A stretch of 58,015 nt of DNA from Conexivisphaerales archaeon (GCA_038728585.1 JAVYTR010000002.1:292354-350368), one strand, 5' to 3'. Shown: positions 1-58,015, numbered from the stretch's first letter. Numbers and translations are program-made. The notes: a model not told the origin generated them from the sequence alone.

Positions 1-2629
1 GGAAATTGAACCTGCCGTTAATGTCTGTCATTCCTTGAATACTGAAGTTTCTCGTGCTCACCGATATGGGATAGTTGCTTAACGGCTTGCCCCCTTGCGT
101 TTTCGCTTCTATTATGATGTTGTACACACTTGCATTGATGTTTAATGTATGAGAACCGTTCAAGCCCACAAACACTGAATACAGCTGGTATCCTTGGTAG
201 TACACGTTTACAAGATAGGTCCAAGGAAGCAACTGAACAGATGCAGAACCCGTAACGTCTGTCTGCAACTGGATGTTCAATGGATAACCCAGAGGGTTTA
301 CGAATGCCGAAACTCCCTGAACTGGCTTACCGTCTGAATCAAAAACTGCGACCTTGAAAACGTATCCGGTGAAATTAAGGTCAATGGCAGTCAGAGAACC
401 GTTTGTGTCCTGCCTTAAGGGTACTTGCGCACCAGAAACAAGTATCACAGGAGTGAGCTGTTGTATTGCAGTGACCTTTGTTCCGTTGAAGTAAATCGAA
501 GGGTTCATAGAATAATAATCAGAAAAGACCATCATCGCATAAGGACTCATTGTCAGGTTAGAAGAAAAAGATTTCGTTATGGTTGAAAAAGATGTGCCAG
601 CAGAAGCGGTAAAGTTAAGCTGCTGTACTGCAAGAAAGGTAGAATGGAGATTCAGCACGCCAAATGGAGGAGATGATTCCAACGGTTTGTAGTTTATCGT
701 AATGGTTGGTGATGAAGAGCTTAGTGTTGCTGAAATAAGGTTTTTTGTCTGTGCAATCCAGCTTATAGCTGCCTCACCAAAATTCAGCTCCACCTGACCA
801 ACAAAACCAGACGGGGAGCTGGCTACTATCCTCATCCTGAATTCGAATGAGGTCGAATTGACCAGGTCGGTCAAAGGAATTGTCAGTTTGTGCCAGTTAC
901 CATCAGTTGCAAGATTCTGGACAGTAGTTGTGTTGGTAGGTATCAACGAGCCAGACAGAGGAAATACAAGTGTATTTGAATAGTTTCCCCTTAGCGTGGG
1001 GTCTACATCTATGGCCAAATAGGCGAATGGTGCTATTCTACTTACATTTGATGATATTATGTCAGCAGAGTAGTAGAGGGACAAGTTGGTGCCGAGAGAA
1101 TCCAGCACACTGTAGTTGCTAGATATCAGCATAGCGGATGAGCTTGCGTTCGGGCTGAAGACCCAACTTGCGACTCTCCCGGTGAAGCTGTTAAGCGTTG
1201 TCGAGAAGAATTTGGATGATGCATAAGAGGAAGCGTTGCCGGAGAAGGTTGCCTTTGATGACCAAGCTGACGATGAAACAGAAAAGGCGGGAGAGGGCAT
1301 GCTGTAGAAAATTGTACCGTTGTATGAAAAACTCTCAGGTATCCAGTTCAGGTTTCTTAGAGGCAGACTGATCGATGCTCCTGTCGAAGGTAGCGTAATG
1401 TTGAAGGGATTAAAACCAGCCTCCCAGAGTACAGTAGCATTTGGCAGATACTGGTGAACGTAGGATTCATTTCCAAGGCTTACTTCTAGGCCCTTAAACT
1501 GTGCACTGATCTGGTCTGAAAGGCTTGAAATGCTGGATGCAACAGACCAGACGGTTTCGACGGTTAGCGATGCTGAAGGAGGAAGCTGACCCAGCCGATA
1601 TGAAACTGCTGCAGCTGAAGGGCCAGCCGAGTTAAAGTTACTGGTGAGATTGTTCAACCTTGTTGCGTTCAGAATGAACTGCATGTTGCCAGTATCGACC
1701 AAAGCTGGGGTAGAGTTGGTAGAAAACCCTGCGTACGTGTCGCCTACATACCCATAGACGACATTGCTGGTTGCGTTATAGACTACACCTGATACCCCGA
1801 AAACAGCTAGTTGCGAAAAGTCCATCAGCTGGATTGTACTCAGGTTAGTTATCAAATTGCCTGAAGGATTGAACAGATGTGTAATCATGTCAAAAGTACC
1901 ATTATAAGCAAGCAAAACCTTTGTCACCTTTACTTGACCAGCAAAGTAAGTCAGTTCTGATGCTGAGAAGTTTGCTGATGGTAAAAGACCAATAGTTCTC
2001 CATTGCTTCGATATGTTGTATGTTGAAGGAGCTATCAGTAAGGAGCCATATTCTTGATTCTGTGATGATTGAGTACTTAATATTGTCTTATCATAAAGAG
2101 AAAAGAAGAAGGTGTTTGCTATACTTATGTTAAGATTGCTCCCCTGTTGGTATCCCAGCGAAGTTAAAGTCAGCACACCTGAATGTAGTAATGAGCTTAC
2201 TGCGTTTGTCCTGTAAGACGGAGCAGGAGACATTGGATTACCATAATAAAGCTGGTAGGTCTGAGTCGAGTTTGCTGCTATATTAACAAGAAAGAGTATC
2301 TGAGCTGACGTGACAAAGCCACCCGAATAATTCTCCGACACTATGAACGAAGGGACTTCATAGCCAGTACCATTAATTATTCTTATTTCTTTAAGAGCAC
2401 TGGTAAGGTGCCCAGGCTCGAAGTTTACATCTACAAATACAGGTTTCATTACAAACGGTTGGTTGTATGGATTTGTCACGGAAATGTTTCTTTCGAATAC
2501 GAAACTGGGGTTCCACCAGTTGAAAGAAGGGTTTGACTGTGCAATGCTTATGACTCTTTCATTACCCGTTGCCGCTACAGCAGAAGTGACTATGATGCAA
2601 AGAAGAAGAATGAGGAAGACTCTTTTCAT
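1..2629 (-). CDS. large secreted DUF2341-type surface protein (3' end missing)
   Basis: This reading frame is open from an ATG at 2629 to the left edge of the window (876 codons, no stop), so the C-terminus lies outside. The N-terminus MKRVFLILLLCIIVTSAVAA is a Sec signal peptide. Residues about 30-135 resemble DUF2341 (NWWNPSF opening, QLYYGNP near the end), a domain of archaeal and bacterial surface proteins. The middle is a long beta-type region rich in Asn, Ser and Thr with many N-x-S/T sequons. The last about 100 visible residues look like carboxypeptidase-regulatory-like beta-sandwich repeats (VFDSDGKPVQGVSAF, then a second AKTQGGKPLSNYPIS unit). The ATG overlaps the stop of the upstream membrane-protein gene as ATGA, so translation is probably coupled. 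As the last visible gene of an operon of glycan genes it is a likely glycosylated cell-surface protein. The exact role is unknown. Confidence 0.85.
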   Translation of the reverse strand, partial: MKRVFLILLLCIIVTSAVAATGNERVISIAQSNPSFNWWNPSFVFERNISVTNPYNQPFVMKPVFVDVNFEPGHLTSALKEIRIINGTGYEVPSFIVSENYSGGFVTSAQILFLVNIAANSTQTYQLYYGNPMSPAPSYRTNAVSSLLHSGVLTLTSLGYQQGSNLNISIANTFFFSLYDKTILSTQSSQNQEYGSLLIAPSTYNISKQWRTIGLLPSANFSASELTYFAGQVKVTKVLLAYNGTFDMITHLFNPSGNLITNLSTIQLMDFSQLAVFGVSGVVYNATSNVVYGYVGDTYAGFSTNSTPALVDTGNMQFILNATRLNNLTSNFNSAGPSAAAVSYRLGQLPPSASLTVETVWSVASSISSLSDQISAQFKGLEVSLGNESYVHQYLPNATVLWEAGFNPFNITLPSTGASISLPLRNLNWIPESFSYNGTIFYSMPSPAFSVSSSAWSSKATFSGNASSYASSKFFSTTLNSFTGRVASWVFSPNASSSAMLISSNYSVLDSLGTNLSLYYSADIISSNVSRIAPFAYLAIDVDPTLRGNYSNTLVFPLSGSLIPTNTTTVQNLATDGNWHKLTIPLTDLVNSTSFEFRMRIVASSPSGFVGQVELNFGEAAISWIAQTKNLISATLSSSSPTITINYKPLESSPPFGVLNLHSTFLAVQQLNFTASAGTSFSTITKSFSSNLTMSPYAMMVFSDYYSMNPSIYFNGTKVTAIQQLTPVILVSGAQVPLRQDTNGSLTAIDLNFTGYVFKVAVFDSDGKPVQGVSAFVNPLGYPLNIQLQTDVTGSASVQLLPWTYLVNVYYQGYQLYSVFVGLNGSHTLNINASVYNIIIEAKTQGGKPLSNYPISVSTRNFSIQGMTDINGRFNF

Positions 2630-4155
2630 ACGTTGAACCTCCATGCCAGTCTAGGCTCGTCTCTTGTGACCGATACCTCTTCTTCTATCACATTGAGCCA
2701 TTTCAGTCTGTTAATTAACATAGTCAACCTTTGCCAAGTCATGTCTGGGTTAAGCTCTCTGGCAATTCCCATAAGCTCTCTTCCACTCTTCTTCCTGCTA
2801 CCCTTCCTCATGTGTGCTAAAAGTATGAACTCGTCCAAATGCAAGCCTAGTGTACCATCGAATACCCTTCTGTTCTTCAAATCTAAGCTTCTTGCCACAC
2901 ACGTAAAGAACAGGAGGAGAAATACAAAAAACACTGCTTCGACTACAGAAGCTGATTTCAGCAGATAGCTGGAATACAAGCTTACCAGCAGGTTTGTAAA
3001 TGGACTAATAGAACTTGATGCATAAATCGCACTGATCAGAGAGCGAATGGACGTGCCATCTTCCTGCACGAACGATTGGGTATCCTCGCCGACAAGAATT
3101 GCGGCAAACCCGTCTGATATGTTCTGTCCCTCCATAATCTTTACTGGGAAGTAGGTCATGATTCCTTTGAACTGAATCGTAGATACGTTCCATGTGTAAA
3201 GAGAGTTAGACACCAGACTTGACGGCTTGGTGCTTAACGGTCTAGCGGCAGTATATATCAAAATCTGCGATTGCGCTGCACCAGCGGTCTTTGCCGTCGA
3301 AAAGTAGGCCTTCTGTTTTAAAATATTGCCGTACGTAAGATTGTATACGTAGACAGTACCTGTTGTGCCGTTTATCTTCTGTGGAAAAGAAAAGGTAACA
3401 CCAAGCTCTGACGGAATAGGAGCTAGATATTTAATGCTTCCCAGGTTTATCACATCCACTGCAGGGTACCCATCGACATGAGTATAGACGTGAAGGCTGA
3501 CTTGGAAAGAACCGAGCAACACAAGAGACATCACCAATATTCCAGCCGCTTTCTTTGATGGAAAGAGATAAGGCACTTCGTTCAGAAGTTTGCCACAGTA
3601 GAGACAAAAATTCCTGCCGTCTCTTCTGTAAGTTTCACAGTAATCACAATCGCTTATCTGCTCATGCCTAGCTCTAAGGGAGAAGTAGCCCAGTGGAATG
3701 GAAAGTACCAGGTAAAGCAGGGATAAAACATTCTCCGCAGGAACTAAGGTCGGAGAGGGAAGAAGAATAAACAAGAATGAAGGCAAAGCAAGCACAGAAA
3801 CACCTCTTCCGGCTAGATATCCTAATGTAAAGACGAAGGTGGCGATCATCCCTGCCAGCTGAACTGTTGTGCTTTGGAGATAGGTACCGAACACGAATAG
3901 AATGAAAGAAAGTACTGCGAAATAAAGACTTAATGATTTGGACATATGAATATAGCCGGAAATCCTCTTCAAAACGAATGTTTCTGACATTGCGAAAAGA
4001 AATACTGCTGATAGCATATAGGTAAGAAACCGAGCAGGATGAACTTCGTAGGCAGCTGCTAGGACTTGAGGCACATAAGAATAATAGAGCATGATTAAAG
4101 GGATCACAAGAGCCAAGATGGACGAGAAGATGAACCTCCTTATGCTGGGGGTCAA
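2626..4155 (-). CDS. polytopic membrane protein with zinc ribbon, ectodomain and C-terminal winged helix
   Basis: I do not recognise the family. The 509 residues show about six N-terminal hydrophobic segments (residues ~8-160), a cytosolic CxxC-x9-CxxC zinc ribbon (CDYC...CLYC, ~168-185), and a membrane segment (~205-222). A ~175-residue extracytoplasmic domain with N-x-S/T sequons follows, then another membrane segment (~405-422). The soluble tail of ~75 residues reads like a winged helix (GRELMGIARELNPDMTWQRL, then LINRLKWLNVIEEE). This suggests a sensor with an outside domain and an inside nucleic-acid or protein-binding domain, but that is inference. It starts 14 bases after the stop of the upstream membrane-protein gene and overlaps the following surface-protein gene by four bases, so the three are probably co-expressed. 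Confidence 0.8.
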   Translation of the reverse strand: MTPSIRRFIFSSILALVIPLIMLYYSYVPQVLAAAYEVHPARFLTYMLSAVFLFAMSETFVLKRISGYIHMSKSLSLYFAVLSFILFVFGTYLQSTTVQLAGMIATFVFTLGYLAGRGVSVLALPSFLFILLPSPTLVPAENVLSLLYLVLSIPLGYFSLRARHEQISDCDYCETYRRDGRNFCLYCGKLLNEVPYLFPSKKAAGILVMSLVLLGSFQVSLHVYTHVDGYPAVDVINLGSIKYLAPIPSELGVTFSFPQKINGTTGTVYVYNLTYGNILKQKAYFSTAKTAGAAQSQILIYTAARPLSTKPSSLVSNSLYTWNVSTIQFKGIMTYFPVKIMEGQNISDGFAAILVGEDTQSFVQEDGTSIRSLISAIYASSSISPFTNLLVSLYSSYLLKSASVVEAVFFVFLLLFFTCVARSLDLKNRRVFDGTLGLHLDEFILLAHMRKGSRKKSGRELMGIARELNPDMTWQRLTMLINRLKWLNVIEEEVSVTRDEPRLAWRFNV

Positions 4156-4169
4156 GAGAATCGCCCGGT

Positions 4170-5417
4170 TTAATCTTCCATTTTATGCCTTGATACAACC
4201 CTCTGTGTGGAAGGGTCGTATTTGCATTCGATATGTGATATTTTCTTGCCAGTTGCCTTTGCTGCGCTCTGTCCAAGTGAAGCAATAAGAGGACATCCCA
4301 TAGTATTGCAGACATGCTCTGTCATCTCCTGCTGCACACACAGAGTTCTAACGAAGGGCTTCTGTAGAGTACTTTGCATTTCTCCATCGATAAATACTAT
4401 CTTGGCTGATTCGACAAGCCCAAGGCCTTGGCTCAACGTCTTTGTCAACCAACTTTCTATGTAATCTTCGCCCTTGCCGTTCAGTTCTCCAAGCTCTCTT
4501 TCATAACTCCTAACCAGTCCCTCGCCTATAGGCTCAAGCGATAACTGCATTGTCTCAGTGTTTCCTTTTGGAGTCACCACCATCTTGTCCCCCTCGTCAG
4601 TTGATTCGAAAGTAACAGAGAACATGCCGTAGCGACCCCTTAGCATCTCGGCTAAAGCCAACAGCGGGCCTAGGGAAGTATCGCTCGCAGGATAGAGCTT
4701 GACCTTTGGGTCTAGCTGAGTAAGTATGAGTGCTGCACCAATAACGAAAGCCGCAAGCGAACCTACTTCATACACAATGGCTAGAGTTTCATACGAAAGT
4801 AAGAATAGAGCTGCACTGAGTATCAGCATAATGAGCCCAAGCAATCTGGAATTCTGTGCTCTTGCCCTCCACATTTTTACACGTAATAGTTCAGAATCGC
4901 TAAGCTCTGGTTTCTTCTGTGTGATTTCCCTCTCAGCTGTTACAACTTTTGCTGCAGTCTGACGAATAAATGTCACAAATGAAGCAACAAGGAAGACAAG
5001 AAGAAGTGCAAGAATGGCTGTAGCCCTGTATGAATACTGTGTTATTATAACCCCTTCGAAGAAGGACCTCAAGCCATGGTAGTAAACCGCATAGTATGAG
5101 GGATAGTTCAACATCAAAGCTAATACGATTATGGCTGCAGAAAGCAACACGTATCTTCTGATGCTCTTTTTTGGTTCAGTTCGCATGTAGTATCGCTTGA
5201 TCAGATAGAGATTCAACAGTGAAGATATTACGGCTACGAATACCAGAAAGGACATTCTGATGGAGTACTGGGTTATAGGAATACCTGTGAAGAAGGCAGA
5301 AATTCCAGAATGGTACATCACGTAATATGTGGGGTAGTTTGCTGCTGCAGCTGCGATTACAGTCACAAGGAAAAGCAGAATTATTGTGTTTCTCAGACTC
5401 TTTTCAGACATAGGCAT
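4170..5417 (-). CDS. membrane protein with duplicated N-terminal unit and Cys-containing cytosolic domain
   Basis: Function unknown. The 415-residue protein opens with two copies of one module. Residues ~27-55 contain NYPTYYVMYHSG followed by ITQYSIR, and residues ~104-132 contain NYPSYYAVYYHG followed by ITQYSYR. Each is preceded by a hydrophobic helix and followed by another, giving a tandem hairpin-like membrane duplication. Two further membrane segments lie at ~190-235. The remaining ~180 residues are soluble and end in a patch holding Cys and His residues (CVQQEMTEHVCNTMGCP, then HIECKYD), which could bind a metal or ligand in the manner of V4R-like output domains; that comparison is weak. 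The gene lies 16 bases after the epimerase stop and 14 bases before the next membrane gene, inside the same run of genes. Confidence 0.8.
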   Translation of the reverse strand: MPMSEKSLRNTIILLFLVTVIAAAAANYPTYYVMYHSGISAFFTGIPITQYSIRMSFLVFVAVISSLLNLYLIKRYYMRTEPKKSIRRYVLLSAAIIVLALMLNYPSYYAVYYHGLRSFFEGVIITQYSYRATAILALLLVFLVASFVTFIRQTAAKVVTAEREITQKKPELSDSELLRVKMWRARAQNSRLLGLIMLILSAALFLLSYETLAIVYEVGSLAAFVIGAALILTQLDPKVKLYPASDTSLGPLLALAEMLRGRYGMFSVTFESTDEGDKMVVTPKGNTETMQLSLEPIGEGLVRSYERELGELNGKGEDYIESWLTKTLSQGLGLVESAKIVFIDGEMQSTLQKPFVRTLCVQQEMTEHVCNTMGCPLIASLGQSAAKATGKKISHIECKYDPSTQRVVSRHKMED

Positions 5418-5433
5418 CTTGTCCCGGTTTAGT

Positions 5434-6411
5434 TTAGTTTACTTTCTGGTATACTTCTCTTCTGTTCAGCTTATACCATTCGATGAAGTATGATATGCCT
5501 TCTCTTAAAGGCACTTGCGCCTTCCAACCCAAAAGCTCCTGAGCTTTCCTGTTGTTGCACAGCGTCCTTGGAAAATCGCCTTGGTAGCCTTCCTTGAATG
5601 CTGGAGGCTTGTTCGAATTAAGAGCATCTAGTATCATTTCCGCCACATCGATTATCCTATATTCTTTCCCATACCCTATATTGAAGACCCTGCCTGAGCT
5701 CTCTTCCCTCATAGCTGACAATATTGTTGCTGAAACGACATCAGAAACGAACGTGAAGTCTCTCGAGTGGCTTCCATCGCCATATATTATAGGGCTCTGA
5801 CCACCCAGAATATTCTTGACGAATGCGTGGATTACCTGGTCTGGTCTTCCTCTGGGACCATAGACAGAGAAGTATCTTAAACAGGTCACTTGCAGGCCGT
5901 AGCTCTCAAAATAGGCCAAGCAGTATTTTTCCGCTGAAAGCTTACTAGCCCCATATACACTGGTTGGATTAGTCGGGTGATTCTCATCAATCGGAACCTT
6001 AACGATCTTGCCAAACACCGAAGAGGAAGAAGCGTATACCAACTTTTTCACTCCATGCTTTCTTGCAGAATTCAGGACGTTTATTGTTCCGTCTACGTTC
6101 ACGGAATTTGTTTTGACCGGGTCGAGATTGCAGTACCTTATACCGGCTTGAGCGGCAAGGTGGAATATTACATCTATCCCTTTGCAGGCCGAATCTACAG
6201 CTGCTTGGTCTCTGATATCAGCCTTTATCAATCTGTACTTTGAATTCCCAAGGTTATGTTTCACGTTCTCCTCCTTCCCGGAATAGAAGTCATCAAAGTT
6301 GTCGAGAACTGTCACTTTGCAACCTAAACGAAGCAGCGAATCTGCAAGATGGGAGCCTATGAACCCTGCTCCTCCTGTGATCAGGATGTTTGCTCCACTA
6401 AGCTCCAGCAA
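5434..6411 (-). CDS. NAD-dependent nucleotide-sugar epimerase/dehydratase (GalE-like)
   Basis: This is an extended short-chain dehydrogenase that converts nucleotide sugars, most likely a 4-epimerase of UDP-glucose/UDP-N-acetylglucosamine type. The Rossmann motif GGAGFIGS is at residues ~13-20, the catalytic serine run at ~128-131, and the YGASK catalytic Tyr/Lys at Y153 and K157. The 325-residue length is normal. Substrate cannot be decided from sequence alone. It directly follows a GT4 glycosyltransferase with no intergenic bases and precedes the membrane-protein genes, so it probably supplies an activated sugar to the surface glycan made by this operon. Confidence 0.9.
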   Translation of the reverse strand: MLELSGANILITGGAGFIGSHLADSLLRLGCKVTVLDNFDDFYSGKEENVKHNLGNSKYRLIKADIRDQAAVDSACKGIDVIFHLAAQAGIRYCNLDPVKTNSVNVDGTINVLNSARKHGVKKLVYASSSSVFGKIVKVPIDENHPTNPTSVYGASKLSAEKYCLAYFESYGLQVTCLRYFSVYGPRGRPDQVIHAFVKNILGGQSPIIYGDGSHSRDFTFVSDVVSATILSAMREESSGRVFNIGYGKEYRIIDVAEMILDALNSNKPPAFKEGYQGDFPRTLCNNRKAQELLGWKAQVPLREGISYFIEWYKLNRREVYQKVN

Positions 6412-7575
6412 TCAGTTCATAATCCTTTTATATTCTGAAGCTAATCTTTCTGCAAGGTATTCAAAAGTGAAAAGAGAAGCCCTTCTTCTTCCAGCTTCGC
6501 CCATCTTGTATCTGAGGTCTTCACTCTGCAGCAAGGTAATTACAGCATCAGCAATCGCCTTGTGGTTTGCAAACGGGATTATCAATCCACAGTCGCCGTA
6601 ACCGACCTCATAAGGTAAACCTCCAACATTCGTTACCACAACCGGCTTTGCCTGCGCCATGGCTTTCAGTACTGCTTGGCTGAATCCTTCGAAGCTGCTC
6701 GGCATCAGCATTATGTCGCAGGATGCAAACATGTCTCTTTCCTCTGCTTCATCGGTTATGGGTCTGTGGAAGATTATGTTTCTGGAAACGCCTATTCTTG
6801 CAGCTAGCTCGCCCAGATATGCAGAATAGCCGGTGTAGTCAGGCCCAACCATCACAAGAACTGCATCGTGTGAAAAAGACACTATCTCCTTCATGGCCAT
6901 TACAAGATGGTGCAGTCCTTTCTGTCTGCTTATCCTGCCAACGTAAAGAAGTACAGGCGACCTGCCGAACATTCTCTTCAATCTGTCTCCATCGCCTGGA
7001 ACAAGGTAGCCAGCTGGCATACCAGAAGGCTCAACATCAACCCTTCCATCAGCTATACCATAGGACCTGACCCATCCGACAAGCTCCGGATACCTCACTA
7101 GTATAAGTTGAGCAGCTCTGAAGATGACAGGAGTTATCAGCCCATCGTACATGTTGAACATCGTGAGCTTTACAGACCCATAATCTGCGTGGGTGTTGAA
7201 CGGTCCATAGGTTGTAAGGATCAAAGGTGTGGAATTCTTCTTTGCTGCAAAGAGTGCGCTTATAGAATATAGGTCATGACTGTAAACGTGAACTATATCA
7301 TGCCCTCTAGCTGCTAAAGCACTGTAAAGAGTTGGCCACAACTTTAGCCTGTAACTCAGGTCAAGTGCGACAGGAAGCCTGTGGATGTGCACTCCATCTA
7401 TAGTCTCTTCCTTTGGTTCGAGTTTTCTATTCAAAACAGAGTCAGGTGTGTAGATATCTACTCGAAATCCTTGCTTCACAAACTGCCTGCTCATACCCCT
7501 GACATAGGCTTCTATACCTCCTATCATAGGGTAAAAGCTTGGAGTTACTATTGCCAGCGAGATACCTTCTACCAA
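6412..7575 (-). CDS. GT4-family glycosyltransferase
   Basis: A GT-B fold retaining glycosyltransferase of 387 residues that transfers a sugar from a nucleotide donor to a growing glycan at the cytoplasmic membrane face. The N-terminal acceptor-side domain carries the family signature PMIGGIEAYV at ~17-26. The donor domain has LLYVGRISRQKGLHHLV at ~210-226. The C-terminal signature reads SSFEGFSQAVLKAMA, so the second glutamate of the usual E-x7-E motif is lysine here (LKAM in place of LEAM). The first Glu is kept. This may alter activity, or the true partner residue may be elsewhere. Its start overlaps the upstream GT4 gene by seven bases. Donor and acceptor are unknown. Confidence 0.88.
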   Translation of the reverse strand: MVEGISLAIVTPSFYPMIGGIEAYVRGMSRQFVKQGFRVDIYTPDSVLNRKLEPKEETIDGVHIHRLPVALDLSYRLKLWPTLYSALAARGHDIVHVYSHDLYSISALFAAKKNSTPLILTTYGPFNTHADYGSVKLTMFNMYDGLITPVIFRAAQLILVRYPELVGWVRSYGIADGRVDVEPSGMPAGYLVPGDGDRLKRMFGRSPVLLYVGRISRQKGLHHLVMAMKEIVSFSHDAVLVMVGPDYTGYSAYLGELAARIGVSRNIIFHRPITDEAEERDMFASCDIMLMPSSFEGFSQAVLKAMAQAKPVVVTNVGGLPYEVGYGDCGLIIPFANHKAIADAVITLLQSEDLRYKMGEAGRRRASLFTFEYLAERLASEYKRIMN

Positions 7576-8741
7576 CCGTTCATACCCCTGTAGACACTCT
7601 CTATGCTTTCTACTATCTTATCCCACCTGTGCCCTTCTGCCATCGCCCTGGCAGCTGAACCCATACGCTTTGCCGAATCTTCGTCCTTCATTAATGAATG
7701 GATCGAATCAGCCAAGGAAGCTGCATCTTCGGGAGGTACGAGCAAACCGTTTACCCTGTCTTTGATGATGCTTGCAGGGCCATCAGTATAACTAGCAACA
7801 AGAGGTTTGCCATGAGCTGCAGCCTCGAGCAGAACTATCCCGTATGGCTCGTAGACGCTCGGTAACACAAAGACTGAACATGACTCATAGGCAGCAAGCT
7901 TCTCTTCTTCAGAGAGAGGACCAGTAAATATGACCTTCCCAAATATTCCTAGCTGGCTGGTTTCATAGACTAGCTTGTTGTTGTATTCCTCTTCCTCCCT
8001 ATCTGTTACTGGCCCAGCTAAAACGAGGTACAGGTCTTCGTATTCTTTGGAAACTTTGGAGAATGCCTGCAGAAGATATTCAAGTCCTTTTGTTTTGTTT
8101 ATTCTTCCGAGATATAGTATGTACCTTTTATCATGTAGCTTGAATCTGGAGAGAAATCTTTCTGCGTCTGCCTTCTCAAAATGTCTGGGATCTACACCGT
8201 GTGGTATTGTTACGAGTTTCGAATTTTCTAGACCTAGCGATGTGAGTTTTTCGGCTTCCGAGCTGGTTAACGAAATCACCGTATCGAAACCGTTCAACAT
8301 GAAATGACCCACCGTCTTATCGTACAGAGGAACCATGAACCTTGAGAACCTTCTTCTCATTCTTGAAGGAGGGAATGGAGAGTGAGCTGTCAGAACAGAC
8401 CTGCTACCTGTAACTTTTGATGCTATCAAGGATATGTCAGAATGAGGATGTCTGTAGACATGAGCATGAACCACATCGAATTCTCCTTTAACAAGTTCCT
8501 TCATTACTCCAGGCCAGAATCTAGCAAATTCTCCCAAAGTAAACAGGGAACTGAACCTTCTGACAGGTAAACCATCATAGAATTCACTTCCACAGAGTTT
8601 CCCGCCGTTTCTGTCACCTCTGTATGTGAAGACATGCACTTCATGCCCCCTCTCATGCAGAAGCTTCGAAAGAGAATAGACATGCCTCTCAACTCCGCCC
8701 TCAACCGGATAGAAGTATGGAGTGACTTGAGCTATTTTCAA
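7569..8741 (-). CDS. GT4-family glycosyltransferase
   Basis: A 390-residue GT-B glycosyltransferase. The N-terminus has the typical TPYFYPVEGGVERHV segment (residues ~7-21), the donor-domain start YILYLGRINKTKGLEYLL is at ~206-223, and the E-x7-E signature EPYGIVLLE is intact at ~298-306. It sits between the polysaccharide deacetylase gene, which it overlaps by four bases (ATGA), and the second GT4 gene, which it overlaps by seven. The overlap arrangement supports one transcript and an ordered glycan-building pathway. The sugar donor cannot be called. Confidence 0.9.
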   Translation of the reverse strand: MKIAQVTPYFYPVEGGVERHVYSLSKLLHERGHEVHVFTYRGDRNGGKLCGSEFYDGLPVRRFSSLFTLGEFARFWPGVMKELVKGEFDVVHAHVYRHPHSDISLIASKVTGSRSVLTAHSPFPPSRMRRRFSRFMVPLYDKTVGHFMLNGFDTVISLTSSEAEKLTSLGLENSKLVTIPHGVDPRHFEKADAERFLSRFKLHDKRYILYLGRINKTKGLEYLLQAFSKVSKEYEDLYLVLAGPVTDREEEEYNNKLVYETSQLGIFGKVIFTGPLSEEEKLAAYESCSVFVLPSVYEPYGIVLLEAAAHGKPLVASYTDGPASIIKDRVNGLLVPPEDAASLADSIHSLMKDEDSAKRMGSAARAMAEGHRWDKIVESIESVYRGMNGW

Positions 8742-9631
8742 TTGGCTTTGAATTCCTGAACTGATTTTTTGGATGCTTCCGTATTTTGGCTGATGTGTGT
8801 TGCCAACTCTCCCATAGTCATTGGCTTTAGAAGACCACTCTTTTGATAATCCGACATGAGCGAGAAGATGGGGTCAAGAACCTTATCCCTGTACTCTTGG
8901 GGGGATGGGAATACCACATCCCACGGATGAGTCCATAGATGGAAGATGCTTCCCGTCTTGATGCATAGTTCAAGAAGTGTTCTGGGTAAGAAGCTCTGTT
9001 GATATGTTTCAGCCCCTGTATAAATGACTGGGGCTATGTTCAAAAGCCCTTCGTTGGTAGCTGCGTTTCCGATTCTTCTCTCTTTCCCCCTGTAAGCTAT
9101 GAAACCGAGGTTTCTCAGTGTATCCAGATGAGCAACTCTGTTCCACGGAAAGATGAAGGTTGAATATTTTGAGTCACCTACAGCTTTCTTGAATCTTTCA
9201 AAATCTTCAAGCAACTCATATTCAGTGGCAGCTGAAACGTCCAGATGAGAATAGGTGTGGACAGCTATCTCTTTCTTTGAAGTGGATGATGTTATTTTAT
9301 TGAATTGGTCAGGGTATTCTTCAACTGTCCTTCCACATACAGCCCAAGTTACGGGGAGGTCATATCTTTCAGCAAGCATGATCAACGATGAGGTTCCTCT
9401 TTCGTTTGCCCGGGCTCTTTCTGGCCTCGTAACATCAAAATCGACTGAAATACAACAGAACGCTCTTTTCGGCTCTGAATCGTTTGGCTCATATTGCAGC
9501 TTCATCAACCTCATGGCTAGCTTTTTTGCGGTGCGAAATGCCAACGGGTTTTGTGAAAGAGCAAAGCTCAGAACCGACTTCTTGACGGAAGACTTAAATT
9601 GGAGCATGGTCAAAAGTACATCTAATAACAC
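8738..9631 (-). CDS. polysaccharide deacetylase family protein
   Basis: A NodB-type carbohydrate esterase (CE4-like) of up to 297 residues, predicted to remove N-acetyl or similar groups from glycans. Motif 1 is SVDFDVTRPE (Asp pair), motif 2 is HTYSH with both zinc-binding histidines, and FPWNRV looks like the substrate-groove motif. There is no signal peptide, so it may act on intracellular glycan intermediates. The N-terminal ~50 residues are extra. The annotated start is a GTG at 9631, which almost coincides with the expected transcription start from the TATA-like box at 9649-9658; an ATG at 9607 (MLQFKSSV) is an equally good start. It is the first gene of the minus-strand glycan operon. 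Confidence 0.85.
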   Translation of the reverse strand: MLLDVLLTMLQFKSSVKKSVLSFALSQNPLAFRTAKKLAMRLMKLQYEPNDSEPKRAFCCISVDFDVTRPERARANERGTSSLIMLAERYDLPVTWAVCGRTVEEYPDQFNKITSSTSKKEIAVHTYSHLDVSAATEYELLEDFERFKKAVGDSKYSTFIFPWNRVAHLDTLRNLGFIAYRGKERRIGNAATNEGLLNIAPVIYTGAETYQQSFLPRTLLELCIKTGSIFHLWTHPWDVVFPSPQEYRDKVLDPIFSLMSDYQKSGLLKPMTMGELATHISQNTEASKKSVQEFKAN

Positions 9632-9648
9632 ATAATATGAATTATAAA

Positions 9649-9658
9649 GATATAAAAA
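9649..9658 (-). promoter_or_regulatory. TATA-like box for the glycan/surface-protein operon
   Basis: On the minus strand the bases read TTTTTATATC, a good archaeal box A. The expected start of transcription 25-28 bases further on falls at or next to the GTG at 9631. That suggests a leaderless transcript, or a ~22-base leader if the ATG at 9607 is used. It is the only obvious promoter for the following seven minus-strand genes, which are separated by 16 bases or less. Confidence 0.5.
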
Positions 9659-9677
9659 TGGAGCCTAAACCCATAAG

Positions 9678-9686
9678 TTTTATATT
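9678..9686 (+). promoter_or_regulatory. TATA-like box upstream of structured RNA candidate
   Basis: The plus-strand sequence TTTATATTT matches the archaeal TATA consensus. A start 26-30 bases downstream would fall at ~9705-9709, exactly where the base-paired element beginning at 9710 starts. No plus-strand gene follows, so if used it would drive a stand-alone RNA. Confidence 0.4.
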
Positions 9687-9707
9687 TTTCAGCAGAGACT
9701 TTCCAAA

Positions 9708-9786
9708 ACGGGTGTGCCGCGATAGGTCGGAAAAAGGGTGTATCCTGGGTTCAGATTGCAACTCAGCCCAGGGCACCCCACACCTG
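9708..9786 (+). ncRNA. three-way-junction structured RNA candidate
   Basis: Bases 9710-9785 fold almost completely. P1 pairs 9710-9716 with 9779-9785 (GGGTGTG with CACACCT, one G-T). P2 is a small hairpin pairing CCG 9717-9719 with CGG 9728-9730. P3 pairs GGGTG 9736-9740 with CACCC 9774-9778. P3 continues after a TAT bulge with CCTGGG 9744-9749 pairing CCCAGG 9767-9772, then TT/AG and AG/CT pairs around a C-C mismatch, closed by loop ATTGCAA. I cannot match it to tRNA, 5S, SRP, RNase P or a known riboswitch. On the minus strand the P3 hairpin is followed by TTTTT, so it could instead terminate the 9809-13796 operon or act in the deacetylase leader. Confidence 0.4.
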
Positions 9787-9808
9787 TAAACCTCTTAGCA
9801 TTCAATTA

Positions 9809-11134
9809 TTACTCGAACAACCTTTCTCTTATTAACTTGTAGCTTTCCACCAGACGTAACCCTTCTTCTGTAGCCTGATAAAACCTTCCGCCAAAGGTGT
9901 TTTCAACAGTTACCAGTCCCTTTCTCTCAAGCGTTTCTATTATCTTCTTCAATTCACTGTACGATATGTTAGCAGACCTCATTATGTGGGTCGGTCTAAG
10001 TGGCCTTAGCGAAACAGCCTGCAGTATATCCATGAGTATATCCATCTGTGACCTCCTCTTCAATGGTTCGGCTGGTCCTTCTCTTTCGTTCGTCTCTCTT
10101 ATCTCGTTTATCATCAACCTGACCGGGTTATCCATACTTCTGACAAGGAGTCCTGCTTTCTCTTGGAAGGCCTTTCTCTCCTCTTCATCCTCAATGAACC
10201 TCTCGACATAACCGGCAATCAGCCTTGGCTCAGTTGAATGATTTATGTAGCGATGCAACTCTATCACAGGTTTTGAGGGAGTCCAGTAGATCGAGCTGAC
10301 AGCAGGCTTACCGAGTATGAAGGCCTCCATAAGCATCGTTTCTGCTGCACCTAAAGCCACATCAGCATAAGCAACAGGGTTGGAGCTTACAGATTTTGTG
10401 AGAATTGTAGCACCCATTCTGGAGTAGGTGATTCTCTGCTGCTCCGTCCTTGGTAGTACAACTACACTTGCATCTATCCTGTCCATAACCAGTTGCACAG
10501 CCTTTTCCAGTATTGGCTGAGAGCTGGGGAAGAAGCTGGCGAATTCAGGCTCCGGCCTGACAAAAAGTATAGGCTTGTTTAGACCTATCTCCTTGTAGGG
10601 GTCAGACCCTTCCACTCTTTCGTCCTTCAGGTAGCATGCATGGAAACCGTTGAAAAGAACCACCTTCTCAGGGTCGGTTACACCGTTCTGGTAAAGTTCT
10701 TGGAAAGTGTAAAACCTAGGAGCGAATATCTTACTTGCTAGAGGAAATACCATCTGGTTAACATGTGTCTCTCTTTCATCGTAAAACAGAGTCCATGCTG
10801 GAATGTTAAGACCGAACGCTACCCTCACAGCTTCGGGCCACCTCTCTGTAAGCAGAAGGTCAGGCTTTTCGTTCTTCACTATGGGTAACAGCTCCTGTAT
10901 GTTGCTTGCATAAGCCTCCAGCTTGCTTGTAATATCCCTCCCTCCATGCTTGCCTACTATTCTGTAAGGTATTCCCTTTGCTTCAAGAATTGACGCTATC
11001 CTATCATGTTCTCTAGCTGTAACCATGAACTCGAATTCATTTTCTAGTTCTTTGATCAAAGGAGCGAAGAAGTTTGCTTGGAATGGTGTGCTCATCGCTA
11101 CCCATATCTTTCTTATCCTTGTCTTCTCAGCCAA
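9809..11134 (-). CDS. DUF354-type glycosyltransferase fused to a winged-helix domain
   Basis: Residues 1 to ~350 match the DUF354 family of GT-B-like proteins related to LpxB/UDP-GlcNAc epimerases, with the hallmark opening KIWVAMSTPFQANFFAPLIK and TAREHDR. Such proteins occur in archaeal glycan clusters. Residues ~365-441 form a separate domain like the archaeal HTH_45 winged helix (MDILMDILQAV, then ISYSELKKIIETLERKGL, then YQATEEGLRLV). The fusion of a glycan enzyme to a DNA-binding-type domain is unusual. The start is a TTG at 11134 preceded by GGAGAG about eight bases upstream, and it follows the AglH-like gene by 13 bases. It is the last gene of its operon. Confidence 0.82.
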   Translation of the reverse strand: MAEKTRIRKIWVAMSTPFQANFFAPLIKELENEFEFMVTAREHDRIASILEAKGIPYRIVGKHGGRDITSKLEAYASNIQELLPIVKNEKPDLLLTERWPEAVRVAFGLNIPAWTLFYDERETHVNQMVFPLASKIFAPRFYTFQELYQNGVTDPEKVVLFNGFHACYLKDERVEGSDPYKEIGLNKPILFVRPEPEFASFFPSSQPILEKAVQLVMDRIDASVVVLPRTEQQRITYSRMGATILTKSVSSNPVAYADVALGAAETMLMEAFILGKPAVSSIYWTPSKPVIELHRYINHSTEPRLIAGYVERFIEDEEERKAFQEKAGLLVRSMDNPVRLMINEIRETNEREGPAEPLKRRSQMDILMDILQAVSLRPLRPTHIMRSANISYSELKKIIETLERKGLVTVENTFGGRFYQATEEGLRLVESYKLIRERLFE

Positions 11135-11147
11135 AATAAGGCTCTCC

Positions 11148-12116
11148 TTACATCAGGAATTGTGTTATGATTATTGCTAGTATAGAGTAGGCAGCTTCCA
11201 TTACCAGAAGGGACTTTACCAGATTCTTTTCAGACAGAGGTGAAATATTCATGAACGCATGGGCAAGAGCAGGATAAGGAGGAGGTATAAGCTTCCCGTT
11301 CGTGTCTACAGTTGTATTGCCAAAGACACTCCTCTGAGAGAAAGGCCTTCTGTGCAGCATCTTCAGTGTAAAATCAAATGCTGCTGGCATGCTTACAAGT
11401 ATTGCAGCGAACTCCAGCCCGCCTACCAACCCTATGGAAGCAATGACAGCTCCACTCATCAAAGTGCCGGTGTCTCCTGGAAAAGCCTTCGCAGGGTACC
11501 AATTGTACCTAAGAAAAGCCAGATAACCTCCTAAGAAGATTATGCCGATGAGGGAAGCGTCATACTGTCCACGCAGCCAAGCCAGAACTGTAAGTGCAGC
11601 TATAGCTATCGAAGCGGTCCCTGCTTCAAGACCGTTGAAACCTGCAAGCATATTGCTGAAGTTGGCTGATGTTGTTACTGCTAAAGGCACTACTAGAAGT
11701 GGATAGAGCAGACCGAATGGTATTGAGCCTATTATCGGAAAGTTAATCGCATTTCTCCCCCAGAGTACGTATACCAGAGGTATAGATGCTACTGCTACCA
11801 GGAATGGTTTGTAGCGCTGCCTAAGCCCCATCAGATCATCTATCACTCCAACTAATCCAACAAGTATTACAGCTGCAAAAGCTGCGAAGAATGTTAAGGA
11901 TATTGGGTCTAGCAACGGATATGCCAGAGCAAGCCCTATCAGAGATGCTATCAGTATCGATAAACCTCCCATCTCCGCCCTTACAGGTTTGTCAATCTTA
12001 TGTATATCAAGTCCGGTTATGCCGTATTTTATCAGCCTTGGGATAAGATAGGGTAATAGAGTAAAGGTTACTGCAGAAGTAACCCCTAACAAGAGGAAAG
12101 CAGCAAGTATATTCAT
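11148..12116 (-). CDS. MraY/WecA-family phosphoglycosyltransferase (AglH-like)
   Basis: A polytopic enzyme of 322 residues that moves a sugar-1-phosphate (typically GlcNAc-1-P) from UDP onto a polyprenyl/dolichyl phosphate, the first step of lipid-linked glycan assembly. Family motifs are present: GVIDDLMGLRQRYKP with the DD metal pair (~90-104), NMLAGFNGLEAG (~154-165) and the FPGDTGTLMSGA loop (~213-224). About ten hydrophobic segments run through it. It overlaps the small membrane gene upstream by four bases. With the neighbouring nucleotidyltransferase and the DUF354 protein it forms the core of an N-glycan or surface-polysaccharide operon. Confidence 0.92.
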   Translation of the reverse strand: MNILAAFLLLGVTSAVTFTLLPYLIPRLIKYGITGLDIHKIDKPVRAEMGGLSILIASLIGLALAYPLLDPISLTFFAAFAAVILVGLVGVIDDLMGLRQRYKPFLVAVASIPLVYVLWGRNAINFPIIGSIPFGLLYPLLVVPLAVTTSANFSNMLAGFNGLEAGTASIAIAALTVLAWLRGQYDASLIGIIFLGGYLAFLRYNWYPAKAFPGDTGTLMSGAVIASIGLVGGLEFAAILVSMPAAFDFTLKMLHRRPFSQRSVFGNTTVDTNGKLIPPPYPALAHAFMNISPLSEKNLVKSLLVMEAAYSILAIIITQFLM

Positions 12117-12328
12117 GCATTACCACTTTTTCTGTTGCTGAATCTGATTACCGCAGACCAAAGTAGCATACATCCTAATACGAACCCCACTACCCATGCG
12201 GCAAGAGAAATTATCCCATGCCAAAATGGCTCAAGAAAGACAGTTATCTTCCAGACCATTAGCATCAGTATTGCAGAAAGACCTGCAACCCCTAGACTCA
12301 TAAGAGTGACCAGGTCCGCCTTGGTCAT
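12113..12328 (-). CDS. small two-helix membrane protein
   Basis: A 71-residue protein with two clear hydrophobic segments (residues ~8-27 and ~38-60) and a short basic tail. It shares its first base with the nucleotidyltransferase stop (TAATG) and its stop overlaps the start of the AglH-like gene (ATGA), so it is firmly embedded in the operon and likely real. I do not recognise the family. It may be an accessory subunit of the membrane phosphoglycosyltransferase, by position only. Confidence 0.75.
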   Translation of the reverse strand: MTKADLVTLMSLGVAGLSAILMLMVWKITVFLEPFWHGIISLAAWVVGFVLGCMLLWSAVIRFSNRKSGNA

Positions 12329-13053
12329 TAACGTGAAACTACCCCTTCGACCGAGCTGCCTTCGCTTGATAATATTTCATCGTTAACCCTCTCAAAGTCG
12401 GTCATTGAACCTACATCAGCCCATTTTGCTTCTTCAAAGTATGCATTCAGTCTTTCACCTGCATTTAATAGACTGGGGAAGATTTCCCTCTCTAAGCTTG
12501 ACGATTTGCCTATAGGGATATAGTCAAAGATTCTTTTTTCAAATATGTAGATACCTGCGTTGGCTGAATAGGTGAGCGTAGGCTTCTCCTCGAACCTTTC
12601 TATGCTTCCATCCACGCCTATAGAAATATGCCCATAGGGTACCTTTACTTCAAACTTCTTCACCGCGATTGTACCAATTCCTCCCTTTAGCCTGTGAGTT
12701 GCTACCAGATTGTGTATGTTGAGGTTTGTGACTATATCTCCATTCATCGCAAGGAAAGTATCGTCTATAAACTTCCCAGCAGTGCTGAGCTGTCCACCTG
12801 TACCCAGAGGAACATCTGCCTGCGCATACTCTATCTTTACACCCAGCCTCGAACCGTCTCCCAACGCATTGATAATCTGCTCTTTCAGATATGCAACGCA
12901 GATGACAAATTCATTAATTCCATATTCATTCAAGTATCTGATCGTCCTTTCGAGCAAGGGTTTCCCAGCTACAGGCAAAAGGCATTTAGGCATAACATAA
13001 GTTAGTGGTCTCAACCTTGTACCTGCTCCTCCGGCAAGTATAACCGCCTTCAA
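12328..13053 (-). CDS. sugar-phosphate nucleotidyltransferase
   Basis: A GlmU/RmlA/ManC-type nucleotidyltransferase domain (241 residues) that joins a sugar-1-phosphate to a nucleoside triphosphate. The activating loop AVILAGGAGTRLRPLT with KCLLPVAGKPLLE is at residues ~3-31, the Mg-binding MNGDIV at ~98-103, and FEEKP at ~154-158. There is no C-terminal left-handed helix, so it is a single-domain form. It starts with TTG at 13053, overlapping the stop of the upstream regulator (TTGA). The sugar is not decidable; in this operon it would supply the donor for lipid-linked glycan synthesis. Confidence 0.9.
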   Translation of the reverse strand: MKAVILAGGAGTRLRPLTYVMPKCLLPVAGKPLLERTIRYLNEYGINEFVICVAYLKEQIINALGDGSRLGVKIEYAQADVPLGTGGQLSTAGKFIDDTFLAMNGDIVTNLNIHNLVATHRLKGGIGTIAVKKFEVKVPYGHISIGVDGSIERFEEKPTLTYSANAGIYIFEKRIFDYIPIGKSSSLEREIFPSLLNAGERLNAYFEEAKWADVGSMTDFERVNDEILSSEGSSVEGVVSR

Positions 13054-13418
13054 TTCTTTGACCTACCCTGAATCTGGTATAACCTTGGGATCATCTCTCT
13101 GACAGCCTTCAACTTTTCAAGATACTCGTGTCTTAATTGTTTGTACTTGTCGAATTCTGACATGAACGACCTTCCCTTTTCGCTGACAAAGTACAAACCT
13201 TGCCTTTCCAGCAGGAGTCCTCTCTTCAGCATCAGTGTGATATGTTTATCAGCTGACTTCTGAGGCAGGCCCGATGCCTTAACCAGCTTCGACCTGGTCG
13301 CACCTCTTCTTGCTGTATCAAGCAGTGTATAGACTAGCTCGGCTCTTGACCTTCTCACCAAGACTTTACTATCCTCAGAATCTCCATGGTCTGATGGATG
13401 ATTATTATGAAGGCTCAA
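13050..13418 (-). CDS. winged-helix DNA-binding protein
   Basis: A 122-residue protein with one winged helix: ELVYTLLDTARRGATRSKLV is the first helix pair, QKSADKHITLMLKRGLL the recognition helix region, and GLYFVSEKGRSFM the wing. A helical tail of ~40 residues may mediate dimer formation. The pattern matches HTH_45-type archaeal regulators. The TTG start at 13418 is not certain because the first ~20 residues are polar and could be dispensable. It overlaps the nucleotidyltransferase start by four bases, so it is probably a regulator of this glycan operon. Confidence 0.8.
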   Translation of the reverse strand: MSLHNNHPSDHGDSEDSKVLVRRSRAELVYTLLDTARRGATRSKLVKASGLPQKSADKHITLMLKRGLLLERQGLYFVSEKGRSFMSEFDKYKQLRHEYLEKLKAVREMIPRLYQIQGRSKN

Positions 13419-13436
13419 CCACAGGCTTGTCCTCTG

Positions 13437-13796
13437 CTAGGTATAGAACGTCCCAAGATAGATAATGTAATTTCTGTCATTTCTCCAGTCACTGGCTGAT
13501 TTGTTTCCCCATGATGAGGCAGCAGAAGAGAATGCCCAGGCTAGTCGCATACCTTTAATTATTGCATTATACACACCTTGTCCCATCTCGGCTAGGCGTT
13601 TAATAACAGAGACCAAGGCCCTCAGCAATGCAAAACTCTCGAACTTTATCTTCAAGGTGAGCGAAAGGCTGAGGAGGGACCTCTGGTCCTTTGTCAATTT
13701 GAACCATAACCCATTGCGCCTAGAAGAGACTACACATCTCTTCAGAAAAGCGCGAATTGGGTCCCTTATTTTTAACGCTCCAGCGATATTGGACAA
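13437..13796 (-). CDS. small protein of unknown function at operon head
   Basis: A 119-residue basic reading frame starting with TTG. Support for it being real: a TATA-like TTTAAATA on the minus strand at 13824-13831 places transcription ~8 bases before the TTG, it runs head-to-tail into the regulator (18-base gap), and its end (NKSASDWRNDRNYIIYLGTF) looks like a conserved structured motif rather than noise. The centre is a long amphipathic or hydrophobic helix (SLLSLSLTLKIKFESF to LVSVIKRLAEM). Function unknown. An opposite-strand frame at 13501-13830 overlaps it but has no comparable signals. Confidence 0.5.
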   Translation of the reverse strand: MSNIAGALKIRDPIRAFLKRCVVSSRRNGLWFKLTKDQRSLLSLSLTLKIKFESFALLRALVSVIKRLAEMGQGVYNAIIKGMRLAWAFSSAASSWGNKSASDWRNDRNYIIYLGTFYT

Positions 13797-13823
13797 AGGT
13801 TGTGCTTGGGCTCATGCGATGCT

Positions 13824-13831
13824 TATTTAAA
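13824..13831 (-). promoter_or_regulatory. TATA-like box for the AglH-type glycan operon
   Basis: TTTAAATA on the minus strand, 35 bases before the TTG at 13796, is followed by a long run of closely packed minus-strand genes down to 9809. It is the best promoter candidate for that operon. Confidence 0.45.
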
Positions 13832-14014
13832 CAGCCATGGAAGATAGAGATATTCTATTGATACTGAGTATGCCTTGTTATTAATAAATTTGCACCTTTC
13901 TATATATCAACAGCATACATTGTCTATTTTTGAACGACATGAAGGAAAAGCTGGTGAGATGTGTAATACACCGCAAATTAGAACAGAAAATATAGCAGGA
14001 TAGCTCCTAAATAA

Positions 14015-14022
14015 TTATATAT
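14015..14022 (+). promoter_or_regulatory. TATA-like box before the RHH gene
   Basis: TTATATAT lies 35 bases before the ATG at 14050, giving an expected short leader of under ten bases. The rest of the 13832-14049 spacer is A/T-rich, and I see nothing else in it except a small GGTG/CACC hairpin near 13955-13975. Confidence 0.5.
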
Positions 14023-14049
14023 AATTAAAATCTCCCGGCAGCATAGAAA

Positions 14050-14268
14050 ATGGTCAAATACACAACCGTTTCTATACCGCTCAACCTGCACAGAAGAATT
14101 GAAAAATTGCTCGAAGGCAAAACCGGATTCAAATCAGTTTCTGATTATGTTACATATGTGCTCCGGGAGGTCGTGGCCATGCATGAGACAAGACAAATTC
14201 CGGAGCCGTTTTCGGTTGAAGACCTGACAGAGTTGAAAAGGCGGCTTGCAGCACTCGGATACATGTAA
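14050..14268 (+). CDS. ribbon-helix-helix protein
   Basis: A 72-residue protein of the CopG/Arc ribbon-helix-helix type. The strand YTTVSIPLNLHRRIEKLL (residues ~4-21) leads into helix SVSDYVTYVLREVV (~30-43), the usual dimer-forming DNA-binding fold. The tail (SVEDLTELKRRLAALGYM) is a short helix. It sits 31 bases upstream of the NPP-type phosphodiesterase gene and is probably transcribed with it from the TATA-like box at 14015. It may autoregulate the cluster; no operator could be identified. Confidence 0.82.
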   Translation: MVKYTTVSIPLNLHRRIEKLLEGKTGFKSVSDYVTYVLREVVAMHETRQIPEPFSVEDLTELKRRLAALGYM

Positions 14269-14299
14269 TGGAGCTACATTCTCTGGGGTTGCATAAACC

Positions 14300-15691
14300 A
14301 TGAAGGTTGCAGTCTTTGCCCTCGATTCAGTTCCACCTGAAATGCTTTTCGAAAAGCTGCTTGATAAGCTGCCAAACACCAAAAGAATGTACCAGAGAGG
14401 CATGCATGGTGTTTTGCGCACTTGTCATCCTCCCATAACAGTTCCAGCATGGATGGTTATGATGACTGGGAAGAATCCGGGCAAACTAGGGATTTATGGC
14501 TTTAGGCACCGAAAGCCTAGTTCTTATACCGAAGGCTACATAGTCAACTCCTCGCATGTAAAAGAAAGAACGGTGTGGGAGATACTGGCTGAAAAGGGCA
14601 AGCGCTCAATCGTGATAGGAATTCCTCCCAGCTATCCTGTTAAGCACAAAGAAAACGTAACTATGGTATCATGCTTTCTGACCCCAAGCCAGGAAAGGGA
14701 CTTTACAAATCCATCTGAGCTAAAACAGGAGATATTGAAGATAACTGGAGGAAGATACCTCTTCGATGTAACATTCAGGGTAGAAGACAGAGAGAGAATC
14801 AAAAGAGAGCTGTTCGAGATGACAGAGAAAAGATTTGATATAGCCGAATATCTGATAAAAAATAATCCTTGGGATCTTTTCATTCTTCATGAGATAGGTT
14901 TCGACAGGCTGCATCATGCTTTCTGGAAGTTCTTTGACCCAAGACATCCTAAACATATCAAGGGTAATGAATACGAAAGAATTGATGAAGAATACTACAG
15001 TATGGTTGACGAAAGGATAGGAAGACTGATGGGGATGTTTCCTGATGATTGCATAACATTCTTCCTTTCAGACCATGGGTCTGCTCCTATGATGGGAGCC
15101 TTCTGTGTAAACGAATGGCTCGAAAGTGTAGGCTACCTAAAGTTCAAACAAAAGCCGACAAACAAAGTTGAAATAGAGAAGGCGGAAGTCGATTGGAGCA
15201 AAACCAAGGCGTGGGGTTGGGGCGGATATTATGCCAGGATCTTCTTCAACGTAGCGGGAAGAGAGCCAAATGGGATTGTGCCACAGGAAGAACTAGAATA
15301 CGAGAAGAAAAGACTGACTCAACTCATCCGTGAGATAAAAGATGAAGATGGTAGACCTATGGATAATAGGGTATTCGAACCAGAAAGCTTGTACGGGATA
15401 GCTATGGGCGATAAACCTGACCTGATGGTATACTTTGACAATCTCCGTTGGAGGTCAGCCGGAACGGTAGGGCATAACTCGATTTACCTGCATGAAAACG
15501 ATACAGGTCCAGACGATTCCGTGCACTCTATGAACGGAATATTTCTGATGTATAATCCGCAAAAAAGCTACACTGAAAGACTTGTTCAAGTCAGAGCTGA
15601 GGATATCGCTCCCACCATACTTTCTCTCTTTGGCCTTGAGGGGGAATTGAAGAGCATAGATGGTGCTGTAATCCGGGAAGTGAAAGAATAA
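14300..15691 (+). CDS. NPP-type phosphodiesterase/nucleotide pyrophosphatase
   Basis: An alkaline-phosphatase-superfamily enzyme (463 residues) of the type I phosphodiesterase/nucleotide pyrophosphatase group. The metal-binding Asp is in VFALDSVPP (residue 9), the catalytic Thr is T47 in PPITVPAW, and further metal ligands are in GFDRLHHAF, SDHGS and GTVGHN. No signal peptide is seen, so it is cytoplasmic. The stop TAA shares a base with the ATG of the APS kinase gene, implying coupling. With APS kinase next to it, a role in sulfonucleotide or sulfated-glycan metabolism is plausible but unproven. Confidence 0.88.
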   Translation: MKVAVFALDSVPPEMLFEKLLDKLPNTKRMYQRGMHGVLRTCHPPITVPAWMVMMTGKNPGKLGIYGFRHRKPSSYTEGYIVNSSHVKERTVWEILAEKGKRSIVIGIPPSYPVKHKENVTMVSCFLTPSQERDFTNPSELKQEILKITGGRYLFDVTFRVEDRERIKRELFEMTEKRFDIAEYLIKNNPWDLFILHEIGFDRLHHAFWKFFDPRHPKHIKGNEYERIDEEYYSMVDERIGRLMGMFPDDCITFFLSDHGSAPMMGAFCVNEWLESVGYLKFKQKPTNKVEIEKAEVDWSKTKAWGWGGYYARIFFNVAGREPNGIVPQEELEYEKKRLTQLIREIKDEDGRPMDNRVFEPESLYGIAMGDKPDLMVYFDNLRWRSAGTVGHNSIYLHENDTGPDDSVHSMNGIFLMYNPQKSYTERLVQVRAEDIAPTILSLFGLEGELKSIDGAVIREVKE

Positions 15692-16302
15692 TGATTGAGC
15701 AAGCCACGAATGAATCCCTAAGTGCAAATTTTGTTACAGCCAAAAAATCCAGACCTTCGGGGTTCACCGTTTGGTTCACCGGTCTACCTGCAGCTGGCAA
15801 ATCTACTCTGGCACAACTTCTCAGAGACAGGCTTGACGACATTTACGATGGATACGTAGAGATCCTTGATGGAGACGAGATAAGAAAGGGTCTGTCAAAG
15901 GATTTGGGTCTGTCGAAGGAGGATAGAGAAGAGCATGCGAGAAGGGTATCTTATGTTGCAAAGGTACTTTCACGTAACGGAGTTGTTGCAATAGTAGCTC
16001 TGATATCACCTTACAGAAAATCAAGGGAGTTTGCAAAGGAACTGATTGGCGCTGACAGGTTTGTAGAAGTGTTTGTGAAGGCTTCATTAGAGACATGCAG
16101 AAGAAGGGATCCAAAAGGACTGTACGCAAAAGCCGAGAAGGGAGAAATTACAAACCTAACTGGCTTGCAGGAGCCTTACGAAGAACCCCTCAATCCAGAT
16201 GTTGTCCTTGATACTGAAAGATTTGGACCGAACGAATGTGTGGAGCAGCTCGTATCGTATCTGCTCAAAAAAGGACTTTTATCCAGAGCCTATACAGTTT
16301 AA
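15691..16302 (+). CDS. cysC: adenylylsulfate kinase
   Basis: A 203-residue APS kinase that phosphorylates adenosine 5'-phosphosulfate to PAPS, the sulfate donor. The P-loop GLPAAGKST is at residues 31-39, followed by the APS-binding DGDEIRKGL (~60-68) and SPYRKSREFAKE (~109-120), then the lid region CRRRDPKGLYAKA. No ATP sulfurylase domain or gene is in the window. It overlaps the phosphodiesterase gene by one base (TAATG). PAPS could feed sulfation of surface glycans, but no sulfotransferase is visible nearby, so the use of the product is inference. Confidence 0.93.
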   Translation: MIEQATNESLSANFVTAKKSRPSGFTVWFTGLPAAGKSTLAQLLRDRLDDIYDGYVEILDGDEIRKGLSKDLGLSKEDREEHARRVSYVAKVLSRNGVVAIVALISPYRKSREFAKELIGADRFVEVFVKASLETCRRRDPKGLYAKAEKGEITNLTGLQEPYEEPLNPDVVLDTERFGPNECVEQLVSYLLKKGLLSRAYTV

Positions 16303-16332
16303 CCTCTAATTCTTACTTAAAGAACTGACCAA

Positions 16333-16360
16333 TGTATGCTCTTAGCAGACATACAAAAAA
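16333..16360 (-). terminator. possible oligo-T terminator of the PEF-CTERM-like gene
   Basis: Twenty-three bases after the stop of the minus-strand gene ending at 16383 there is a T6 run on the minus strand (16355-16360), followed by a TGTATG/CATACA stem (16333-16338 with 16350-16355). Archaeal termination often uses oligo-T alone. The stem could equally serve the converging APS kinase transcript. Confidence 0.3.
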
Positions 16361-16382
16361 GTATTTCGATCCTTTGCGTAAT

Positions 16383-16988
16383 CTAGGCTATGGAGAAGCG
16401 CTTCTTCATGAGAAGAATCGCAGGTATTAGCAAGGTAAGAAGTATTGGTATGCCTAGTGGGAACTCCGGTACTGATGTAGTTGGCGTACAACCTCCTCCA
16501 GTCCAGAAGTGGTCTATTATGTTGCCATTGAAGTCTTTTGGACTACTTCCGCCAACACCTATCTTCTGTGGAACTGTAAAGCAGTTGTTCGGTGAGGTCG
16601 TAGATGAGGTGCTGGGAATGGTAACTGTTATGCATGCAGAGCCATTGCCTGAACCATCTGTGGTAAGCAGCAGAACAGGAGAAGTCTGGCCTTCGACCTC
16701 ATAGTAGTATTGTGTATCTGGAAGCGCTCCTGTTACAGTTATATTAACATCAATGCTGTTTCCGCCTACAACGATCGGATCCTGATTGTTATTGCTTGGC
16801 TGATTCGCTGCGAAACCACCACCGTCTTTCATGGTTGGTGAATATGGGCTGCCTGAACAACTTGATGATGCGGAGTAGTAGTGTATGTACCACGTACCTT
16901 GCGGAGATGAACCTGCATAAGCGAAGCTAAAGCTCAATACGCTAATCAAAACTACTAATGAAACCAAAGCAGCAAGTTTTCTAAGCAT
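16383..16988 (-). CDS. secreted protein with PEF-CTERM-like sorting tail
   Basis: A 201-residue exported protein: N-terminal signal peptide (residues ~1-26, ending SFAYAG), a compact domain rich in Gly, Ser, Thr and Pro with six cysteines, and a C-terminal SVPEFPLG motif followed by a ~17-residue hydrophobic helix and the basic MKKRF tail. That layout (short Pro-Glu-Phe motif, membrane helix, basic end) is that of archaeal PEF-CTERM proteins processed by archaeosortases. No archaeosortase is recognisable in the window. It is divergent from the GH5-like gene, separated by a 212-base spacer. Function of the central domain is unknown. Confidence 0.8.
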   Translation of the reverse strand: MLRKLAALVSLVVLISVLSFSFAYAGSSPQGTWYIHYYSASSSCSGSPYSPTMKDGGGFAANQPSNNNQDPIVVGGNSIDVNITVTGALPDTQYYYEVEGQTSPVLLLTTDGSGNGSACITVTIPSTSSTTSPNNCFTVPQKIGVGGSSPKDFNGNIIDHFWTGGGCTPTTSVPEFPLGIPILLTLLIPAILLMKKRFSIA

Positions 16989-17164
16989 CCGAAAATGAAT
17001 TTATATGCTGGAATTTAAGTCGTATGAATTTCTGCTCCATTACTGTGAACCTTCGGATCATGCTACCGACCTAGCTGCACCAGAAAAATGATATACCAAG
17101 AATAGAAAGTGCCTATACTACAATAACAAAATACGATGAAAAATTAACCCGTATGAACCCCTAG

Positions 17165-17182
17165 GCAGGTTTATTTACCTGC
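17165..17182 (+). promoter_or_regulatory. perfect inverted repeat enclosing a TATA box
   Basis: The arms GCAGGT (17165-17170) and ACCTGC (17177-17182) are exact inverted repeats around TTATTT. The TATA-like string TTTATTTA (17170-17177) fills the centre, 31 bases before the ATG at 17201. A dimeric repressor bound here would block TBP, so this is a good operator candidate for the GH5-like gene. Confidence 0.5.
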
Positions 17183-17200
17183 GTCAAAAGTTGGACCCTG

Positions 17201-18338
17201 ATGGATTATAAAGCAGATAAGTCGACGTAAATTCATAAAGATAATTGTCATTGCTGGAACCACCTTAGCAACTAGCGTAGTAGCCTACAGGATTCTTTCT
17301 TCTCCCAATCAGAAAGAAAAACCGCCGTACCAACAAGGCGGAGGTAATAGTACAGCTGGACAGGGGGGAAACATTCCTCCTCCCACTGGAAACTGGTCCA
17401 ATCTTAGAGGAGCATGCTACAGATGGCAGAACCTCACTTTGTCACCTGACCAGCCTCCAGCTCCTGACCCATCAGTCACATTTCCATTGATGAAACAGTT
17501 AGGTTTTAACTTGGCGAGGGTCGACAACCTGGATTGGAATTACATGTACCAGAACCAGAGCCAGTGCCAGCAACTTCTCGAGCAGGTGGCAAATTATGCA
17601 GACCAGAGCGGGGTTTCATGCATTTACCATTTTGGCGGGCAGAACAGCAACGTTATGCCAAGGGCATTAACTAGCTTGTATTCTAGTATATCAGCCTTCT
17701 ATGATGCTTGGTGGGCTAATCAGACTATTCCCAGTGGCAGATACGCAGGCCTAACGTTGTGGGAGGCTTCATATCAGGGTTTTTGGAAGCCGGTTTTGCA
17801 GGCTGTTGACTCTCATAAATCAACCATAGGGTACGGATTATGGAACGAACCATCAGGCCTTCCCAACTCCCCAGGTCCGCTAGTGACCTTACACAACTAC
17901 TATACCTACATAACACAAAGGATAAGAAGTGTTTCGAAAAAGGTGATAACTTTTCAAGTAACTTCAAACGGAGGAGGAGATGCAAGTTCGATAGCTGCTG
18001 TAGCCCCGACTCAAGACCTCTTACCATATGCTTTTGAAGGGCATATGTATTCTTATGACCCAGCTGCCTTTGCTGGCTGGGCTCAGGGAGTTCAGAAGAT
18101 AGGAGGTTATGGATTACTTGGTGAATGGCATGTCAGCCCTTCAGATAGTAATCTTGAACAGGATATTACATTATACCTTAACCTCGTTAAGCAGTACGGT
18201 TTTGCCACAACGTGGTATAGCTGGACATGTGGAGGTAATACAGACCTTCTGCAACCTACCAGTTGTCAGCCTACTTCTGAATGTCAGCTTCTATCGACTC
18301 TGTACACCAAAGTTCTTGGTACTCCGTCATACCCATGA
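17201..18338 (+). CDS. Tat-exported GH5-like glycosidase with frameshifted or non-canonical start
   Basis: The catalytic frame reads back to a stop at 17199 and contains a clear twin-arginine signal (SRRKFIK, then IIVIAGTTLATSVVAY), a Gly/Pro/Gln linker and a GH5-type glycosidase domain. The acid/base Glu is in LWNEP and the nucleophile Glu in GLLGEWHV. Between that stop and the TTG at 17439 the frame has no ATG, GTG or TTG. The TATA-centred promoter predicts a leaderless ATG at 17201, but that ATG is one frame off (MDYKADKST then stop). One extra base near 17216-17221 would explain everything. Alternatives are an ATT/ATA start or a non-functional N-terminus. The TTG at 17439 would discard the whole export signal. 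The substrate may be a beta-glucan-like polysaccharide. Confidence 0.8.
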
Positions 18339-18370
18339 AGGTTGACATTAAAACTGTCTCAATTTGTGAA

Positions 18371-18445
18371 TGCGAGGTGCGGGATTTGGACCCGCGTCGC
18401 CGCCTTGGGAGGGCGACGTCCTAGACCAGGCTAGACGAACCTCGC
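18371..18445 (-). tRNA. tRNA-Gly (anticodon CCC)
   Basis: The minus-strand sequence folds as a full cloverleaf. The acceptor stem is GCGAGGT/ACCTCGC, the D arm GTCT...GGAC, the anticodon stem TCGCC/GGCGG with loop CTCCCAA (anticodon CCC, glycine GGG codon), a four-base variable loop, and the T arm GCGGG/CCCGC with loop TCCAAAT. The discriminator base is A and CCA is not encoded. No intron is seen. It lies between the GH5-like gene and the MFS gene. Confidence 0.95.
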
Positions 18446-18471
18446 ACACTAGCAGCTCAAAAGGCAGAGAT

Positions 18472-19968
18472 TTAAATTGCTTCAGGTTTGTTTAGTGCAT
18501 TAGAATCCTTAGAATTGGTAATACCATTTCTGACAGCCACTCGACCAAGCACTTCATCAGCAGTCAGCACTATGAACCCAGAGATCAGGAATAGAAGGGC
18601 CGCGATGTAAAAGGAGTATTGAAAGGCTATGTTTGACGGAGCGGAAAAGAAGAAAGGCTTACCATGCAGCATTCCAGCCATGTAGTAAGCTGAGAAGCTA
18701 CTTATCAACGAACCAGCTATTGGTGCTCCTAGGCTGCTTCCAAGGGTGCGAAAGACTGTATTCATCGAAGTAGCTAGTCCCATTTCTCTGGGATCTACTG
18801 TGAGAACCAGCAGGTTTATTGTTGAAACCATCATAGAGCCTAAACCTATCGAAAAGATAATCATCCCTATGAAGAGCTGAGATGCAGTTGAAGATAAAGA
18901 GCAGAGCAGAAATCCAGCAGCTCCCACCACTGTGCCAAATAGTGCAACTGGCTTGACTCCAGTCTTTGATATCAGTATTCCCATCGCTGGAGCGACGAAC
19001 ATCATTATGAGAGCTACTGGAGCCAAGGAGAGACCTGTCCTGAGCACATCATAATTGAAGCCAACAGGAGAAGGAAGCTCGAGCTTGTAGACTATTGTTT
19101 GGAAGGCCAGAAACATTCCCAGACCAGAAACAAGTATGACCATATTTGTCACCAGAACGTTCTTCGTAGCCAACAGCTTGAAGTCGAGTATCGGTTCCTT
19201 CTGCCTTCTTTCAAACAGCACAAGAGGGATGAGCAGTATCAACCCTATTGCCAGTAGCCCGTCAACTGCAGGTGAATACCAGCCCCAGGATGGTCCCTCC
19301 GAAAGAGCTAGAACTATCATTGCTAACGAGCCGCCAAGCACTGCTGCACCTTTGTAATCCAAGATGGCATCAGGCCTTCTGTACCTTGATTCTCTCACTC
19401 TGCTGCTGATCAGCACTGCAAAGAGTATTGCGAAGGGAAGTGCAGTATGATAAGTTGTTCTCCAGCCAAAATCGTTGGAAAGATAAGCTCCAAGTGGAAG
19501 ACCTATTGCGAAACCTGCTCCGAACATCCCGCTCAGCACTGCCTGAGCCCTTGGTATCATCTCCCTAGGGAACTCCTCTCTGACCAAGCTCATGGCTAGG
19601 GGAAACATCGTTAGTCCTATACCCTGAACTGTTCTCGTTATGACCAAGGTTTCGAAGTTGGGAGCAAATCCGGAGAAAGTTACTGCAGTTGCATAAATTA
19701 TTAGAACGTATGTGAATATCCTCTTCTTTCCATAGATATCCCCCAGCTTTCCGATTATTGGATTAAGTGCAACCCCAGTCACCATGTATACTGATAATAT
19801 CAGGCTTACTTGGCTTGCAGTTACGCCGAATTCGTCAGCTATCACAGGCAGAGAAGGAGTGAGCATCGACTCCACATACATTACAAAGATTGCAAACGTA
19901 GCAAAAAGTATCAGTGTCTTCCTTGCGTAGGATGAGTCATATACCTGTTCGTTCATTTGTGGCATCAT
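18472..19968 (-). CDS. MFS drug:H+ antiporter-type exporter
   Basis: A 498-residue, probably 14-helix major facilitator of the DHA2/EmrB type that exports small molecules using the proton gradient. The loop-2/3 motif GKLGDIYGKKRIFTY (~73-87) and motif C-like GAGFAIGLPLGAYL (~149-162) are present. It starts at tandem ATGs preceded by GAGGAG eight bases upstream, a strong ribosome binding site. It follows the COG1361-like gene by 14 bases and the PadR gene heads the run, so this is likely a PadR-controlled efflux operon responding to phenolics or other toxic compounds. Substrate is unknown. Confidence 0.92.
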   Translation of the reverse strand: MMPQMNEQVYDSSYARKTLILFATFAIFVMYVESMLTPSLPVIADEFGVTASQVSLILSVYMVTGVALNPIIGKLGDIYGKKRIFTYVLIIYATAVTFSGFAPNFETLVITRTVQGIGLTMFPLAMSLVREEFPREMIPRAQAVLSGMFGAGFAIGLPLGAYLSNDFGWRTTYHTALPFAILFAVLISSRVRESRYRRPDAILDYKGAAVLGGSLAMIVLALSEGPSWGWYSPAVDGLLAIGLILLIPLVLFERRQKEPILDFKLLATKNVLVTNMVILVSGLGMFLAFQTIVYKLELPSPVGFNYDVLRTGLSLAPVALIMMFVAPAMGILISKTGVKPVALFGTVVGAAGFLLCSLSSTASQLFIGMIIFSIGLGSMMVSTINLLVLTVDPREMGLATSMNTVFRTLGSSLGAPIAGSLISSFSAYYMAGMLHGKPFFFSAPSNIAFQYSFYIAALLFLISGFIVLTADEVLGRVAVRNGITNSKDSNALNKPEAI

Positions 19969-19982
19969 GAAGTTTTCTCCTC

Positions 19983-21638
19983 TTACTGCTCCTTTCTCCT
20001 TCTCCTGCTTCTCGCTATTGCTATCACACCTACTATTACCAGTATTATCAGAACTGCAATTATTATCAGGAAGAGTGGGTTCGAGAATTGTTCACCGAGC
20101 GATTGTGTTATTGTACCATGAACCTGCAGTTGAACAGGTATTATTTCGTAGAATGGATACTGTGCTCCTGCCTGTGTCCAGCTGGCGACGAACAGCAGAG
20201 TGTATGTTCCAGCAGGGATGTTTGAGTTTATCGATACCACGTAGGTGACGTTTGATGTCTCTCCAGGCATGACGTTGCCTATCGTTGTGTTCAGGTATGT
20301 GGTTGCCAATAATGGACTAGCTGTAGATGGTATACTGGGCTGAAACACATTAGAAGGAACCATCGCTATCGATGTACCCTGTGCCTCTACTGCACCTTTG
20401 TTCTGAAGAGACAGAGTGATATATGCTGAACCATCGCCAACCGTCAATTGAGGAGTTGCTATGCCAGCTACAACCAGGTCTGCCTTTGGATATTCGACGA
20501 ACGGAATGGTGAAGTTTATGCTTCTGTCATCGTTATACAGAACTCTCAACTGAAAGGTCGAGTTAACAGGCGCTGTAGTGTTGTCTATGCTGAGCGGAAA
20601 CTGAACAGTGACTGGCTGCCCAACAGGAAGGAAGCCTAAGAATTTGGTGTTTGAGCCAGCATAAAGCGGTCTTGCTGGATACGATGTGTAAAGGGTGACG
20701 TTGACGTCGAATGCTGGAGAATTACCTGTGTTCAGCAATGCCAGCTGAAGTTGAGATGAAGGGTAGCCAGGGTAAATCGAAGCAGGCAAATAGCCGTACG
20801 AAGAGAGCTGAATACTTGAATATCCTGTTATAGCTATCTGCACGTTTACATAACTCGTAAAGTACTTGGTACCGTTTGAATAAGTGACGATGAGCTCTTC
20901 GTTGTATACTCCGTTTGATGCGTTTGGCAGTATATCAAAGAACCCGGCAAGAGATAATGAACTTCCCGGTCTGAATACTGGCATGAATGTGTTCAAAGTT
21001 TGCTGCCCAGAAACTGGAATGAGAGGACTGCTTGGTGTGAATGTTACAGACGTATTGAAGACAGTGTTTGGACCTGTGTTATAGACCGTCAGCTGAAGAG
21101 GCATGTTCTTGGAGCCCGGAGAGGCCAGCAAAGGAGCTGCTGATGAACCCCAGAACGAGACAGCTTCAAACGATTGAGGAACTGGAGGGGGGCCAAGTAT
21201 TGCTAAAGTGAAGCTGATGTTCTGTGAGTATGAAGTTGCGCCTAGGTCATATTTCAATAGCAGCGTTTCATTGTATATTCCTTGTGATGCGTTGCTGTAA
21301 ATGCTGTAGTAGCCTGTCATCGAAACAGAGGAACCAGGCTGGGATACTGGTTCGTAGGTTGAAAGGTTGGCTGGTTCTCCCTGAGTAGGAATCAGAGGGT
21401 AGCTGCTGAGGAAGCTGACTGAAAGAGATGTAACCATATTAGGACCGAGGTTTATCAGTTCGATAGTCAAAGGCAGGTTTGAAGAGCCTGGAGAAGCAAC
21501 CAACGGAGAGGCTGACGAGCCCCAGAATGAAAAGGCCTGGAATGTCTGACTAAGTGCATATGCATTGTATGAAGCAACGAAAGGTATAACTGAAAACATG
21601 GCGATCAGAAGCGCTACAGCTACTCTGCTCTGCTTCAT
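19983..21638 (-). CDS. COG1361-like secreted protein with tandem beta domains and C-terminal anchor
   Basis: A 551-residue exported protein with a signal peptide (~1-28), about four CARDB/NEW3-like beta domains and a C-terminal membrane helix (~515-540) followed by RSRRRRKEQ. The first two domains are clear duplicates: SFWGSSASPLVASPGS near residue 38 and SFWGSSAAPLLASPGS near 163, each followed by a T(S/V)(Y/F)xxxP-type strand set. N-x-S/T sequons are frequent. The anchor faces the basic tail to the cytoplasm, so the domains project outside. Between PadR and an MFS exporter it may act as an external partner or adaptor of the pump, as inferred from gene order. Confidence 0.87.
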   Translation of the reverse strand: MKQSRVAVALLIAMFSVIPFVASYNAYALSQTFQAFSFWGSSASPLVASPGSSNLPLTIELINLGPNMVTSLSVSFLSSYPLIPTQGEPANLSTYEPVSQPGSSVSMTGYYSIYSNASQGIYNETLLLKYDLGATSYSQNISFTLAILGPPPVPQSFEAVSFWGSSAAPLLASPGSKNMPLQLTVYNTGPNTVFNTSVTFTPSSPLIPVSGQQTLNTFMPVFRPGSSLSLAGFFDILPNASNGVYNEELIVTYSNGTKYFTSYVNVQIAITGYSSIQLSSYGYLPASIYPGYPSSQLQLALLNTGNSPAFDVNVTLYTSYPARPLYAGSNTKFLGFLPVGQPVTVQFPLSIDNTTAPVNSTFQLRVLYNDDRSINFTIPFVEYPKADLVVAGIATPQLTVGDGSAYITLSLQNKGAVEAQGTSIAMVPSNVFQPSIPSTASPLLATTYLNTTIGNVMPGETSNVTYVVSINSNIPAGTYTLLFVASWTQAGAQYPFYEIIPVQLQVHGTITQSLGEQFSNPLFLIIIAVLIILVIVGVIAIARSRRRRKEQ

Positions 21639-21645
21639 TTCTAGT

Positions 21646-22164
21646 TCATCTCTGGGTAAGCCTGCTTATCCTTGCCATGCTTCTCTGCATCTCCTCGACC
21701 ACAGTTTTGGCAAGGTAGCTCTTCTCTTCAGCAGAAAGGTAATCCTTACCGCTCAGTATCTCCTCAATCGTTTCAAGCCCGCTTCTGAAACGCTTTACAA
21801 CGAAGTCAACTCTGGCCTCAGGTTCTACCATTTCAAGAACCAGTCTCCAAGCGAAAGCGTACTTCGATTTGAAGAGAAATCTCTTTTTTACATCCTCTAC
21901 ATATGCTTTACCCCTTGCTGTAATATGATATTTCTTCCTGGAATCACTCAGGTCTATTCTGGCAAAGTCCTTCTTTACCAGCCTGTTAAGCGTCGGGTAG
22001 ATTGCACCAGCTCCTGGTTTCCAAGTACCTTCTGTCAGTTCCTTTATCCTGTTTGCTACGTCGGAGCCGTAGACAGAACCCTTTTCCATCATGTGCAGTG
22101 CAAATATGCCTATCAGACTTTCACGTATTGCATCAGCATCCTGACTACCTTTTTGACTCTGCAT
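21646..22164 (-). CDS. PadR-family transcriptional regulator
   Basis: The N-terminal winged helix has the PadR signature: IFALHMMEKGSVYGSDVANR, then GAIYPTLNRLVKKDFARI and KKYHITARGKAYV. The ~80-residue C-terminal helical region is the usual dimerization part. I chose the ATG at 22164 (172 residues). A longer frame reaches 22242, but its extra 26 residues are encoded by the A/T-rich promoter (FGSYIIIYIFIYFNN) and lie upstream of the TATA box. It heads the operon with the secreted protein and the MFS exporter and is divergent from a flavin reductase gene, which it may also regulate. Confidence 0.9.
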   Translation of the reverse strand: MQSQKGSQDADAIRESLIGIFALHMMEKGSVYGSDVANRIKELTEGTWKPGAGAIYPTLNRLVKKDFARIDLSDSRKKYHITARGKAYVEDVKKRFLFKSKYAFAWRLVLEMVEPEARVDFVVKRFRSGLETIEEILSGKDYLSAEEKSYLAKTVVEEMQRSMARISRLTQR

Positions 22165-22180
22165 GCGGGCAGCCTGATTG

Positions 22181-22213
22181 TTAAAATATATAAATATATA
22201 TATAATAATATAA
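22181..22213. promoter_or_regulatory. A/T-rich divergent promoter region (PadR / flavin reductase)
   Basis: A 33-base block of alternating A and T contains TTTATATATTTT on the minus strand, 30 bases from the PadR ATG at 22164, and ATAATATAAC on the plus strand, about 45 bases before the flavin reductase ATG at 22255. A PadR operator could overlap both, but no clear inverted repeat beyond the A/T pattern is seen. Confidence 0.5.
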
Positions 22214-22254
22214 CTACCAAACAAAAATAGCCTTGCAAACAAGCCACTGACCTG

Positions 22255-22767
22255 ATGAAAAAGCCAGCTGATATTGCAGAAGACTTCAGAAATGTTATGA
22301 GAAATTACCCGCAGGGGGTTGCTGTACTGGCCTCTAGTGCTGACGGAAACCTCTACGGAATGACAGTCAGTTCCTTCATCAGCGTATCCATGAGTCCCCC
22401 TTTGCTTCTTGTCTCAATCATGAAGGGAAACCACATACATGATGTCTTTGCCAAATGCGACCACTTTTCTTTAACCATTTTGGCGTATGATCAGTCAGAG
22501 TTATCTGAGAGATTCTCCAAATTTCAAGAACTGGAGAGAAGGTTCGATGGTGTAGATTACACCTTGGAAGAAAGGGGACTTCCGATTTTGGATGATTCTG
22601 TAGCAGGAATAATTTGCGAGAGATGGAAGAATGTTGAAGCGGGAGACCACACTTTGCTCATAGGAAGGGTCGTGTATGCAAAGATTTTGAATGAGAAACT
22701 GCCTCTTGTATACTTCAGGAGAGAATATACAACGGTAAAACAGAAAGAATTGGCTGATAGGAAATAA
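22255..22767 (+). CDS. flavin reductase-like FMN-binding protein
   Basis: A 170-residue protein of the flavin reductase-like domain family, typically reducing FMN/FAD with NAD(P)H as a partner of a monooxygenase. Typical features are FRNVMRNYPQGVAVLAS near the start, GMTVSSFISVSMSPPLLLVS (the flavin-binding strand-loop, residues ~35-54), FSLTILAYDQSELSERFS, and GDHTLLIGRVVYA. It is divergent from the PadR gene across a shared promoter region, so it may belong to the same stress response. Confidence 0.88.
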   Translation: MKKPADIAEDFRNVMRNYPQGVAVLASSADGNLYGMTVSSFISVSMSPPLLLVSIMKGNHIHDVFAKCDHFSLTILAYDQSELSERFSKFQELERRFDGVDYTLEERGLPILDDSVAGIICERWKNVEAGDHTLLIGRVVYAKILNEKLPLVYFRREYTTVKQKELADRK

Positions 22768-22788
22768 CTGTTTCAGAAAATGATGTGG

Positions 22789-23223
22789 CTATTCCTTTTT
22801 GCTCTCCCTATCCTCTTCCTTGCTCCCTTTGCTCTCTCCCAAAGTCTTCGCAACAACTTCCTGCACGTAGCTGGGTCTGACCACCCCAGCGTTTATTAGG
22901 TTGGTCAGAGCGTTAGCAGAAGCTATCCCAGTCACTCTTCCCTTCCTGCCTGTTGTTGAACGCCACTTGAGCTTTGTGTTGCCGCTCTTTGATTCATAAA
23001 TTACACCAAGAACATCCTTTGCGTTGACAAAGGTGATATCTCTCATCTTCTTCAGGCTTGCCTTGTCAGCTGCTTCAACATAAATCGCTCCTTGACCCCC
23101 CTCTCTTTCCGGAAAGACTTCGGGATCCCGCAAGTAACCTTCAGGTATGTATGATATGCAGGTGCTGTAGATGAGGAAGCGTCTGAACTCTTCGAGAGTA
23201 GCCTCGACGTCTATATTTGCCAA
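22789..23223 (-). CDS. conserved-looking protein of unknown function
   Basis: A 144-residue soluble protein that I do not recognise. It has an N-terminal acidic helix (EATLEEFRRFLI), a central alpha/beta part (VEAADKASLKKMRDI, VLGVIYESKSGNTKLKW), a helical stretch (NALTNLINAGVVRPS) and a charged tail ending EEDRESKKE. It converges on the flavin reductase gene with a 21-base gap. No signal peptide or membrane segment is visible. Codon use resembles its neighbours. Confidence 0.72.
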   Translation of the reverse strand: MANIDVEATLEEFRRFLIYSTCISYIPEGYLRDPEVFPEREGGQGAIYVEAADKASLKKMRDITFVNAKDVLGVIYESKSGNTKLKWRSTTGRKGRVTGIASANALTNLINAGVVRPSYVQEVVAKTLGESKGSKEEDRESKKE

Positions 23224-23333
23224 GTCAAATCACCAACCACCCTGATTTTAGATGTATTGCGGTAACAGATGCTGATAAATAAACAGTAAGTACTTTTCTA
23301 ATTTTTGCCAGACACCAGTAAAGGAAGGTTAAG

Positions 23334-23340
23334 TTTAAAA
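23334..23340 (+). promoter_or_regulatory. TATA-like box before the C/D box sRNA candidate
   Basis: TTTAAAA on the plus strand predicts transcription from about 23360, nine bases before a box C motif. No protein start fits that distance: the flippase TTG is 140 bases away. Confidence 0.45.
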
Positions 23341-23359
23341 CGTCAGGCATTTGCAAGGA

Positions 23360-23428
23360 AAAGCTGCGATGACGACTCTAGCCCATGTGACTCAGGGATG
23401 ATCTGGATCTTGAGTTCTGAGCAACTGC
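23360..23428 (+). ncRNA. C/D box sRNA candidate
   Basis: Box C is ATGACGA at 23369-23375 (consensus RTGATGA, one change). Box D is CTGA at 23417-23420. The flanks TGC (23365-23367) and GCA (23421-23423) can pair to close the kink-turn. An internal C'-like ATGATCT (23398-23404) follows a D'-like CTCA (23391-23394). The two guide spaces are about 15 bases (23376-23390) and 12 bases (23405-23416), the lengths usual for archaeal 2'-O-methylation guides. I could not match either guide to rRNA or tRNA from memory. A TATA-like box sits at the right distance. Confidence 0.5.
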
Positions 23429-23478
23429 ATACACAAATCAATGCTGGACTGGCAAAGAGAGTTAGGAAGTGAACCAGC

Positions 23479-25047
23479 TTGTCCTCCCCAGAAGGTACTG
23501 TAGACCATCCAGCAAGGGGAGCTTATCACCTATTTGTCGGTAACTTCTCATATACGCTTCTGGTAGCGATAGCATCTATTGTCATCGCGAGGCTTCTTGG
23601 TCCTTCAGATTATGGTCTTTATTCTCTGGCTCTTGTTGTTCCCGGGTATCTCTACACAGCAGTCCAGCTGGGGTTCAACCAGGCAGCTGTCTATTATCCT
23701 GCAAGATACAGAGCGAACGGCCTAACCGATAGAGCTCATGAATTCATATATTCAGTGACACTCTTTCAACTCGTTATTGCTGCCGCAGCAATAGCTGTTC
23801 TCATTCCTTTTACTGACATCATTGCCAAACTGCTGCTTGACAGGCCAGAACTTGCAGGCATAATTCCGTTTGCACTTATAACTGTGCTTGGGCATGTTGG
23901 CTATTATACAGTAAGCTCCGGAATGCAGGGACTTAACAAGATGAACTGGTCTGCCCTGCTGCAGGTACTGCTGGCTGTAGTGAAGCTTGTAGCATCTGTG
24001 GGGTTAGTTCTTCTGGGGTTTGGAGTGCTGGGGGCTGTTGTGGGAAATGCTTCTGCATTCATCATCTCAGGCTTGATAGGGCTTTTGACTGTAGTGGTCT
24101 TCTACAGAAAGCCATTTCCTCACAATTTCTTAACCCATGTGAAGACAGCTCTGACCTATTCGATTCCACTTTACATCGCTGCTCTTGTTTCCGGTCTCGT
24201 AGGTCCAATACAGAACACTTTCCTTGCTATCTTTGTGATAAATCAGGATATTGGGGGATACAGCGGTGCTGGGAACCTGGGAGCCCTGATAACTCTTTTC
24301 GTCTACCCCATAGCCACAGTGCTGTTTCCTCTGTTCAGTTCGATAAGCGATGACAGGCAGAAGCTTCTGGAGCTGTACAGAGTATCCATCAAGTACTCCA
24401 CTCTGATAGTTGTGCCTATAACCCTCTTCCTTATAGTAGCCGCAACACCTATAGCTTCTGCAGTATATGGTAGAGCCTACAGCTTCTCAGGCAATTATCT
24501 GCGTGTCCTGATAATACCAAACCTGCTTGTGGGTCTTGGGTCGATAGTGCAGGGTTCTTTGCTGAATTCTGTAATGAAGAACAGAGCATGGATGGTCTGC
24601 AACATCTCCGGCTCCGCTGTAAGTGTTGCTATCTCTGCTTTACTTGTAAGATACATAGGTGTGTATGGAGTGATCGCAGGAAGCATTTCAGGAGGAATAG
24701 TCACTCTGCTTCTTGCTTGGCAAGCCATCACATCTTCTCTGGGAGGAAATGCTGACTTCAGAGCAGTATGGCGAGTATATGCGGCTTCTGTCCCCCCTGC
24801 TATTGCAACCTTCTTTGTTACATACATTCCATATCATCCGATAATAGTCTCAGCCATTGCACTTCTTCTGTTCTTTGTTGTGCTTGTTCCTTCACTCGTT
24901 GCATTCAAGGCAGTAAGCCCCGAAGATGTGCAGAACCTTGATTCATACTTCAGAAGAATCGCACCTGTTTACTTCTTCTTCAGGATTGTGAAGAGATACT
25001 ATCTGCTGTTTATCCGTCAGAACCTGGAATCAAAGAAGGCTGAATAA
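23479..25047 (+). CDS. polysaccharide flippase (Wzx/MviN-like, MOP superfamily)
   Basis: A 522-residue membrane protein with about 12-14 hydrophobic helices. It matches the oligosaccharide flippase group: the first helix follows FVGNFSYTLLVAIASIVIAR and is followed by LGPSDYGLYSLA (~39-50), then PARYRANG in the first loop. Such proteins flip lipid-linked oligosaccharides across the membrane. The start is a TTG at 23479. It is the natural exporter for the glycans made by the clusters at 5434-13053. Its 3' end overlaps the converging GT2 gene by 31 bases. Confidence 0.9.
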   Translation: MSSPEGTVDHPARGAYHLFVGNFSYTLLVAIASIVIARLLGPSDYGLYSLALVVPGYLYTAVQLGFNQAAVYYPARYRANGLTDRAHEFIYSVTLFQLVIAAAAIAVLIPFTDIIAKLLLDRPELAGIIPFALITVLGHVGYYTVSSGMQGLNKMNWSALLQVLLAVVKLVASVGLVLLGFGVLGAVVGNASAFIISGLIGLLTVVVFYRKPFPHNFLTHVKTALTYSIPLYIAALVSGLVGPIQNTFLAIFVINQDIGGYSGAGNLGALITLFVYPIATVLFPLFSSISDDRQKLLELYRVSIKYSTLIVVPITLFLIVAATPIASAVYGRAYSFSGNYLRVLIIPNLLVGLGSIVQGSLLNSVMKNRAWMVCNISGSAVSVAISALLVRYIGVYGVIAGSISGGIVTLLLAWQAITSSLGGNADFRAVWRVYAASVPPAIATFFVTYIPYHPIIVSAIALLLFFVVLVPSLVAFKAVSPEDVQNLDSYFRRIAPVYFFFRIVKRYYLLFIRQNLESKKAE

Positions 25048-25742
25048 AGTAAACATTTCATAAATTCTACCATGTTGAAGACGAAAAGCTTTGACTTGCC
25101 ATTTGTCCTGGGTGAGAAGTGAAAAGGAATTTCTGCGATGCTGAATCTGTTCCTCCTGAAGCTGCAGAGTGTTTCCAGCTGATATGCAAACCCCTTCGAA
25201 AGTAGATGCTGCCTCAGTATTGTTAATGCAACTTTCCTTCTCATACCCCTGAACCCTGAAGTAGAATCTCTGACCCTCAGGTTCAGCAAAATGTTTGTAA
25301 TATAGCAGAAGAGCTTAGCCAGCAGTATCCTCATCATCCTGTTTCCACTCACCGATGAGCCGTTCACAAAGCGTGAAGCGATCACTACTTCGTAGCCATC
25401 GTTCAGTTTTTTGTACATGTCGATTATCTTCTCCGGAGGATGCTGGAGGTCTGCATCCATCTGTATTACGAAATCACAGTCAAGTTTCGTAATAGCATAC
25501 CTGAGACCCTCAAAGTAAGCCGATGCTAGACCTCTTCTTCTGTCTCTTTTTATGACCCTTACAAAATCGTATCTTTTCTCGAAGTATGAAAGCAGATGAG
25601 AGGTGTAATCCCTTCCTTCATCATTCACAAAGACCAGGAAAAATTTGCATTCCAGTTCATCCCTGACTTGTTTGAGCCTTGTCATTAGACGGCTGATGTT
25701 TCCCTGCTCTTCGAGCGTCGGAACGACAACCGCCAGTGACAA
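25017..25742 (-). CDS. GT2-family glycosyltransferase (DPM1-like)
   Basis: A 241-residue GT-A glycosyltransferase resembling dolichyl-phosphate mannose/glucose synthases. The nucleotide-binding start VVVPTLEEQGNI is at residues ~4-15, the metal-binding DADLQHPPEKI at ~97-107, and the acceptor-side SGFRGMRRKV at ~164-173. No C-terminal membrane helices are present. It likely loads a sugar onto dolichyl phosphate for use by external transferases. The start is TTG at 25742. It converges with and overlaps the flippase gene by 31 bases, a tail-to-tail arrangement that could cause antisense interference. Confidence 0.88.
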   Translation of the reverse strand: MSLAVVVPTLEEQGNISRLMTRLKQVRDELECKFFLVFVNDEGRDYTSHLLSYFEKRYDFVRVIKRDRRRGLASAYFEGLRYAITKLDCDFVIQMDADLQHPPEKIIDMYKKLNDGYEVVIASRFVNGSSVSGNRMMRILLAKLFCYITNILLNLRVRDSTSGFRGMRRKVALTILRQHLLSKGFAYQLETLCSFRRNRFSIAEIPFHFSPRTNGKSKLFVFNMVEFMKCLLYSAFFDSRF

Positions 25743-25827
25743 TCAGACCATAAATCAGCAGGTTTCTGAAAAGGATTGCTCCAGAATTGCTCATTACAGT
25801 ATATTTCTGATTCTGTAGCAACAGAAA

Positions 25828-25864
25828 GCGCATCTTTGCTCAAATGGATAAACTTAGGATGCGC
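25828..25864. repeat. 7-bp inverted repeat with 23-base loop
   Basis: GCGCATC (25828-25834) and GATGCGC (25858-25864) are perfect inverted repeats in the 248-base spacer between two divergent genes. The rest of the spacer is A/T-rich and I see no coding potential. It could be an operator or an RNA hairpin. Confidence 0.45.
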
Positions 25865-25959
25865 ATGTTAGATTAATCCTATAAATTGTTTCTGTTTTTA
25901 TGTCCAATACCAAATATCAAAAGTATGCATTAGATAACAATTATTTCCTGTTCAATAAG

Positions 25960-25968
25960 TTTAATAAT
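25960..25968 (+). promoter_or_regulatory. TATA-like box supporting a TTG start at 25991
   Basis: TTTAATAAT lies 31 bases before the TTG at 25991, so the transcript would begin at or a few bases before the start codon. Confidence 0.45.
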
Positions 25969-25990
25969 TAGGACAAGGCAGCAAGATACG

Positions 25991-26584
25991 TTGTTCGAGC
26001 AAAAGACGCTGAACAGTCTGTTCAGGCTGGATAGACCAGCATTCCTACTTCTACCCATGTCTGTTGCAGCAATATTTGCCTCTGTAGCGAGCTCAACCAG
26101 AGGTACCATGGTTTACGCAGCTGTATTACTCGACCTGGCTGTCAGCATACTGGCTCTGTTCACAGTGCTGAGGATTACCATCAGATCTATCACATCAGGC
26201 TCAGCACATAGTTACGCTGGCGAAGACGAGCCCACGAAGCCGGCAGGGGTTAATGGGTCGGCTCCATGGGGCAGGAAGAGTATCCCGGACCAGCTTCCTA
26301 CCTCTGCAAAGTGGAGCCGGCTCTCCCTCTCCGGTGAAAACTCTTTTGAGGAGCTTCGTTTAGCTATAAGGAGGATGGAGGAAAAGGTCTTGGAAGGGAA
26401 CCTTGACCCTGCGCTGGAAAAGATACTAACCAAGCTGGCTATGGCCTTGGAACCCCACATAAAGGCTGGATACAGAGTCACAAGCATAGAGGTGCGTATT
26501 TCCCCTCCAGCTAGAGACACTAAAGGTGATTATGGCGCAGGAAAGAACGAGGAGGCCATTCCAGTAACACCAAAGAGCAGATGA
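25991..26584 (+). CDS. membrane-anchored protein of unknown function
   Basis: A 197-residue protein with two hydrophobic segments (residues ~17-32 and ~40-62), then a Gly/Pro-rich linker, and a soluble part with an amphipathic helix (SFEELRLAIRRMEEKVLEGN, ~118-137) and a short beta-like segment (VTSIEVRISP). I do not recognise the family. The TTG start is supported by a TATA-like box 31 bases upstream and by the absence of a good alternative before the first membrane segment. It is monocistronic by position. Confidence 0.7.
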   Translation: MFEQKTLNSLFRLDRPAFLLLPMSVAAIFASVASSTRGTMVYAAVLLDLAVSILALFTVLRITIRSITSGSAHSYAGEDEPTKPAGVNGSAPWGRKSIPDQLPTSAKWSRLSLSGENSFEELRLAIRRMEEKVLEGNLDPALEKILTKLAMALEPHIKAGYRVTSIEVRISPPARDTKGDYGAGKNEEAIPVTPKSR

Positions 26585-26716
26585 GCTCTTTCGAGATACA
26601 CTGTTGCATTCTGTCGCGTTATGTTTCATTATATTATGTTGTATTTTTGCGCTTAACTGACAAGATATATGTTTGAAGAGTACCTATCCAGCTGCATAGC
26701 AATTTATTGAGCTCAA

Positions 26717-27217
26717 TCAGCCAAAATACGGGGTGCTCGAGCTGTCAAATTTCTCCACATGTCTGAAGAACTTTGAGAATGTCCTGTCCCTTCTGGACAA
26801 CTCAGGGTAGATTTCAAGCCAGTTTCCTGCAGCGAACCTGACTGAAGGATGATCTTCTCCAAAATTATCCTGAGCTATCTTCTTCGATATGGCCCTCACT
26901 TCGTTATCGTCAAGGTAGCCCAGACTATGAAGGTATTCGTGCAGAAGTATGGAGTAAACGAAAGAAGCCACTTCCCTTGGGTCCTTTGCTATTCTCCTTA
27001 CATCTTCAACAAGTCCTCTGTTCACCACTATCGTGTTCGAGAATGCAGGATAGTAAGCCCCAACAAGGTTGGGCATATCTGTAAGGACTAGACTCAACCC
27101 TGCCCTGTGGATGGATAATGTCCTCTCCACAGTCTGCTTGACGATTTCAAATATTTCGTCGTAATCCTCCGCTCTATCAAGCCTTGCTCTGTTCTCCCTA
27201 ATTATATCTTCCACCAT
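26717..27217 (-). CDS. putative zinc metallopeptidase (HExxH)
   Basis: A 166-residue soluble protein with a zincin motif: SILLHEYLHSLGYLDDNEV (~88-106) gives HExxH plus a following Gly/Asp region that could supply the third ligand. The upstream strand AYYPAFSNTIVVNRG looks like the substrate-edge strand of minigluzincins. It lacks a signal peptide. I cannot name the family; the compact size and motif suggest a small gluzincin-like peptidase or an inactive relative. It sits 60 bases upstream of nothing in the same operon and is followed by the separately spaced gene at 25991 on the other strand. Confidence 0.75.
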   Translation of the reverse strand: MVEDIIRENRARLDRAEDYDEIFEIVKQTVERTLSIHRAGLSLVLTDMPNLVGAYYPAFSNTIVVNRGLVEDVRRIAKDPREVASFVYSILLHEYLHSLGYLDDNEVRAISKKIAQDNFGEDHPSVRFAAGNWLEIYPELSRRDRTFSKFFRHVEKFDSSSTPYFG

Positions 27218-27277
27218 GATCAGCTGATTGCCTGTTCAAACAGGAAAAATATATCCATTTCCAAATTAGTCTCAGAC

Positions 27278-27706
27278 CTAACCTAAGCCTTGCTCTGTAA
27301 CAGCCTTGCTGAGAAATTCCTTGAGTTTGTTCTTCAAGTCATCATTATCGTCAAAGAATATTATTTCCTTTCTTTTCATATGCAGCAGCATTCTGGATAC
27401 CCTTGAACCATTCTTGGCTAGAAGGACTATCTTCTTCCCAGCGTAGTAGGCTGCCATTATCTCCATCCCTACCCCGTTGCTCGGCATCGACACATCAGCT
27501 ATCAGCATATCACAGTTTTCAGCGCCTGTCCTGTCCCTTTCAAAGACGTTCACTCCTTCAGGGCTTGCACTTTCAACCTCTCCAAGCACCCAGGGCGATG
27601 CTAAAGTGTTTCCTGTCTCTTCTATGATTTCTGCAATCAGCCTGGACCTTTCAATGTTCCTGTTATTTATCATCGGGACTGATAGGTAGACCTTCAAGCG
27701 AACCAA
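27278..27706 (-). CDS. nucleoside 2-deoxyribosyltransferase-like protein
   Basis: A 142-residue protein of the nucleoside 2-deoxyribosyltransferase/DNPH1 fold. It opens KVYLSVPMINNRNIERSRLI (the usual glycan or nucleotide-binding loop region), with the conserved acidic pair in FERDRTGAENCDMLIADV (~53-70) and the catalytic-type Glu in SNGVGMEIMAAYYAGK (~74-89). Such enzymes cleave or transfer deoxyribose in nucleotide salvage and sanitation. It begins two bases before the stop of the SDR gene upstream, so the two are likely cotranscribed. Confidence 0.82.
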   Translation of the reverse strand: MVRLKVYLSVPMINNRNIERSRLIAEIIEETGNTLASPWVLGEVESASPEGVNVFERDRTGAENCDMLIADVSMPSNGVGMEIMAAYYAGKKIVLLAKNGSRVSRMLLHMKRKEIIFFDDNDDLKNKLKEFLSKAVTEQGLG

Positions 27707-27707
27707 C

Positions 27708-28496
27708 CTACGAAAGGAAGAACTGTCTTGTCTGTATTGCTGACTGGCCCCCGTCTATTACTATCACATCGCCAGTAATACTTCCTGCAAAATCGCTGCA
27801 GAGAAAAGCAACAAGTTCAGCGACCTCTTCCGGCGATATCAACTTCCCTGTTATCGAATGCGTTTCTGCCCAGTCCTTCTCCGTCTTTCCCAGATAAGAC
27901 AGCAGGCTGTCTCCCATCTTCGTCTTTACTACACCCGGAGCCACTGCATTGACAGTGACACCGTCAGGAGCTTCTGCTGCAAGGCTCTTTGTCATTCCTA
28001 TCAGCGCTGCCTTTGCAGAAGAGTAGACCGAAAGGAAAAGAGCACCATAGACTCCTGCCACGCTGCTGATGCTCACTATTCTCCCCCAATGCATCTTACC
28101 TGCTGTCTCGAAGAGCCTGACACTGCACATGAAAGCAGATTTGACGTTTGTATCAAACTGCTTGCTCCACATCTCCTGAGTTACCGCTGTTGCGGGAGAT
28201 GCAAGGCCAAGTCCTGCACAATTGACAAGTATAGATGGTTCTCCAAGAGACAAAGCCTCAGTAAACAGTGTGTCAACTCCTTCCTTGGTTGATACATCTG
28301 CCTTTACCATCTTGTAGATACAGCCTCTGCTGCTCAATAGTGCTGATGTCTCTGCTGCTTCCTCATCGTGTCTCTTGTAGTTTGCCACAACCTTAGCTCC
28401 TTCCTCTGCCAGCCTCACTGCTACAGCCCTGCCGATTCCTCTTCCGCTTCCAGTCACCACAGCAACCCTTCCAGCAATACCAGGATAGATAGGCAT
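27708..28496 (-). CDS. short-chain dehydrogenase/reductase (FabG-like)
   Basis: An SDR oxidoreductase of about 262 residues. It has the NAD(P)-binding TGSGRGIGRAVA (~13-24 from the chosen start), NCAGLG, the catalytic Ser in VSISSVAGVYG, the YSSAKAAL Tyr/Lys pair, and the C-terminal GDVIVIDGGQS. I start it at the ATG at 28496. A TTG five codons upstream (28511) is in frame but falls only a few bases from the TATA box, before the expected transcription start. The substrate is unknown. It is divergent from the M24 peptidase gene, with which it shares one TATA element. Confidence 0.9.
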   Translation of the reverse strand: MPIYPGIAGRVAVVTGSGRGIGRAVAVRLAEEGAKVVANYKRHDEEAAETSALLSSRGCIYKMVKADVSTKEGVDTLFTEALSLGEPSILVNCAGLGLASPATAVTQEMWSKQFDTNVKSAFMCSVRLFETAGKMHWGRIVSISSVAGVYGALFLSVYSSAKAALIGMTKSLAAEAPDGVTVNAVAPGVVKTKMGDSLLSYLGKTEKDWAETHSITGKLISPEEVAELVAFLCSDFAGSITGDVIVIDGGQSAIQTRQFFLS

Positions 28497-28518
28497 GGTA
28501 GTTCGGTGCAAAAAGAGG

Positions 28519-28524
28519 TATATA
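28519..28524. promoter_or_regulatory. single palindromic TATA element serving two divergent genes
   Basis: TATATA lies 25 bases before the ATG of the plus-strand M24 gene (28549) and 23 bases before the ATG of the minus-strand SDR gene (28496). On each strand the extended box (TATATAAG and TATATACC) has the right spacing for a leaderless transcript. No second TATA-like string is in the 52-base spacer. Confidence 0.6.
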
Positions 28525-28548
28525 AGATAGAAAATTCAAGCCATCAAC

Positions 28549-29748
28549 ATGCTGAGTATACCTGAAGAAGAGTATCTGTCAAGGCTGAATAAGCTGACAG
28601 AACTGATGGAGAAAAAAGGGTTTGATGCGATATACCTGAGCAGTGGCACATCCTTCTCATACTTTACCGGATACCACTACATAGCTACGGAAAGACCTGC
28701 AGCTCTGATAGTCAGAAAGAACGGGGATGTTTACTTTATGGGGCCTGTTATGGAGAGCGAACACATAAAGACTCAGACTAAACTGGTCAGGGAAGTCTAC
28801 TCTTACTTTGACTATCCGGGAGAAGTGCATCCGATGAAGAGGTTTGCGGAATGGATAGAAAAGCTGGGGCTGAGAAGTAAGAAGATAGGTACAGAAAGCC
28901 TCTCCTTCTATTCCAGCCCCTGGGGTTACAAAGGAATAAGCCTGAAGGAGCTTCTTCCTGATACCAACTTTGAGCTTGTGTGGCAGGAGGTCTATGATAT
29001 GAGGATGCTGAAGTCTGATACGGAGATTCGGATGATTAGAGAGTCTGTCAGGTGGGGCGAGGTTGCTCATGGTTATCTCCAGAGACTGATAAGACCAGGC
29101 CTGTATGACTGGGAGGTATCTGCTGAAGCATCACTTTTGGCCAGCAGAGAGATGAAGAAAGCTTTGGGTGCTGATTTTAAGGCATCAACCACAGGAGGCC
29201 CGCCTGCTCATGCGGGTATCAGGGGCCAAGTAGGTGAGCATTCTGCCTTTCCTCATTCGCTCAGCATAGAGAGGCCTATACAGAAAGGCGACATCATAGG
29301 AACTGGCGCTTCAGCTGATGTCTTCGGCTACCACAGCGAGCTGGAGAGAAATCTTTTCATTGGCAAGATAGATGAAAAAGCGAAGAGATACCACAGAATA
29401 GCTCTGAGGATGCAGAAGGCGGCTATGGATGCCATAGCTCCAGGCAAAAAATGTTCAGAGGCTGATATTGCTTCACGCAGGGTTGCCAGAGAAGAGGGAG
29501 TTGAAGAATTCTTGCTGCATCACACTGGCCATGGGATGGGCCTCGAGGGGCATGAAGCACCATTCCTTGATGCTGGCGAAAGCACTATCCTCCAACCTGG
29601 AATGGTCGTGAGTGTTGAGCCAGGTATCTACATCAAAGGCTTCGGAGGCTTCAGGCACTCCGACACCGTTGTGGTAAGGGAAGATGGCATAGAGGTGCTG
29701 AACTCCTACCCCAGAGAAACGGATGAACTGATAGTTCCTGAATTCTGA
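28549..29748 (+). CDS. M24-family peptidase/creatinase-like protein
   Basis: A 399-residue protein with a creatinase N-terminal domain (~1-145) and a pita-bread M24 domain (~155-395), as in Xaa-Pro aminopeptidases. The HHTGHGMG histidine (H325-H328 region) and the SVEPGIY Glu (E357) are present. The five-ligand metal set is altered: D257 is kept, the second Asp is Glu (E264 in HSELER), and the last Glu is Ser (GFRHSDTVVV). Similar changes occur in metal-free creatinase-type members, so it may be a C-N hydrolase rather than a peptidase. It is transcribed from the shared TATA at 28519. Confidence 0.88.
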   Translation: MLSIPEEEYLSRLNKLTELMEKKGFDAIYLSSGTSFSYFTGYHYIATERPAALIVRKNGDVYFMGPVMESEHIKTQTKLVREVYSYFDYPGEVHPMKRFAEWIEKLGLRSKKIGTESLSFYSSPWGYKGISLKELLPDTNFELVWQEVYDMRMLKSDTEIRMIRESVRWGEVAHGYLQRLIRPGLYDWEVSAEASLLASREMKKALGADFKASTTGGPPAHAGIRGQVGEHSAFPHSLSIERPIQKGDIIGTGASADVFGYHSELERNLFIGKIDEKAKRYHRIALRMQKAAMDAIAPGKKCSEADIASRRVAREEGVEEFLLHHTGHGMGLEGHEAPFLDAGESTILQPGMVVSVEPGIYIKGFGGFRHSDTVVVREDGIEVLNSYPRETDELIVPEF

Positions 29749-29751
29749 TCG

Positions 29752-30315
29752 CTAAACCTTTGTTCCTGGGGGCATACTGGTGTGTTTTGTCCTTATCTGT
29801 GAAAAGTAACCCAAAGCTGCAAGCACGAAGGCAGCAATGAAGGATATGAAAACAGGCAATCCCAGTGAAGTGGCGACTGAGAAGAAGATGAAACCTCCAG
29901 CAAGCGCAGTAGCGAGCTCGAGGAGCCTGTTGGTCAGAAGTAAACCTACTATGAAGAAGACAAACCCGAAGAAGAGAGCAACCACGAAAGGTGCACCTAT
30001 GATTCTCAGAAGCTCGTATGCGAAATAGCCTGAAATTATCCCTACTCCAAGGAAAAGAAGAGAATAGCCTATGAAGCCAGCAACAAAGAACCCGACAATA
30101 GCTCCTATTCCCAGTCCTATCAGACCAAGCAGAATGGCACCAAGGATCGCGCCCACCAGAGCCCCAACCAGACCTGCAGCTATGAATACAATCGCCTTAA
30201 CTATCGATTTCCCGGCAAACATCAGAAGCAGAGACAGGGCCAGCAGAATTATCAGCAGTAACACTTCACTCTGAGGAGAAACAGCTACACCTGGAAACCT
30301 GATCAGATGAGGCAT
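29752..30315 (-). CDS. multi-helix membrane protein (unknown function)
   Basis: A 187-residue protein with five to six hydrophobic, glycine-rich helices (small-residue packing such as AGLVGALVGAILGAILLGLIG at ~47-67) and short loops. The pattern resembles DUF4203-type membrane proteins, which have no known activity. A TATA-like TTTAAAAC lies ~35 bases before the ATG at 30315. Its stop is close to the end of the converging M24 gene. Confidence 0.75.
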   Translation of the reverse strand: MPHLIRFPGVAVSPQSEVLLLIILLALSLLLMFAGKSIVKAIVFIAAGLVGALVGAILGAILLGLIGLGIGAIVGFFVAGFIGYSLLFLGVGIISGYFAYELLRIIGAPFVVALFFGFVFFIVGLLLTNRLLELATALAGGFIFFSVATSLGLPVFISFIAAFVLAALGYFSQIRTKHTSMPPGTKV

Positions 30316-30385
30316 CTCGAGTTCAGCCTAGCTCAGCGGGAAGTTTTAAACCCATACATTTGAACGGGCTTCTAGAATTATGCTG

Positions 30386-30727
30386 CTATGGTCTTCCCTC
30401 TATCAGCCAAATGATGTTTCCATCCGGATCCTCGATCTGCGCAAAATTCCCCCAGCCGGCCTTGGTGACATCCTTGTGAAACTTCACACCCTTCTTCTTC
30501 AGCAAACCTGCAGTGCCTTCCAAGTCAGTGCAGTAAAGGGCTATGCCCGTATTGCCCGGTTCAAGCTCTCCCTGGCAGAGGTGTATTCTCCATGATGCTC
30601 CTCTAGGCCAAGCAGTCACCCAGTGGTCTTCCTCTGCGATCTGGAACCCAAGCTTCTCCTTATACCATTCAGCTGATTTATCCGCATCTTTGACCATAAC
30701 AGCGACGGAGAAACTTCTGCTTATCAT
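30386..30727 (-). CDS. VOC-superfamily protein (glyoxalase-like)
   Basis: A small vicinal-oxygen-chelate protein of about 113 residues with two beta-alpha-beta-beta-beta halves: FSVAVMVKDADKSAEWYKEK begins the first, TGIALYCTDLEGTAGLLKKK the second, ending IEDPDGNIIWLIE. The Glu in the final strand and the His in WRIHLCQG could be metal ligands. I start it at the ATG at 30727; an in-frame ATG at 30736 is closer to the TATA-like box (30750-30758) than transcription could begin. Substrate unknown. Confidence 0.85.
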   Translation of the reverse strand: MISRSFSVAVMVKDADKSAEWYKEKLGFQIAEEDHWVTAWPRGASWRIHLCQGELEPGNTGIALYCTDLEGTAGLLKKKGVKFHKDVTKAGWGNFAQIEDPDGNIIWLIEGRP

Positions 30728-30749
30728 CAGCAACATGTATAAATTCCGT

Positions 30750-30758
30750 ATTTATAAG
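30750..30758 (-). promoter_or_regulatory. TATA-like box of the VOC gene
   Basis: TTATAAATA on the minus strand sets transcription near 30730, which favours the ATG at 30727 over the one at 30736. Confidence 0.45.
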
Positions 30759-30800
30759 AAGAACGCTTCAGCACATGAGGTTTTTAAAAGATTGTCATGG

Positions 30801-31082
30801 TCATGCTGTCAGGGAAATTTTGCTGTTTGAATTGAGGTTCTTTGTCTTTTTACCTATTCCCAGTATTATCAGTATGCCTGCTGCCTGCAATACTATACCT
30901 GATAGCGTAAAGAGAAGTCCTGCAGCACCAAGACCCATCAGAGTGTAGTTCAAGCTTGGTAATTCCGCAACTGGGATTGATGCTGTGATGAGGCTTATTA
31001 TCCCCTGTATCATCGAGGCTTCACCGATGAAGACTAGGAAAGCCCCAACGAGCATCTGGTAGGACCAAGCCTGTATCTGCAT
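30801..31082 (-). CDS. small three-helix membrane protein
   Basis: A 93-residue protein with hydrophobic segments at ~9-32, ~48-65 and ~66-78, ending in a polar, lysine- and asparagine-rich tail. I do not recognise it. Spacing to neighbours (over 60 bases either side) suggests its own transcript. It could be an uncharacterised membrane accessory protein. Confidence 0.6.
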   Translation of the reverse strand: MQIQAWSYQMLVGAFLVFIGEASMIQGIISLITASIPVAELPSLNYTLMGLGAAGLLFTLSGIVLQAAGILIILGIGKKTKNLNSNSKISLTA

Positions 31083-31213
31083 ACCACCAGCTTTAGAAAG
31101 AATGCAAGTTTTATAATGGCTTTCACCACTTAGTTGACGGCAAGGTTAATTCTATTCAACACGCCACTCTATAACACAAACGGATAAATACGCTGCACAG
31201 AGATTTCCGGCCA

Positions 31214-31531
31214 ATGACGATAGACGATTACCTGATGCCTGGCGAAGAAATAAGGTTCAGCAGTTCTACGAAGATGAGATACGGTGAGAAGCAGTACCAG
31301 GTCTTCGTAACCAACAGAAGGCTGTTAATGTATGCCAGGCGTGGAGCTATCATCAAGAGCGATGATGTTGTATCGATACAGCTCGGAGAGCTCCATGGGG
31401 TAAAGTACAAGGAAGAGGGACTAATAGTCAGGCAGGGCGTGCTCGAATTTCAGGGGAAAACCCTCGTGCAGCTGACAGGTCCTGCAAAAGATGCCAAGGC
31501 TCTTTACCAGCAGGTGATGCAATTTCTCTGA
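31214..31531 (+). CDS. PH-like domain protein
   Basis: A 105-residue protein resembling a bacterial/archaeal pleckstrin-homology-like domain. It begins with DYLMPGEEIRFSSSTK, followed by YQVFVTNRRLLMYARRG (the typical N-R-R-L strand), GELHGVKYKEEG, and a closing C-terminal helix ending AKALYQQVMQFL. Such domains usually bind lipids or proteins. It precedes a coiled-coil zinc-ribbon gene by ~18 bases on the same strand, so both are probably on one transcript. Confidence 0.75.
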   Translation: MTIDDYLMPGEEIRFSSSTKMRYGEKQYQVFVTNRRLLMYARRGAIIKSDDVVSIQLGELHGVKYKEEGLIVRQGVLEFQGKTLVQLTGPAKDAKALYQQVMQFL

Positions 31532-31549
31532 GATGGTAGAACAAGATTG

Positions 31550-32119
31550 ATGCTGAAAGATGCAAAAAATGAAGTAATACAGAAGATAAGCAGCAGGTGC
31601 GGATTTGAAATAGATGAGCAGAAGTTATCCCCGAACCTGAGGGAATCAATAAACTCTGCCGCTGAGATGATGAAACAGCTGTCGGTTATAAGAAATCTTC
31701 TTCTGGTTGAAAAGCATGATTCGGAGAGGCTGGTAAACAGGCTGAGGAGGAGAATTACAGGTCAGCAGGATAAGCATTTAGCCCAATACATGCAGCAGCT
31801 CTCAGAGCTGCACAAGACCCTAGACCAGAGGATAGTCCTCCTGGCAGACGAGGTGTATAAGGAGCTTCAGAAGGAATGGGGGGAGCCCAAACAGCAGGAA
31901 GGAAAGAGACTGCTTATAGAGCAGCTGAAATGTGAAAACTGTGGGGCTCCTCTGAAGGTTCCCTCTTCGTTGATTGCAAAGTGTGATTACTGTGGTGCAG
32001 TTTATGAGCTTTCTGATTATCTGGATATGATGGGTAAGAACTTGAACCTACCTCAGGAAACGACGAAGGCTGAGACTGAGGCTGAGCAGACAGGTCAAGA
32101 AACTGAAAAAGATGCCTAG
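31550..32119 (+). CDS. coiled-coil protein with C-terminal zinc ribbon
   Basis: A ~189-residue protein: residues ~1-115 are mostly helical (SAAEMMKQLSVIRNLLLVEK, RITGQQDKHLAQYMQQLSEL), then a four-cysteine zinc ribbon (CENCGAPLKVP at ~130 and CDYCGAVYELS at ~146), then an acidic Thr/Glu-rich tail. The ATG at 31550 is chosen over the TTG just before it. It is downstream of the PH-like gene and converges on the stomatin gene. A scaffolding role at the membrane is possible, from context only. Confidence 0.75.
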   Translation: MLKDAKNEVIQKISSRCGFEIDEQKLSPNLRESINSAAEMMKQLSVIRNLLLVEKHDSERLVNRLRRRITGQQDKHLAQYMQQLSELHKTLDQRIVLLADEVYKELQKEWGEPKQQEGKRLLIEQLKCENCGAPLKVPSSLIAKCDYCGAVYELSDYLDMMGKNLNLPQETTKAETEAEQTGQETEKDA

Positions 32120-32127
32120 GTGTATTC

Positions 32128-33060
32128 TTACTTTTCAGACTCTTCTGCAGCCTCTTTGCTGTTGCTGTCTGTGGTCTGTTGCAGGAATCTCTGTATCGGG
32201 CTGATCAGGTTGGTGAACTCCATCGGAAATATGAACTTGGTTGAAGGTGAAGATCCAACAGTCTTAAGTGCGTCAAGATACTGAAGAATCATCGTTTTGT
32301 AATCTATCCCTTTCGCTGCTCCGAACACCGTCTGAAGAGCTTGGGCATACCCTTCAGCCCTCAGTATTGCTGCCTGCCTCTCACCCTCAGCTCTCAGTAT
32401 GTTGGACTGCTTCTCTCCCTCTGCAACTGTTATTGCTGCAGTCTTCTTCCCTTCAGCTTCGGTAACTATTGCCCTCCTGCTTCTTTCTGCAGACATCTGC
32501 AGAATCATCGCATCCTGTACATTCTTAGGCGGCAATATCTCTCTTATCTCTACGTTGGAAATCTTTACGCCCCACCTTGAAGTCACTTCGTCCAGCTTCG
32601 TCCTCAGTATCGCGTTAATGTTCTCCCTCTTAGCAAGAACTTCGTCAAGCACTATATCTCCTATCACCGCTCTTAGTGTTGTGGTAGCTATGCCTGTGGC
32701 AGCGCCCTCAAAATTCTGGACCTGAATGACAGAGTCTGCTGCATTGAAGACCTTGAAGTAGACTATAAAATCGACATCGACAGGGGCGTTATCCTTCGTT
32801 ATGCATGTCTGATGAGGTATAGTTATGTATCTTTCTCTCAGGTCAACCTTCTTGGGCTGGTCTATGAACGGATAGATCAGTACAAGTCCTGGCCCTTTCT
32901 CAGCCAGAACCCTTCCAAATCTGAATACAACAATCCTTTCGTATTCCTTGACTATCTTTACTGCCTTCACTACAAAGATGAGAATTATTACCACAAAGAC
33001 GACAGCTGCTATGAGAGATGGCAACTGATCGCTCAACTGAAACGCAGCCTGAAGAATCAT
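32128..33060 (-). CDS. stomatin/prohibitin (SPFH) family protein
   Basis: A 310-residue SPFH protein. An N-terminal membrane helix (~14-36) precedes the SPFH domain (EYERIVVFRFGRVLAEKGPG, ~40-59, onward to ~200) and a coiled-coil tail rich in AEGE/AEGER repeats, ending near LISPIQRFLQQ. These proteins form large membrane-associated rings and work with NfeD proteins. It is the last of three overlapping minus-strand genes (ATGA overlap with the short NfeD), the classical stomatin operon arrangement. Confidence 0.94.
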   Translation of the reverse strand: MILQAAFQLSDQLPSLIAAVVFVVIILIFVVKAVKIVKEYERIVVFRFGRVLAEKGPGLVLIYPFIDQPKKVDLRERYITIPHQTCITKDNAPVDVDFIVYFKVFNAADSVIQVQNFEGAATGIATTTLRAVIGDIVLDEVLAKRENINAILRTKLDEVTSRWGVKISNVEIREILPPKNVQDAMILQMSAERSRRAIVTEAEGKKTAAITVAEGEKQSNILRAEGERQAAILRAEGYAQALQTVFGAAKGIDYKTMILQYLDALKTVGSSPSTKFIFPMEFTNLISPIQRFLQQTTDSNSKEAAEESEK

Positions 33061-33488
33061 CTTTTCAGCCTCCTGACTACCAGAATAACTCCCTCTATAT
33101 TAACGATTGTAACCAGTTCCCCCTGCTGAATCTGCTCATCGCTTATAGCTGACCAGAGCTCATTCTCGACAAGCACTACGCCTTTTCCTCCTGCCGGGAT
33201 TCTCTCCTTGACGATTCCCTGCTTTCCGATATAGCTGGTTAGGTTATGGTACCTCTTGGTTACCCTGTCTATCCTGGTGGTTGCTACTCCCAGGGTTATC
33301 AGCACGCTGGCAAGGATCAGAAAAACGCCCAGCAGGAGAAGCGTTCCTCCTCCTACTGTGTTGGAGAGCATTCTCCGTATACCTATGGCAGTCACAGCTA
33401 TTCCTGATGCCGCAACCAGAAGAATCAGAAGTATGGTGTAGCCTGTGAACCTCTTTACAGATGGTTCGTTTACCCCCTTAGTCTTCAA
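33057..33488 (-). CDS. short NfeD-like protein (OB-fold, membrane)
   Basis: A 143-residue protein with two membrane segments (~13-35 and ~43-68) and a soluble C-terminal OB-fold typical of NfeD (IGKQGIVKERIPAGGKGVVL, then ELVTIVNIEGVILVVRRL). It lacks the protease domain of the long form. It starts with a TTG inside the end of the long NfeD gene (11-base overlap) and overlaps the stomatin gene by four bases, so the three are coupled. It presumably partners the stomatin ring. Confidence 0.85.
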   Translation of the reverse strand: MKTKGVNEPSVKRFTGYTILLILLVAASGIAVTAIGIRRMLSNTVGGGTLLLLGVFLILASVLITLGVATTRIDRVTKRYHNLTSYIGKQGIVKERIPAGGKGVVLVENELWSAISDEQIQQGELVTIVNIEGVILVVRRLKR

Positions 33489-34767
33489 CCTTCTCCACCT
33501 TTACTATAGCCCCCTCCACCTTAACAGCTCTTACCCTCTCTCCTGCCTTAAGAGGTGTATCACAGGTTATAGTCCAGTCTTCAGATGCTATGTTTGCAGT
33601 ACCATACATCGGCGGGTTTACGTCGGAAGTGACATATCCCTCCTTTCCCACAACTCTCTCAACAGAAACTGCCTTTTCCCTCTTCATTACACCCTCCCTC
33701 AGCTTTATCAGATAGAGGCTTCCGAGGAATGAAACTGCAGCGACTATCCCCCATGAAGCATACTGTAAAGGTCCGAATGGAGAAGGAGAGTAACCATGCA
33801 AACTACCTCCGAGCAGCCATATGCCGAATATGGCAAGTGTTATGCCAGCTAACATCGAGAAGCCATGCCCAGTCTTTACCTCAAGTATTATCAGGACTGC
33901 AGAAGAAGCAAGAACCACGAACGCGACTACTGGGGCGCCTATCAGCTGAGCTCCGAGAAAACCGAGAGCCAGAAGTATCACTCCAGCTATTGTGAGCACA
34001 AGCGATGCATGATATAGGTCAAGAAGTATAGCTATCGAGCCGAGCAGAATCAGAAACCCGTCAACCGTTGCGTTGGATAAGAAGCTGAGAAACTGAGCAT
34101 AGACAGAGGGATAGACATCTATAAGCTGTGCATCTGCAAGCCCGACCTGAGCCAGCATCTGCTGCAGGCTGTTTGCAAATCCATTCGCCAATCCATATCT
34201 GACAGCCTCTTCAGCTGTGTACGCAACGTTGTTAGTAACCATGACTGCGGCAGCAGTTACATTTCTGTTATGGCTCTGTGCCAGAGACTTCATAGTCGCC
34301 AGAGTTGCATTCTCAACATGCTGCTGTTCAAGGGCTGTACCGCCTACAACTATGGGAGTAGATGGACCTATGATAGAGCCTGGGCCCATATAAATACCAT
34401 CTGTGGCCATTGCAATGTAGCTGCCTGCTGAAGCAGCCCAACCAGAAGGTTCAACAAAGGTGTAGACTTTTATCCCTTCTGACTGAGCCTGTTGAATTAT
34501 TCCTATTATATTCTCTGCGTTGAGAAGCAAGCCGCCAGGTGTATTCATATCTATAGCTATGGCAGATGCTGAAACAGACCTTGCTGTTGCAAGCCCATCC
34601 TGAAAGAGCTGCTGGCTTCCTGGGTCAACTGACATCTTGAAATGGATGACGACAACCTTCTGCTCTGCAGCCTGGGCTGAGACTGAGGTTGAGGTTGAGG
34701 CTGAAAATGCAATGTTGAAGAGTAAGAGAATAACGAGAAGTATGAAGCATAGTCTGCCTGTCTTCAA
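33478..34767 (-). CDS. long NfeD-family membrane serine protease (STOPP-like)
   Basis: A 429-residue protein. A signal peptide (~1-31) precedes a ClpP-type serine protease domain. The nucleophile Ser is S113 in GWAASAGSYIA and the general-base Lys is K160 in ATMKSLAQSHNRN, as in the Ser-Lys dyad of Pyrococcus 1510-N. Four membrane helices follow (~225-350), then a C-terminal NfeD OB domain (VGKEGYVTSDVNPP). This family cleaves the stomatin C-terminal region. It is the first gene of the stomatin operon. Confidence 0.92.
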   Translation of the reverse strand: MKTGRLCFILLVILLLFNIAFSASTSTSVSAQAAEQKVVVIHFKMSVDPGSQQLFQDGLATARSVSASAIAIDMNTPGGLLLNAENIIGIIQQAQSEGIKVYTFVEPSGWAASAGSYIAMATDGIYMGPGSIIGPSTPIVVGGTALEQQHVENATLATMKSLAQSHNRNVTAAAVMVTNNVAYTAEEAVRYGLANGFANSLQQMLAQVGLADAQLIDVYPSVYAQFLSFLSNATVDGFLILLGSIAILLDLYHASLVLTIAGVILLALGFLGAQLIGAPVVAFVVLASSAVLIILEVKTGHGFSMLAGITLAIFGIWLLGGSLHGYSPSPFGPLQYASWGIVAAVSFLGSLYLIKLREGVMKREKAVSVERVVGKEGYVTSDVNPPMYGTANIASEDWTITCDTPLKAGERVRAVKVEGAIVKVEKVED

Positions 34768-34821
34768 CTGGGCTCGATAATTATCAGGTGTTGACCTTTA
34801 TAACGGTTGAGCGAATAGTTT

Positions 34822-35442
34822 TCAGGAAAAAGGGTCTATACCTAATACCTGCTTCAGCTCTTTATCCACGTATTTTTGAAGGGAATCCTGCTCAAGAAAC
34901 GAAATCTTCTCCCTGACATCTCTGGGCAGGCTTGTTAGGCCTGAAACCCACTGCCAGATGTACCATCTGACCAAGGAGAGCTCCGACTCCGGCATCTCCT
35001 CTCCAGAAAGAAATTTCTGAACGGCCTGCTTGAGCTGGTTCGGTGCCTCTCTCCAGCTGAATCTACCCTTCCTGCTTCTCATGAACGTCTCCATCTCTTT
35101 ATCAGGCGCAACAGAATCTTCCAGCTCAACCATGGTGTAATTATAGACAGAATCACCTCTCAGCTCAACCGCCCAGAAAGGTTTCAGAGCCTTGCTGGCA
35201 CAGCCGTCGCAAAGCACCCCCACAGCTATGTCCCATGGCAGGTTCATTCCGAGCTCCCTTTGAACAGGAAATTCCCATCTCGCCTTTTTGTTAACAGAAA
35301 CAAAGTGCATCTTCTTGCTCTTCTGTAGAGCAATACCGCATCTGGAGCATGAACCAAGAAACTTCAGTTCCTTCATCAACTCTTCCTGATTTGCCTGCAA
35401 AGTCCTTTCTCCTCTGTCTCTCAGGCACTCATTTATAACCAT
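34822..35442 (-). CDS. zinc-finger-type protein of unknown function
   Basis: A soluble protein with a probable four-Cys metal site: CSRCG near residue 34 and CDGCA near 79. A basic/aromatic region lies between them and a helical, acidic C-terminal half follows. I do not recognise the family. Starts are ambiguous: the ATG at 35442 lies inside a TATA-like box (TTATAAAT), so a TTG at 35400 (after GAGGAGAAAGG) or the ATG at 35376 may be the real start. The Cys site is kept in each case. Confidence 0.7.
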   Translation of the reverse strand: MVINECLRDRGERTLQANQEELMKELKFLGSCSRCGIALQKSKKMHFVSVNKKARWEFPVQRELGMNLPWDIAVGVLCDGCASKALKPFWAVELRGDSVYNYTMVELEDSVAPDKEMETFMRSRKGRFSWREAPNQLKQAVQKFLSGEEMPESELSLVRWYIWQWVSGLTSLPRDVREKISFLEQDSLQKYVDKELKQVLGIDPFS

Positions 35443-35499
35443 AAGAGAAAAATTTAGGTATTAAGAATTTGAAACAGAAAATAACAGAAAAGACGAAAT

Positions 35500-36285
35500 C
35501 TAGTTTACGGGTTCTTCAGGCTGTGGCTCCTGCACAATCGTCTCTATGACTGCAGCGTTTTGCTGAATGTCTGCAACAGGCGCAGGATCGCTTGTGACTG
35601 AGGCTGGAGCCGAGCTATCTGTATCGATCTCTTCGACAGGTGCAACAGCCTTCGCTGCCTCTTCCTCTACTGGAGCTTCGTTCTTCTTACTGTCGTATGC
35701 CTGCGCTGCTGCTACAGCCTCCTTTGCAACGTTTGCAAGAGCCTCACTCACAAGCTCTGTTATCCTCGCCTTCAGCTCTTCAAGCGTCTCCTTGGGTACA
35801 GAGTTGGAGACTATGGCTTCAAGCTCTCTGATCCTTGCTTCAGCTCTTTCAAGAGTTTCTCTGGCAACCATTGTCTGCATCCTGCTTTCTAACTGAGAGT
35901 AGGTCTCCTTTGGAACAGTCGAAGAACGTAGCTGCTCTATTGCTGATTCAAGCTCTCTTATCCTTTGAAGACTCTGCTGATAGATTTCGTTGCTTACCGT
36001 CCCTTCTTCAATCTTCTTTCCAAAAGCTGCAAAAGATTCATTCTGAGCCTTGATCTCAGCTTCTATAGAGGAGAGATAGGAACCTATGCTTCTTGTCCTG
36101 TCAAGCTCTTCCTTAACAGAACCTAGTTCACCCTTAAGCCTATCGATCTCTGCCTGCATCTTGGCTACAGTTTCATTATGAACCTTCTTTGGTATAGACT
36201 CCTTGAGCTGGGCCTCAAGAGCCCTGCATGTTACAACAAGCCTCCTAACCTCAGAGGTGATTTCTTCTGCCCTACTCACATCCAA
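35500..36285 (-). CDS. long coiled-coil protein
   Basis: A 261-residue protein, nearly all helical. Heptads run from ~5 to ~190, with two or three similar units of the type P-K-E-T/V plus ELESAIEQL or RIRELEAIVSNSVPKETLEELK. The C-terminal ~70 residues are Ala/Pro/Glu-rich and disordered. There is no membrane segment or signal peptide. Such low-complexity helical proteins give little functional information; a structural or scaffold role is a guess. The start is a TTG at 36285 or the GTG two codons later. Confidence 0.72.
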   Translation of the reverse strand: MDVSRAEEITSEVRRLVVTCRALEAQLKESIPKKVHNETVAKMQAEIDRLKGELGSVKEELDRTRSIGSYLSSIEAEIKAQNESFAAFGKKIEEGTVSNEIYQQSLQRIRELESAIEQLRSSTVPKETYSQLESRMQTMVARETLERAEARIRELEAIVSNSVPKETLEELKARITELVSEALANVAKEAVAAAQAYDSKKNEAPVEEEAAKAVAPVEEIDTDSSAPASVTSDPAPVADIQQNAAVIETIVQEPQPEEPVN

Positions 36286-36393
36286 GCACCATCAAGACCT
36301 AAACGCTGGGCTTAATCTTAATACACTGTATCAAGACGATTTGACATAACTATAAATGAAGATATGCTTAGCTTTCCGGTATTTCATAATCAC

Positions 36394-38910
36394 CTATCTC
36401 ATGACTCTACGTATGAATAAGAAAAGCAGAATTGCTGCTGCTATTACAACTATCGCTATCGCAGAGACTGATAGATAGTTATAGCTGAAAGAAGCGGTTA
36501 TCGAAGATGGCTGGCTAACAGCTAAATCGATTGAAGAAGACGTGGAGTTAGATGCTCCGCTCCAGCCTAGGAAGGAGTAAAGGAACGATGACGGTGAAGC
36601 GGACAGCTTTACGGTACTGCCAACGGGCAGGTATAGTGTACCCTGACCGTGTATAGTACCGCTGTTAGAGCCGTATGCATATGCGACAGAGCCTGCTCCA
36701 GAACTCTTGATCAGCAGCTGGACATTGAAAGCTGCAGATTCAGTGATCGATGAAGAAACTGTTATTGAGGATGTGGCTGAAGCACCCGAAAAAGAGCCTG
36801 TGCCTGAGCCAGTCCATGAAGAAAATGAGTATCCTTGGTTGACTGATGCTGATATAGATATGACTGAACCGGCGTTGAACCATCCGCTTGATGGAGAAAC
36901 AGAGCCTGCTTGGGGAGTTGACGCAGTTATCGTTACGTAGTACTGATGAACGTAGACCACTGGCTGCATAAGAGGAGAGTTGATTAGTCCATTCAAAAGC
37001 GATGGGTTCTGGGCTATCCATCTCTCTGCAGAAGAGGAGCCAGGTAAAATAGATGGATAGGCATACTGACTGCCAGCATCTGCCCATACCAAATTGCCGG
37101 CTGAAGCCGTTGAGTTGATTCCAAGCGCAACGTAATTGACGACGGGTGCCTGATAGCCATTTCCGCCGCCAGTTATGGTATACGGAAAGCTGACTTGGTA
37201 CTGATGGTAGTAAACTGCCTGTATGTTGCCTGAAGAGTTGACGTTAAAGCTGGAGTCAGGAGAATAATATCTTTCGTTTGAACTTATGGCTATAGGGTTT
37301 ACAAACTGACAGCTGCTACCCGCATCAGCCCATACGCTGATACCAGTCGCTGTGGTCTTGTTAATGCCAAATTGGAGATATGTTACAGCAGGGTTTAGCG
37401 AGCCTGATGGTTTTGCGGTATATGTAAACTCAACCGCATATTGGTGGTAGTAGGTGAAAGAGATGCTGGTGTTCGAAGTTGCAATGCCAGTAGTTGCTTG
37501 ATTTGTTCTCCAGGCCTCACTCGAAGTGGAACCTGCAAGAGAGCTGCTGACGTTCCAGGTTGAGCCGTAATCCATGTAATATGTTGTTGGCGAAGAGCTA
37601 AGAGTTACAGACTGAGGTATGCCGTATGCAACATAATTGAGTGTAGGAGCAGAGTAGCCACTTCCTCCTCCGATTACCGAATAACTCATCTTTATTGCCA
37701 CGCTCGGAACAGCTACAGCTCTAACCTCAAGAACTATAGACATGTTACCAGTTGAATCGCTAAACCTCAACAGGTATATTCCAAGCTTTACTATAGGTAT
37801 TCTGAAGTCTGCAACAAAGTAACCGCTACCGTTAACCTGTTGGACAAAGACAGGCTGAAGCGAAGAGCTGTTCAGGAAGAAGGATAGAGGTCTGGCAGGG
37901 TTGAAATAGTTTCCTGTTACGTTAAGAAAGCTACCTATGTAGACAGTTATGAAGACACCATTCCCATATGGACCAGAACCGCCAGGAGTTACGTACGTCT
38001 TGGAGTTCGGGTTGTAAGCCAATATGCTTGTGAACTCCCTATATTGTTCCGTGTATGGCTGTGGCGCAGCCTGTGTATTTGATGCAACGTCTTTAGCAAC
38101 AACATAGATTGTCCCCTCAGGCTGCACAACAGGGCTTGTGTTCGATATCTTGCCATAATCAGGTATTGTGAAGGAGGAATCGTTGGCGGAGCTCCAGGTG
38201 AAGTTTCCGTTTTGGCTTGCAGTTATATTTTTTGCATAGAACGTCTTTATCGGGGCTGAAGTTGAGTTCTGCAATTTTATAGTGACAGTTCCGTTAGGAG
38301 TGAACCCGAACCCTGTGAGAACTATCGATTCACCTGCTGGCCCAAGGGTTGGAGAAAGCTTTGTTGCTGGAAGGATTATTACCTTCTGCAGGGAAACAAG
38401 AACTGGCGAGCTGGTTCCACTCCACACCTTGATGTAATAGGTCCCGCCTGCCTCTCCTGACGCTACAGGGCCAGATATGTAACTTGTACCGTTTGCGAAT
38501 CCTATGTAGTATCCGTTCACATTCTTGGGTGCTGAAGAGAGGTCTGCAACATTAAATGGCCCAGCGAACTGTATATCGCCAGCGGACCGCTGCGCCAGCC
38601 CGTTTGTTGAGAGCAGCAGATAGAACTGAGCAGCCTGGAATGTTATGCCAGTGAAGTTTATTGCAAAATATGCAGGGGATACTGTAGGTGCAAGTCCATC
38701 AACGAGCGAAACAACCGAAGAACCTCCAGGTAAAGATACGGAAGTAGTCGAATCTTCAAAACCGCCGGAGTTTATTGCTGTCTGCTTAACTGTTACAAAA
38801 AGACTTGGCTGGGCTGTCGCTGCACCAGCAATATTTGTGTTAAACATTCCTAGGCCTATAGACAGAGCTAGCAAACCAAGAAGACAGATGAAGGATAAAT
38901 GGCCTTTCAA
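36394..38910 (-). CDS. large secreted modular surface protein, C-terminal anchor
   Basis: An 838-residue exported protein: signal peptide (~1-30), Ig-like domains (one opens LSPTLGPAGESIVLTGFGFT near 183), then three related modules of ~80-90 residues opening with YHQY..F.Y plus a 'GGGxGYxAP...Y...GI' core near residues ~412, ~500 and ~583. An InlB-like region follows (SVSPSSGWFNAGSVISISA, then SFSSWTGSGTGSFS), a second such repeat, a membrane helix (~810-832) and RRVMR. N-x-S/T sequons are common. It is probably an S-layer-associated or adhesin-like surface protein. It shares a divergent region with nothing in plus orientation. Confidence 0.85.
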   Translation of the reverse strand: MKGHLSFICLLGLLALSIGLGMFNTNIAGAATAQPSLFVTVKQTAINSGGFEDSTTSVSLPGGSSVVSLVDGLAPTVSPAYFAINFTGITFQAAQFYLLLSTNGLAQRSAGDIQFAGPFNVADLSSAPKNVNGYYIGFANGTSYISGPVASGEAGGTYYIKVWSGTSSPVLVSLQKVIILPATKLSPTLGPAGESIVLTGFGFTPNGTVTIKLQNSTSAPIKTFYAKNITASQNGNFTWSSANDSSFTIPDYGKISNTSPVVQPEGTIYVVAKDVASNTQAAPQPYTEQYREFTSILAYNPNSKTYVTPGGSGPYGNGVFITVYIGSFLNVTGNYFNPARPLSFFLNSSSLQPVFVQQVNGSGYFVADFRIPIVKLGIYLLRFSDSTGNMSIVLEVRAVAVPSVAIKMSYSVIGGGSGYSAPTLNYVAYGIPQSVTLSSSPTTYYMDYGSTWNVSSSLAGSTSSEAWRTNQATTGIATSNTSISFTYYHQYAVEFTYTAKPSGSLNPAVTYLQFGINKTTATGISVWADAGSSCQFVNPIAISSNERYYSPDSSFNVNSSGNIQAVYYHQYQVSFPYTITGGGNGYQAPVVNYVALGINSTASAGNLVWADAGSQYAYPSILPGSSSAERWIAQNPSLLNGLINSPLMQPVVYVHQYYVTITASTPQAGSVSPSSGWFNAGSVISISASVNQGYSFSSWTGSGTGSFSGASATSSITVSSSITESAAFNVQLLIKSSGAGSVAYAYGSNSGTIHGQGTLYLPVGSTVKLSASPSSFLYSFLGWSGASNSTSSSIDLAVSQPSSITASFSYNYLSVSAIAIVVIAAAILLFLFIRRVMR

Positions 38911-39018
38911 CCCTTATCTGCCTGATATAGCAAAAAGGTTGTTTAAATTGTTTAGCTGGCTCAAGGAAATTTATGAAATAAGATAAGGGACTGGCTGTCG
39001 ATCTTTGCTGTTCCTAAT

Positions 39019-39465
39019 TCATTCTGTCTTCTTTGCCCTTGATTTCGGTTTCTGCTCTTTTGCCTTTGTATCGTCTTCTGCGCCTTGCTGCGCTGACTGG
39101 GAAGTTTGTTCGGTTGGTTGAGAGGTCTGAGTTTGAGGCTGCACCTGGGGCTGACTTGTCGCTGCCTGTGGAGACGATTCTGAACCTGTTGATGGATTGG
39201 ATGTCTCTGCGGAGGTAGTCTGAGTCGAAGACATCTGAAGTTCTTTTTCGAGCTCCTCAATGGGCTGGGGAGGTGGAGTGGTTGCGAGTGTGTAGCCTAT
39301 CCAGGCAAGTATTGCAAGCACTCCTGCAACAGCTATGAACGCTGTAATGCGCAGAACCCAGACTGATATTACAAAACCAGCAAAGAACACCAGTCCTCCG
39401 TAAATAAGTATGCCCAATATACTTGCAATCAGAATCACAACGCCTAGACCTTGGTCTTTATTCAC
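39019..39465 (-). CDS. membrane protein with Gln/Thr/Ser-rich tail
   Basis: A ~148-residue protein with two hydrophobic segments (~8-30 and ~33-58) and a long low-complexity tail rich in Gln, Ser, Thr and Pro ending in a basic KAKEQKPKSRAKK. A longer frame (to 39624) exists but would run through the promoter. I chose the GTG at 39465 because it has GAGGTAA ten bases upstream and a TATA-like TTTAAATA further up. Function unknown; the tail looks flexible. Confidence 0.6.
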   Translation of the reverse strand: MNKDQGLGVVILIASILGILIYGGLVFFAGFVISVWVLRITAFIAVAGVLAILAWIGYTLATTPPPQPIEELEKELQMSSTQTTSAETSNPSTGSESSPQAATSQPQVQPQTQTSQPTEQTSQSAQQGAEDDTKAKEQKPKSRAKKTE

Positions 39466-39564
39466 GAGTAATTTTACCTCTTTACTCGCGGGTAATTCTG
39501 CTCCATATTTAAAGTTCTCCACACAGCAATAAATAAAAGTAAAATGTTCTATCTGGGCTGAATA

Positions 39565-40053
39565 ATGCTTCACTCCTTTTTGCTTTCTGGCAAACCTGTT
39601 GAAATCAAATACATACCTGAACACGACGGGAGAGAGTCTGTTTCGTTCGACGGCAAAGTTGTAACCGTCAGAGCTAGAGATGAACCTGAAGCGAGAAAAC
39701 TGCTTTACCTCTGGGCGAGAAAAAAGGCTTCACTCCAGATCAGGCAGAGTGCGTGGAGACAGAGCAGAATGCTGAAGATAGATGGGTTCAGGCTGAACAT
39801 AAGGGACCAGAGAAGTAGATGGGGCAGCTGTTCGAGCAGAAAGAACCTGAGCTTCAATTTCAGAATAGGTCTGGCGCCAAAAGAGGTGATGGATTATGTC
39901 GTGCTGCATGAGCTTATTCACCTGAAATTCATGAACCATTCTCCTGCATTCTGGAAAGAATTGGCAAGATACTGTCCTCAGTACAAAGAGCATGAGAAAT
40001 GGTTGAAGAGAAATGGGAATCATCTTATGAATTCCCTGTCTGCACAAAACTAG
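39565..40053 (+). CDS. YgjP-like metallopeptidase domain protein
   Basis: A 162-residue protein of the YgjP/DUF45 (WLM-like zincin) family. It has the conserved RDQRSRWGSCSS motif (~78-89), the zinc motif VVLHELIHLKFMNHSPAFW (~109-127) with the third ligand in the following helix, and a C-terminal YKEHEKWLKRNG. These are SprT-like peptidases of unclear substrate. A TATA-like AATAAAT lies ~37 bases before the ATG. Its stop overlaps the converging MbfA-like gene by four bases. Confidence 0.85.
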   Translation: MLHSFLLSGKPVEIKYIPEHDGRESVSFDGKVVTVRARDEPEARKLLYLWARKKASLQIRQSAWRQSRMLKIDGFRLNIRDQRSRWGSCSSRKNLSFNFRIGLAPKEVMDYVVLHELIHLKFMNHSPAFWKELARYCPQYKEHEKWLKRNGNHLMNSLSAQN

Positions 40054-40934
40054 ATGGTTATTCCCAGGAAAGTTCGGACTATCTGGCCGAAGATGTATAG
40101 TGCAAGGCTGGCACCGAGCATTATTCCTGACAGCTCCCCGAAATCCTTCCTGAAGTTTCCATCAGATATTACAGAATTGTACCAGCTGACGAAACCGATT
40201 ATGAATATACCAAAGATAAGAGAAATTACTATGGCTGAGAACATACTCTTTGTCAGAAAGTAAGGAAGGGCCAGTATCACTGCGCTTACGAAGTATGATA
40301 TACCAGTGTAGGCAGCTGCAAGGGTTGATGAGCCCTGAAACCCGTGCTTTGCCTGCGCATAGGCAGCTGAAGCCATAGCTATAGAAGCTGCAGCACCTGC
40401 AACTATACCAGCAAGTCCTGTCAGCTCGGTAGAGTGGTATATGCCCAGCGACCCTGCATGTATTCCTGCTATCTCCACAAGTGCATCTGCAAGTCCAAGA
40501 ACTATGAAGGAGATGTACTTGACATAGGAGCTTTCAACGCTTGAAGCGAAGAAGAGCTCATGCTCCCTTTCGTCGGCTATTATCTTTTCGAAGGTTGCTT
40601 TGTCTTCTTCCGGGATAAGGCTCCTGTATGATTCGTACTTCTTTATAGTCTTTGACTCCTGACCCTCCAGCCACTTTATCGCAAAGGCTGCTCCCATTAT
40701 GTACCTGAGGAAGATGACAAAGTACAGCTTTGTGGACCTAGGCTTTATCTTCTCGCCATCTATGAATTTGCTCCAGAAGTCGAAGTGACCCTTCTCCATC
40801 TGGCTGAGCTTTGAGAAGACTTCTTTTGTTTTACCGTTCCTGTCAAATCTGGCCAACCTGCTGTATACACTGTAGTCTGTTAACTCGTCCCTTGACTCTG
40901 CAATCGCTATTTCTTTGAGTTCTGGGCTGGCCAT
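40050..40934 (-). CDS. MbfA-like ferritin/VIT1 fusion protein
   Basis: A 294-residue membrane protein: residues ~1-120 form a ferritin-like diiron domain (ESRDELTDYSVYSR, then ExxH in QMEKGHFDFW, then ADEREHELF), followed by a CCC1/VIT1 transporter domain with five helices (LGLADALVEIAGIHAGSLG, ~150-168). MbfA-type proteins export or sequester iron and protect from peroxide. A role in iron homeostasis is likely. The gene converges on the YgjP-like gene with a four-base overlap, and no iron regulator is visible nearby. Confidence 0.9.
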   Translation of the reverse strand: MASPELKEIAIAESRDELTDYSVYSRLARFDRNGKTKEVFSKLSQMEKGHFDFWSKFIDGEKIKPRSTKLYFVIFLRYIMGAAFAIKWLEGQESKTIKKYESYRSLIPEEDKATFEKIIADEREHELFFASSVESSYVKYISFIVLGLADALVEIAGIHAGSLGIYHSTELTGLAGIVAGAAASIAMASAAYAQAKHGFQGSSTLAAAYTGISYFVSAVILALPYFLTKSMFSAIVISLIFGIFIIGFVSWYNSVISDGNFRKDFGELSGIMLGASLALYIFGQIVRTFLGITI

Positions 40935-41118
40935 CCTCTTTTTCCACCCGTCTGAATAAATCTGGTATAATATGAAATTTCCCCATGATTAGAGAATGGT
41001 TTGGTATAAGGTTTGAGAATGTATGGGCAAAGATTAATGCTCTATCCATCTCCACTCAGAGAGATTAAAATTGCAGACTTGGCTGGCTTCTGACATAGGA
41101 AGAAACAGGGTGAATTGA

Positions 41119-41967
41119 TTGAGGAACTTTGCTACCATACAGATGGGTTCTTGGATAGTTCTTGTATATTTCTTAACTCTGTCAGCATTCTTCGCATTTT
41201 CAGGTCAGTTGAACGAAGGGTTCTTCTTCTTTCTTGCTGGCAGCATCATAGCTTTGGCTCTATCATACCAGCGAAGGGTCGTATTCCTGAACGAATGGAG
41301 CGTCTTTCTGGTTATAGCTGTATCGTATGAAGGGCTGAGATATCTCTATCAGCCCTTATCTCAGAGATTTGGGATAACAGACATCTTCGTCCTTGATAAG
41401 ATGCTTTGGGGCTTTAACCTTACGGGAACTCTTCAAGAAGCCGCAAAGTCCAGCATTTTGACTCCTGTGATGACACTGGCATATTCTCTTCACATACCTC
41501 TTGTGATCATATTTGCACTCATCTTCTGGATGTACAGAAGAGATTTGTTTCGCCTTTATGCTACAGCTGTCAGCATCTGTACCTATGTGGCTTTTCTGTT
41601 CTTTCTTATCATGCCATCAGCCCCTCCATGGTGGACGGGTGTTGCTGAAAATCTGCTGGCTGGAGGAGCTGCAGCTACTTATCATTCTCTCAGCAATATA
41701 TTTGAATCAGACCCGCTGGCAGCCTTTCCAAGCCTGCATGCAGCGTATGTAATGCTATTGACTCTGATATTAATGAAGGTAGGTAAGAAGTATGGTTTTG
41801 CATTCGTCTTTGTAGCCTTGGCTGTCCTGTTTTCAACTCTATACCTTGGACAGCACTTTCTAATAGACCTGATCGCTGGTACGTTGCTTGCGTTTTCTTC
41901 CTTTTTCCTTGCTGAAAGGTTGAATCAGAGGATAATTCTGGTCAGAGGGGAAAGAGCAATAAGGTAA
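41119..41967 (+). CDS. PAP2-family phosphatase/phosphotransferase
   Basis: A 282-residue polytopic protein of the PAP2 (type 2 phosphatidic acid phosphatase) superfamily, closest in style to the inositol-phosphorylceramide-synthase-like subgroup. Motif 2 is FPSLHAAYVML (~192-202) and motif 3 YLGQHFLIDLIAGT (~234-247), with the His-Asp pair typical of the fold. It probably acts on a lipid phosphate or polyprenyl diphosphate. The start is a TTG at 41119 preceded by AGGGTGA; an in-frame ATG eight codons later is also possible. It converges on the nucleotidyltransferase-cupin gene with a 5-base gap. Confidence 0.85.
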   Translation: MRNFATIQMGSWIVLVYFLTLSAFFAFSGQLNEGFFFFLAGSIIALALSYQRRVVFLNEWSVFLVIAVSYEGLRYLYQPLSQRFGITDIFVLDKMLWGFNLTGTLQEAAKSSILTPVMTLAYSLHIPLVIIFALIFWMYRRDLFRLYATAVSICTYVAFLFFLIMPSAPPWWTGVAENLLAGGAAATYHSLSNIFESDPLAAFPSLHAAYVMLLTLILMKVGKKYGFAFVFVALAVLFSTLYLGQHFLIDLIAGTLLAFSSFFLAERLNQRIILVRGERAIR

Positions 41968-41972
41968 TTTTT

Positions 41973-42992
41973 TCACCTCAGGTAGTAATCTTTCACCCTG
42001 ATGGTGTCTGAAGGATGAGGCGAAGAGGCCTCATCAATGTATGTGTTTCTCAATGCTACTATGCTGTGAACCGTCTTGGGTTCGATTGTGTGCCTCTCAC
42101 CTTCGTTCAGCTCAACAGGGCTTGAATCAGGAAATTCTACCCTGACTTTGCCCTTTACAACGTAGAGTGTTTCCATCTTCTGCTCATGGTAGTGCATGCT
42201 TGTTCTGTACCCTTCCTTCAGGTACAGCTTCTTCTGAAGATATCTGTCTGTCAGCGCAACGACCAGCTCAAATCCCCATGGCTTATCAGTCCTGTTCTGG
42301 TAGATGTTTCTTACCTCTTCCAGATCCTTCACGCTGTCGAGAGACTTCCATAGCACATCGGGGTCGGACTCTATGTAAACGCCTAACTTCCCGGCTCTGG
42401 CAAGCCTGGGAAAGACGTCGTTCTCTATGCTGCTGGGAGGAGCCAAGTCTGCACCTGCAGATAGCAGCTCTTCTGCATCTTTCGCAAAGTAGACTCCTCC
42501 GTTTATGTAATAAGGAAGGACAGGCTTTTCTCTGAAACTGACTATGGTAGTGCCGCTTATGTCCAATGTGCCATAGGGACTCCTCATCTGAACCCCAAGA
42601 ATTGTAACCGGATGGCTACCGTTGTTGAACATGGAGGCTATATCGACGTCTGTTATTATATCGCCATTCATTATTGCAACAGGCCCGCTTATCTTCATTT
42701 CTTCAATCGCCTTCTTTATAGCACCCCAGGTTCCCAGAGGCTTCTCCTCAACAGAATACCTTATCCCTAACCCCTTCCATTCCCTCCCATACCTTTCCTC
42801 TATCTTGTCATGCAGATAGCCTGTCAGCAGCACCACTTCATGAGCTCCTGCAAACCTCAGGTCGTTCAGCTGCTTATCGAGTATGCAGTAGCCCTCTTTA
42901 AGCTCTATCAGTGGTTTGGGGAGTGTATCTGTCAGTGGCTTCAGCCTCTTTCCGTAGCCTCCAGCAAGGATTAGACCTGTCGGTCTGACCAT
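41973..42992 (-). CDS. sugar nucleotidyltransferase fused to a cupin domain
   Basis: A 339-residue fusion: residues ~1-220 are a sugar-phosphate nucleotidyltransferase (LILAGGYGKRLKPLT at ~7-21, MNGDIITDVD at ~108), and residues ~230-339 are a single cupin (SMHYHEQKMETLYVVKGKV, ~261-279; the metal His set in MHYHE and TVHSIV). This matches the architecture of type II mannose-1-phosphate guanylyltransferase/phosphomannose isomerase but with a shorter N-terminal half. It could make GDP-mannose from mannose-6-phosphate via a partner mutase, which is not in the window. The product likely feeds surface glycosylation. Confidence 0.87.
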   Translation of the reverse strand: MVRPTGLILAGGYGKRLKPLTDTLPKPLIELKEGYCILDKQLNDLRFAGAHEVVLLTGYLHDKIEERYGREWKGLGIRYSVEEKPLGTWGAIKKAIEEMKISGPVAIMNGDIITDVDIASMFNNGSHPVTILGVQMRSPYGTLDISGTTIVSFREKPVLPYYINGGVYFAKDAEELLSAGADLAPPSSIENDVFPRLARAGKLGVYIESDPDVLWKSLDSVKDLEEVRNIYQNRTDKPWGFELVVALTDRYLQKKLYLKEGYRTSMHYHEQKMETLYVVKGKVRVEFPDSSPVELNEGERHTIEPKTVHSIVALRNTYIDEASSPHPSDTIRVKDYYLR

Positions 42993-43081
42993 AAGCAGGC
43001 GAGCTTACGGCTGTTATTTAACGGTTATAGAATTCTGGCTAGTATGATACATGCCACATAAGCTGGTTGTTCCGTAGCTCT

Positions 43082-43720
43082 TCAGTCAGGTACCACGCAT
43101 AGCTTCGCTCTTCCGTCTGTGAAGATTCCAACTTCAAGAACCCCAGGAATAGTCTTCAGCTCTCTTTCAAGCCTTGATACGTTCTTTCTTCTTATCGTTA
43201 CATCTACTATGACGTTCCCGTTTTCTGTAGTGTATATGTAACCTCTCTCGAGAACCCTGAGTACTCCCTTACCTCCAAGGTCCGAGACCCTGCTTATCAC
43301 TGCGTTTATGGCCATAGGGTGAACCTCAAGAGGTATAGGAACTGTCAGCTTCTGAGATAGTTTCTCCCTGGTGACCATCACATAGACCAGGTTTGAAACA
43401 GACCAGAGTATCTTTTCCTTCAGCAGCGCCCCTCCGCCTCCCTTTATGAAGACGTTCGAAGGAAGAACTTGATCGGCTCCATCGACAGTTACTTGCACAT
43501 CTTCAACCCTCTGGTCTGAGCCAAGAGCCAGGCCTAACTCATAGGCTACGGATGCTATCTGGCTGGATGATGGTATGTATGACGCCTCTCTGTTCAGAAT
43601 TCCTGCAGAAGCAGCATAACGAAGAAATGCTGCTACCGTTCTACCACTTCCCAGACCTATCCTCTTTGAAGTAAGAAGACTCTCCCTAAGATCGCCAAGG
43701 TCGAGAAGGTCGAACCTCAA
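43082..43720 (-). CDS. rpiA: ribose-5-phosphate isomerase A
   Basis: A 212-residue enzyme interconverting ribose-5-phosphate and ribulose-5-phosphate. The phosphate loop IGLGSGRTVAAFLRY (~21-35; usual form GLGTGST) is slightly modified, the catalytic VDGADQV (~78-84) and KGGGGALLKEKIL (~93-105) are intact. It is likely needed for nucleotide and aromatic biosynthesis. It is head-to-tail with the coiled-coil gene upstream by six bases, so it may be part of the LSm/L37e operon region. Confidence 0.92.
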   Translation of the reverse strand: MRFDLLDLGDLRESLLTSKRIGLGSGRTVAAFLRYAASAGILNREASYIPSSSQIASVAYELGLALGSDQRVEDVQVTVDGADQVLPSNVFIKGGGGALLKEKILWSVSNLVYVMVTREKLSQKLTVPIPLEVHPMAINAVISRVSDLGGKGVLRVLERGYIYTTENGNVIVDVTIRRKNVSRLERELKTIPGVLEVGIFTDGRAKLCVVPD

Positions 43721-43726
43721 ACCATA

Positions 43727-44422
43727 TCATTCTTCGAGATCCATCTGCTCCAGCTTCGCCATGACCTCGTTAACATCCTGAACAACTTTTCTCAGTTTGT
43801 CATCGATTATTTCAGGCTTCTTTGCTACTTCCTCAGTCTTCTCCTTCTTCTCCTTCGGCTGCGCCTGTGCTATTTCTGGCTGAACTATCTTCTCTATAGG
43901 CGGTATTAGAGGAGTTATCCTCTGCTTCAAATCTTCTAGCCTTGCGTCTATCTGGGATATCTTCTGGTTGACCAGGTTGAGAAGTTCAGCCTTGGCATCC
44001 TCAAGGTCAGCCACATCTACTATGGTCTGAGCCCTGCTTATCTTATCCTCGACCTCCTTCAGCTGAACCTTGTACTTTTGTGATAGAGCCATCCTCTCCT
44101 CCTTGTTTATCAGACCTTTCGCCTCAGCTTCGTATATTCTCGCCAGAGCTGTGCTGAGATATTCCCTCTCCATCTTCATCAGCTTCAGCTCTCTTCTCGC
44201 TTCCTCTATCTCAGTCTTTGAAACCAGCTTCTCCGGAAGCCCATGACCAAGCTCCAGATTTGCTACTTTAGGTGCCTCATGCCTTCTTCTTATCGATGAA
44301 AAGTACAGAGTCAGACCTGCTACAGCAGCGCCAGCTGCAGCACCTATGATTAAACTTGCTAGGTCGAAAGAGATACCTGCTATTGCGTACAAAGCTGGAG
44401 GTAGCATCTCGCATCTATCCAT
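43727..44422 (-). CDS. membrane-anchored coiled-coil protein
   Basis: A 231-residue protein with one N-terminal membrane helix (~12-41, AIAGISFDLASLIIGAAAGA) followed by a long cytoplasmic coiled coil (SKTEIEEARRELKLMKMERE, then ALSQKYKVQLKEVEDKIS) and a charged, Lys/Glu-rich region. No domain is recognised. Located between the L37e gene and rpiA, both minus strand, with tight spacing. It may be a membrane scaffold or a nascent-chain factor; context alone suggests a link to translation or membrane organisation. Confidence 0.75.
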   Translation of the reverse strand: MDRCEMLPPALYAIAGISFDLASLIIGAAAGAAVAGLTLYFSSIRRRHEAPKVANLELGHGLPEKLVSKTEIEEARRELKLMKMEREYLSTALARIYEAEAKGLINKEERMALSQKYKVQLKEVEDKISRAQTIVDVADLEDAKAELLNLVNQKISQIDARLEDLKQRITPLIPPIEKIVQPEIAQAQPKEKKEKTEEVAKKPEIIDDKLRKVVQDVNEVMAKLEQMDLEE

Positions 44423-44457
44423 GCAGCGGAGATAATTAAGTATTAGGTGGAAGACTG

Positions 44458-44622
44458 TTAGGGATGCCTGGCCCAGGCATAGCTTCTAAGCTTGCTTGAT
44501 TTTCCGAAGCCGCATGATGCACACTTCTTCGTATGTATGTTATAGGCTCTTTTTCCACACCTTCTGCATATTATGTGGGTCTTATGCTTGCTTCTCTTCC
44601 CGAATGATGGGGTTCCCTTCAT
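44458..44622 (-). CDS. rpl37e: ribosomal protein L37e
   Basis: A 54-residue protein: [20 protein letters not shown] begins it, the zinc site is formed by CRRCG (~19-23) and CASCG (~34-38), and the end reads [11 protein letters not shown], the universal L37e C-terminus. It is a component of the large ribosomal subunit in archaea and eukaryotes. Its ATG overlaps the LSm stop (ATGA), the usual archaeal LSm-L37e pair. The gene is short enough to be missed by many gene finders, but the sequence is unambiguous. Confidence 0.97.
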
Positions 44623-44879
44623 TGCTTACCAGACTCTCCAGTCTCTGGCGGGGGAGAGATTAAAACAACATTATCCCCTCTGACTATTATCGTGCCGAGA
44701 GGGTTAGCTTTACCATCAGGAAACATCTCCTCTGATGATTCAAGGATCAGGTTCATGTGCTGGTCAAATCCCTGCAGACTCCCCCTTATCACCTTGTTCC
44801 CCTTCAGCTTGATCAGGACAACTTTACCTACACTGTCGTTCAATACCTTAAACGTCATATCCGCAGCCAATTTCGACAC
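44619..44879 (-). CDS. LSm (Sm-like) RNA-binding protein
   Basis: An Sm-fold RNA chaperone subunit that forms a heptameric ring binding U-rich RNA. The Sm1 motif is [20 protein letters not shown] and the Sm2 motif [15 protein letters not shown] start it at the GTG at 44879 (86 residues). A longer frame begins with ATG at 44906, but that ATG lies only 22 bases after the TATA-like box at 44922-44928 and so before the expected transcript start. It is the first gene of the LSm-L37e operon and overlaps L37e by ATGA. Confidence 0.93.
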
Positions 44880-44921
44880 TCTCTGATACCCTTGTGCTCT
44901 CCACATCCTAGGAGGGACGTA

Positions 44922-44928
44922 TTTAAAT
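44922..44928. promoter_or_regulatory. palindromic TATA element shared by LSm-L37e and PUA genes
   Basis: TTTAAAT (on both strands ATTTAAAT) lies 31 bases before the plus-strand TTG at 44953 and ~43 bases before the LSm GTG at 44879. Transcripts would start ~26 bases from it on each side: leaderless for the PUA gene and with a short leader for LSm. No other TATA-like string is present in the spacer. Confidence 0.55.
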
Positions 44929-44952
44929 CTGTGTACACATACGGGTTCAATA

Positions 44953-45441
44953 TTGAAGGTAGTCTATCTATCCAAAAGAGAGGCGAAGGAGTTATCGAAG
45001 AGAATGCTGAACGAATGGGGAAAGTTCGGGGTTAGGAGTCTGGAGGTTGAAAAGAGGGTCGAGGTGGATGAAGATAAATCCCTGCTCATAGGGAAGAATG
45101 TTGTACTACAGAAGGGCGATGTTCTTGCGCCTTTTGTCGGGGACGAAACCCTTTGCAGCCTGTTTCCTTCTGTAAAGATAGACATGGGAGCCATCAAGTT
45201 CATCACAAACGGGGCAAACGTGATGAGGCCTGGAATCAAGGAGTTTTCAGTAGACTTTCAGAAGGACGATGTGGTAATTGTCAGAGATGAGAAATTCGGG
45301 AAGCCGATAGCTGTATGCTCGGCTCTTATCAGCAGCGAAGAAGCAAAGGGAGCTGATAAGGGCGCTGTTCTGAAGAACATATCTTACGTTGGAGACAGGT
45401 TCTGGCAGGTGTACAAAGAATATTCAGCTGCTGCGAAGTAA
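44953..45441 (+). CDS. PUA-domain RNA-binding protein
   Basis: A 162-residue protein with an N-terminal DUF1947-type domain ([18 protein letters not shown], ~6-23) and a C-terminal PUA domain ([20 protein letters not shown], ~79-98; then [15 protein letters not shown]). This arrangement is that of archaeal/eukaryotic MCT-1-like proteins, associated with ribosomes and translation initiation. The TTG start is supported by the shared TATA box at 44922. It is divergent from LSm-L37e, a translation-linked neighbourhood, and overlaps the converging HD gene by 18 bases. Confidence 0.87.
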
Positions 45442-45975
45442 AAGGTATCTCATTATTTCAATCAGTCTCTGATCCTTCACCTTCTTTTCAGCAGTCTTAA
45501 AGAATTCGTCAAGCTCTTTGTATCCCTTCTTTCTGTAGTTCTCTGCCTGCAGGGCCATCTCCAGCTTGTCTATCTGTGCTACAAGCCTGGCTTCCTTGCT
45601 TTCGTTTTTGATGAATTCATCGAATGTCTTCCTATACATCCTCTTCACTCTGTACGGCAATTTACTTGTTAAAGCCATGAATGCTCTCTTCTCCAGCTTG
45701 TGTTTTTTCTGCTTGGACAGGTCTTCAGGCTGAATATCGCCTACAAGGCTCTCGCTAATATCATGCAGGATCGCAAGCCTCAGCATATGCAGCGTGTCCA
45801 GCTGATAGATATCAGCTACCACCATCGATATCAGTGCAACTGCGTAGGAATGGTCTGCTACCGATTCTGGTCTCTTTACTCCTTTCAAAAGCCAGCCGAG
45901 CCTGGGTACAGTTTTCAACTGCTCAGCTGCTTTAATCAACTCTGAAGCGTTCACAGTATTATGCTGATATTTCAC
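45424..45975 (-). CDS. HD-domain 5'-deoxynucleotidase-like protein
   Basis: A 183-residue HD-superfamily phosphohydrolase of the YfbR/HDDC2 type. The metal ligands are seen in SVADHSYAVALI (first His, with the following His-Asp pair), and AILHDISESLVGDI (~67-80) supplies the HD pair and the downstream acidic residue. It likely removes phosphate from dNMPs or similar nucleotides. The 3' end overlaps the PUA gene by 18 bases. A 5-bp hairpin (GCATC/GATGC) lies right before its start, at 45976-45992. Confidence 0.87.
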   Translation of the reverse strand: MKYQHNTVNASELIKAAEQLKTVPRLGWLLKGVKRPESVADHSYAVALISMVVADIYQLDTLHMLRLAILHDISESLVGDIQPEDLSKQKKHKLEKRAFMALTSKLPYRVKRMYRKTFDEFIKNESKEARLVAQIDKLEMALQAENYRKKGYKELDEFFKTAEKKVKDQRLIEIMRYLLLRSS

Positions 45976-46156
45976 GCATCTTTAGTGATGCAGGCTGCAG
46001 ATTAACGTTTTCGCGCCTATTGTGCTTGAGAAATATAGAAGATAATGCCACATTATACAGTCATAGTCAGAAATTTAATCACAATCTGGCTAAACCTTTT
46101 TTACACACCTCTCTTTAAGAAAAAGCAGGCGTAAAGACCGAGGCTAGTGTTGCTGA

Positions 46157-46450
46157 ATGGGACAGGAGATAGTTGGTGCAAAGGAAAGGCAGACATCTAC
46201 CTATCTTAAGGCATACCCGATGAAATCTATCGATGATGTGGCAAAGGTCAAGGAGGACCTCAGGAATAACTCGATAGTGATTCTTAGAATCACGCCTCTT
46301 GCACAGAGAAGCATAGACGACCTGAAGAAGGCTGTGGAAGAGCTGTATGAATACGCAGAAGGGATGGGTGGAGATATAGCAAGGCTGGGTGAAGAAAGGA
46401 TAGTGATAACCCCGCCCAGCGTGAAGATCTGGCGCTCGATAAGCCAGTAA
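46157..46450 (+). CDS. sepF: SepF-like cell division protein
   Basis: A 97-residue protein matching the archaeal SepF core: TSTYLKAYPMKSIDDVAKVKE opens it, then the beta-alpha fold with SIVILRITPLAQRSIDDLKK (~39-58) and the dimer/polymer strand GEERIVITPPSVKIWRS at the end. SepF links FtsZ to the membrane in archaea. The N-terminus is short, so the membrane-targeting amphipathic helix seen in some SepF proteins is reduced or absent. No ftsZ is in the window. It precedes a Lrp-like regulator gene by 118 bases on the same strand. Confidence 0.85.
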   Translation: MGQEIVGAKERQTSTYLKAYPMKSIDDVAKVKEDLRNNSIVILRITPLAQRSIDDLKKAVEELYEYAEGMGGDIARLGEERIVITPPSVKIWRSISQ

Positions 46451-46568
46451 TGTTAATGTTTAGACTTTAATTCAAATATTAATCAATTCTTTTGCTAATT
46501 TCCTATAATAAAATTTTAAAAATCCTGAATACAATGAAAAAGTTTAATTCCCTAGTTAGAGAGGGTGT

Positions 46569-47684
46569 ATGCAATCTCAGTTGAGTCCTGCATCATCAGC
46601 TAGCAAAAAAGGGCACAGACCTGAGGCAACCATTGTAAGGGCTGTGATAAGCTTTGGGCCTAGAAATCTTTCAAGAATTGCAAAGGCTATACAGGTACCA
46701 GTGGAGACAGTCAGGTACAAGCTTAAGAAGCAGCTGTCTTCTCTGGGTTTCAGGGTTACAGCCGAGCCAGACTATTCCAAGATGGGCCTGAAACTTTACC
46801 ATGCAACTGTACGTTTTGAAAAAGAGAGACTGCATCTAGCAGATGCCATATTCAAGCTTCTGGCAGAAAGAGGTTACCTGATAAGGGCTGTCAGACTATT
46901 TCCCAAGGGAGTGTATGCAGCCGAGTTTGCTTTACCCCTAAGAACGAAGGAGATATGCGTTTCAGTTCTGAAGCATCTGTCAGACCTCAAGGTGATATCG
47001 AAGTTTGACTTCGCAGATATCAGCTTCATGTCTGAGTATTCTACAAACCCTGATTTTCTGGAGATAAAGAGGGTTTCTTGGAAAGTTGATTGGCAACAGG
47101 TGAAGGCTCAGAAGGCTGCTCCTCTGCCTGAGCCAAGCGCCAGGGAGAAGAGGGTCGATAAATACGATATAATACTGCTTGAAGAGTTCCAGAAGGATGC
47201 CACGCAGCACGTATCAGATATAGCAGAAAAGATGCACTTTGCTACACCTGTCCTTGGATACCATTACAGGACCCACCTTCAGAGAGATGGTCTGGTTTCA
47301 GCCTATCTGACAAGATGGCTGCCAAGTACCCCTGCCTCCAAGAGAAGAGGCGAGCATGTCATAACAACCAGACTTGACTTCAGGGACCTGAAGCAGAATG
47401 AGTTTGCTCGGGTTCATGAAGCTGTAGCGAAGATACCCTTCATCATGTCAGAAATGGCAACAAAGAAGGGCTACGCTGCATACATGCTTACTCCGTCAAA
47501 AGAACTTGTAAACATGCTCAAATACCTTGAAGAGGAGCTCCCTGATTATACTCCAGAGGTTAACTTCAGCGACCTGTCAGATATTTCGCATCTTTCACTG
47601 CCGAGCAGCCTCTATGGGGATAGGGGCTGGATGTACAACGAAGTCCAGATGAAACAGGAGCTGGAGAGGATAGTCAAGGGTTAG
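46569..47684 (+). CDS. Lrp/AsnC-like protein with two winged-helix parts
   Basis: A 371-residue predicted DNA-binding protein. Residues ~17-60 form one winged helix (SRIAKAIQVPVETVRYKLKK), a middle ~110-residue region has alpha/beta character reminiscent of a RAM-like sensor, and a second helix-turn-helix lies at ~200-240 (VSDIAEKMHFATPVLGYHYR). The C-terminal ~130 residues repeat the middle fold. Such two-headed archaeal regulators are known from Thaumarchaeota-like genomes but their ligands are not. A ribosome binding GAGGGTG precedes the ATG. Confidence 0.8.
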   Translation: MQSQLSPASSASKKGHRPEATIVRAVISFGPRNLSRIAKAIQVPVETVRYKLKKQLSSLGFRVTAEPDYSKMGLKLYHATVRFEKERLHLADAIFKLLAERGYLIRAVRLFPKGVYAAEFALPLRTKEICVSVLKHLSDLKVISKFDFADISFMSEYSTNPDFLEIKRVSWKVDWQQVKAQKAAPLPEPSAREKRVDKYDIILLEEFQKDATQHVSDIAEKMHFATPVLGYHYRTHLQRDGLVSAYLTRWLPSTPASKRRGEHVITTRLDFRDLKQNEFARVHEAVAKIPFIMSEMATKKGYAAYMLTPSKELVNMLKYLEEELPDYTPEVNFSDLSDISHLSLPSSLYGDRGWMYNEVQMKQELERIVKG

Positions 47685-47719
47685 GACTAAAGGCTGAGCG
47701 TAGCTAAATGGAATACAGC

Positions 47720-49639
47720 TCAGTAGAGCTTTATGCTGTCTAGTACTGCAGGCTGATACGCAGGAAGATGAAAGATTCTCTCGATCGAGCCTGCAAGGTT
47801 CTGAACTTTTGTCTTTTCGCCGTGGTCAACAATCACCCTCTGAAGCTTCGGTCTCAACCTTGAAACGTATTTCAGCAACTGGTTGTAGTCGCTGTGCCCG
47901 CTGAATCCCTCTACCTTTTCAACTGCGCACCTTATGTCTATTATCTTCATCCTTCCCCCTTCATCCATCAGGCTCACCTGCTTTGAACCATCGAGCACTC
48001 TTCTTCCAAGCGTACCCTGAACCTGATAAGATACGAAGAGTATCTTGTTCTTGGGGTCTCCTGCAAGCTCCCTAAAGTACTGGACTGAAGGGCCTCCTTC
48101 AAGCATACCTGATGTTGCGAGAATTATCGCAGGCCCTGAGCTCAGAGCTTCATCCCTATTATTCGGATGTTCGATTATCGAGAAGTACTCAGTCACAAAC
48201 GGGTTCTCTCCATTCTCCATTATCCTGTCCCTGAGCTCTCTGTTCAGAAATTCCGGGTAGTAGAGGTGTATTGCAGTAGCTTCTCTTATCATCCCCTCTA
48301 TGAATATCGTTGTCTCTGAAAGTATCTTCTGCCTCATGTAAGAATCGAGCACAAGCATTATCTCTTGGGCCCTGCCGACTGCTGGAACTGGGATAAGCAC
48401 CTTTCCACCGTTGTTCAGAGTATCGTTTATGCTTTTCACAAATGCCAGATCAGTCTCTTCCCTGGGGGGCATGACATCGCTCTTTGCACCGTACGTGCTC
48501 TCCATTATCAGTGTTTCAACACGGGGGAAGTTGAACGAAGCTGCCTCAAGAAGAAGACTTCTTCCGAACTTGAAGTCTCCTGTGTATACAACATTGTGTG
48601 CTCCCTCTCCCACATGCAGATGAACAGCTGAAGAGCCAAGTATATGGCCTGCGTTATACAGCACGAGCTTTATGTCTGGAGATATATCTGTAACCATTCC
48701 GTACGGTATTGGAATTGCATGGTTTATCATTGTTCTTACGTCTCTCATGTCGTAAGCATACTGTTTGCCCTCCATCGTAGATATCTTCAGGGCATCTGAT
48801 AGCAGCAACGTTATCAGAGCAAGAGTTGGTTCTGTTAGGTAAAGAGGTCCTCTGTAACCATACTTGTAGATTATAGGCAGAAAGCCTGCGTGGTCCATGT
48901 GACCATGACTGAGCACTATTGCATCTATATCCTCGAGGTCTGCCTTTATCCAGTCCAGCCTCGGATAGCAGTTGGGAGGACCTCTTGCACCTGGGTGAAT
49001 ACCTGCATCGAGGAGCACCTTGCTATCGTTCGTCTCTATCAGCATAGATGACCTGCCAACCTCTCTGAAGCCACCGAGCGCCGTTAGCCTTACTTCGTTC
49101 AGCTCAAGCATTCTGTCCCTGAATATCCTCTCTCCAGATTCCCTCAGGAACTGAACCCTTTCATCCGTAGCTGATTTCAGGGTATGCATTATCTGCTGAA
49201 TGGTTGTGCTACCCATCGATGGAGCCTTCTTTATCCTGAGTTTCCATCCCATACTGTCAAAGCCCTTCAGCAGCTCAGGGTTTACCAGCTTAGGTACTCT
49301 GCAGTCTACAGTCACTTCGCCCGTTACTTCATCGAAGAACATGTTCTCTATTCCTGCTTCCTTGGGTATCAGCTTCGCAAGCTGGTCCCTTGCTTCCTCT
49401 TCGACCTTTCTTACTGATTCGTCAACCCTTACAACAACTCTCTTCTTCAGGCTGTTCACTATCTCAGGAATGACGAAGCTGTTCTGCTCGAAGTATGCGG
49501 GGTTCCTGGAGTAGAGTGCTATTCTGGGCCCTTCATACTCAACCCTAACCACCCCAGCCTCCGCCGGGATATTTTTCAATAGGACTTCCATTATCCCAGG
49601 GGTTCTGCCCCCGCCGTGGTTCTCCCTTCTATTCGACAA
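47720..49639 (-). CDS. aCPSF1-type KH/beta-CASP ribonuclease
   Basis: A 639-residue metallo-beta-lactamase/beta-CASP nuclease, the archaeal CPSF73 homologue that cleaves 3' ends and terminates transcription. Two KH-type domains occupy ~1-170. The metal motif SHGHMDHAGFLP (~242-253) starts the beta-lactamase part, YTGDFKFG supplies the next Asp, and ESTYG (~375-379) opens the beta-CASP domain, with further motifs in IATSGMLEGG, SGHSDY and VDHGEKTK. The length matches the family. It lies 11 bases downstream of the proteasome beta gene on the same strand. Confidence 0.97.
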   Translation of the reverse strand: MSNRRENHGGGRTPGIMEVLLKNIPAEAGVVRVEYEGPRIALYSRNPAYFEQNSFVIPEIVNSLKKRVVVRVDESVRKVEEEARDQLAKLIPKEAGIENMFFDEVTGEVTVDCRVPKLVNPELLKGFDSMGWKLRIKKAPSMGSTTIQQIMHTLKSATDERVQFLRESGERIFRDRMLELNEVRLTALGGFREVGRSSMLIETNDSKVLLDAGIHPGARGPPNCYPRLDWIKADLEDIDAIVLSHGHMDHAGFLPIIYKYGYRGPLYLTEPTLALITLLLSDALKISTMEGKQYAYDMRDVRTMINHAIPIPYGMVTDISPDIKLVLYNAGHILGSSAVHLHVGEGAHNVVYTGDFKFGRSLLLEAASFNFPRVETLIMESTYGAKSDVMPPREETDLAFVKSINDTLNNGGKVLIPVPAVGRAQEIMLVLDSYMRQKILSETTIFIEGMIREATAIHLYYPEFLNRELRDRIMENGENPFVTEYFSIIEHPNNRDEALSSGPAIILATSGMLEGGPSVQYFRELAGDPKNKILFVSYQVQGTLGRRVLDGSKQVSLMDEGGRMKIIDIRCAVEKVEGFSGHSDYNQLLKYVSRLRPKLQRVIVDHGEKTKVQNLAGSIERIFHLPAYQPAVLDSIKLY

Positions 49640-49650
49640 TCCTGATTTAC

Positions 49651-50289
49651 CTAAATGGCCTTCAGAACAGCTTCCTTCTGCTCCAAAGGCAATTCGCGAA
49701 AGCCGTTCGCATCTATGACAGCAACGTCTATGCTGTCACCTGATGCTGAATCTCTCTTCATCGCATAGGTAACGCCCTTTACTGCCAGCTTTACAGCATC
49801 ATCAACGCTCATTCCATCCCTGTAGCCGGATTCCAGTATGCCATAAACAATCGGTGAACCACTGCCCGTAGATGCATACCTTTCTCCAGTCATAGTGCCG
49901 AAGAGGTCAACGTTGTACAGGCCTGGGCCGCCCTGGTCATAGCCTCCAAGCAATGACTGAACTATGTAGGGATAATACCTCAGGCTGAAGAAGACGTTTG
50001 CAGCAACCCTTGCAGCGGAAACTATCGGCATTGGCCTCTGATGCTCCACCTTGTAGATCTTGGCATAATACCTGATTGTATCTATCATGTTCTGAGCATC
50101 AGCTACAACACCAGCTATAGTCATACCCATGTGGTCATCGATCATGTACAGCTTCTTTCCCTTCCTGTGAGCTATGTAATTGCCCATCGTAACCCTGGTA
50201 TCTGTAGCAAGGACCACAGCATCCTTGCAGACTATGCCCAGTGTAGTCGTTCCCGTCTGCTTCAATCCGGCTACCCTATTTGCTGACAT
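49651..50289 (-). CDS. psmB: proteasome beta subunit
   Basis: A 20S proteasome catalytic subunit of 212 residues. The short propeptide MSANRVAGLKQTG ends at a Gly-Thr cleavage site, and the catalytic Thr is the first residue of TTTLGIVCKDAVVLATDTRV. Lys and Asp of the active site follow in the expected places (HRKGKKLYMI, ATDTR). I start it at the ATG at 50289: a longer frame extends to 50421 but its 44 extra residues span the promoter, with TTTATATTG at 50314-50322 on the minus strand. Followed closely by aCPSF1. Confidence 0.95.
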   Translation of the reverse strand: MSANRVAGLKQTGTTTLGIVCKDAVVLATDTRVTMGNYIAHRKGKKLYMIDDHMGMTIAGVVADAQNMIDTIRYYAKIYKVEHQRPMPIVSAARVAANVFFSLRYYPYIVQSLLGGYDQGGPGLYNVDLFGTMTGERYASTGSGSPIVYGILESGYRDGMSVDDAVKLAVKGVTYAMKRDSASGDSIDVAVIDANGFRELPLEQKEAVLKAI

Positions 50290-50313
50290 GCCATTCGCTC
50301 CACTTAGACTTGA

Positions 50314-50322
50314 CAATATAAA
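50314..50322 (-). promoter_or_regulatory. TATA-like box of the proteasome beta/aCPSF1 operon
   Basis: TTTATATTG on the minus strand, 33 bases before the ATG at 50289, defines the start of the proteasome beta transcript with a leader of under ten bases. Confidence 0.5.
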
Positions 50323-50430
50323 CGCTGACTGTGCATGGGGGGCTGGTAGATAAATATTTACGTCTTTTCGACAGACATACCAGCTTGCAAGTAGAAAGGT
50401 TATTATACGGAGAGATGCCATAATTGTTTA

Positions 50431-51828
50431 ATGGCATCTATACTGCGTAGTATTCTTACTCTACTAGTTGCAGCTGTAATGTTGTTCATGCCCTTCCAGC
50501 TAGCGTTTGCCTCATCCCCTACTGATTTCTACTACCAAGTGAATCCGGTTTACGTTCAGGTCACAAGCAACAGTGTGCTTCCGAACGGCCTACCTTTCTG
50601 TGCTGGTGGTGCTCTCATATGCTACACGCCATCGTTCATAAGAACAGCCTACAACTTCCCCGCTACATCAGTGCTGAACGGGAGCGGACAGACCATTATC
50701 ATAGTCGACGCGTTTGGAAGCCCAACCATAAATCAAGATTTGGAAGTCTTTGACACAGTATTCCACCTTCCTCCTCCACCCTCCTTCAAGGTCATCTGCC
50801 CAGATGGTTGCCCTGCATTCAACCCGAACGATAGAAACCCTCATGACGAAATAGGCTGGGCGTTCGAGACTTCGCTCGATGTCGAATGGGCACATGCAAT
50901 GGCGCCAGAAGCAAATATAGTGCTTGTTGTTGCTTCCAGCAACTCAGGAAATGCAATAAACACTGCTGAAGCCAAGGCAATAGCGCTTTACCCTGGTAGC
51001 ATTATGAGCCAGAGCTTTGGCATACCAGAATACCTAGTAACAGGCAACAATGCTCAGATACTTCAGGCTCACAAGAATTATATGCAGGCCCAGAAGGAGC
51101 AGATAACAGTCTTCGCATCAGCCGGAGATAGCGGTGCCACGAACGGTATAGCTACACCAAACGCAAACTATCCTTCATCAGACCCATTGGTAACTGCTGT
51201 GGGAGGAACGATGGGTCTGCCATATGCACCCAACTTTCTAGCGAGTCCCTGCACTTCATCTACATGCTCTGCAGGACTGGCAACGTTCGACAATTCTTCA
51301 GGCCTTTGTCATGTTTCAAGACCAACTCTGGTCTTTACATGCCCTGTAACTGGTTATGGAGCCGAACAGGTATGGAATGAACCCAAATATGCAGCTGCTG
51401 GAGGAGGAGCACCTAGCCTCCTGTTTCCTGTTCCATCTTTCCAAAGTGGCATGGGCCTTGCCAGTAGGACCACACCTGACGTATCATACAATGCAGCAGT
51501 AAACGGAGGGGTCTTAGTATATGTATCCTTCCCAGGTATACCAACTGGTTTCTACGTTGTAGGTGGGACAAGTGCAGGATCTCCACAGTGGGCTGCTATA
51601 GCTGCATTAGCAAACCAGAAGGCTGGGCACCCGTTAGGCTACCTGAATCCTCTTCTCTACTCAATAGGGAAGGGCTCTGATTATTTGAGCGATTTCCACG
51701 ACATAACAACGGGAAACAATAAACTTGTAGGCACCTCTGTAGGCTTCACCGCTGGAACAGGATGGGATGATGCAACTGGATGGGGCACTCCGAACGTCAG
51801 CAACCTGATCAATGACCTGGCAAAGTAA
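50431..51828 (+). CDS. secreted S53 (sedolisin/kumamolisin-like) peptidase without propeptide
   Basis: A 465-residue exported serine-carboxyl peptidase, active at low pH in known members. A signal peptide (~1-27) is followed by only ~40 residues before the catalytic domain begins (CYTPSFIRTAYN, ~64-75). Catalytic residues are E146 and D150 (FETSLDVEW), the oxyanion D233 (ASAGDSGA) and the nucleophile S381 (GGTSAGSPQWAA). The calcium site is in SDFHDIT near the end. The usual ~170-residue activation propeptide is missing, which is odd. It is divergent from the proteasome gene. Confidence 0.93.
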   Translation: MASILRSILTLLVAAVMLFMPFQLAFASSPTDFYYQVNPVYVQVTSNSVLPNGLPFCAGGALICYTPSFIRTAYNFPATSVLNGSGQTIIIVDAFGSPTINQDLEVFDTVFHLPPPPSFKVICPDGCPAFNPNDRNPHDEIGWAFETSLDVEWAHAMAPEANIVLVVASSNSGNAINTAEAKAIALYPGSIMSQSFGIPEYLVTGNNAQILQAHKNYMQAQKEQITVFASAGDSGATNGIATPNANYPSSDPLVTAVGGTMGLPYAPNFLASPCTSSTCSAGLATFDNSSGLCHVSRPTLVFTCPVTGYGAEQVWNEPKYAAAGGGAPSLLFPVPSFQSGMGLASRTTPDVSYNAAVNGGVLVYVSFPGIPTGFYVVGGTSAGSPQWAAIAALANQKAGHPLGYLNPLLYSIGKGSDYLSDFHDITTGNNKLVGTSVGFTAGTGWDDATGWGTPNVSNLINDLAK

Positions 51829-51834
51829 ATTCAT

Positions 51835-51858
51835 CGGTTTTTCAAGTTCTATTTTTTG
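51835..51858 (+). terminator. possible oligo-T terminator of the S53 gene
   Basis: Within 30 bases of the stop there are two T-runs (TTTTT and TTTTTT), with a weak TTCAA/TTGAA stem between and after. Archaeal termination is often at such T stretches. Confidence 0.35.
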
Positions 51859-51929
51859 AATTCTTCCTTTCTACTATAAAGTCAAGAGGACTTATTAGCA
51901 AGAGAAAGCTGGGGAGGATACGGTCGAGT

Positions 51930-53000
51930 GTGGGAAGGTTAGAGGAGGGCTTTCAGCGGACTGGTCATCTCATGGAGCTGCCTCATGCAGTCTACGTAGG
52001 AGAAGGGGCTTTGGCTGAGCTCGGCGATCTGCTGAGAAATCAGGCTCTTCAGGGACCGCTCTGCATAGCAACTGGCCCTCATGTAAGAAGGCTCCTGGGA
52101 AAACAGCTCTCAAGAGGCCTGAGAGGTTATGAATTGAATTGGGTTGAAGTAAAATACCCGACGGAGGATTCAGCGAGAGAAGTTGGCAGAGAGGCAAAGA
52201 GGAAGGGAGCGAAGACGATAATAGGGTTTGGAGGGGGAAAGACCATAGATGTCAGCAAGGTTGCTGCCCAATTCCTCAAGCTTCCCATGATAAGCGTTCC
52301 GACGAGCGCTTCACACGATGGGATCTCCTCTCCGTTTGCATCGTTGAGAGACTCGAACAAGCCTTATTCAAAGATAACAAAGCCTCCGTATATAATAGCC
52401 GTGGACCTGAACGTCATCTCCTCAGCTCCAAAGAGATTGTTCCGAGGAGGTTTTGGAGACTTGGTTGCGAAGGTTACATCAGTCAGGGACTGGGAATTAG
52501 CAAGGGACGAAGTCAAGGAATACTATGGCGATTATGCAGCAAGCTTGGCAAGAATGAGTGCAAGGCATGTTATGGAGAGGGCTGAGGATATAAGGGATAT
52601 GAGCAAAGAAGGGGTCAGAGCGCTCATAGAAGCACTCATATCTTCAGGAGTCGCTGCAGGGATAGCTGGTAGCAGCAGGCCATGCAGTGGCTCAGAGCAT
52701 CTGATCAGTCATACCCTTGAGCTGATAGCTCCTGGCAAGGGATTGCACGGAGAGAAGACAGGCCTCAGCACAGTGATGATGGCTGAGCTTCACGGTCTCG
52801 ACTGGGAGAGTGTGAGAGGCTCCCTTGAAAGGGCCGGATGTCCGACAAGATTCAGCCAGCTTGGGATTACTGAGGAGCAGCTCGTAGAAGCTATTGTAAA
52901 GGCACCTTCAATCAGGCCTGAGAGGTACACAATACTTCACAAGCTCAAGCTTGACAGGGATAAAGCCAGAAGCCTGGCAAGAAGAACTGGAGTTATTTGA
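51930..53000 (+). CDS. egsA: glycerol-1-phosphate dehydrogenase
   Basis: A 356-residue enzyme that reduces dihydroxyacetone phosphate to sn-glycerol-1-phosphate, which fixes the stereochemistry of archaeal membrane lipids. The NAD(P) motif GFGGGKTIDVSK (~99-110) and PTSASHDGISSP (~124-135) are present. The zinc ligands are an Asp and two His seen in SASHDG, SGSEHLISH and GLHGEKTG. The start is a GTG at 51930. This gene is diagnostic of archaea. It is monocistronic by spacing. Confidence 0.96.
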   Translation: MGRLEEGFQRTGHLMELPHAVYVGEGALAELGDLLRNQALQGPLCIATGPHVRRLLGKQLSRGLRGYELNWVEVKYPTEDSAREVGREAKRKGAKTIIGFGGGKTIDVSKVAAQFLKLPMISVPTSASHDGISSPFASLRDSNKPYSKITKPPYIIAVDLNVISSAPKRLFRGGFGDLVAKVTSVRDWELARDEVKEYYGDYAASLARMSARHVMERAEDIRDMSKEGVRALIEALISSGVAAGIAGSSRPCSGSEHLISHTLELIAPGKGLHGEKTGLSTVMMAELHGLDWESVRGSLERAGCPTRFSQLGITEEQLVEAIVKAPSIRPERYTILHKLKLDRDKARSLARRTGVI

Positions 53001-53106
53001 AAGATGCTTATTCTGTCCTGTCTTATCCTATCCTGTTATCATAATCATAAATAGCATCAGCTTTCAGCGCATATGATCTTGAAAAAATAAAAGCTTAGAG
53101 TTTACT

Positions 53107-54204
53107 TTAGACTTTGACTGTTGTGCTTGCCACTGCGCCAGTTCCTATGACTGTGATTATGTATTCCCCGTTAGCAGACGGTATGAGTGGCAGAGTTCCG
53201 CTCTGGGCGATGTAGGTTAGAGTCACACTCTGGCCAGGAGGAAGAAGGTAGCCTGACGAATTGTATTCAGTCATGCAGCCAGTCAAGCATGCTTCAACAG
53301 CAGGAAACGCAACAAGAGTTGCATTGGGAAGTATGTTGAAGACTTCGACAGTGACAAAAGCAGGTATTACCATAGGCATCATCCTGGGTGGATTGCCCGT
53401 TGAAACTATGCTAGATGGGTTGACAACTACGAAGTGAAGCCTTGTACTCGCATTACCCACATTCTTAACAGTAATGGACAGTGAGTTCGAGGTTATTGAT
53501 GCTGAAGTTATTGTCAGGTTTGCAGAGTAGAACTCCTTGAACGTATTGAACCATTTAGCATTGCTCAGGTTTGTACTCTCGCCTACTTTACCAGCTATGC
53601 TGCTCTGAACGTTAACGGGCACAGGAGCGCTCCAGGCAGTTGCACTGAAGACGAAATTGGGAGAAGTGTCTGAATTCACGTTAAGAAGTGTTGTCTGAAC
53701 ATCTATCAGTATGCTGACGTTGGTGGATGAATAGACATTTATGTTCTGAGATAGGGTGGTCGTTATTTCTCTGCTAGGCAATGAAACCGATATGTTTCTG
53801 CTGTTGTAGATAGCATGTATGTCTGTAATTTCTAGCTTGACCTGGTCATATGTATTTGTCGGTACCTCGGCAACAGCTATAGTCTTGCTGACGTTTATCA
53901 GTTTCATGATATCCACTGTGCCCGAGACGTTCACGTTAACCCAGTCGGTTGAAGAGCCTCCGAACACGTGCAGCGAGATGCTATTGTAAGTCATAAGGAC
54001 AGAGGTCACTCCGGCAGGTATCACCGGCGGGTCTGTCAGAAGAACTGAGAGAGTTCCTGTTTGGCTCTGTTGCTGAGAAGTCTTCGGCGGGCTTGTCTGA
54101 GGAGAGACTGGCAGTAGTCCTCCAGCCAGAAACGCCCCAAGTATGGCTAGGGCCAGTACAACCGCTACCATCCCTGTCAGGAAGAGGTTCTTTCTTGAGC
54201 TCAT
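53107..54204 (-). CDS. secreted DUF4382-type protein
   Basis: A 365-residue exported protein with an N-terminal membrane anchor/signal (~8-30), a Ser/Gln/Pro-rich linker, then a DUF4382-type domain (~50-190: SVLLTDPPVIPAGVTSVLMT, then VNVSGTVDIMKLINV) and a C-terminal CARDB/Ig-like domain ending ITVIGTGAVASTTVKV. Many N-x-S/T sequons. The DUF4382 domain is common in archaeal and bacterial surface proteins of unknown role. It is divergent from a membrane-tethered winged-helix gene across a 118-base spacer. Confidence 0.85.
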   Translation of the reverse strand: MSSRKNLFLTGMVAVVLALAILGAFLAGGLLPVSPQTSPPKTSQQQSQTGTLSVLLTDPPVIPAGVTSVLMTYNSISLHVFGGSSTDWVNVNVSGTVDIMKLINVSKTIAVAEVPTNTYDQVKLEITDIHAIYNSRNISVSLPSREITTTLSQNINVYSSTNVSILIDVQTTLLNVNSDTSPNFVFSATAWSAPVPVNVQSSIAGKVGESTNLSNAKWFNTFKEFYSANLTITSASITSNSLSITVKNVGNASTRLHFVVVNPSSIVSTGNPPRMMPMVIPAFVTVEVFNILPNATLVAFPAVEACLTGCMTEYNSSGYLLPPGQSVTLTYIAQSGTLPLIPSANGEYIITVIGTGAVASTTVKV

Positions 54205-54322
54205 GGAGTTAGTATGGAGATGCTGATGATATTAACCGATGTTTTTGAACAACTGATAGAATAGAACAAATACACTGTTCAAAAAGTAGAACGGCGATAC
54301 TGTTTTAGAGCTGGGCAGGTTC

Positions 54323-54772
54323 ATGATGGCGGGCTTGGACAAAGGCATCATCGAATCAAAACTCAAAGGCAATACTCTAAGGGTCTACATGTTCGCACTC
54401 AGGAGAAGAAAGGTGGGTGTGAGAGAAGTACAGAGGGGGCTGAACATGTCCAATCCGTCTTTAGCCCAGTACCATCTGAACAAGCTTGTAGAGCTTGGAC
54501 TTCTTAAGGAGAACAATGGGGAATATGAGATTTCGAGCGAAGTGAAGGTCGATGTCATGAGAGATTTTCTTCTCCTAGGAAGCTTGCTCGTACCAAGGTT
54601 TGTGTTCTATGCTGGCTTCTTCAGCGTCTTTTCAGCCTATTTTCTTTACCTCTCGTCAGAACTTGCTAGAACTCAGCCTCTCTTCTTTGCTCCTACAACA
54701 CTTCTTGTAATAGCAACTGCAATCTTCTGGTATGAAGCTGTACATGCATGGAGGAACGCACCAGTAACCTAG
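54323..54772 (+). CDS. winged-helix protein with two membrane helices
   Basis: A 149-residue protein with an N-terminal winged helix (LRVYMFALRRRKVGVREVQR, then SNPSLAQYHLNKLVELGLLK; residues ~20-66) and two membrane segments (~85-108 and ~115-133). The architecture is that of ArsR-like DNA-binding domains tethered to the membrane, which act as one-component sensors. It is divergent from the DUF4382 surface-protein gene and may control it in response to a membrane or envelope signal. Confidence 0.82.
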   Translation: MMAGLDKGIIESKLKGNTLRVYMFALRRRKVGVREVQRGLNMSNPSLAQYHLNKLVELGLLKENNGEYEISSEVKVDVMRDFLLLGSLLVPRFVFYAGFFSVFSAYFLYLSSELARTQPLFFAPTTLLVIATAIFWYEAVHAWRNAPVT

Positions 54773-54812
54773 GCCCGTCTATTAATGAAGAAATTGCTTT
54801 AGGGTTTGTATT

Positions 54813-55634
54813 TTACTTGCTTTTTTCTTCCTGTGCAGCCTTTTTACTTGTTCTCTTTACAGTCTTCTTGGACTTGGGTGCTTCTTTCGCTTCAACCTTT
54901 ACTTCTTCCCTGACTTCTTCAGCTTCTTTCTTCTCAGCTTCTTTCTGCTTTGGAGCCTCAGGCGATTCGAAGATTTCTGTGAATGTTACTCTGCTTATTC
55001 CCTTCACAAACTTGAATATTTCATCCGACACAGCCTTCTTGGCGTACTGAATACCATCCATGAAGAGGACGTCCTGAGGAAGCTGTATCGTTGCTGAATC
55101 CTCCTTCAGCTCCAGCTGAACCTTAGATTCATCAACCGGTATTCTTCTCTTTATCAGTGCAAGTGCTATCTCTTTCGGGTCAGAAAGGGTCTTTACAACC
55201 TCGACATCATATATTATGTTCTTCCCTGCTAGTCTGTGGTTAAAATCGACCTGAACCCTTCCAGACCCTATGAACCTCACCGTGCCTATCCTGTTATCAA
55301 CCTGAACCTGTTCGCCAACCTTGAGCCTTGAAGCGTCATCACCAAACCTTCTGATCGGTATCAGCCTTATCTTGCTCGGGTCTCTATGCCCGAATCCCTT
55401 TTCTGGAGGGATTTCTACGGTTAGCTTTTCTCCAGGCTTGGCCTTGAGCAGGGCTTCGTCAAGCCCCTTGAGCACCCACTGCTCACCCACAGCCACAAGC
55501 TTCGGCTCATACTTGCTGCTTGCATCGTATACTGCAAGTGCCTTTGCATCCTCTTCCTTGGTAACTTCGAGCACCTCGCCCGTCTCCTTTACCTTTGCAA
55601 CGTAATTGATAAGTGCTAGAGTACCCTGCTCCAT
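54813..55634 (-). CDS. FKBP-type peptidyl-prolyl isomerase with C-terminal extension
   Basis: A protein-folding factor of about 273 residues: FKBP domain with inserted-flap (IF) region (ALINYVAKVKETGEVLEVT, EKGFGHRDPSKIRLIP, FNHRLAGKNIIYDVEVV; ~5-150), a ~60-residue trigger-factor-like C-terminal part (VTFTEIFESPEAP) and a Lys/Glu/Ala-rich tail. Two starts are possible: a GTG at 55646 and the ATG at 55634, which has AGGTG nine bases upstream; I choose the ATG. A TATA-like TTTATATC is at 55672-55679. Probably a cytosolic chaperone-isomerase near the ribosome. Confidence 0.92.
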   Translation of the reverse strand: MEQGTLALINYVAKVKETGEVLEVTKEEDAKALAVYDASSKYEPKLVAVGEQWVLKGLDEALLKAKPGEKLTVEIPPEKGFGHRDPSKIRLIPIRRFGDDASRLKVGEQVQVDNRIGTVRFIGSGRVQVDFNHRLAGKNIIYDVEVVKTLSDPKEIALALIKRRIPVDESKVQLELKEDSATIQLPQDVLFMDGIQYAKKAVSDEIFKFVKGISRVTFTEIFESPEAPKQKEAEKKEAEEVREEVKVEAKEAPKSKKTVKRTSKKAAQEEKSK

Positions 55635-55741
55635 GAAATTCTGCACCTGGTGTTTTAGCCCCTGAAGTCTGGATATAAAAGCTGTTCTGAATCCTCTCTT
55701 GCATGAATTGCTTGGGTAAGTTGTATAGATGACTATGCTTT

Positions 55742-56899
55742 TTATCCCTGAACCTTCAGCTGTGGCTGGACCTTCAGCTCCTTCATCCTGTCCTCTGCAA
55801 GCTTGAGAATTGCGGAAGTATCTACCTGATGGCCCAGCAGGTTCAGAGATGAGGCTATTGCGTTCAGTGTAGTCAGAACATGGCTCTTTGATACCTCTCC
55901 CATGTTGCCTATTCTGAAGATCTTTCCCTTCAGAGGTCCGAAGCCCCCAGCTAGGATCACGTTAAACTTGTCTTCAACAATCCCCCTGAACTCCAGGTCA
56001 TCAACCCCGCTCGGGTAGGCTATCGTCACAACTACGTTAGACCTTACACTCTCTTCAACAAACGGATTCAATCCCGCGAAGCCGAGCGCATCGTAAAAAG
56101 CTCTGGCAGTGATTCTATGCCTGTTTATCCTTGCTGGCATCCCCTCTTCCAGCACCATGGAAAGCGCTTCATCAAAAGCGTAGAATAGAGGCAGTGCTGG
56201 GGTGAACGGTGTTTCACCCTTTTCCCCGAACTCCATGTACTTGTTCAAATCAAAGTAAGTCGTTGTGGGTCTGTTGGTTGCAAGGTATTTCTTCAGCCTT
56301 TCACTGACCGAGACAAAGGCAACTCCAGGAGGCGCTGCAAGACACTTCTGCGCAGCCCCGACAACCATATCTATACCCCATTTGTCCTGGGGCAGTTCAT
56401 CTCCACCAACTATCGATATAGAATCAGCCACAAGAAAGGCATCGAACGATGAAGCTACTGATGAGAGCCTCTCAAGCCAGCGATAGGTTGTGCCTGGAGA
56501 TGTATCGTTGTAAACTACGAATATTGCTTTCACCTTACCTGCTTTCTTCGCTGCATCCTCTATAGCCTGAACGCTCGGGGCTGAGCCAGGATTCGAATTC
56601 ACTGTTATGACGTTTGCATTCTCCTCTGCAGCCTGCTCAGCCAGCCTCTGACTGAATTCACCGAATACAGGAACTATAACATTGTCATGAGGCTTGACTA
56701 TATTCTTGACTGCAGCCTCCACAGCTCCTGTCCCTGAAGAGGACAGAACCACTATATCTGCGTTCGTTTCGAGAACCTTTTGAAGCTTACCCTTTATCGA
56801 CTTCAGAAGGGGTCTGAAATCAGAACCTCTGTGGTTTATTATTGCCTTAAGCATAGCAAGCTGGACTCTATCAGGTACGTTTGTTGGGCCTGGTAACAT
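55742..56899 (-). CDS. class V aminotransferase (alanine-glyoxylate/serine-pyruvate type)
   Basis: A PLP enzyme of about 385 residues transferring amino groups between small amino acids and keto acids. Family hallmarks: the opening LPGPTNVPDRVQLAML, the PLP Lys in VGAAQKCLAAPPG, the phosphate-binding SSSGTGAVEAAV, and the C-terminal GPLKGKIFRIGNMGE. I start it at the ATG at 56899. A TTG at 56929 is in frame but sits ~15 bases after the TATA-like TATATAAC, before the expected transcript start. Substrate (alanine, serine or glyoxylate pair) not decidable. Confidence 0.93.
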   Translation of the reverse strand: MLPGPTNVPDRVQLAMLKAIINHRGSDFRPLLKSIKGKLQKVLETNADIVVLSSSGTGAVEAAVKNIVKPHDNVIVPVFGEFSQRLAEQAAEENANVITVNSNPGSAPSVQAIEDAAKKAGKVKAIFVVYNDTSPGTTYRWLERLSSVASSFDAFLVADSISIVGGDELPQDKWGIDMVVGAAQKCLAAPPGVAFVSVSERLKKYLATNRPTTTYFDLNKYMEFGEKGETPFTPALPLFYAFDEALSMVLEEGMPARINRHRITARAFYDALGFAGLNPFVEESVRSNVVVTIAYPSGVDDLEFRGIVEDKFNVILAGGFGPLKGKIFRIGNMGEVSKSHVLTTLNAIASSLNLLGHQVDTSAILKLAEDRMKELKVQPQLKVQG

Positions 56900-56963
56900 C
56901 ACAAGTTTACGTCTTGGATAAAAACTCAATTTCTCTCGTTATATACCACAGCAAAACAGTATG

Positions 56964-57542
56964 TTAAGTTTTTGTCAGATTATTATTTTTATCATTGCTG
57001 TTACTACTGCCTGCATTGGATGAATTTAATTTGGACTGTTCGAAGAGGATTCTGACTCTCTCTTCACCTCTTATCTTCCTGACGAAGTCGTACACCTCCT
57101 TTGGAACCAGCCTTGACCAGTTGACCCCCTCCGCCATCCTTCTCCTAACTTCAGTAGCCATCAGCTCTTCCCTTCTGTAAAGCGGCACCTCTTCTACCGC
57201 ATATCCTTCATTTCTGAATAGAAGAATTGTGAGAGGGTCGTTCGAAAACACCCTGCTGAACGATGGGGCGAGCGACCTTACAAGAGGAACCCAGAGGAGA
57301 TGGTTATCTACATCGGGCACCGTTATGGTTACGACCCTCTCCAGAAGCTTCTTTGAAGCCAGTACAGAATAGAGCATCTCTATCCTTTCCCCCGCTGTGA
57401 AAGGGTTGCGAAGCTCGTAGCTCTTTTCCGCGCTCCCGACAGCTATCACAAGCCTGTCACTCTTGCTGAGTGCATATTCTATAGCAGCAACATGGCCCAG
57501 GTGAAGAGGCTGGAACCTGCCTACGAACAGAGAAGTCTCCAA
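56964..57542 (-). CDS. nadM: archaeal nicotinamide-nucleotide adenylyltransferase
   Basis: A 192-residue NMN adenylyltransferase making NAD from NMN and ATP. The nucleotidyltransferase signature GRFQPLHLGH is at residues 8-17, followed by SAEKSYELRNPFTAGERIEM and ATEVRRRM (in place of the usual ISSTxxR end motif). The last ~25 residues are an Asn/Ser/Lys-rich extension not normally present. The start is a TTG at 57542. It is divergent from the RtcA gene. Confidence 0.94.
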   Translation of the reverse strand: METSLFVGRFQPLHLGHVAAIEYALSKSDRLVIAVGSAEKSYELRNPFTAGERIEMLYSVLASKKLLERVVTITVPDVDNHLLWVPLVRSLAPSFSRVFSNDPLTILLFRNEGYAVEEVPLYRREELMATEVRRRMAEGVNWSRLVPKEVYDFVRKIRGEERVRILFEQSKLNSSNAGSSNSNDKNNNLTKT

Positions 57543-57615
57543 CTGTAATCAGCCGCGGACAGAGATACTTGAAAAGGCATATTAAAGAAATTTTTCACAA
57601 GTTAGCGACAGCTAG

Positions 57616-58015
57616 ATGCAGAAGCAGAAGGACAAAGACCTCATAGTGATAGATGGGTCTTTTGGAGAAGGAGGGGGCCAGATACTCAGGACAGCACTCC
57701 TTCTTTCTATCGCAATGGGAAAGGGGTTTGAGATATCGAACATAAGGGCGAAGAGGCCCAAGCCTGGGCTTCTGCACCAGCATCTAGCTGCAGTAAATGC
57801 CTTCACCAAGGTAACTTCGTCAACAGTTCTTGGAGGCGAGCTGGGAAGCACAAACCTCAGGTTCATCCCTGGAAAAGTTGTTGCTGATAAGGTCAGAATT
57901 GATGTTGGTACAGCGGGAAGCATAACTCTGATACTTGCCACTCTTCTGCCTGCACTGAGTATATCCGGGGCTGAAGTCAGCATTCAGATAACGGGAGGTA
58001 CAGATACCAAATGGA
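57616..58015 (+). CDS. rtcA: RNA 3'-terminal phosphate cyclase (5' part)
   Basis: The frame opens at ATG 57616 and runs off the right edge after 133 codons. RtcA converts RNA 3'-phosphates to 2',3'-cyclic phosphates using ATP. The visible start carries the family signature IDGSFGEGGGQILRTALLLS (~12-31), the RPKPGLLHQH segment (~46-55) and GTAGSITLILATLLPAL (~98-114), so it is confidently RtcA. The rest lies outside the window. It is divergent from nadM by 73 bases. Confidence 0.93.
   Translation, partial: MQKQKDKDLIVIDGSFGEGGGQILRTALLLSIAMGKGFEISNIRAKRPKPGLLHQHLAAVNAFTKVTSSTVLGGELGSTNLRFIPGKVVADKVRIDVGTAGSITLILATLLPALSISGAEVSIQITGGTDTKW

Follow-up and report, generated by a model that had tools for sequence, protein, structure and literature searches.

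Introduction

Do the glycan genes, membrane proteins and surface protein encoded in one run in a Conexivisphaerales archaeon form a single system, and which of its components are new? The run lies at the start of a 58 015-nucleotide stretch of genomic DNA (JAVYTR010000002.1:292354-350368 of genome G000), referred to below as the window. An initial annotation described seven genes ending in a DUF2341 surface protein, considered the latter to be the probable acceptor of the glycan and named two membrane proteins (415 and 509 aa, here MPA and MPB) as candidates for new components. As a whole, this interpretation is partly supported. The locus is more extensive than described, its membrane proteins recur across two archaeal classes and MPB appears, from family profiles, to be an exosortase relative without the catalytic half.

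Gene organization

All seven reading frames were recovered on the minus strand with unchanged coordinates (Table 1). The enzyme assignments were upheld by a family profile search, and the close packing was borne out by spacings of -4, -7, 0, 16, 14 and -19 bases. Reading leftwards past the window edge completed the surface protein, and the run continued unbroken. It does not end at the surface protein as had been proposed: a third membrane protein (MPC, 707 aa, encoded just outside the window), a GT4 glycosyltransferase, an ABC ATPase and an ABC permease come after it with gaps of 17, 0, 17 and -1 bases. The co-directional unit thus consists of 11 genes with gaps of at most 17 bases, from the deacetylase (window 9631) to the permease beyond the left window edge; the first larger gap on the permease side measures 236 bases. 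An internal promoter, envisaged in the initial annotation as evidence against a single unit, has no obvious room, none of the gaps within the unit being big enough for another one. The 177 bp gap between the DUF354 gene and the deacetylase gene is, from its composition, the probable promoter of the unit. Relatives have similar gaps, with no conserved motif demonstrated.

The 11-gene run belongs to a surface-glycan cluster that spans at least about 53 kb. It is read here as the front section of that cluster, within an overall explanation (see Discussion) for which the chances seem evenly balanced. Upstream of the 177 bp gap, the GPT-type transferase is, judged by its family, the putative initiating enzyme of a lipid-linked glycan. 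The DUF354 protein is among the most conserved genes of the locus in the relatives annotated, and the NDP-sugar pyrophosphorylase is kept at the locus head in G001, G108 and G626:C84.

Table 1
Features at the head of the glycan cluster (positions in the window)
Feature	Position	Strand	Basis
Winged-helix protein (HTH_45), cluster head	13053..13418	-	PF14947, E 9.8e-11
NDP-sugar pyrophosphorylase	12328..13053	-	PF00483, E 2.7e-45
GPT-type polyprenyl-phosphate sugar-1-phosphate transferase	11148..12116	-	PF00953, E 2.4e-33; syntenic in relatives
DUF354 protein fused to winged helix	9809..11134	-	PF04007, E 1.3e-35; PF14947, E 2.6e-16
Intergenic gap, 177 bp, with AT-rich TATA-like stretch AAAAATATAAAACTTATG	9632..9808	-	Sequence and gap table
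Polysaccharide deacetylase	8738..9631	-	PF01522, E 1.6e-8
GT4 glycosyltransferase	7569..8741	-	PF00534, E 6.6e-44
GT4 glycosyltransferase	6412..7575	-	PF00534, E 1.5e-31
NAD-dependent sugar epimerase/dehydratase (SDR)	5434..6411	-	PF01370, E 6e-67
MPA, 415 aa	4170..5417	-	Without known family
MPB, 509 aa	2626..4155	-	Exosortase-fusion profile alignment; without catalytic half
Surface protein, 954 aa	1..2644, on to -220	-	Sequon count, signal peptide, C-terminal TM segment

Conservation of the locus

A scan of the named collection gave a sole match, contig JAJPJS010000008.1 of a Thaumarchaeota metagenome-assembled genome (G001). Among the close relatives searched, the locus was found in this genome only, which belongs to another genus of the same family. 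The order in G001 is pyrophosphorylase, GPT, DUF354, deacetylase, epimerase, dehydrogenase fusion, GT2, MPA, MPB, MPC. A search of the phylum with the MPC profile yielded two genomes of another class with GPT, deacetylase, DUF354, MPA, MPB, epimerase and MPC genes, the pyrophosphorylase being visible in one of them. A class-wide search gave further loci, which were annotated using home-made profiles.

The order MPA-MPB-(X)-MPC was found in 9/9 loci in which the contig permits the check, in two classes; two loci in G672 are truncated by contig ends. GPT, DUF354, deacetylase and epimerase genes accompany these loci where visible. The gene set thus recurs in the same order, not in the unrelated order that would have broken the proposed link, and both MPA and MPB are conserved across loci, in keeping with their nomination as new components. 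Type 1 loci (G000, G626:C82, G498 and, rearranged, G650) contain a surface protein homolog and an ABC pair; type 2 loci (G001, G626:C84, G694, G108 and G094) are without the surface protein. Both types are present in G626 as two separate loci. The membrane trio is thus the constant part of these loci, with the surface protein as an optional addition.

As glycan clusters hold many genes and frequently exchange them, the run might be no more than glycan and membrane genes that happen to be neighbours and share no function. Against this, the three orphan families keep one order in two classes as well as in both loci of a single genome; the reading is disfavoured by the conserved order and we regard it as highly improbable. 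Another reading makes MPC and the ABC pair an exporter of the glycan or of a surface protein, with MPA and MPB as accessory subunits. The ATPase and permease genes follow MPC in G000, G498 and G650 (only the ATPase is visible in G626:C82), and a pair is found further along in G672. However, the stretches read in G001, G694, G626:C84, G108 and G094 have no ABC genes beside the trio, and the permease reaches ABC2_membrane_3 below the cut-off only. We consider such an exporter quite unlikely.

The distribution of MPC is patchy (7/400 genomes of the class). MPA and MPC occur in G743 together with GPT and DUF354 genes and with MPB absent, so MPB is not always needed. The MPC proteins of G743 (L104) and G725 (L102, L103) are remote relatives in another class; G725 has two MPC-like genes with neither MPA nor MPB nearby. 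In type 2 loci and in G743, MPC is joined by a small membrane protein of about 120 aa that has no Pfam family (L011:16251-16625, L051:13953-14318, L104:9250-9630).

The surface protein

The surface protein, given previously as more than 876 residues, has a full length of 954 aa once read past the window edge. It has a signal peptide, a C-terminal TM segment and a basic tail (RRGSAR); no PEF, PEP or PGF sorting motif was found at the C-terminus. Its description as sequon-rich is justified: 34 NxS/T sequons were counted against 16.2 +/- 3.5 expected, and 0/500 shuffles reached 34. The DUF2341 label did not survive. The whole protein gave no match and the N-terminal 200 aa scored 15.2 bits (E 0.03), against a curated cut-off of 23.4 bits for PF10102; nor did a profile search of G000 find any protein above this cut-off. 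By this score the protein may at most be called DUF2341-like.

In the initial annotation the operon decorates a single acceptor, the co-encoded surface protein, with a single glycan. The sequon excess is strong, and the protein is present in 4/9 checkable loci; in G626:C82 and G498 the homolog lies between the two membrane proteins MPB and MPC, as in G000, and in G650 it is found nearby. The other five loci, all of type 2, retain the glycan genes and the trio and have no homolog by annotation with the home-made profiles, and a dedicated acceptor was on this ground rejected as the general core of the system. In addition, STT3/AglB is present in 9/9 genomes and is encoded outside the locus, suggesting general N-glycosylation. 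The co-encoded acceptor proposed initially is a feature of one sub-type only. That the operon serves this one protein seems decidedly improbable, and the protein is at most a candidate acceptor of the glycan.

MPB as a probable exosortase derivative

MPA and MPB are indeed unrecognised in Pfam and NCBIfam, as is MPC, and comparison of the three family profiles with PDB sequences gave nothing meaningful. Neither PF09721 nor TIGR04178 matched the 509 aa MPB at the curated cut-off (in G000, PF09721 matches three other genes). The relationship of MPB was found through proteins of 680-750 aa that are encoded beside or near MPA and match the MPB profile. These are true exosortases: PF09721 matched the three scanned with E-values of 9e-31, 1.3e-40 and 3.4e-32, and TIGR04178 was above the cut-off in 4/4. 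They consist of an exosortase, a zinc ribbon, an external domain and a C-terminal domain, and in two fusion loci neighbouring proteins carry VPEL-type sorting tails.

The MPB family aligned end to end with the fusion profiles in hhalign (99.4%, E 9e-22, 547 columns). In a split comparison, the N-terminal membrane half gave 95.5% (E 1.4e-8) and the C-terminal part 94.4% (E 9e-8). An EpsI-type external domain was looked for in MPB: the XrtD model reaches into this part of two fusions, but the external domains of the fusions and MPB did not align. As controls, decoy membrane families gave 12% or less; the score was reached by 0/60 block-shuffled profiles and was not reached by the reversed profile. 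At the family level, MPB thus has the N-half of the exosortase fold. In keeping with this, PF09721 matched the N-half only of the MPB from G694 (profile positions 5-119, E 4.7e-4). The MPB of the window is the most diverged member and alone gave no match to the exosortase profile; its assignment rests on the family for this reason.

The catalytic residues Cys215, Arg260 and His281 are found in 4/4 fusions but in 0/9 MPBs, in which the catalytic segment is shortened or replaced. MPB therefore appears, from the family profiles, to be an exosortase relative without the catalytic half, and is not filed as a sortase; the protein cleavage and transfer typical of sortases would not be expected of it. 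Because the N-half of the exosortase domain is present, we infer that the catalytic half was lost rather than gained.

MPB comprises the exosortase N-terminal membrane half, a zinc ribbon (C170 to C187), an external domain and a winged-helix-like C-terminus. By hydropathy, the N-terminal helices would be embedded, the zinc ribbon and C-terminus would be cytosolic and a domain of about 170 residues would lie outside. AlphaFold gave poor models (pLDDT 39) for both MPB and an MPC homolog, and only the local H-E-H-H-E-E winged-helix pattern at MPB residues 440-507 (pLDDT about 50-75) was used, with caution. Foldseek gave weak matches of the C-terminal part to HxlR/MarR/Fur/ORC winged helices (prob up to 0.97, E > 0.2).

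MPB might accordingly be a one-component membrane regulator: the external domain would sense the surface, and the zinc ribbon together with the winged helix would regulate transcription of the cluster, MPA acting as a partner. Besides the C-terminal pattern and the Foldseek matches, this is favoured by HTH_12, which scored above the cut-off when the C-terminal segment of a fusion relative was scanned by itself (E 1.9e-5), and by further winged-helix genes at the cluster head. Yet the same C-terminal domain is found on intact sortases, where regulation has no obvious role, winged helices also bind proteins, and MPB lies inside the enzyme run and not in a separate regulator gene. A regulator is unlikely on balance.

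MPA and MPC

MPA is composed of a two-TM hairpin and a cytosolic domain, the latter found in 36/398 genomes of the phylum. It adjoins or lies near exosortase fusions in four of the neighbourhoods read and is their usual neighbour. Residues 8-151 of MPA form a duplicated TM/loop unit (NYPTYY...FFTGIPITQYS/NYPSYY...FFEGVIITQYS), an N-terminal extension which, among the homologs aligned, is present only in the copy of this genome. A V4R/ligand-binding fold was suspected from a GCP...C motif and was dropped, being without Pfam support.

MPC has large external parts, and H506, R528, R663 and E697 are invariant across 11 members. It was ruled out as an exosortase (hhalign 0.1-0.3%), and no relative of known function was detectable in Pfam, NCBIfam and PDB sequence searches. 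Its role is a guess; an outer-face step is proposed from the invariant residues, the external parts and the set in G743 without MPB.

Cluster context

An intact archaeosortase (303 aa, TIGR04178 49.2 bits, cut-off 23) is encoded at the far end of the G000 cluster, about 42 kb away and not adjacent. It adjoins a PEF-CTERM-like protein and two nucleotide-sugar dehydrogenases. The arrangement recurs in G001 at the opposite end of its own cluster, and in G498 the contig that carries MPC also has an archaeosortase, at a distance of about 48 kb from it. Two more archaeosortase-family genes occur elsewhere in G000 (L090:3372-4292 and G000:C11:52745-53575), three in all.

Window positions 16383-16988 encode a secreted protein of 201 aa with the C-terminus VPEFPLG, a TM segment and a basic tail, a PEF-CTERM-like sorting signal that NCBIfam did not recognise. 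The sorting domain of the PEF-CTERM-like protein beside the archaeosortase scored 15.1 bits, below the cut-off of 25. An APS kinase (PF01583, E 2.5e-58), a type I phosphodiesterase-family protein and, elsewhere in the cluster, a sulfotransferase (window 14300-16302 and L014:7205-7816) together suggest a sulfated surface glycan. Two tandem type I phosphodiesterase-family proteins lie inside the cluster (L001:6109-8878).

Discussion

The homology of MPB, strong at the family level, and the gene order are well supported; the functions proposed here are drawn from sequence comparison. In our judgement, there is an even chance that the locus encodes a platform derived from an exosortase but without proteolytic action, as part of an archaeal equivalent of the exosortase/exopolysaccharide system of bacteria. 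The pyrophosphorylase, GPT, DUF354 protein, deacetylase, GT4 enzymes and epimerase would make a lipid-linked glycan, with MPA, MPB and MPC as the dedicated membrane module of the cluster. MPB, a scaffold or sensor of sortase descent, and MPA, an adaptor common to MPB loci and sortase fusions, may form a platform recruiting the glycan enzymes on the cytosolic side. MPC would carry out an extracytoplasmic step, i.e. glycan transfer, polymerisation or export. The glycan may be delivered to surface proteins, for example the 954 aa protein in loci having one, and the intact archaeosortase, with the PEF-CTERM-like protein, would anchor finished glycoproteins. The most far-reaching form of this proposal is tentative and rather unlikely: after the loss of the protease half, a sortase-family membrane protein would have been turned, together with MPA and the new family MPC, into a non-proteolytic machine for the outer-face step (transfer, polymerisation or export) of surface-glycan assembly.

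MPB has in common with the exosortase/archaeosortase family (PF09721, TIGR02602, TIGR04178; notably XrtD/XrtW-type fusions) the N-terminal membrane half and, with the archaeal fusion sortases, the zinc ribbon and C-terminal domain beyond the sortase part. It differs in that the membrane segment bearing the catalytic residues is missing along with them, and the surface protein next to MPB is without a cognate sorting tail. Archaeal Agl N-glycosylation likewise has a GPT-type lipid-linked start, GT4 enzymes, a sequon-rich protein and STT3 in the genome, but here STT3 is outside the locus. To our knowledge, MPA, MPB and MPC are not among the known Agl components.

In bacteria, EpsH is nearly always encoded among exopolysaccharide genes, with neighbours that include PF00534 and PF01522; in some cases EpsH is fused to an EpsI region, and EpsI had no known function in that study (PMC1569441). 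The present cluster similarly places a sortase-family gene among GT1 (PF00534) and deacetylase (PF01522) genes and, in G000 and G001, also includes an intact sortase together with a PEF-CTERM-like protein. In contrast, initiation is of the GPT type (PF00953) instead of PF02397, three extra conserved membrane proteins are present and the host is an archaeon. The mechanism proposed for Haloferax archaeosortase A depends on the active-site cysteine (PMC7157517). An archaeosortase is linked to surface-protein anchoring there as in our proposal, whereas MPB is without this cysteine and no PGF signal was seen. No description of the gene set or of a catalysis-free exosortase was found in the literature, which is weak evidence as many journals are outside the coverage.

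A conserved module keeping the sortase scaffold without the protease would be a sign that the family has another role besides proteolysis. The exosortase-exopolysaccharide link could be tested with three defined genes (MPA, MPB and MPC). Their products are also candidates for missing surface-glycan enzymes in the little-studied Nitrososphaeria-type archaea, and the locus suggests a new form of the archaeal machinery for cell-surface decoration.
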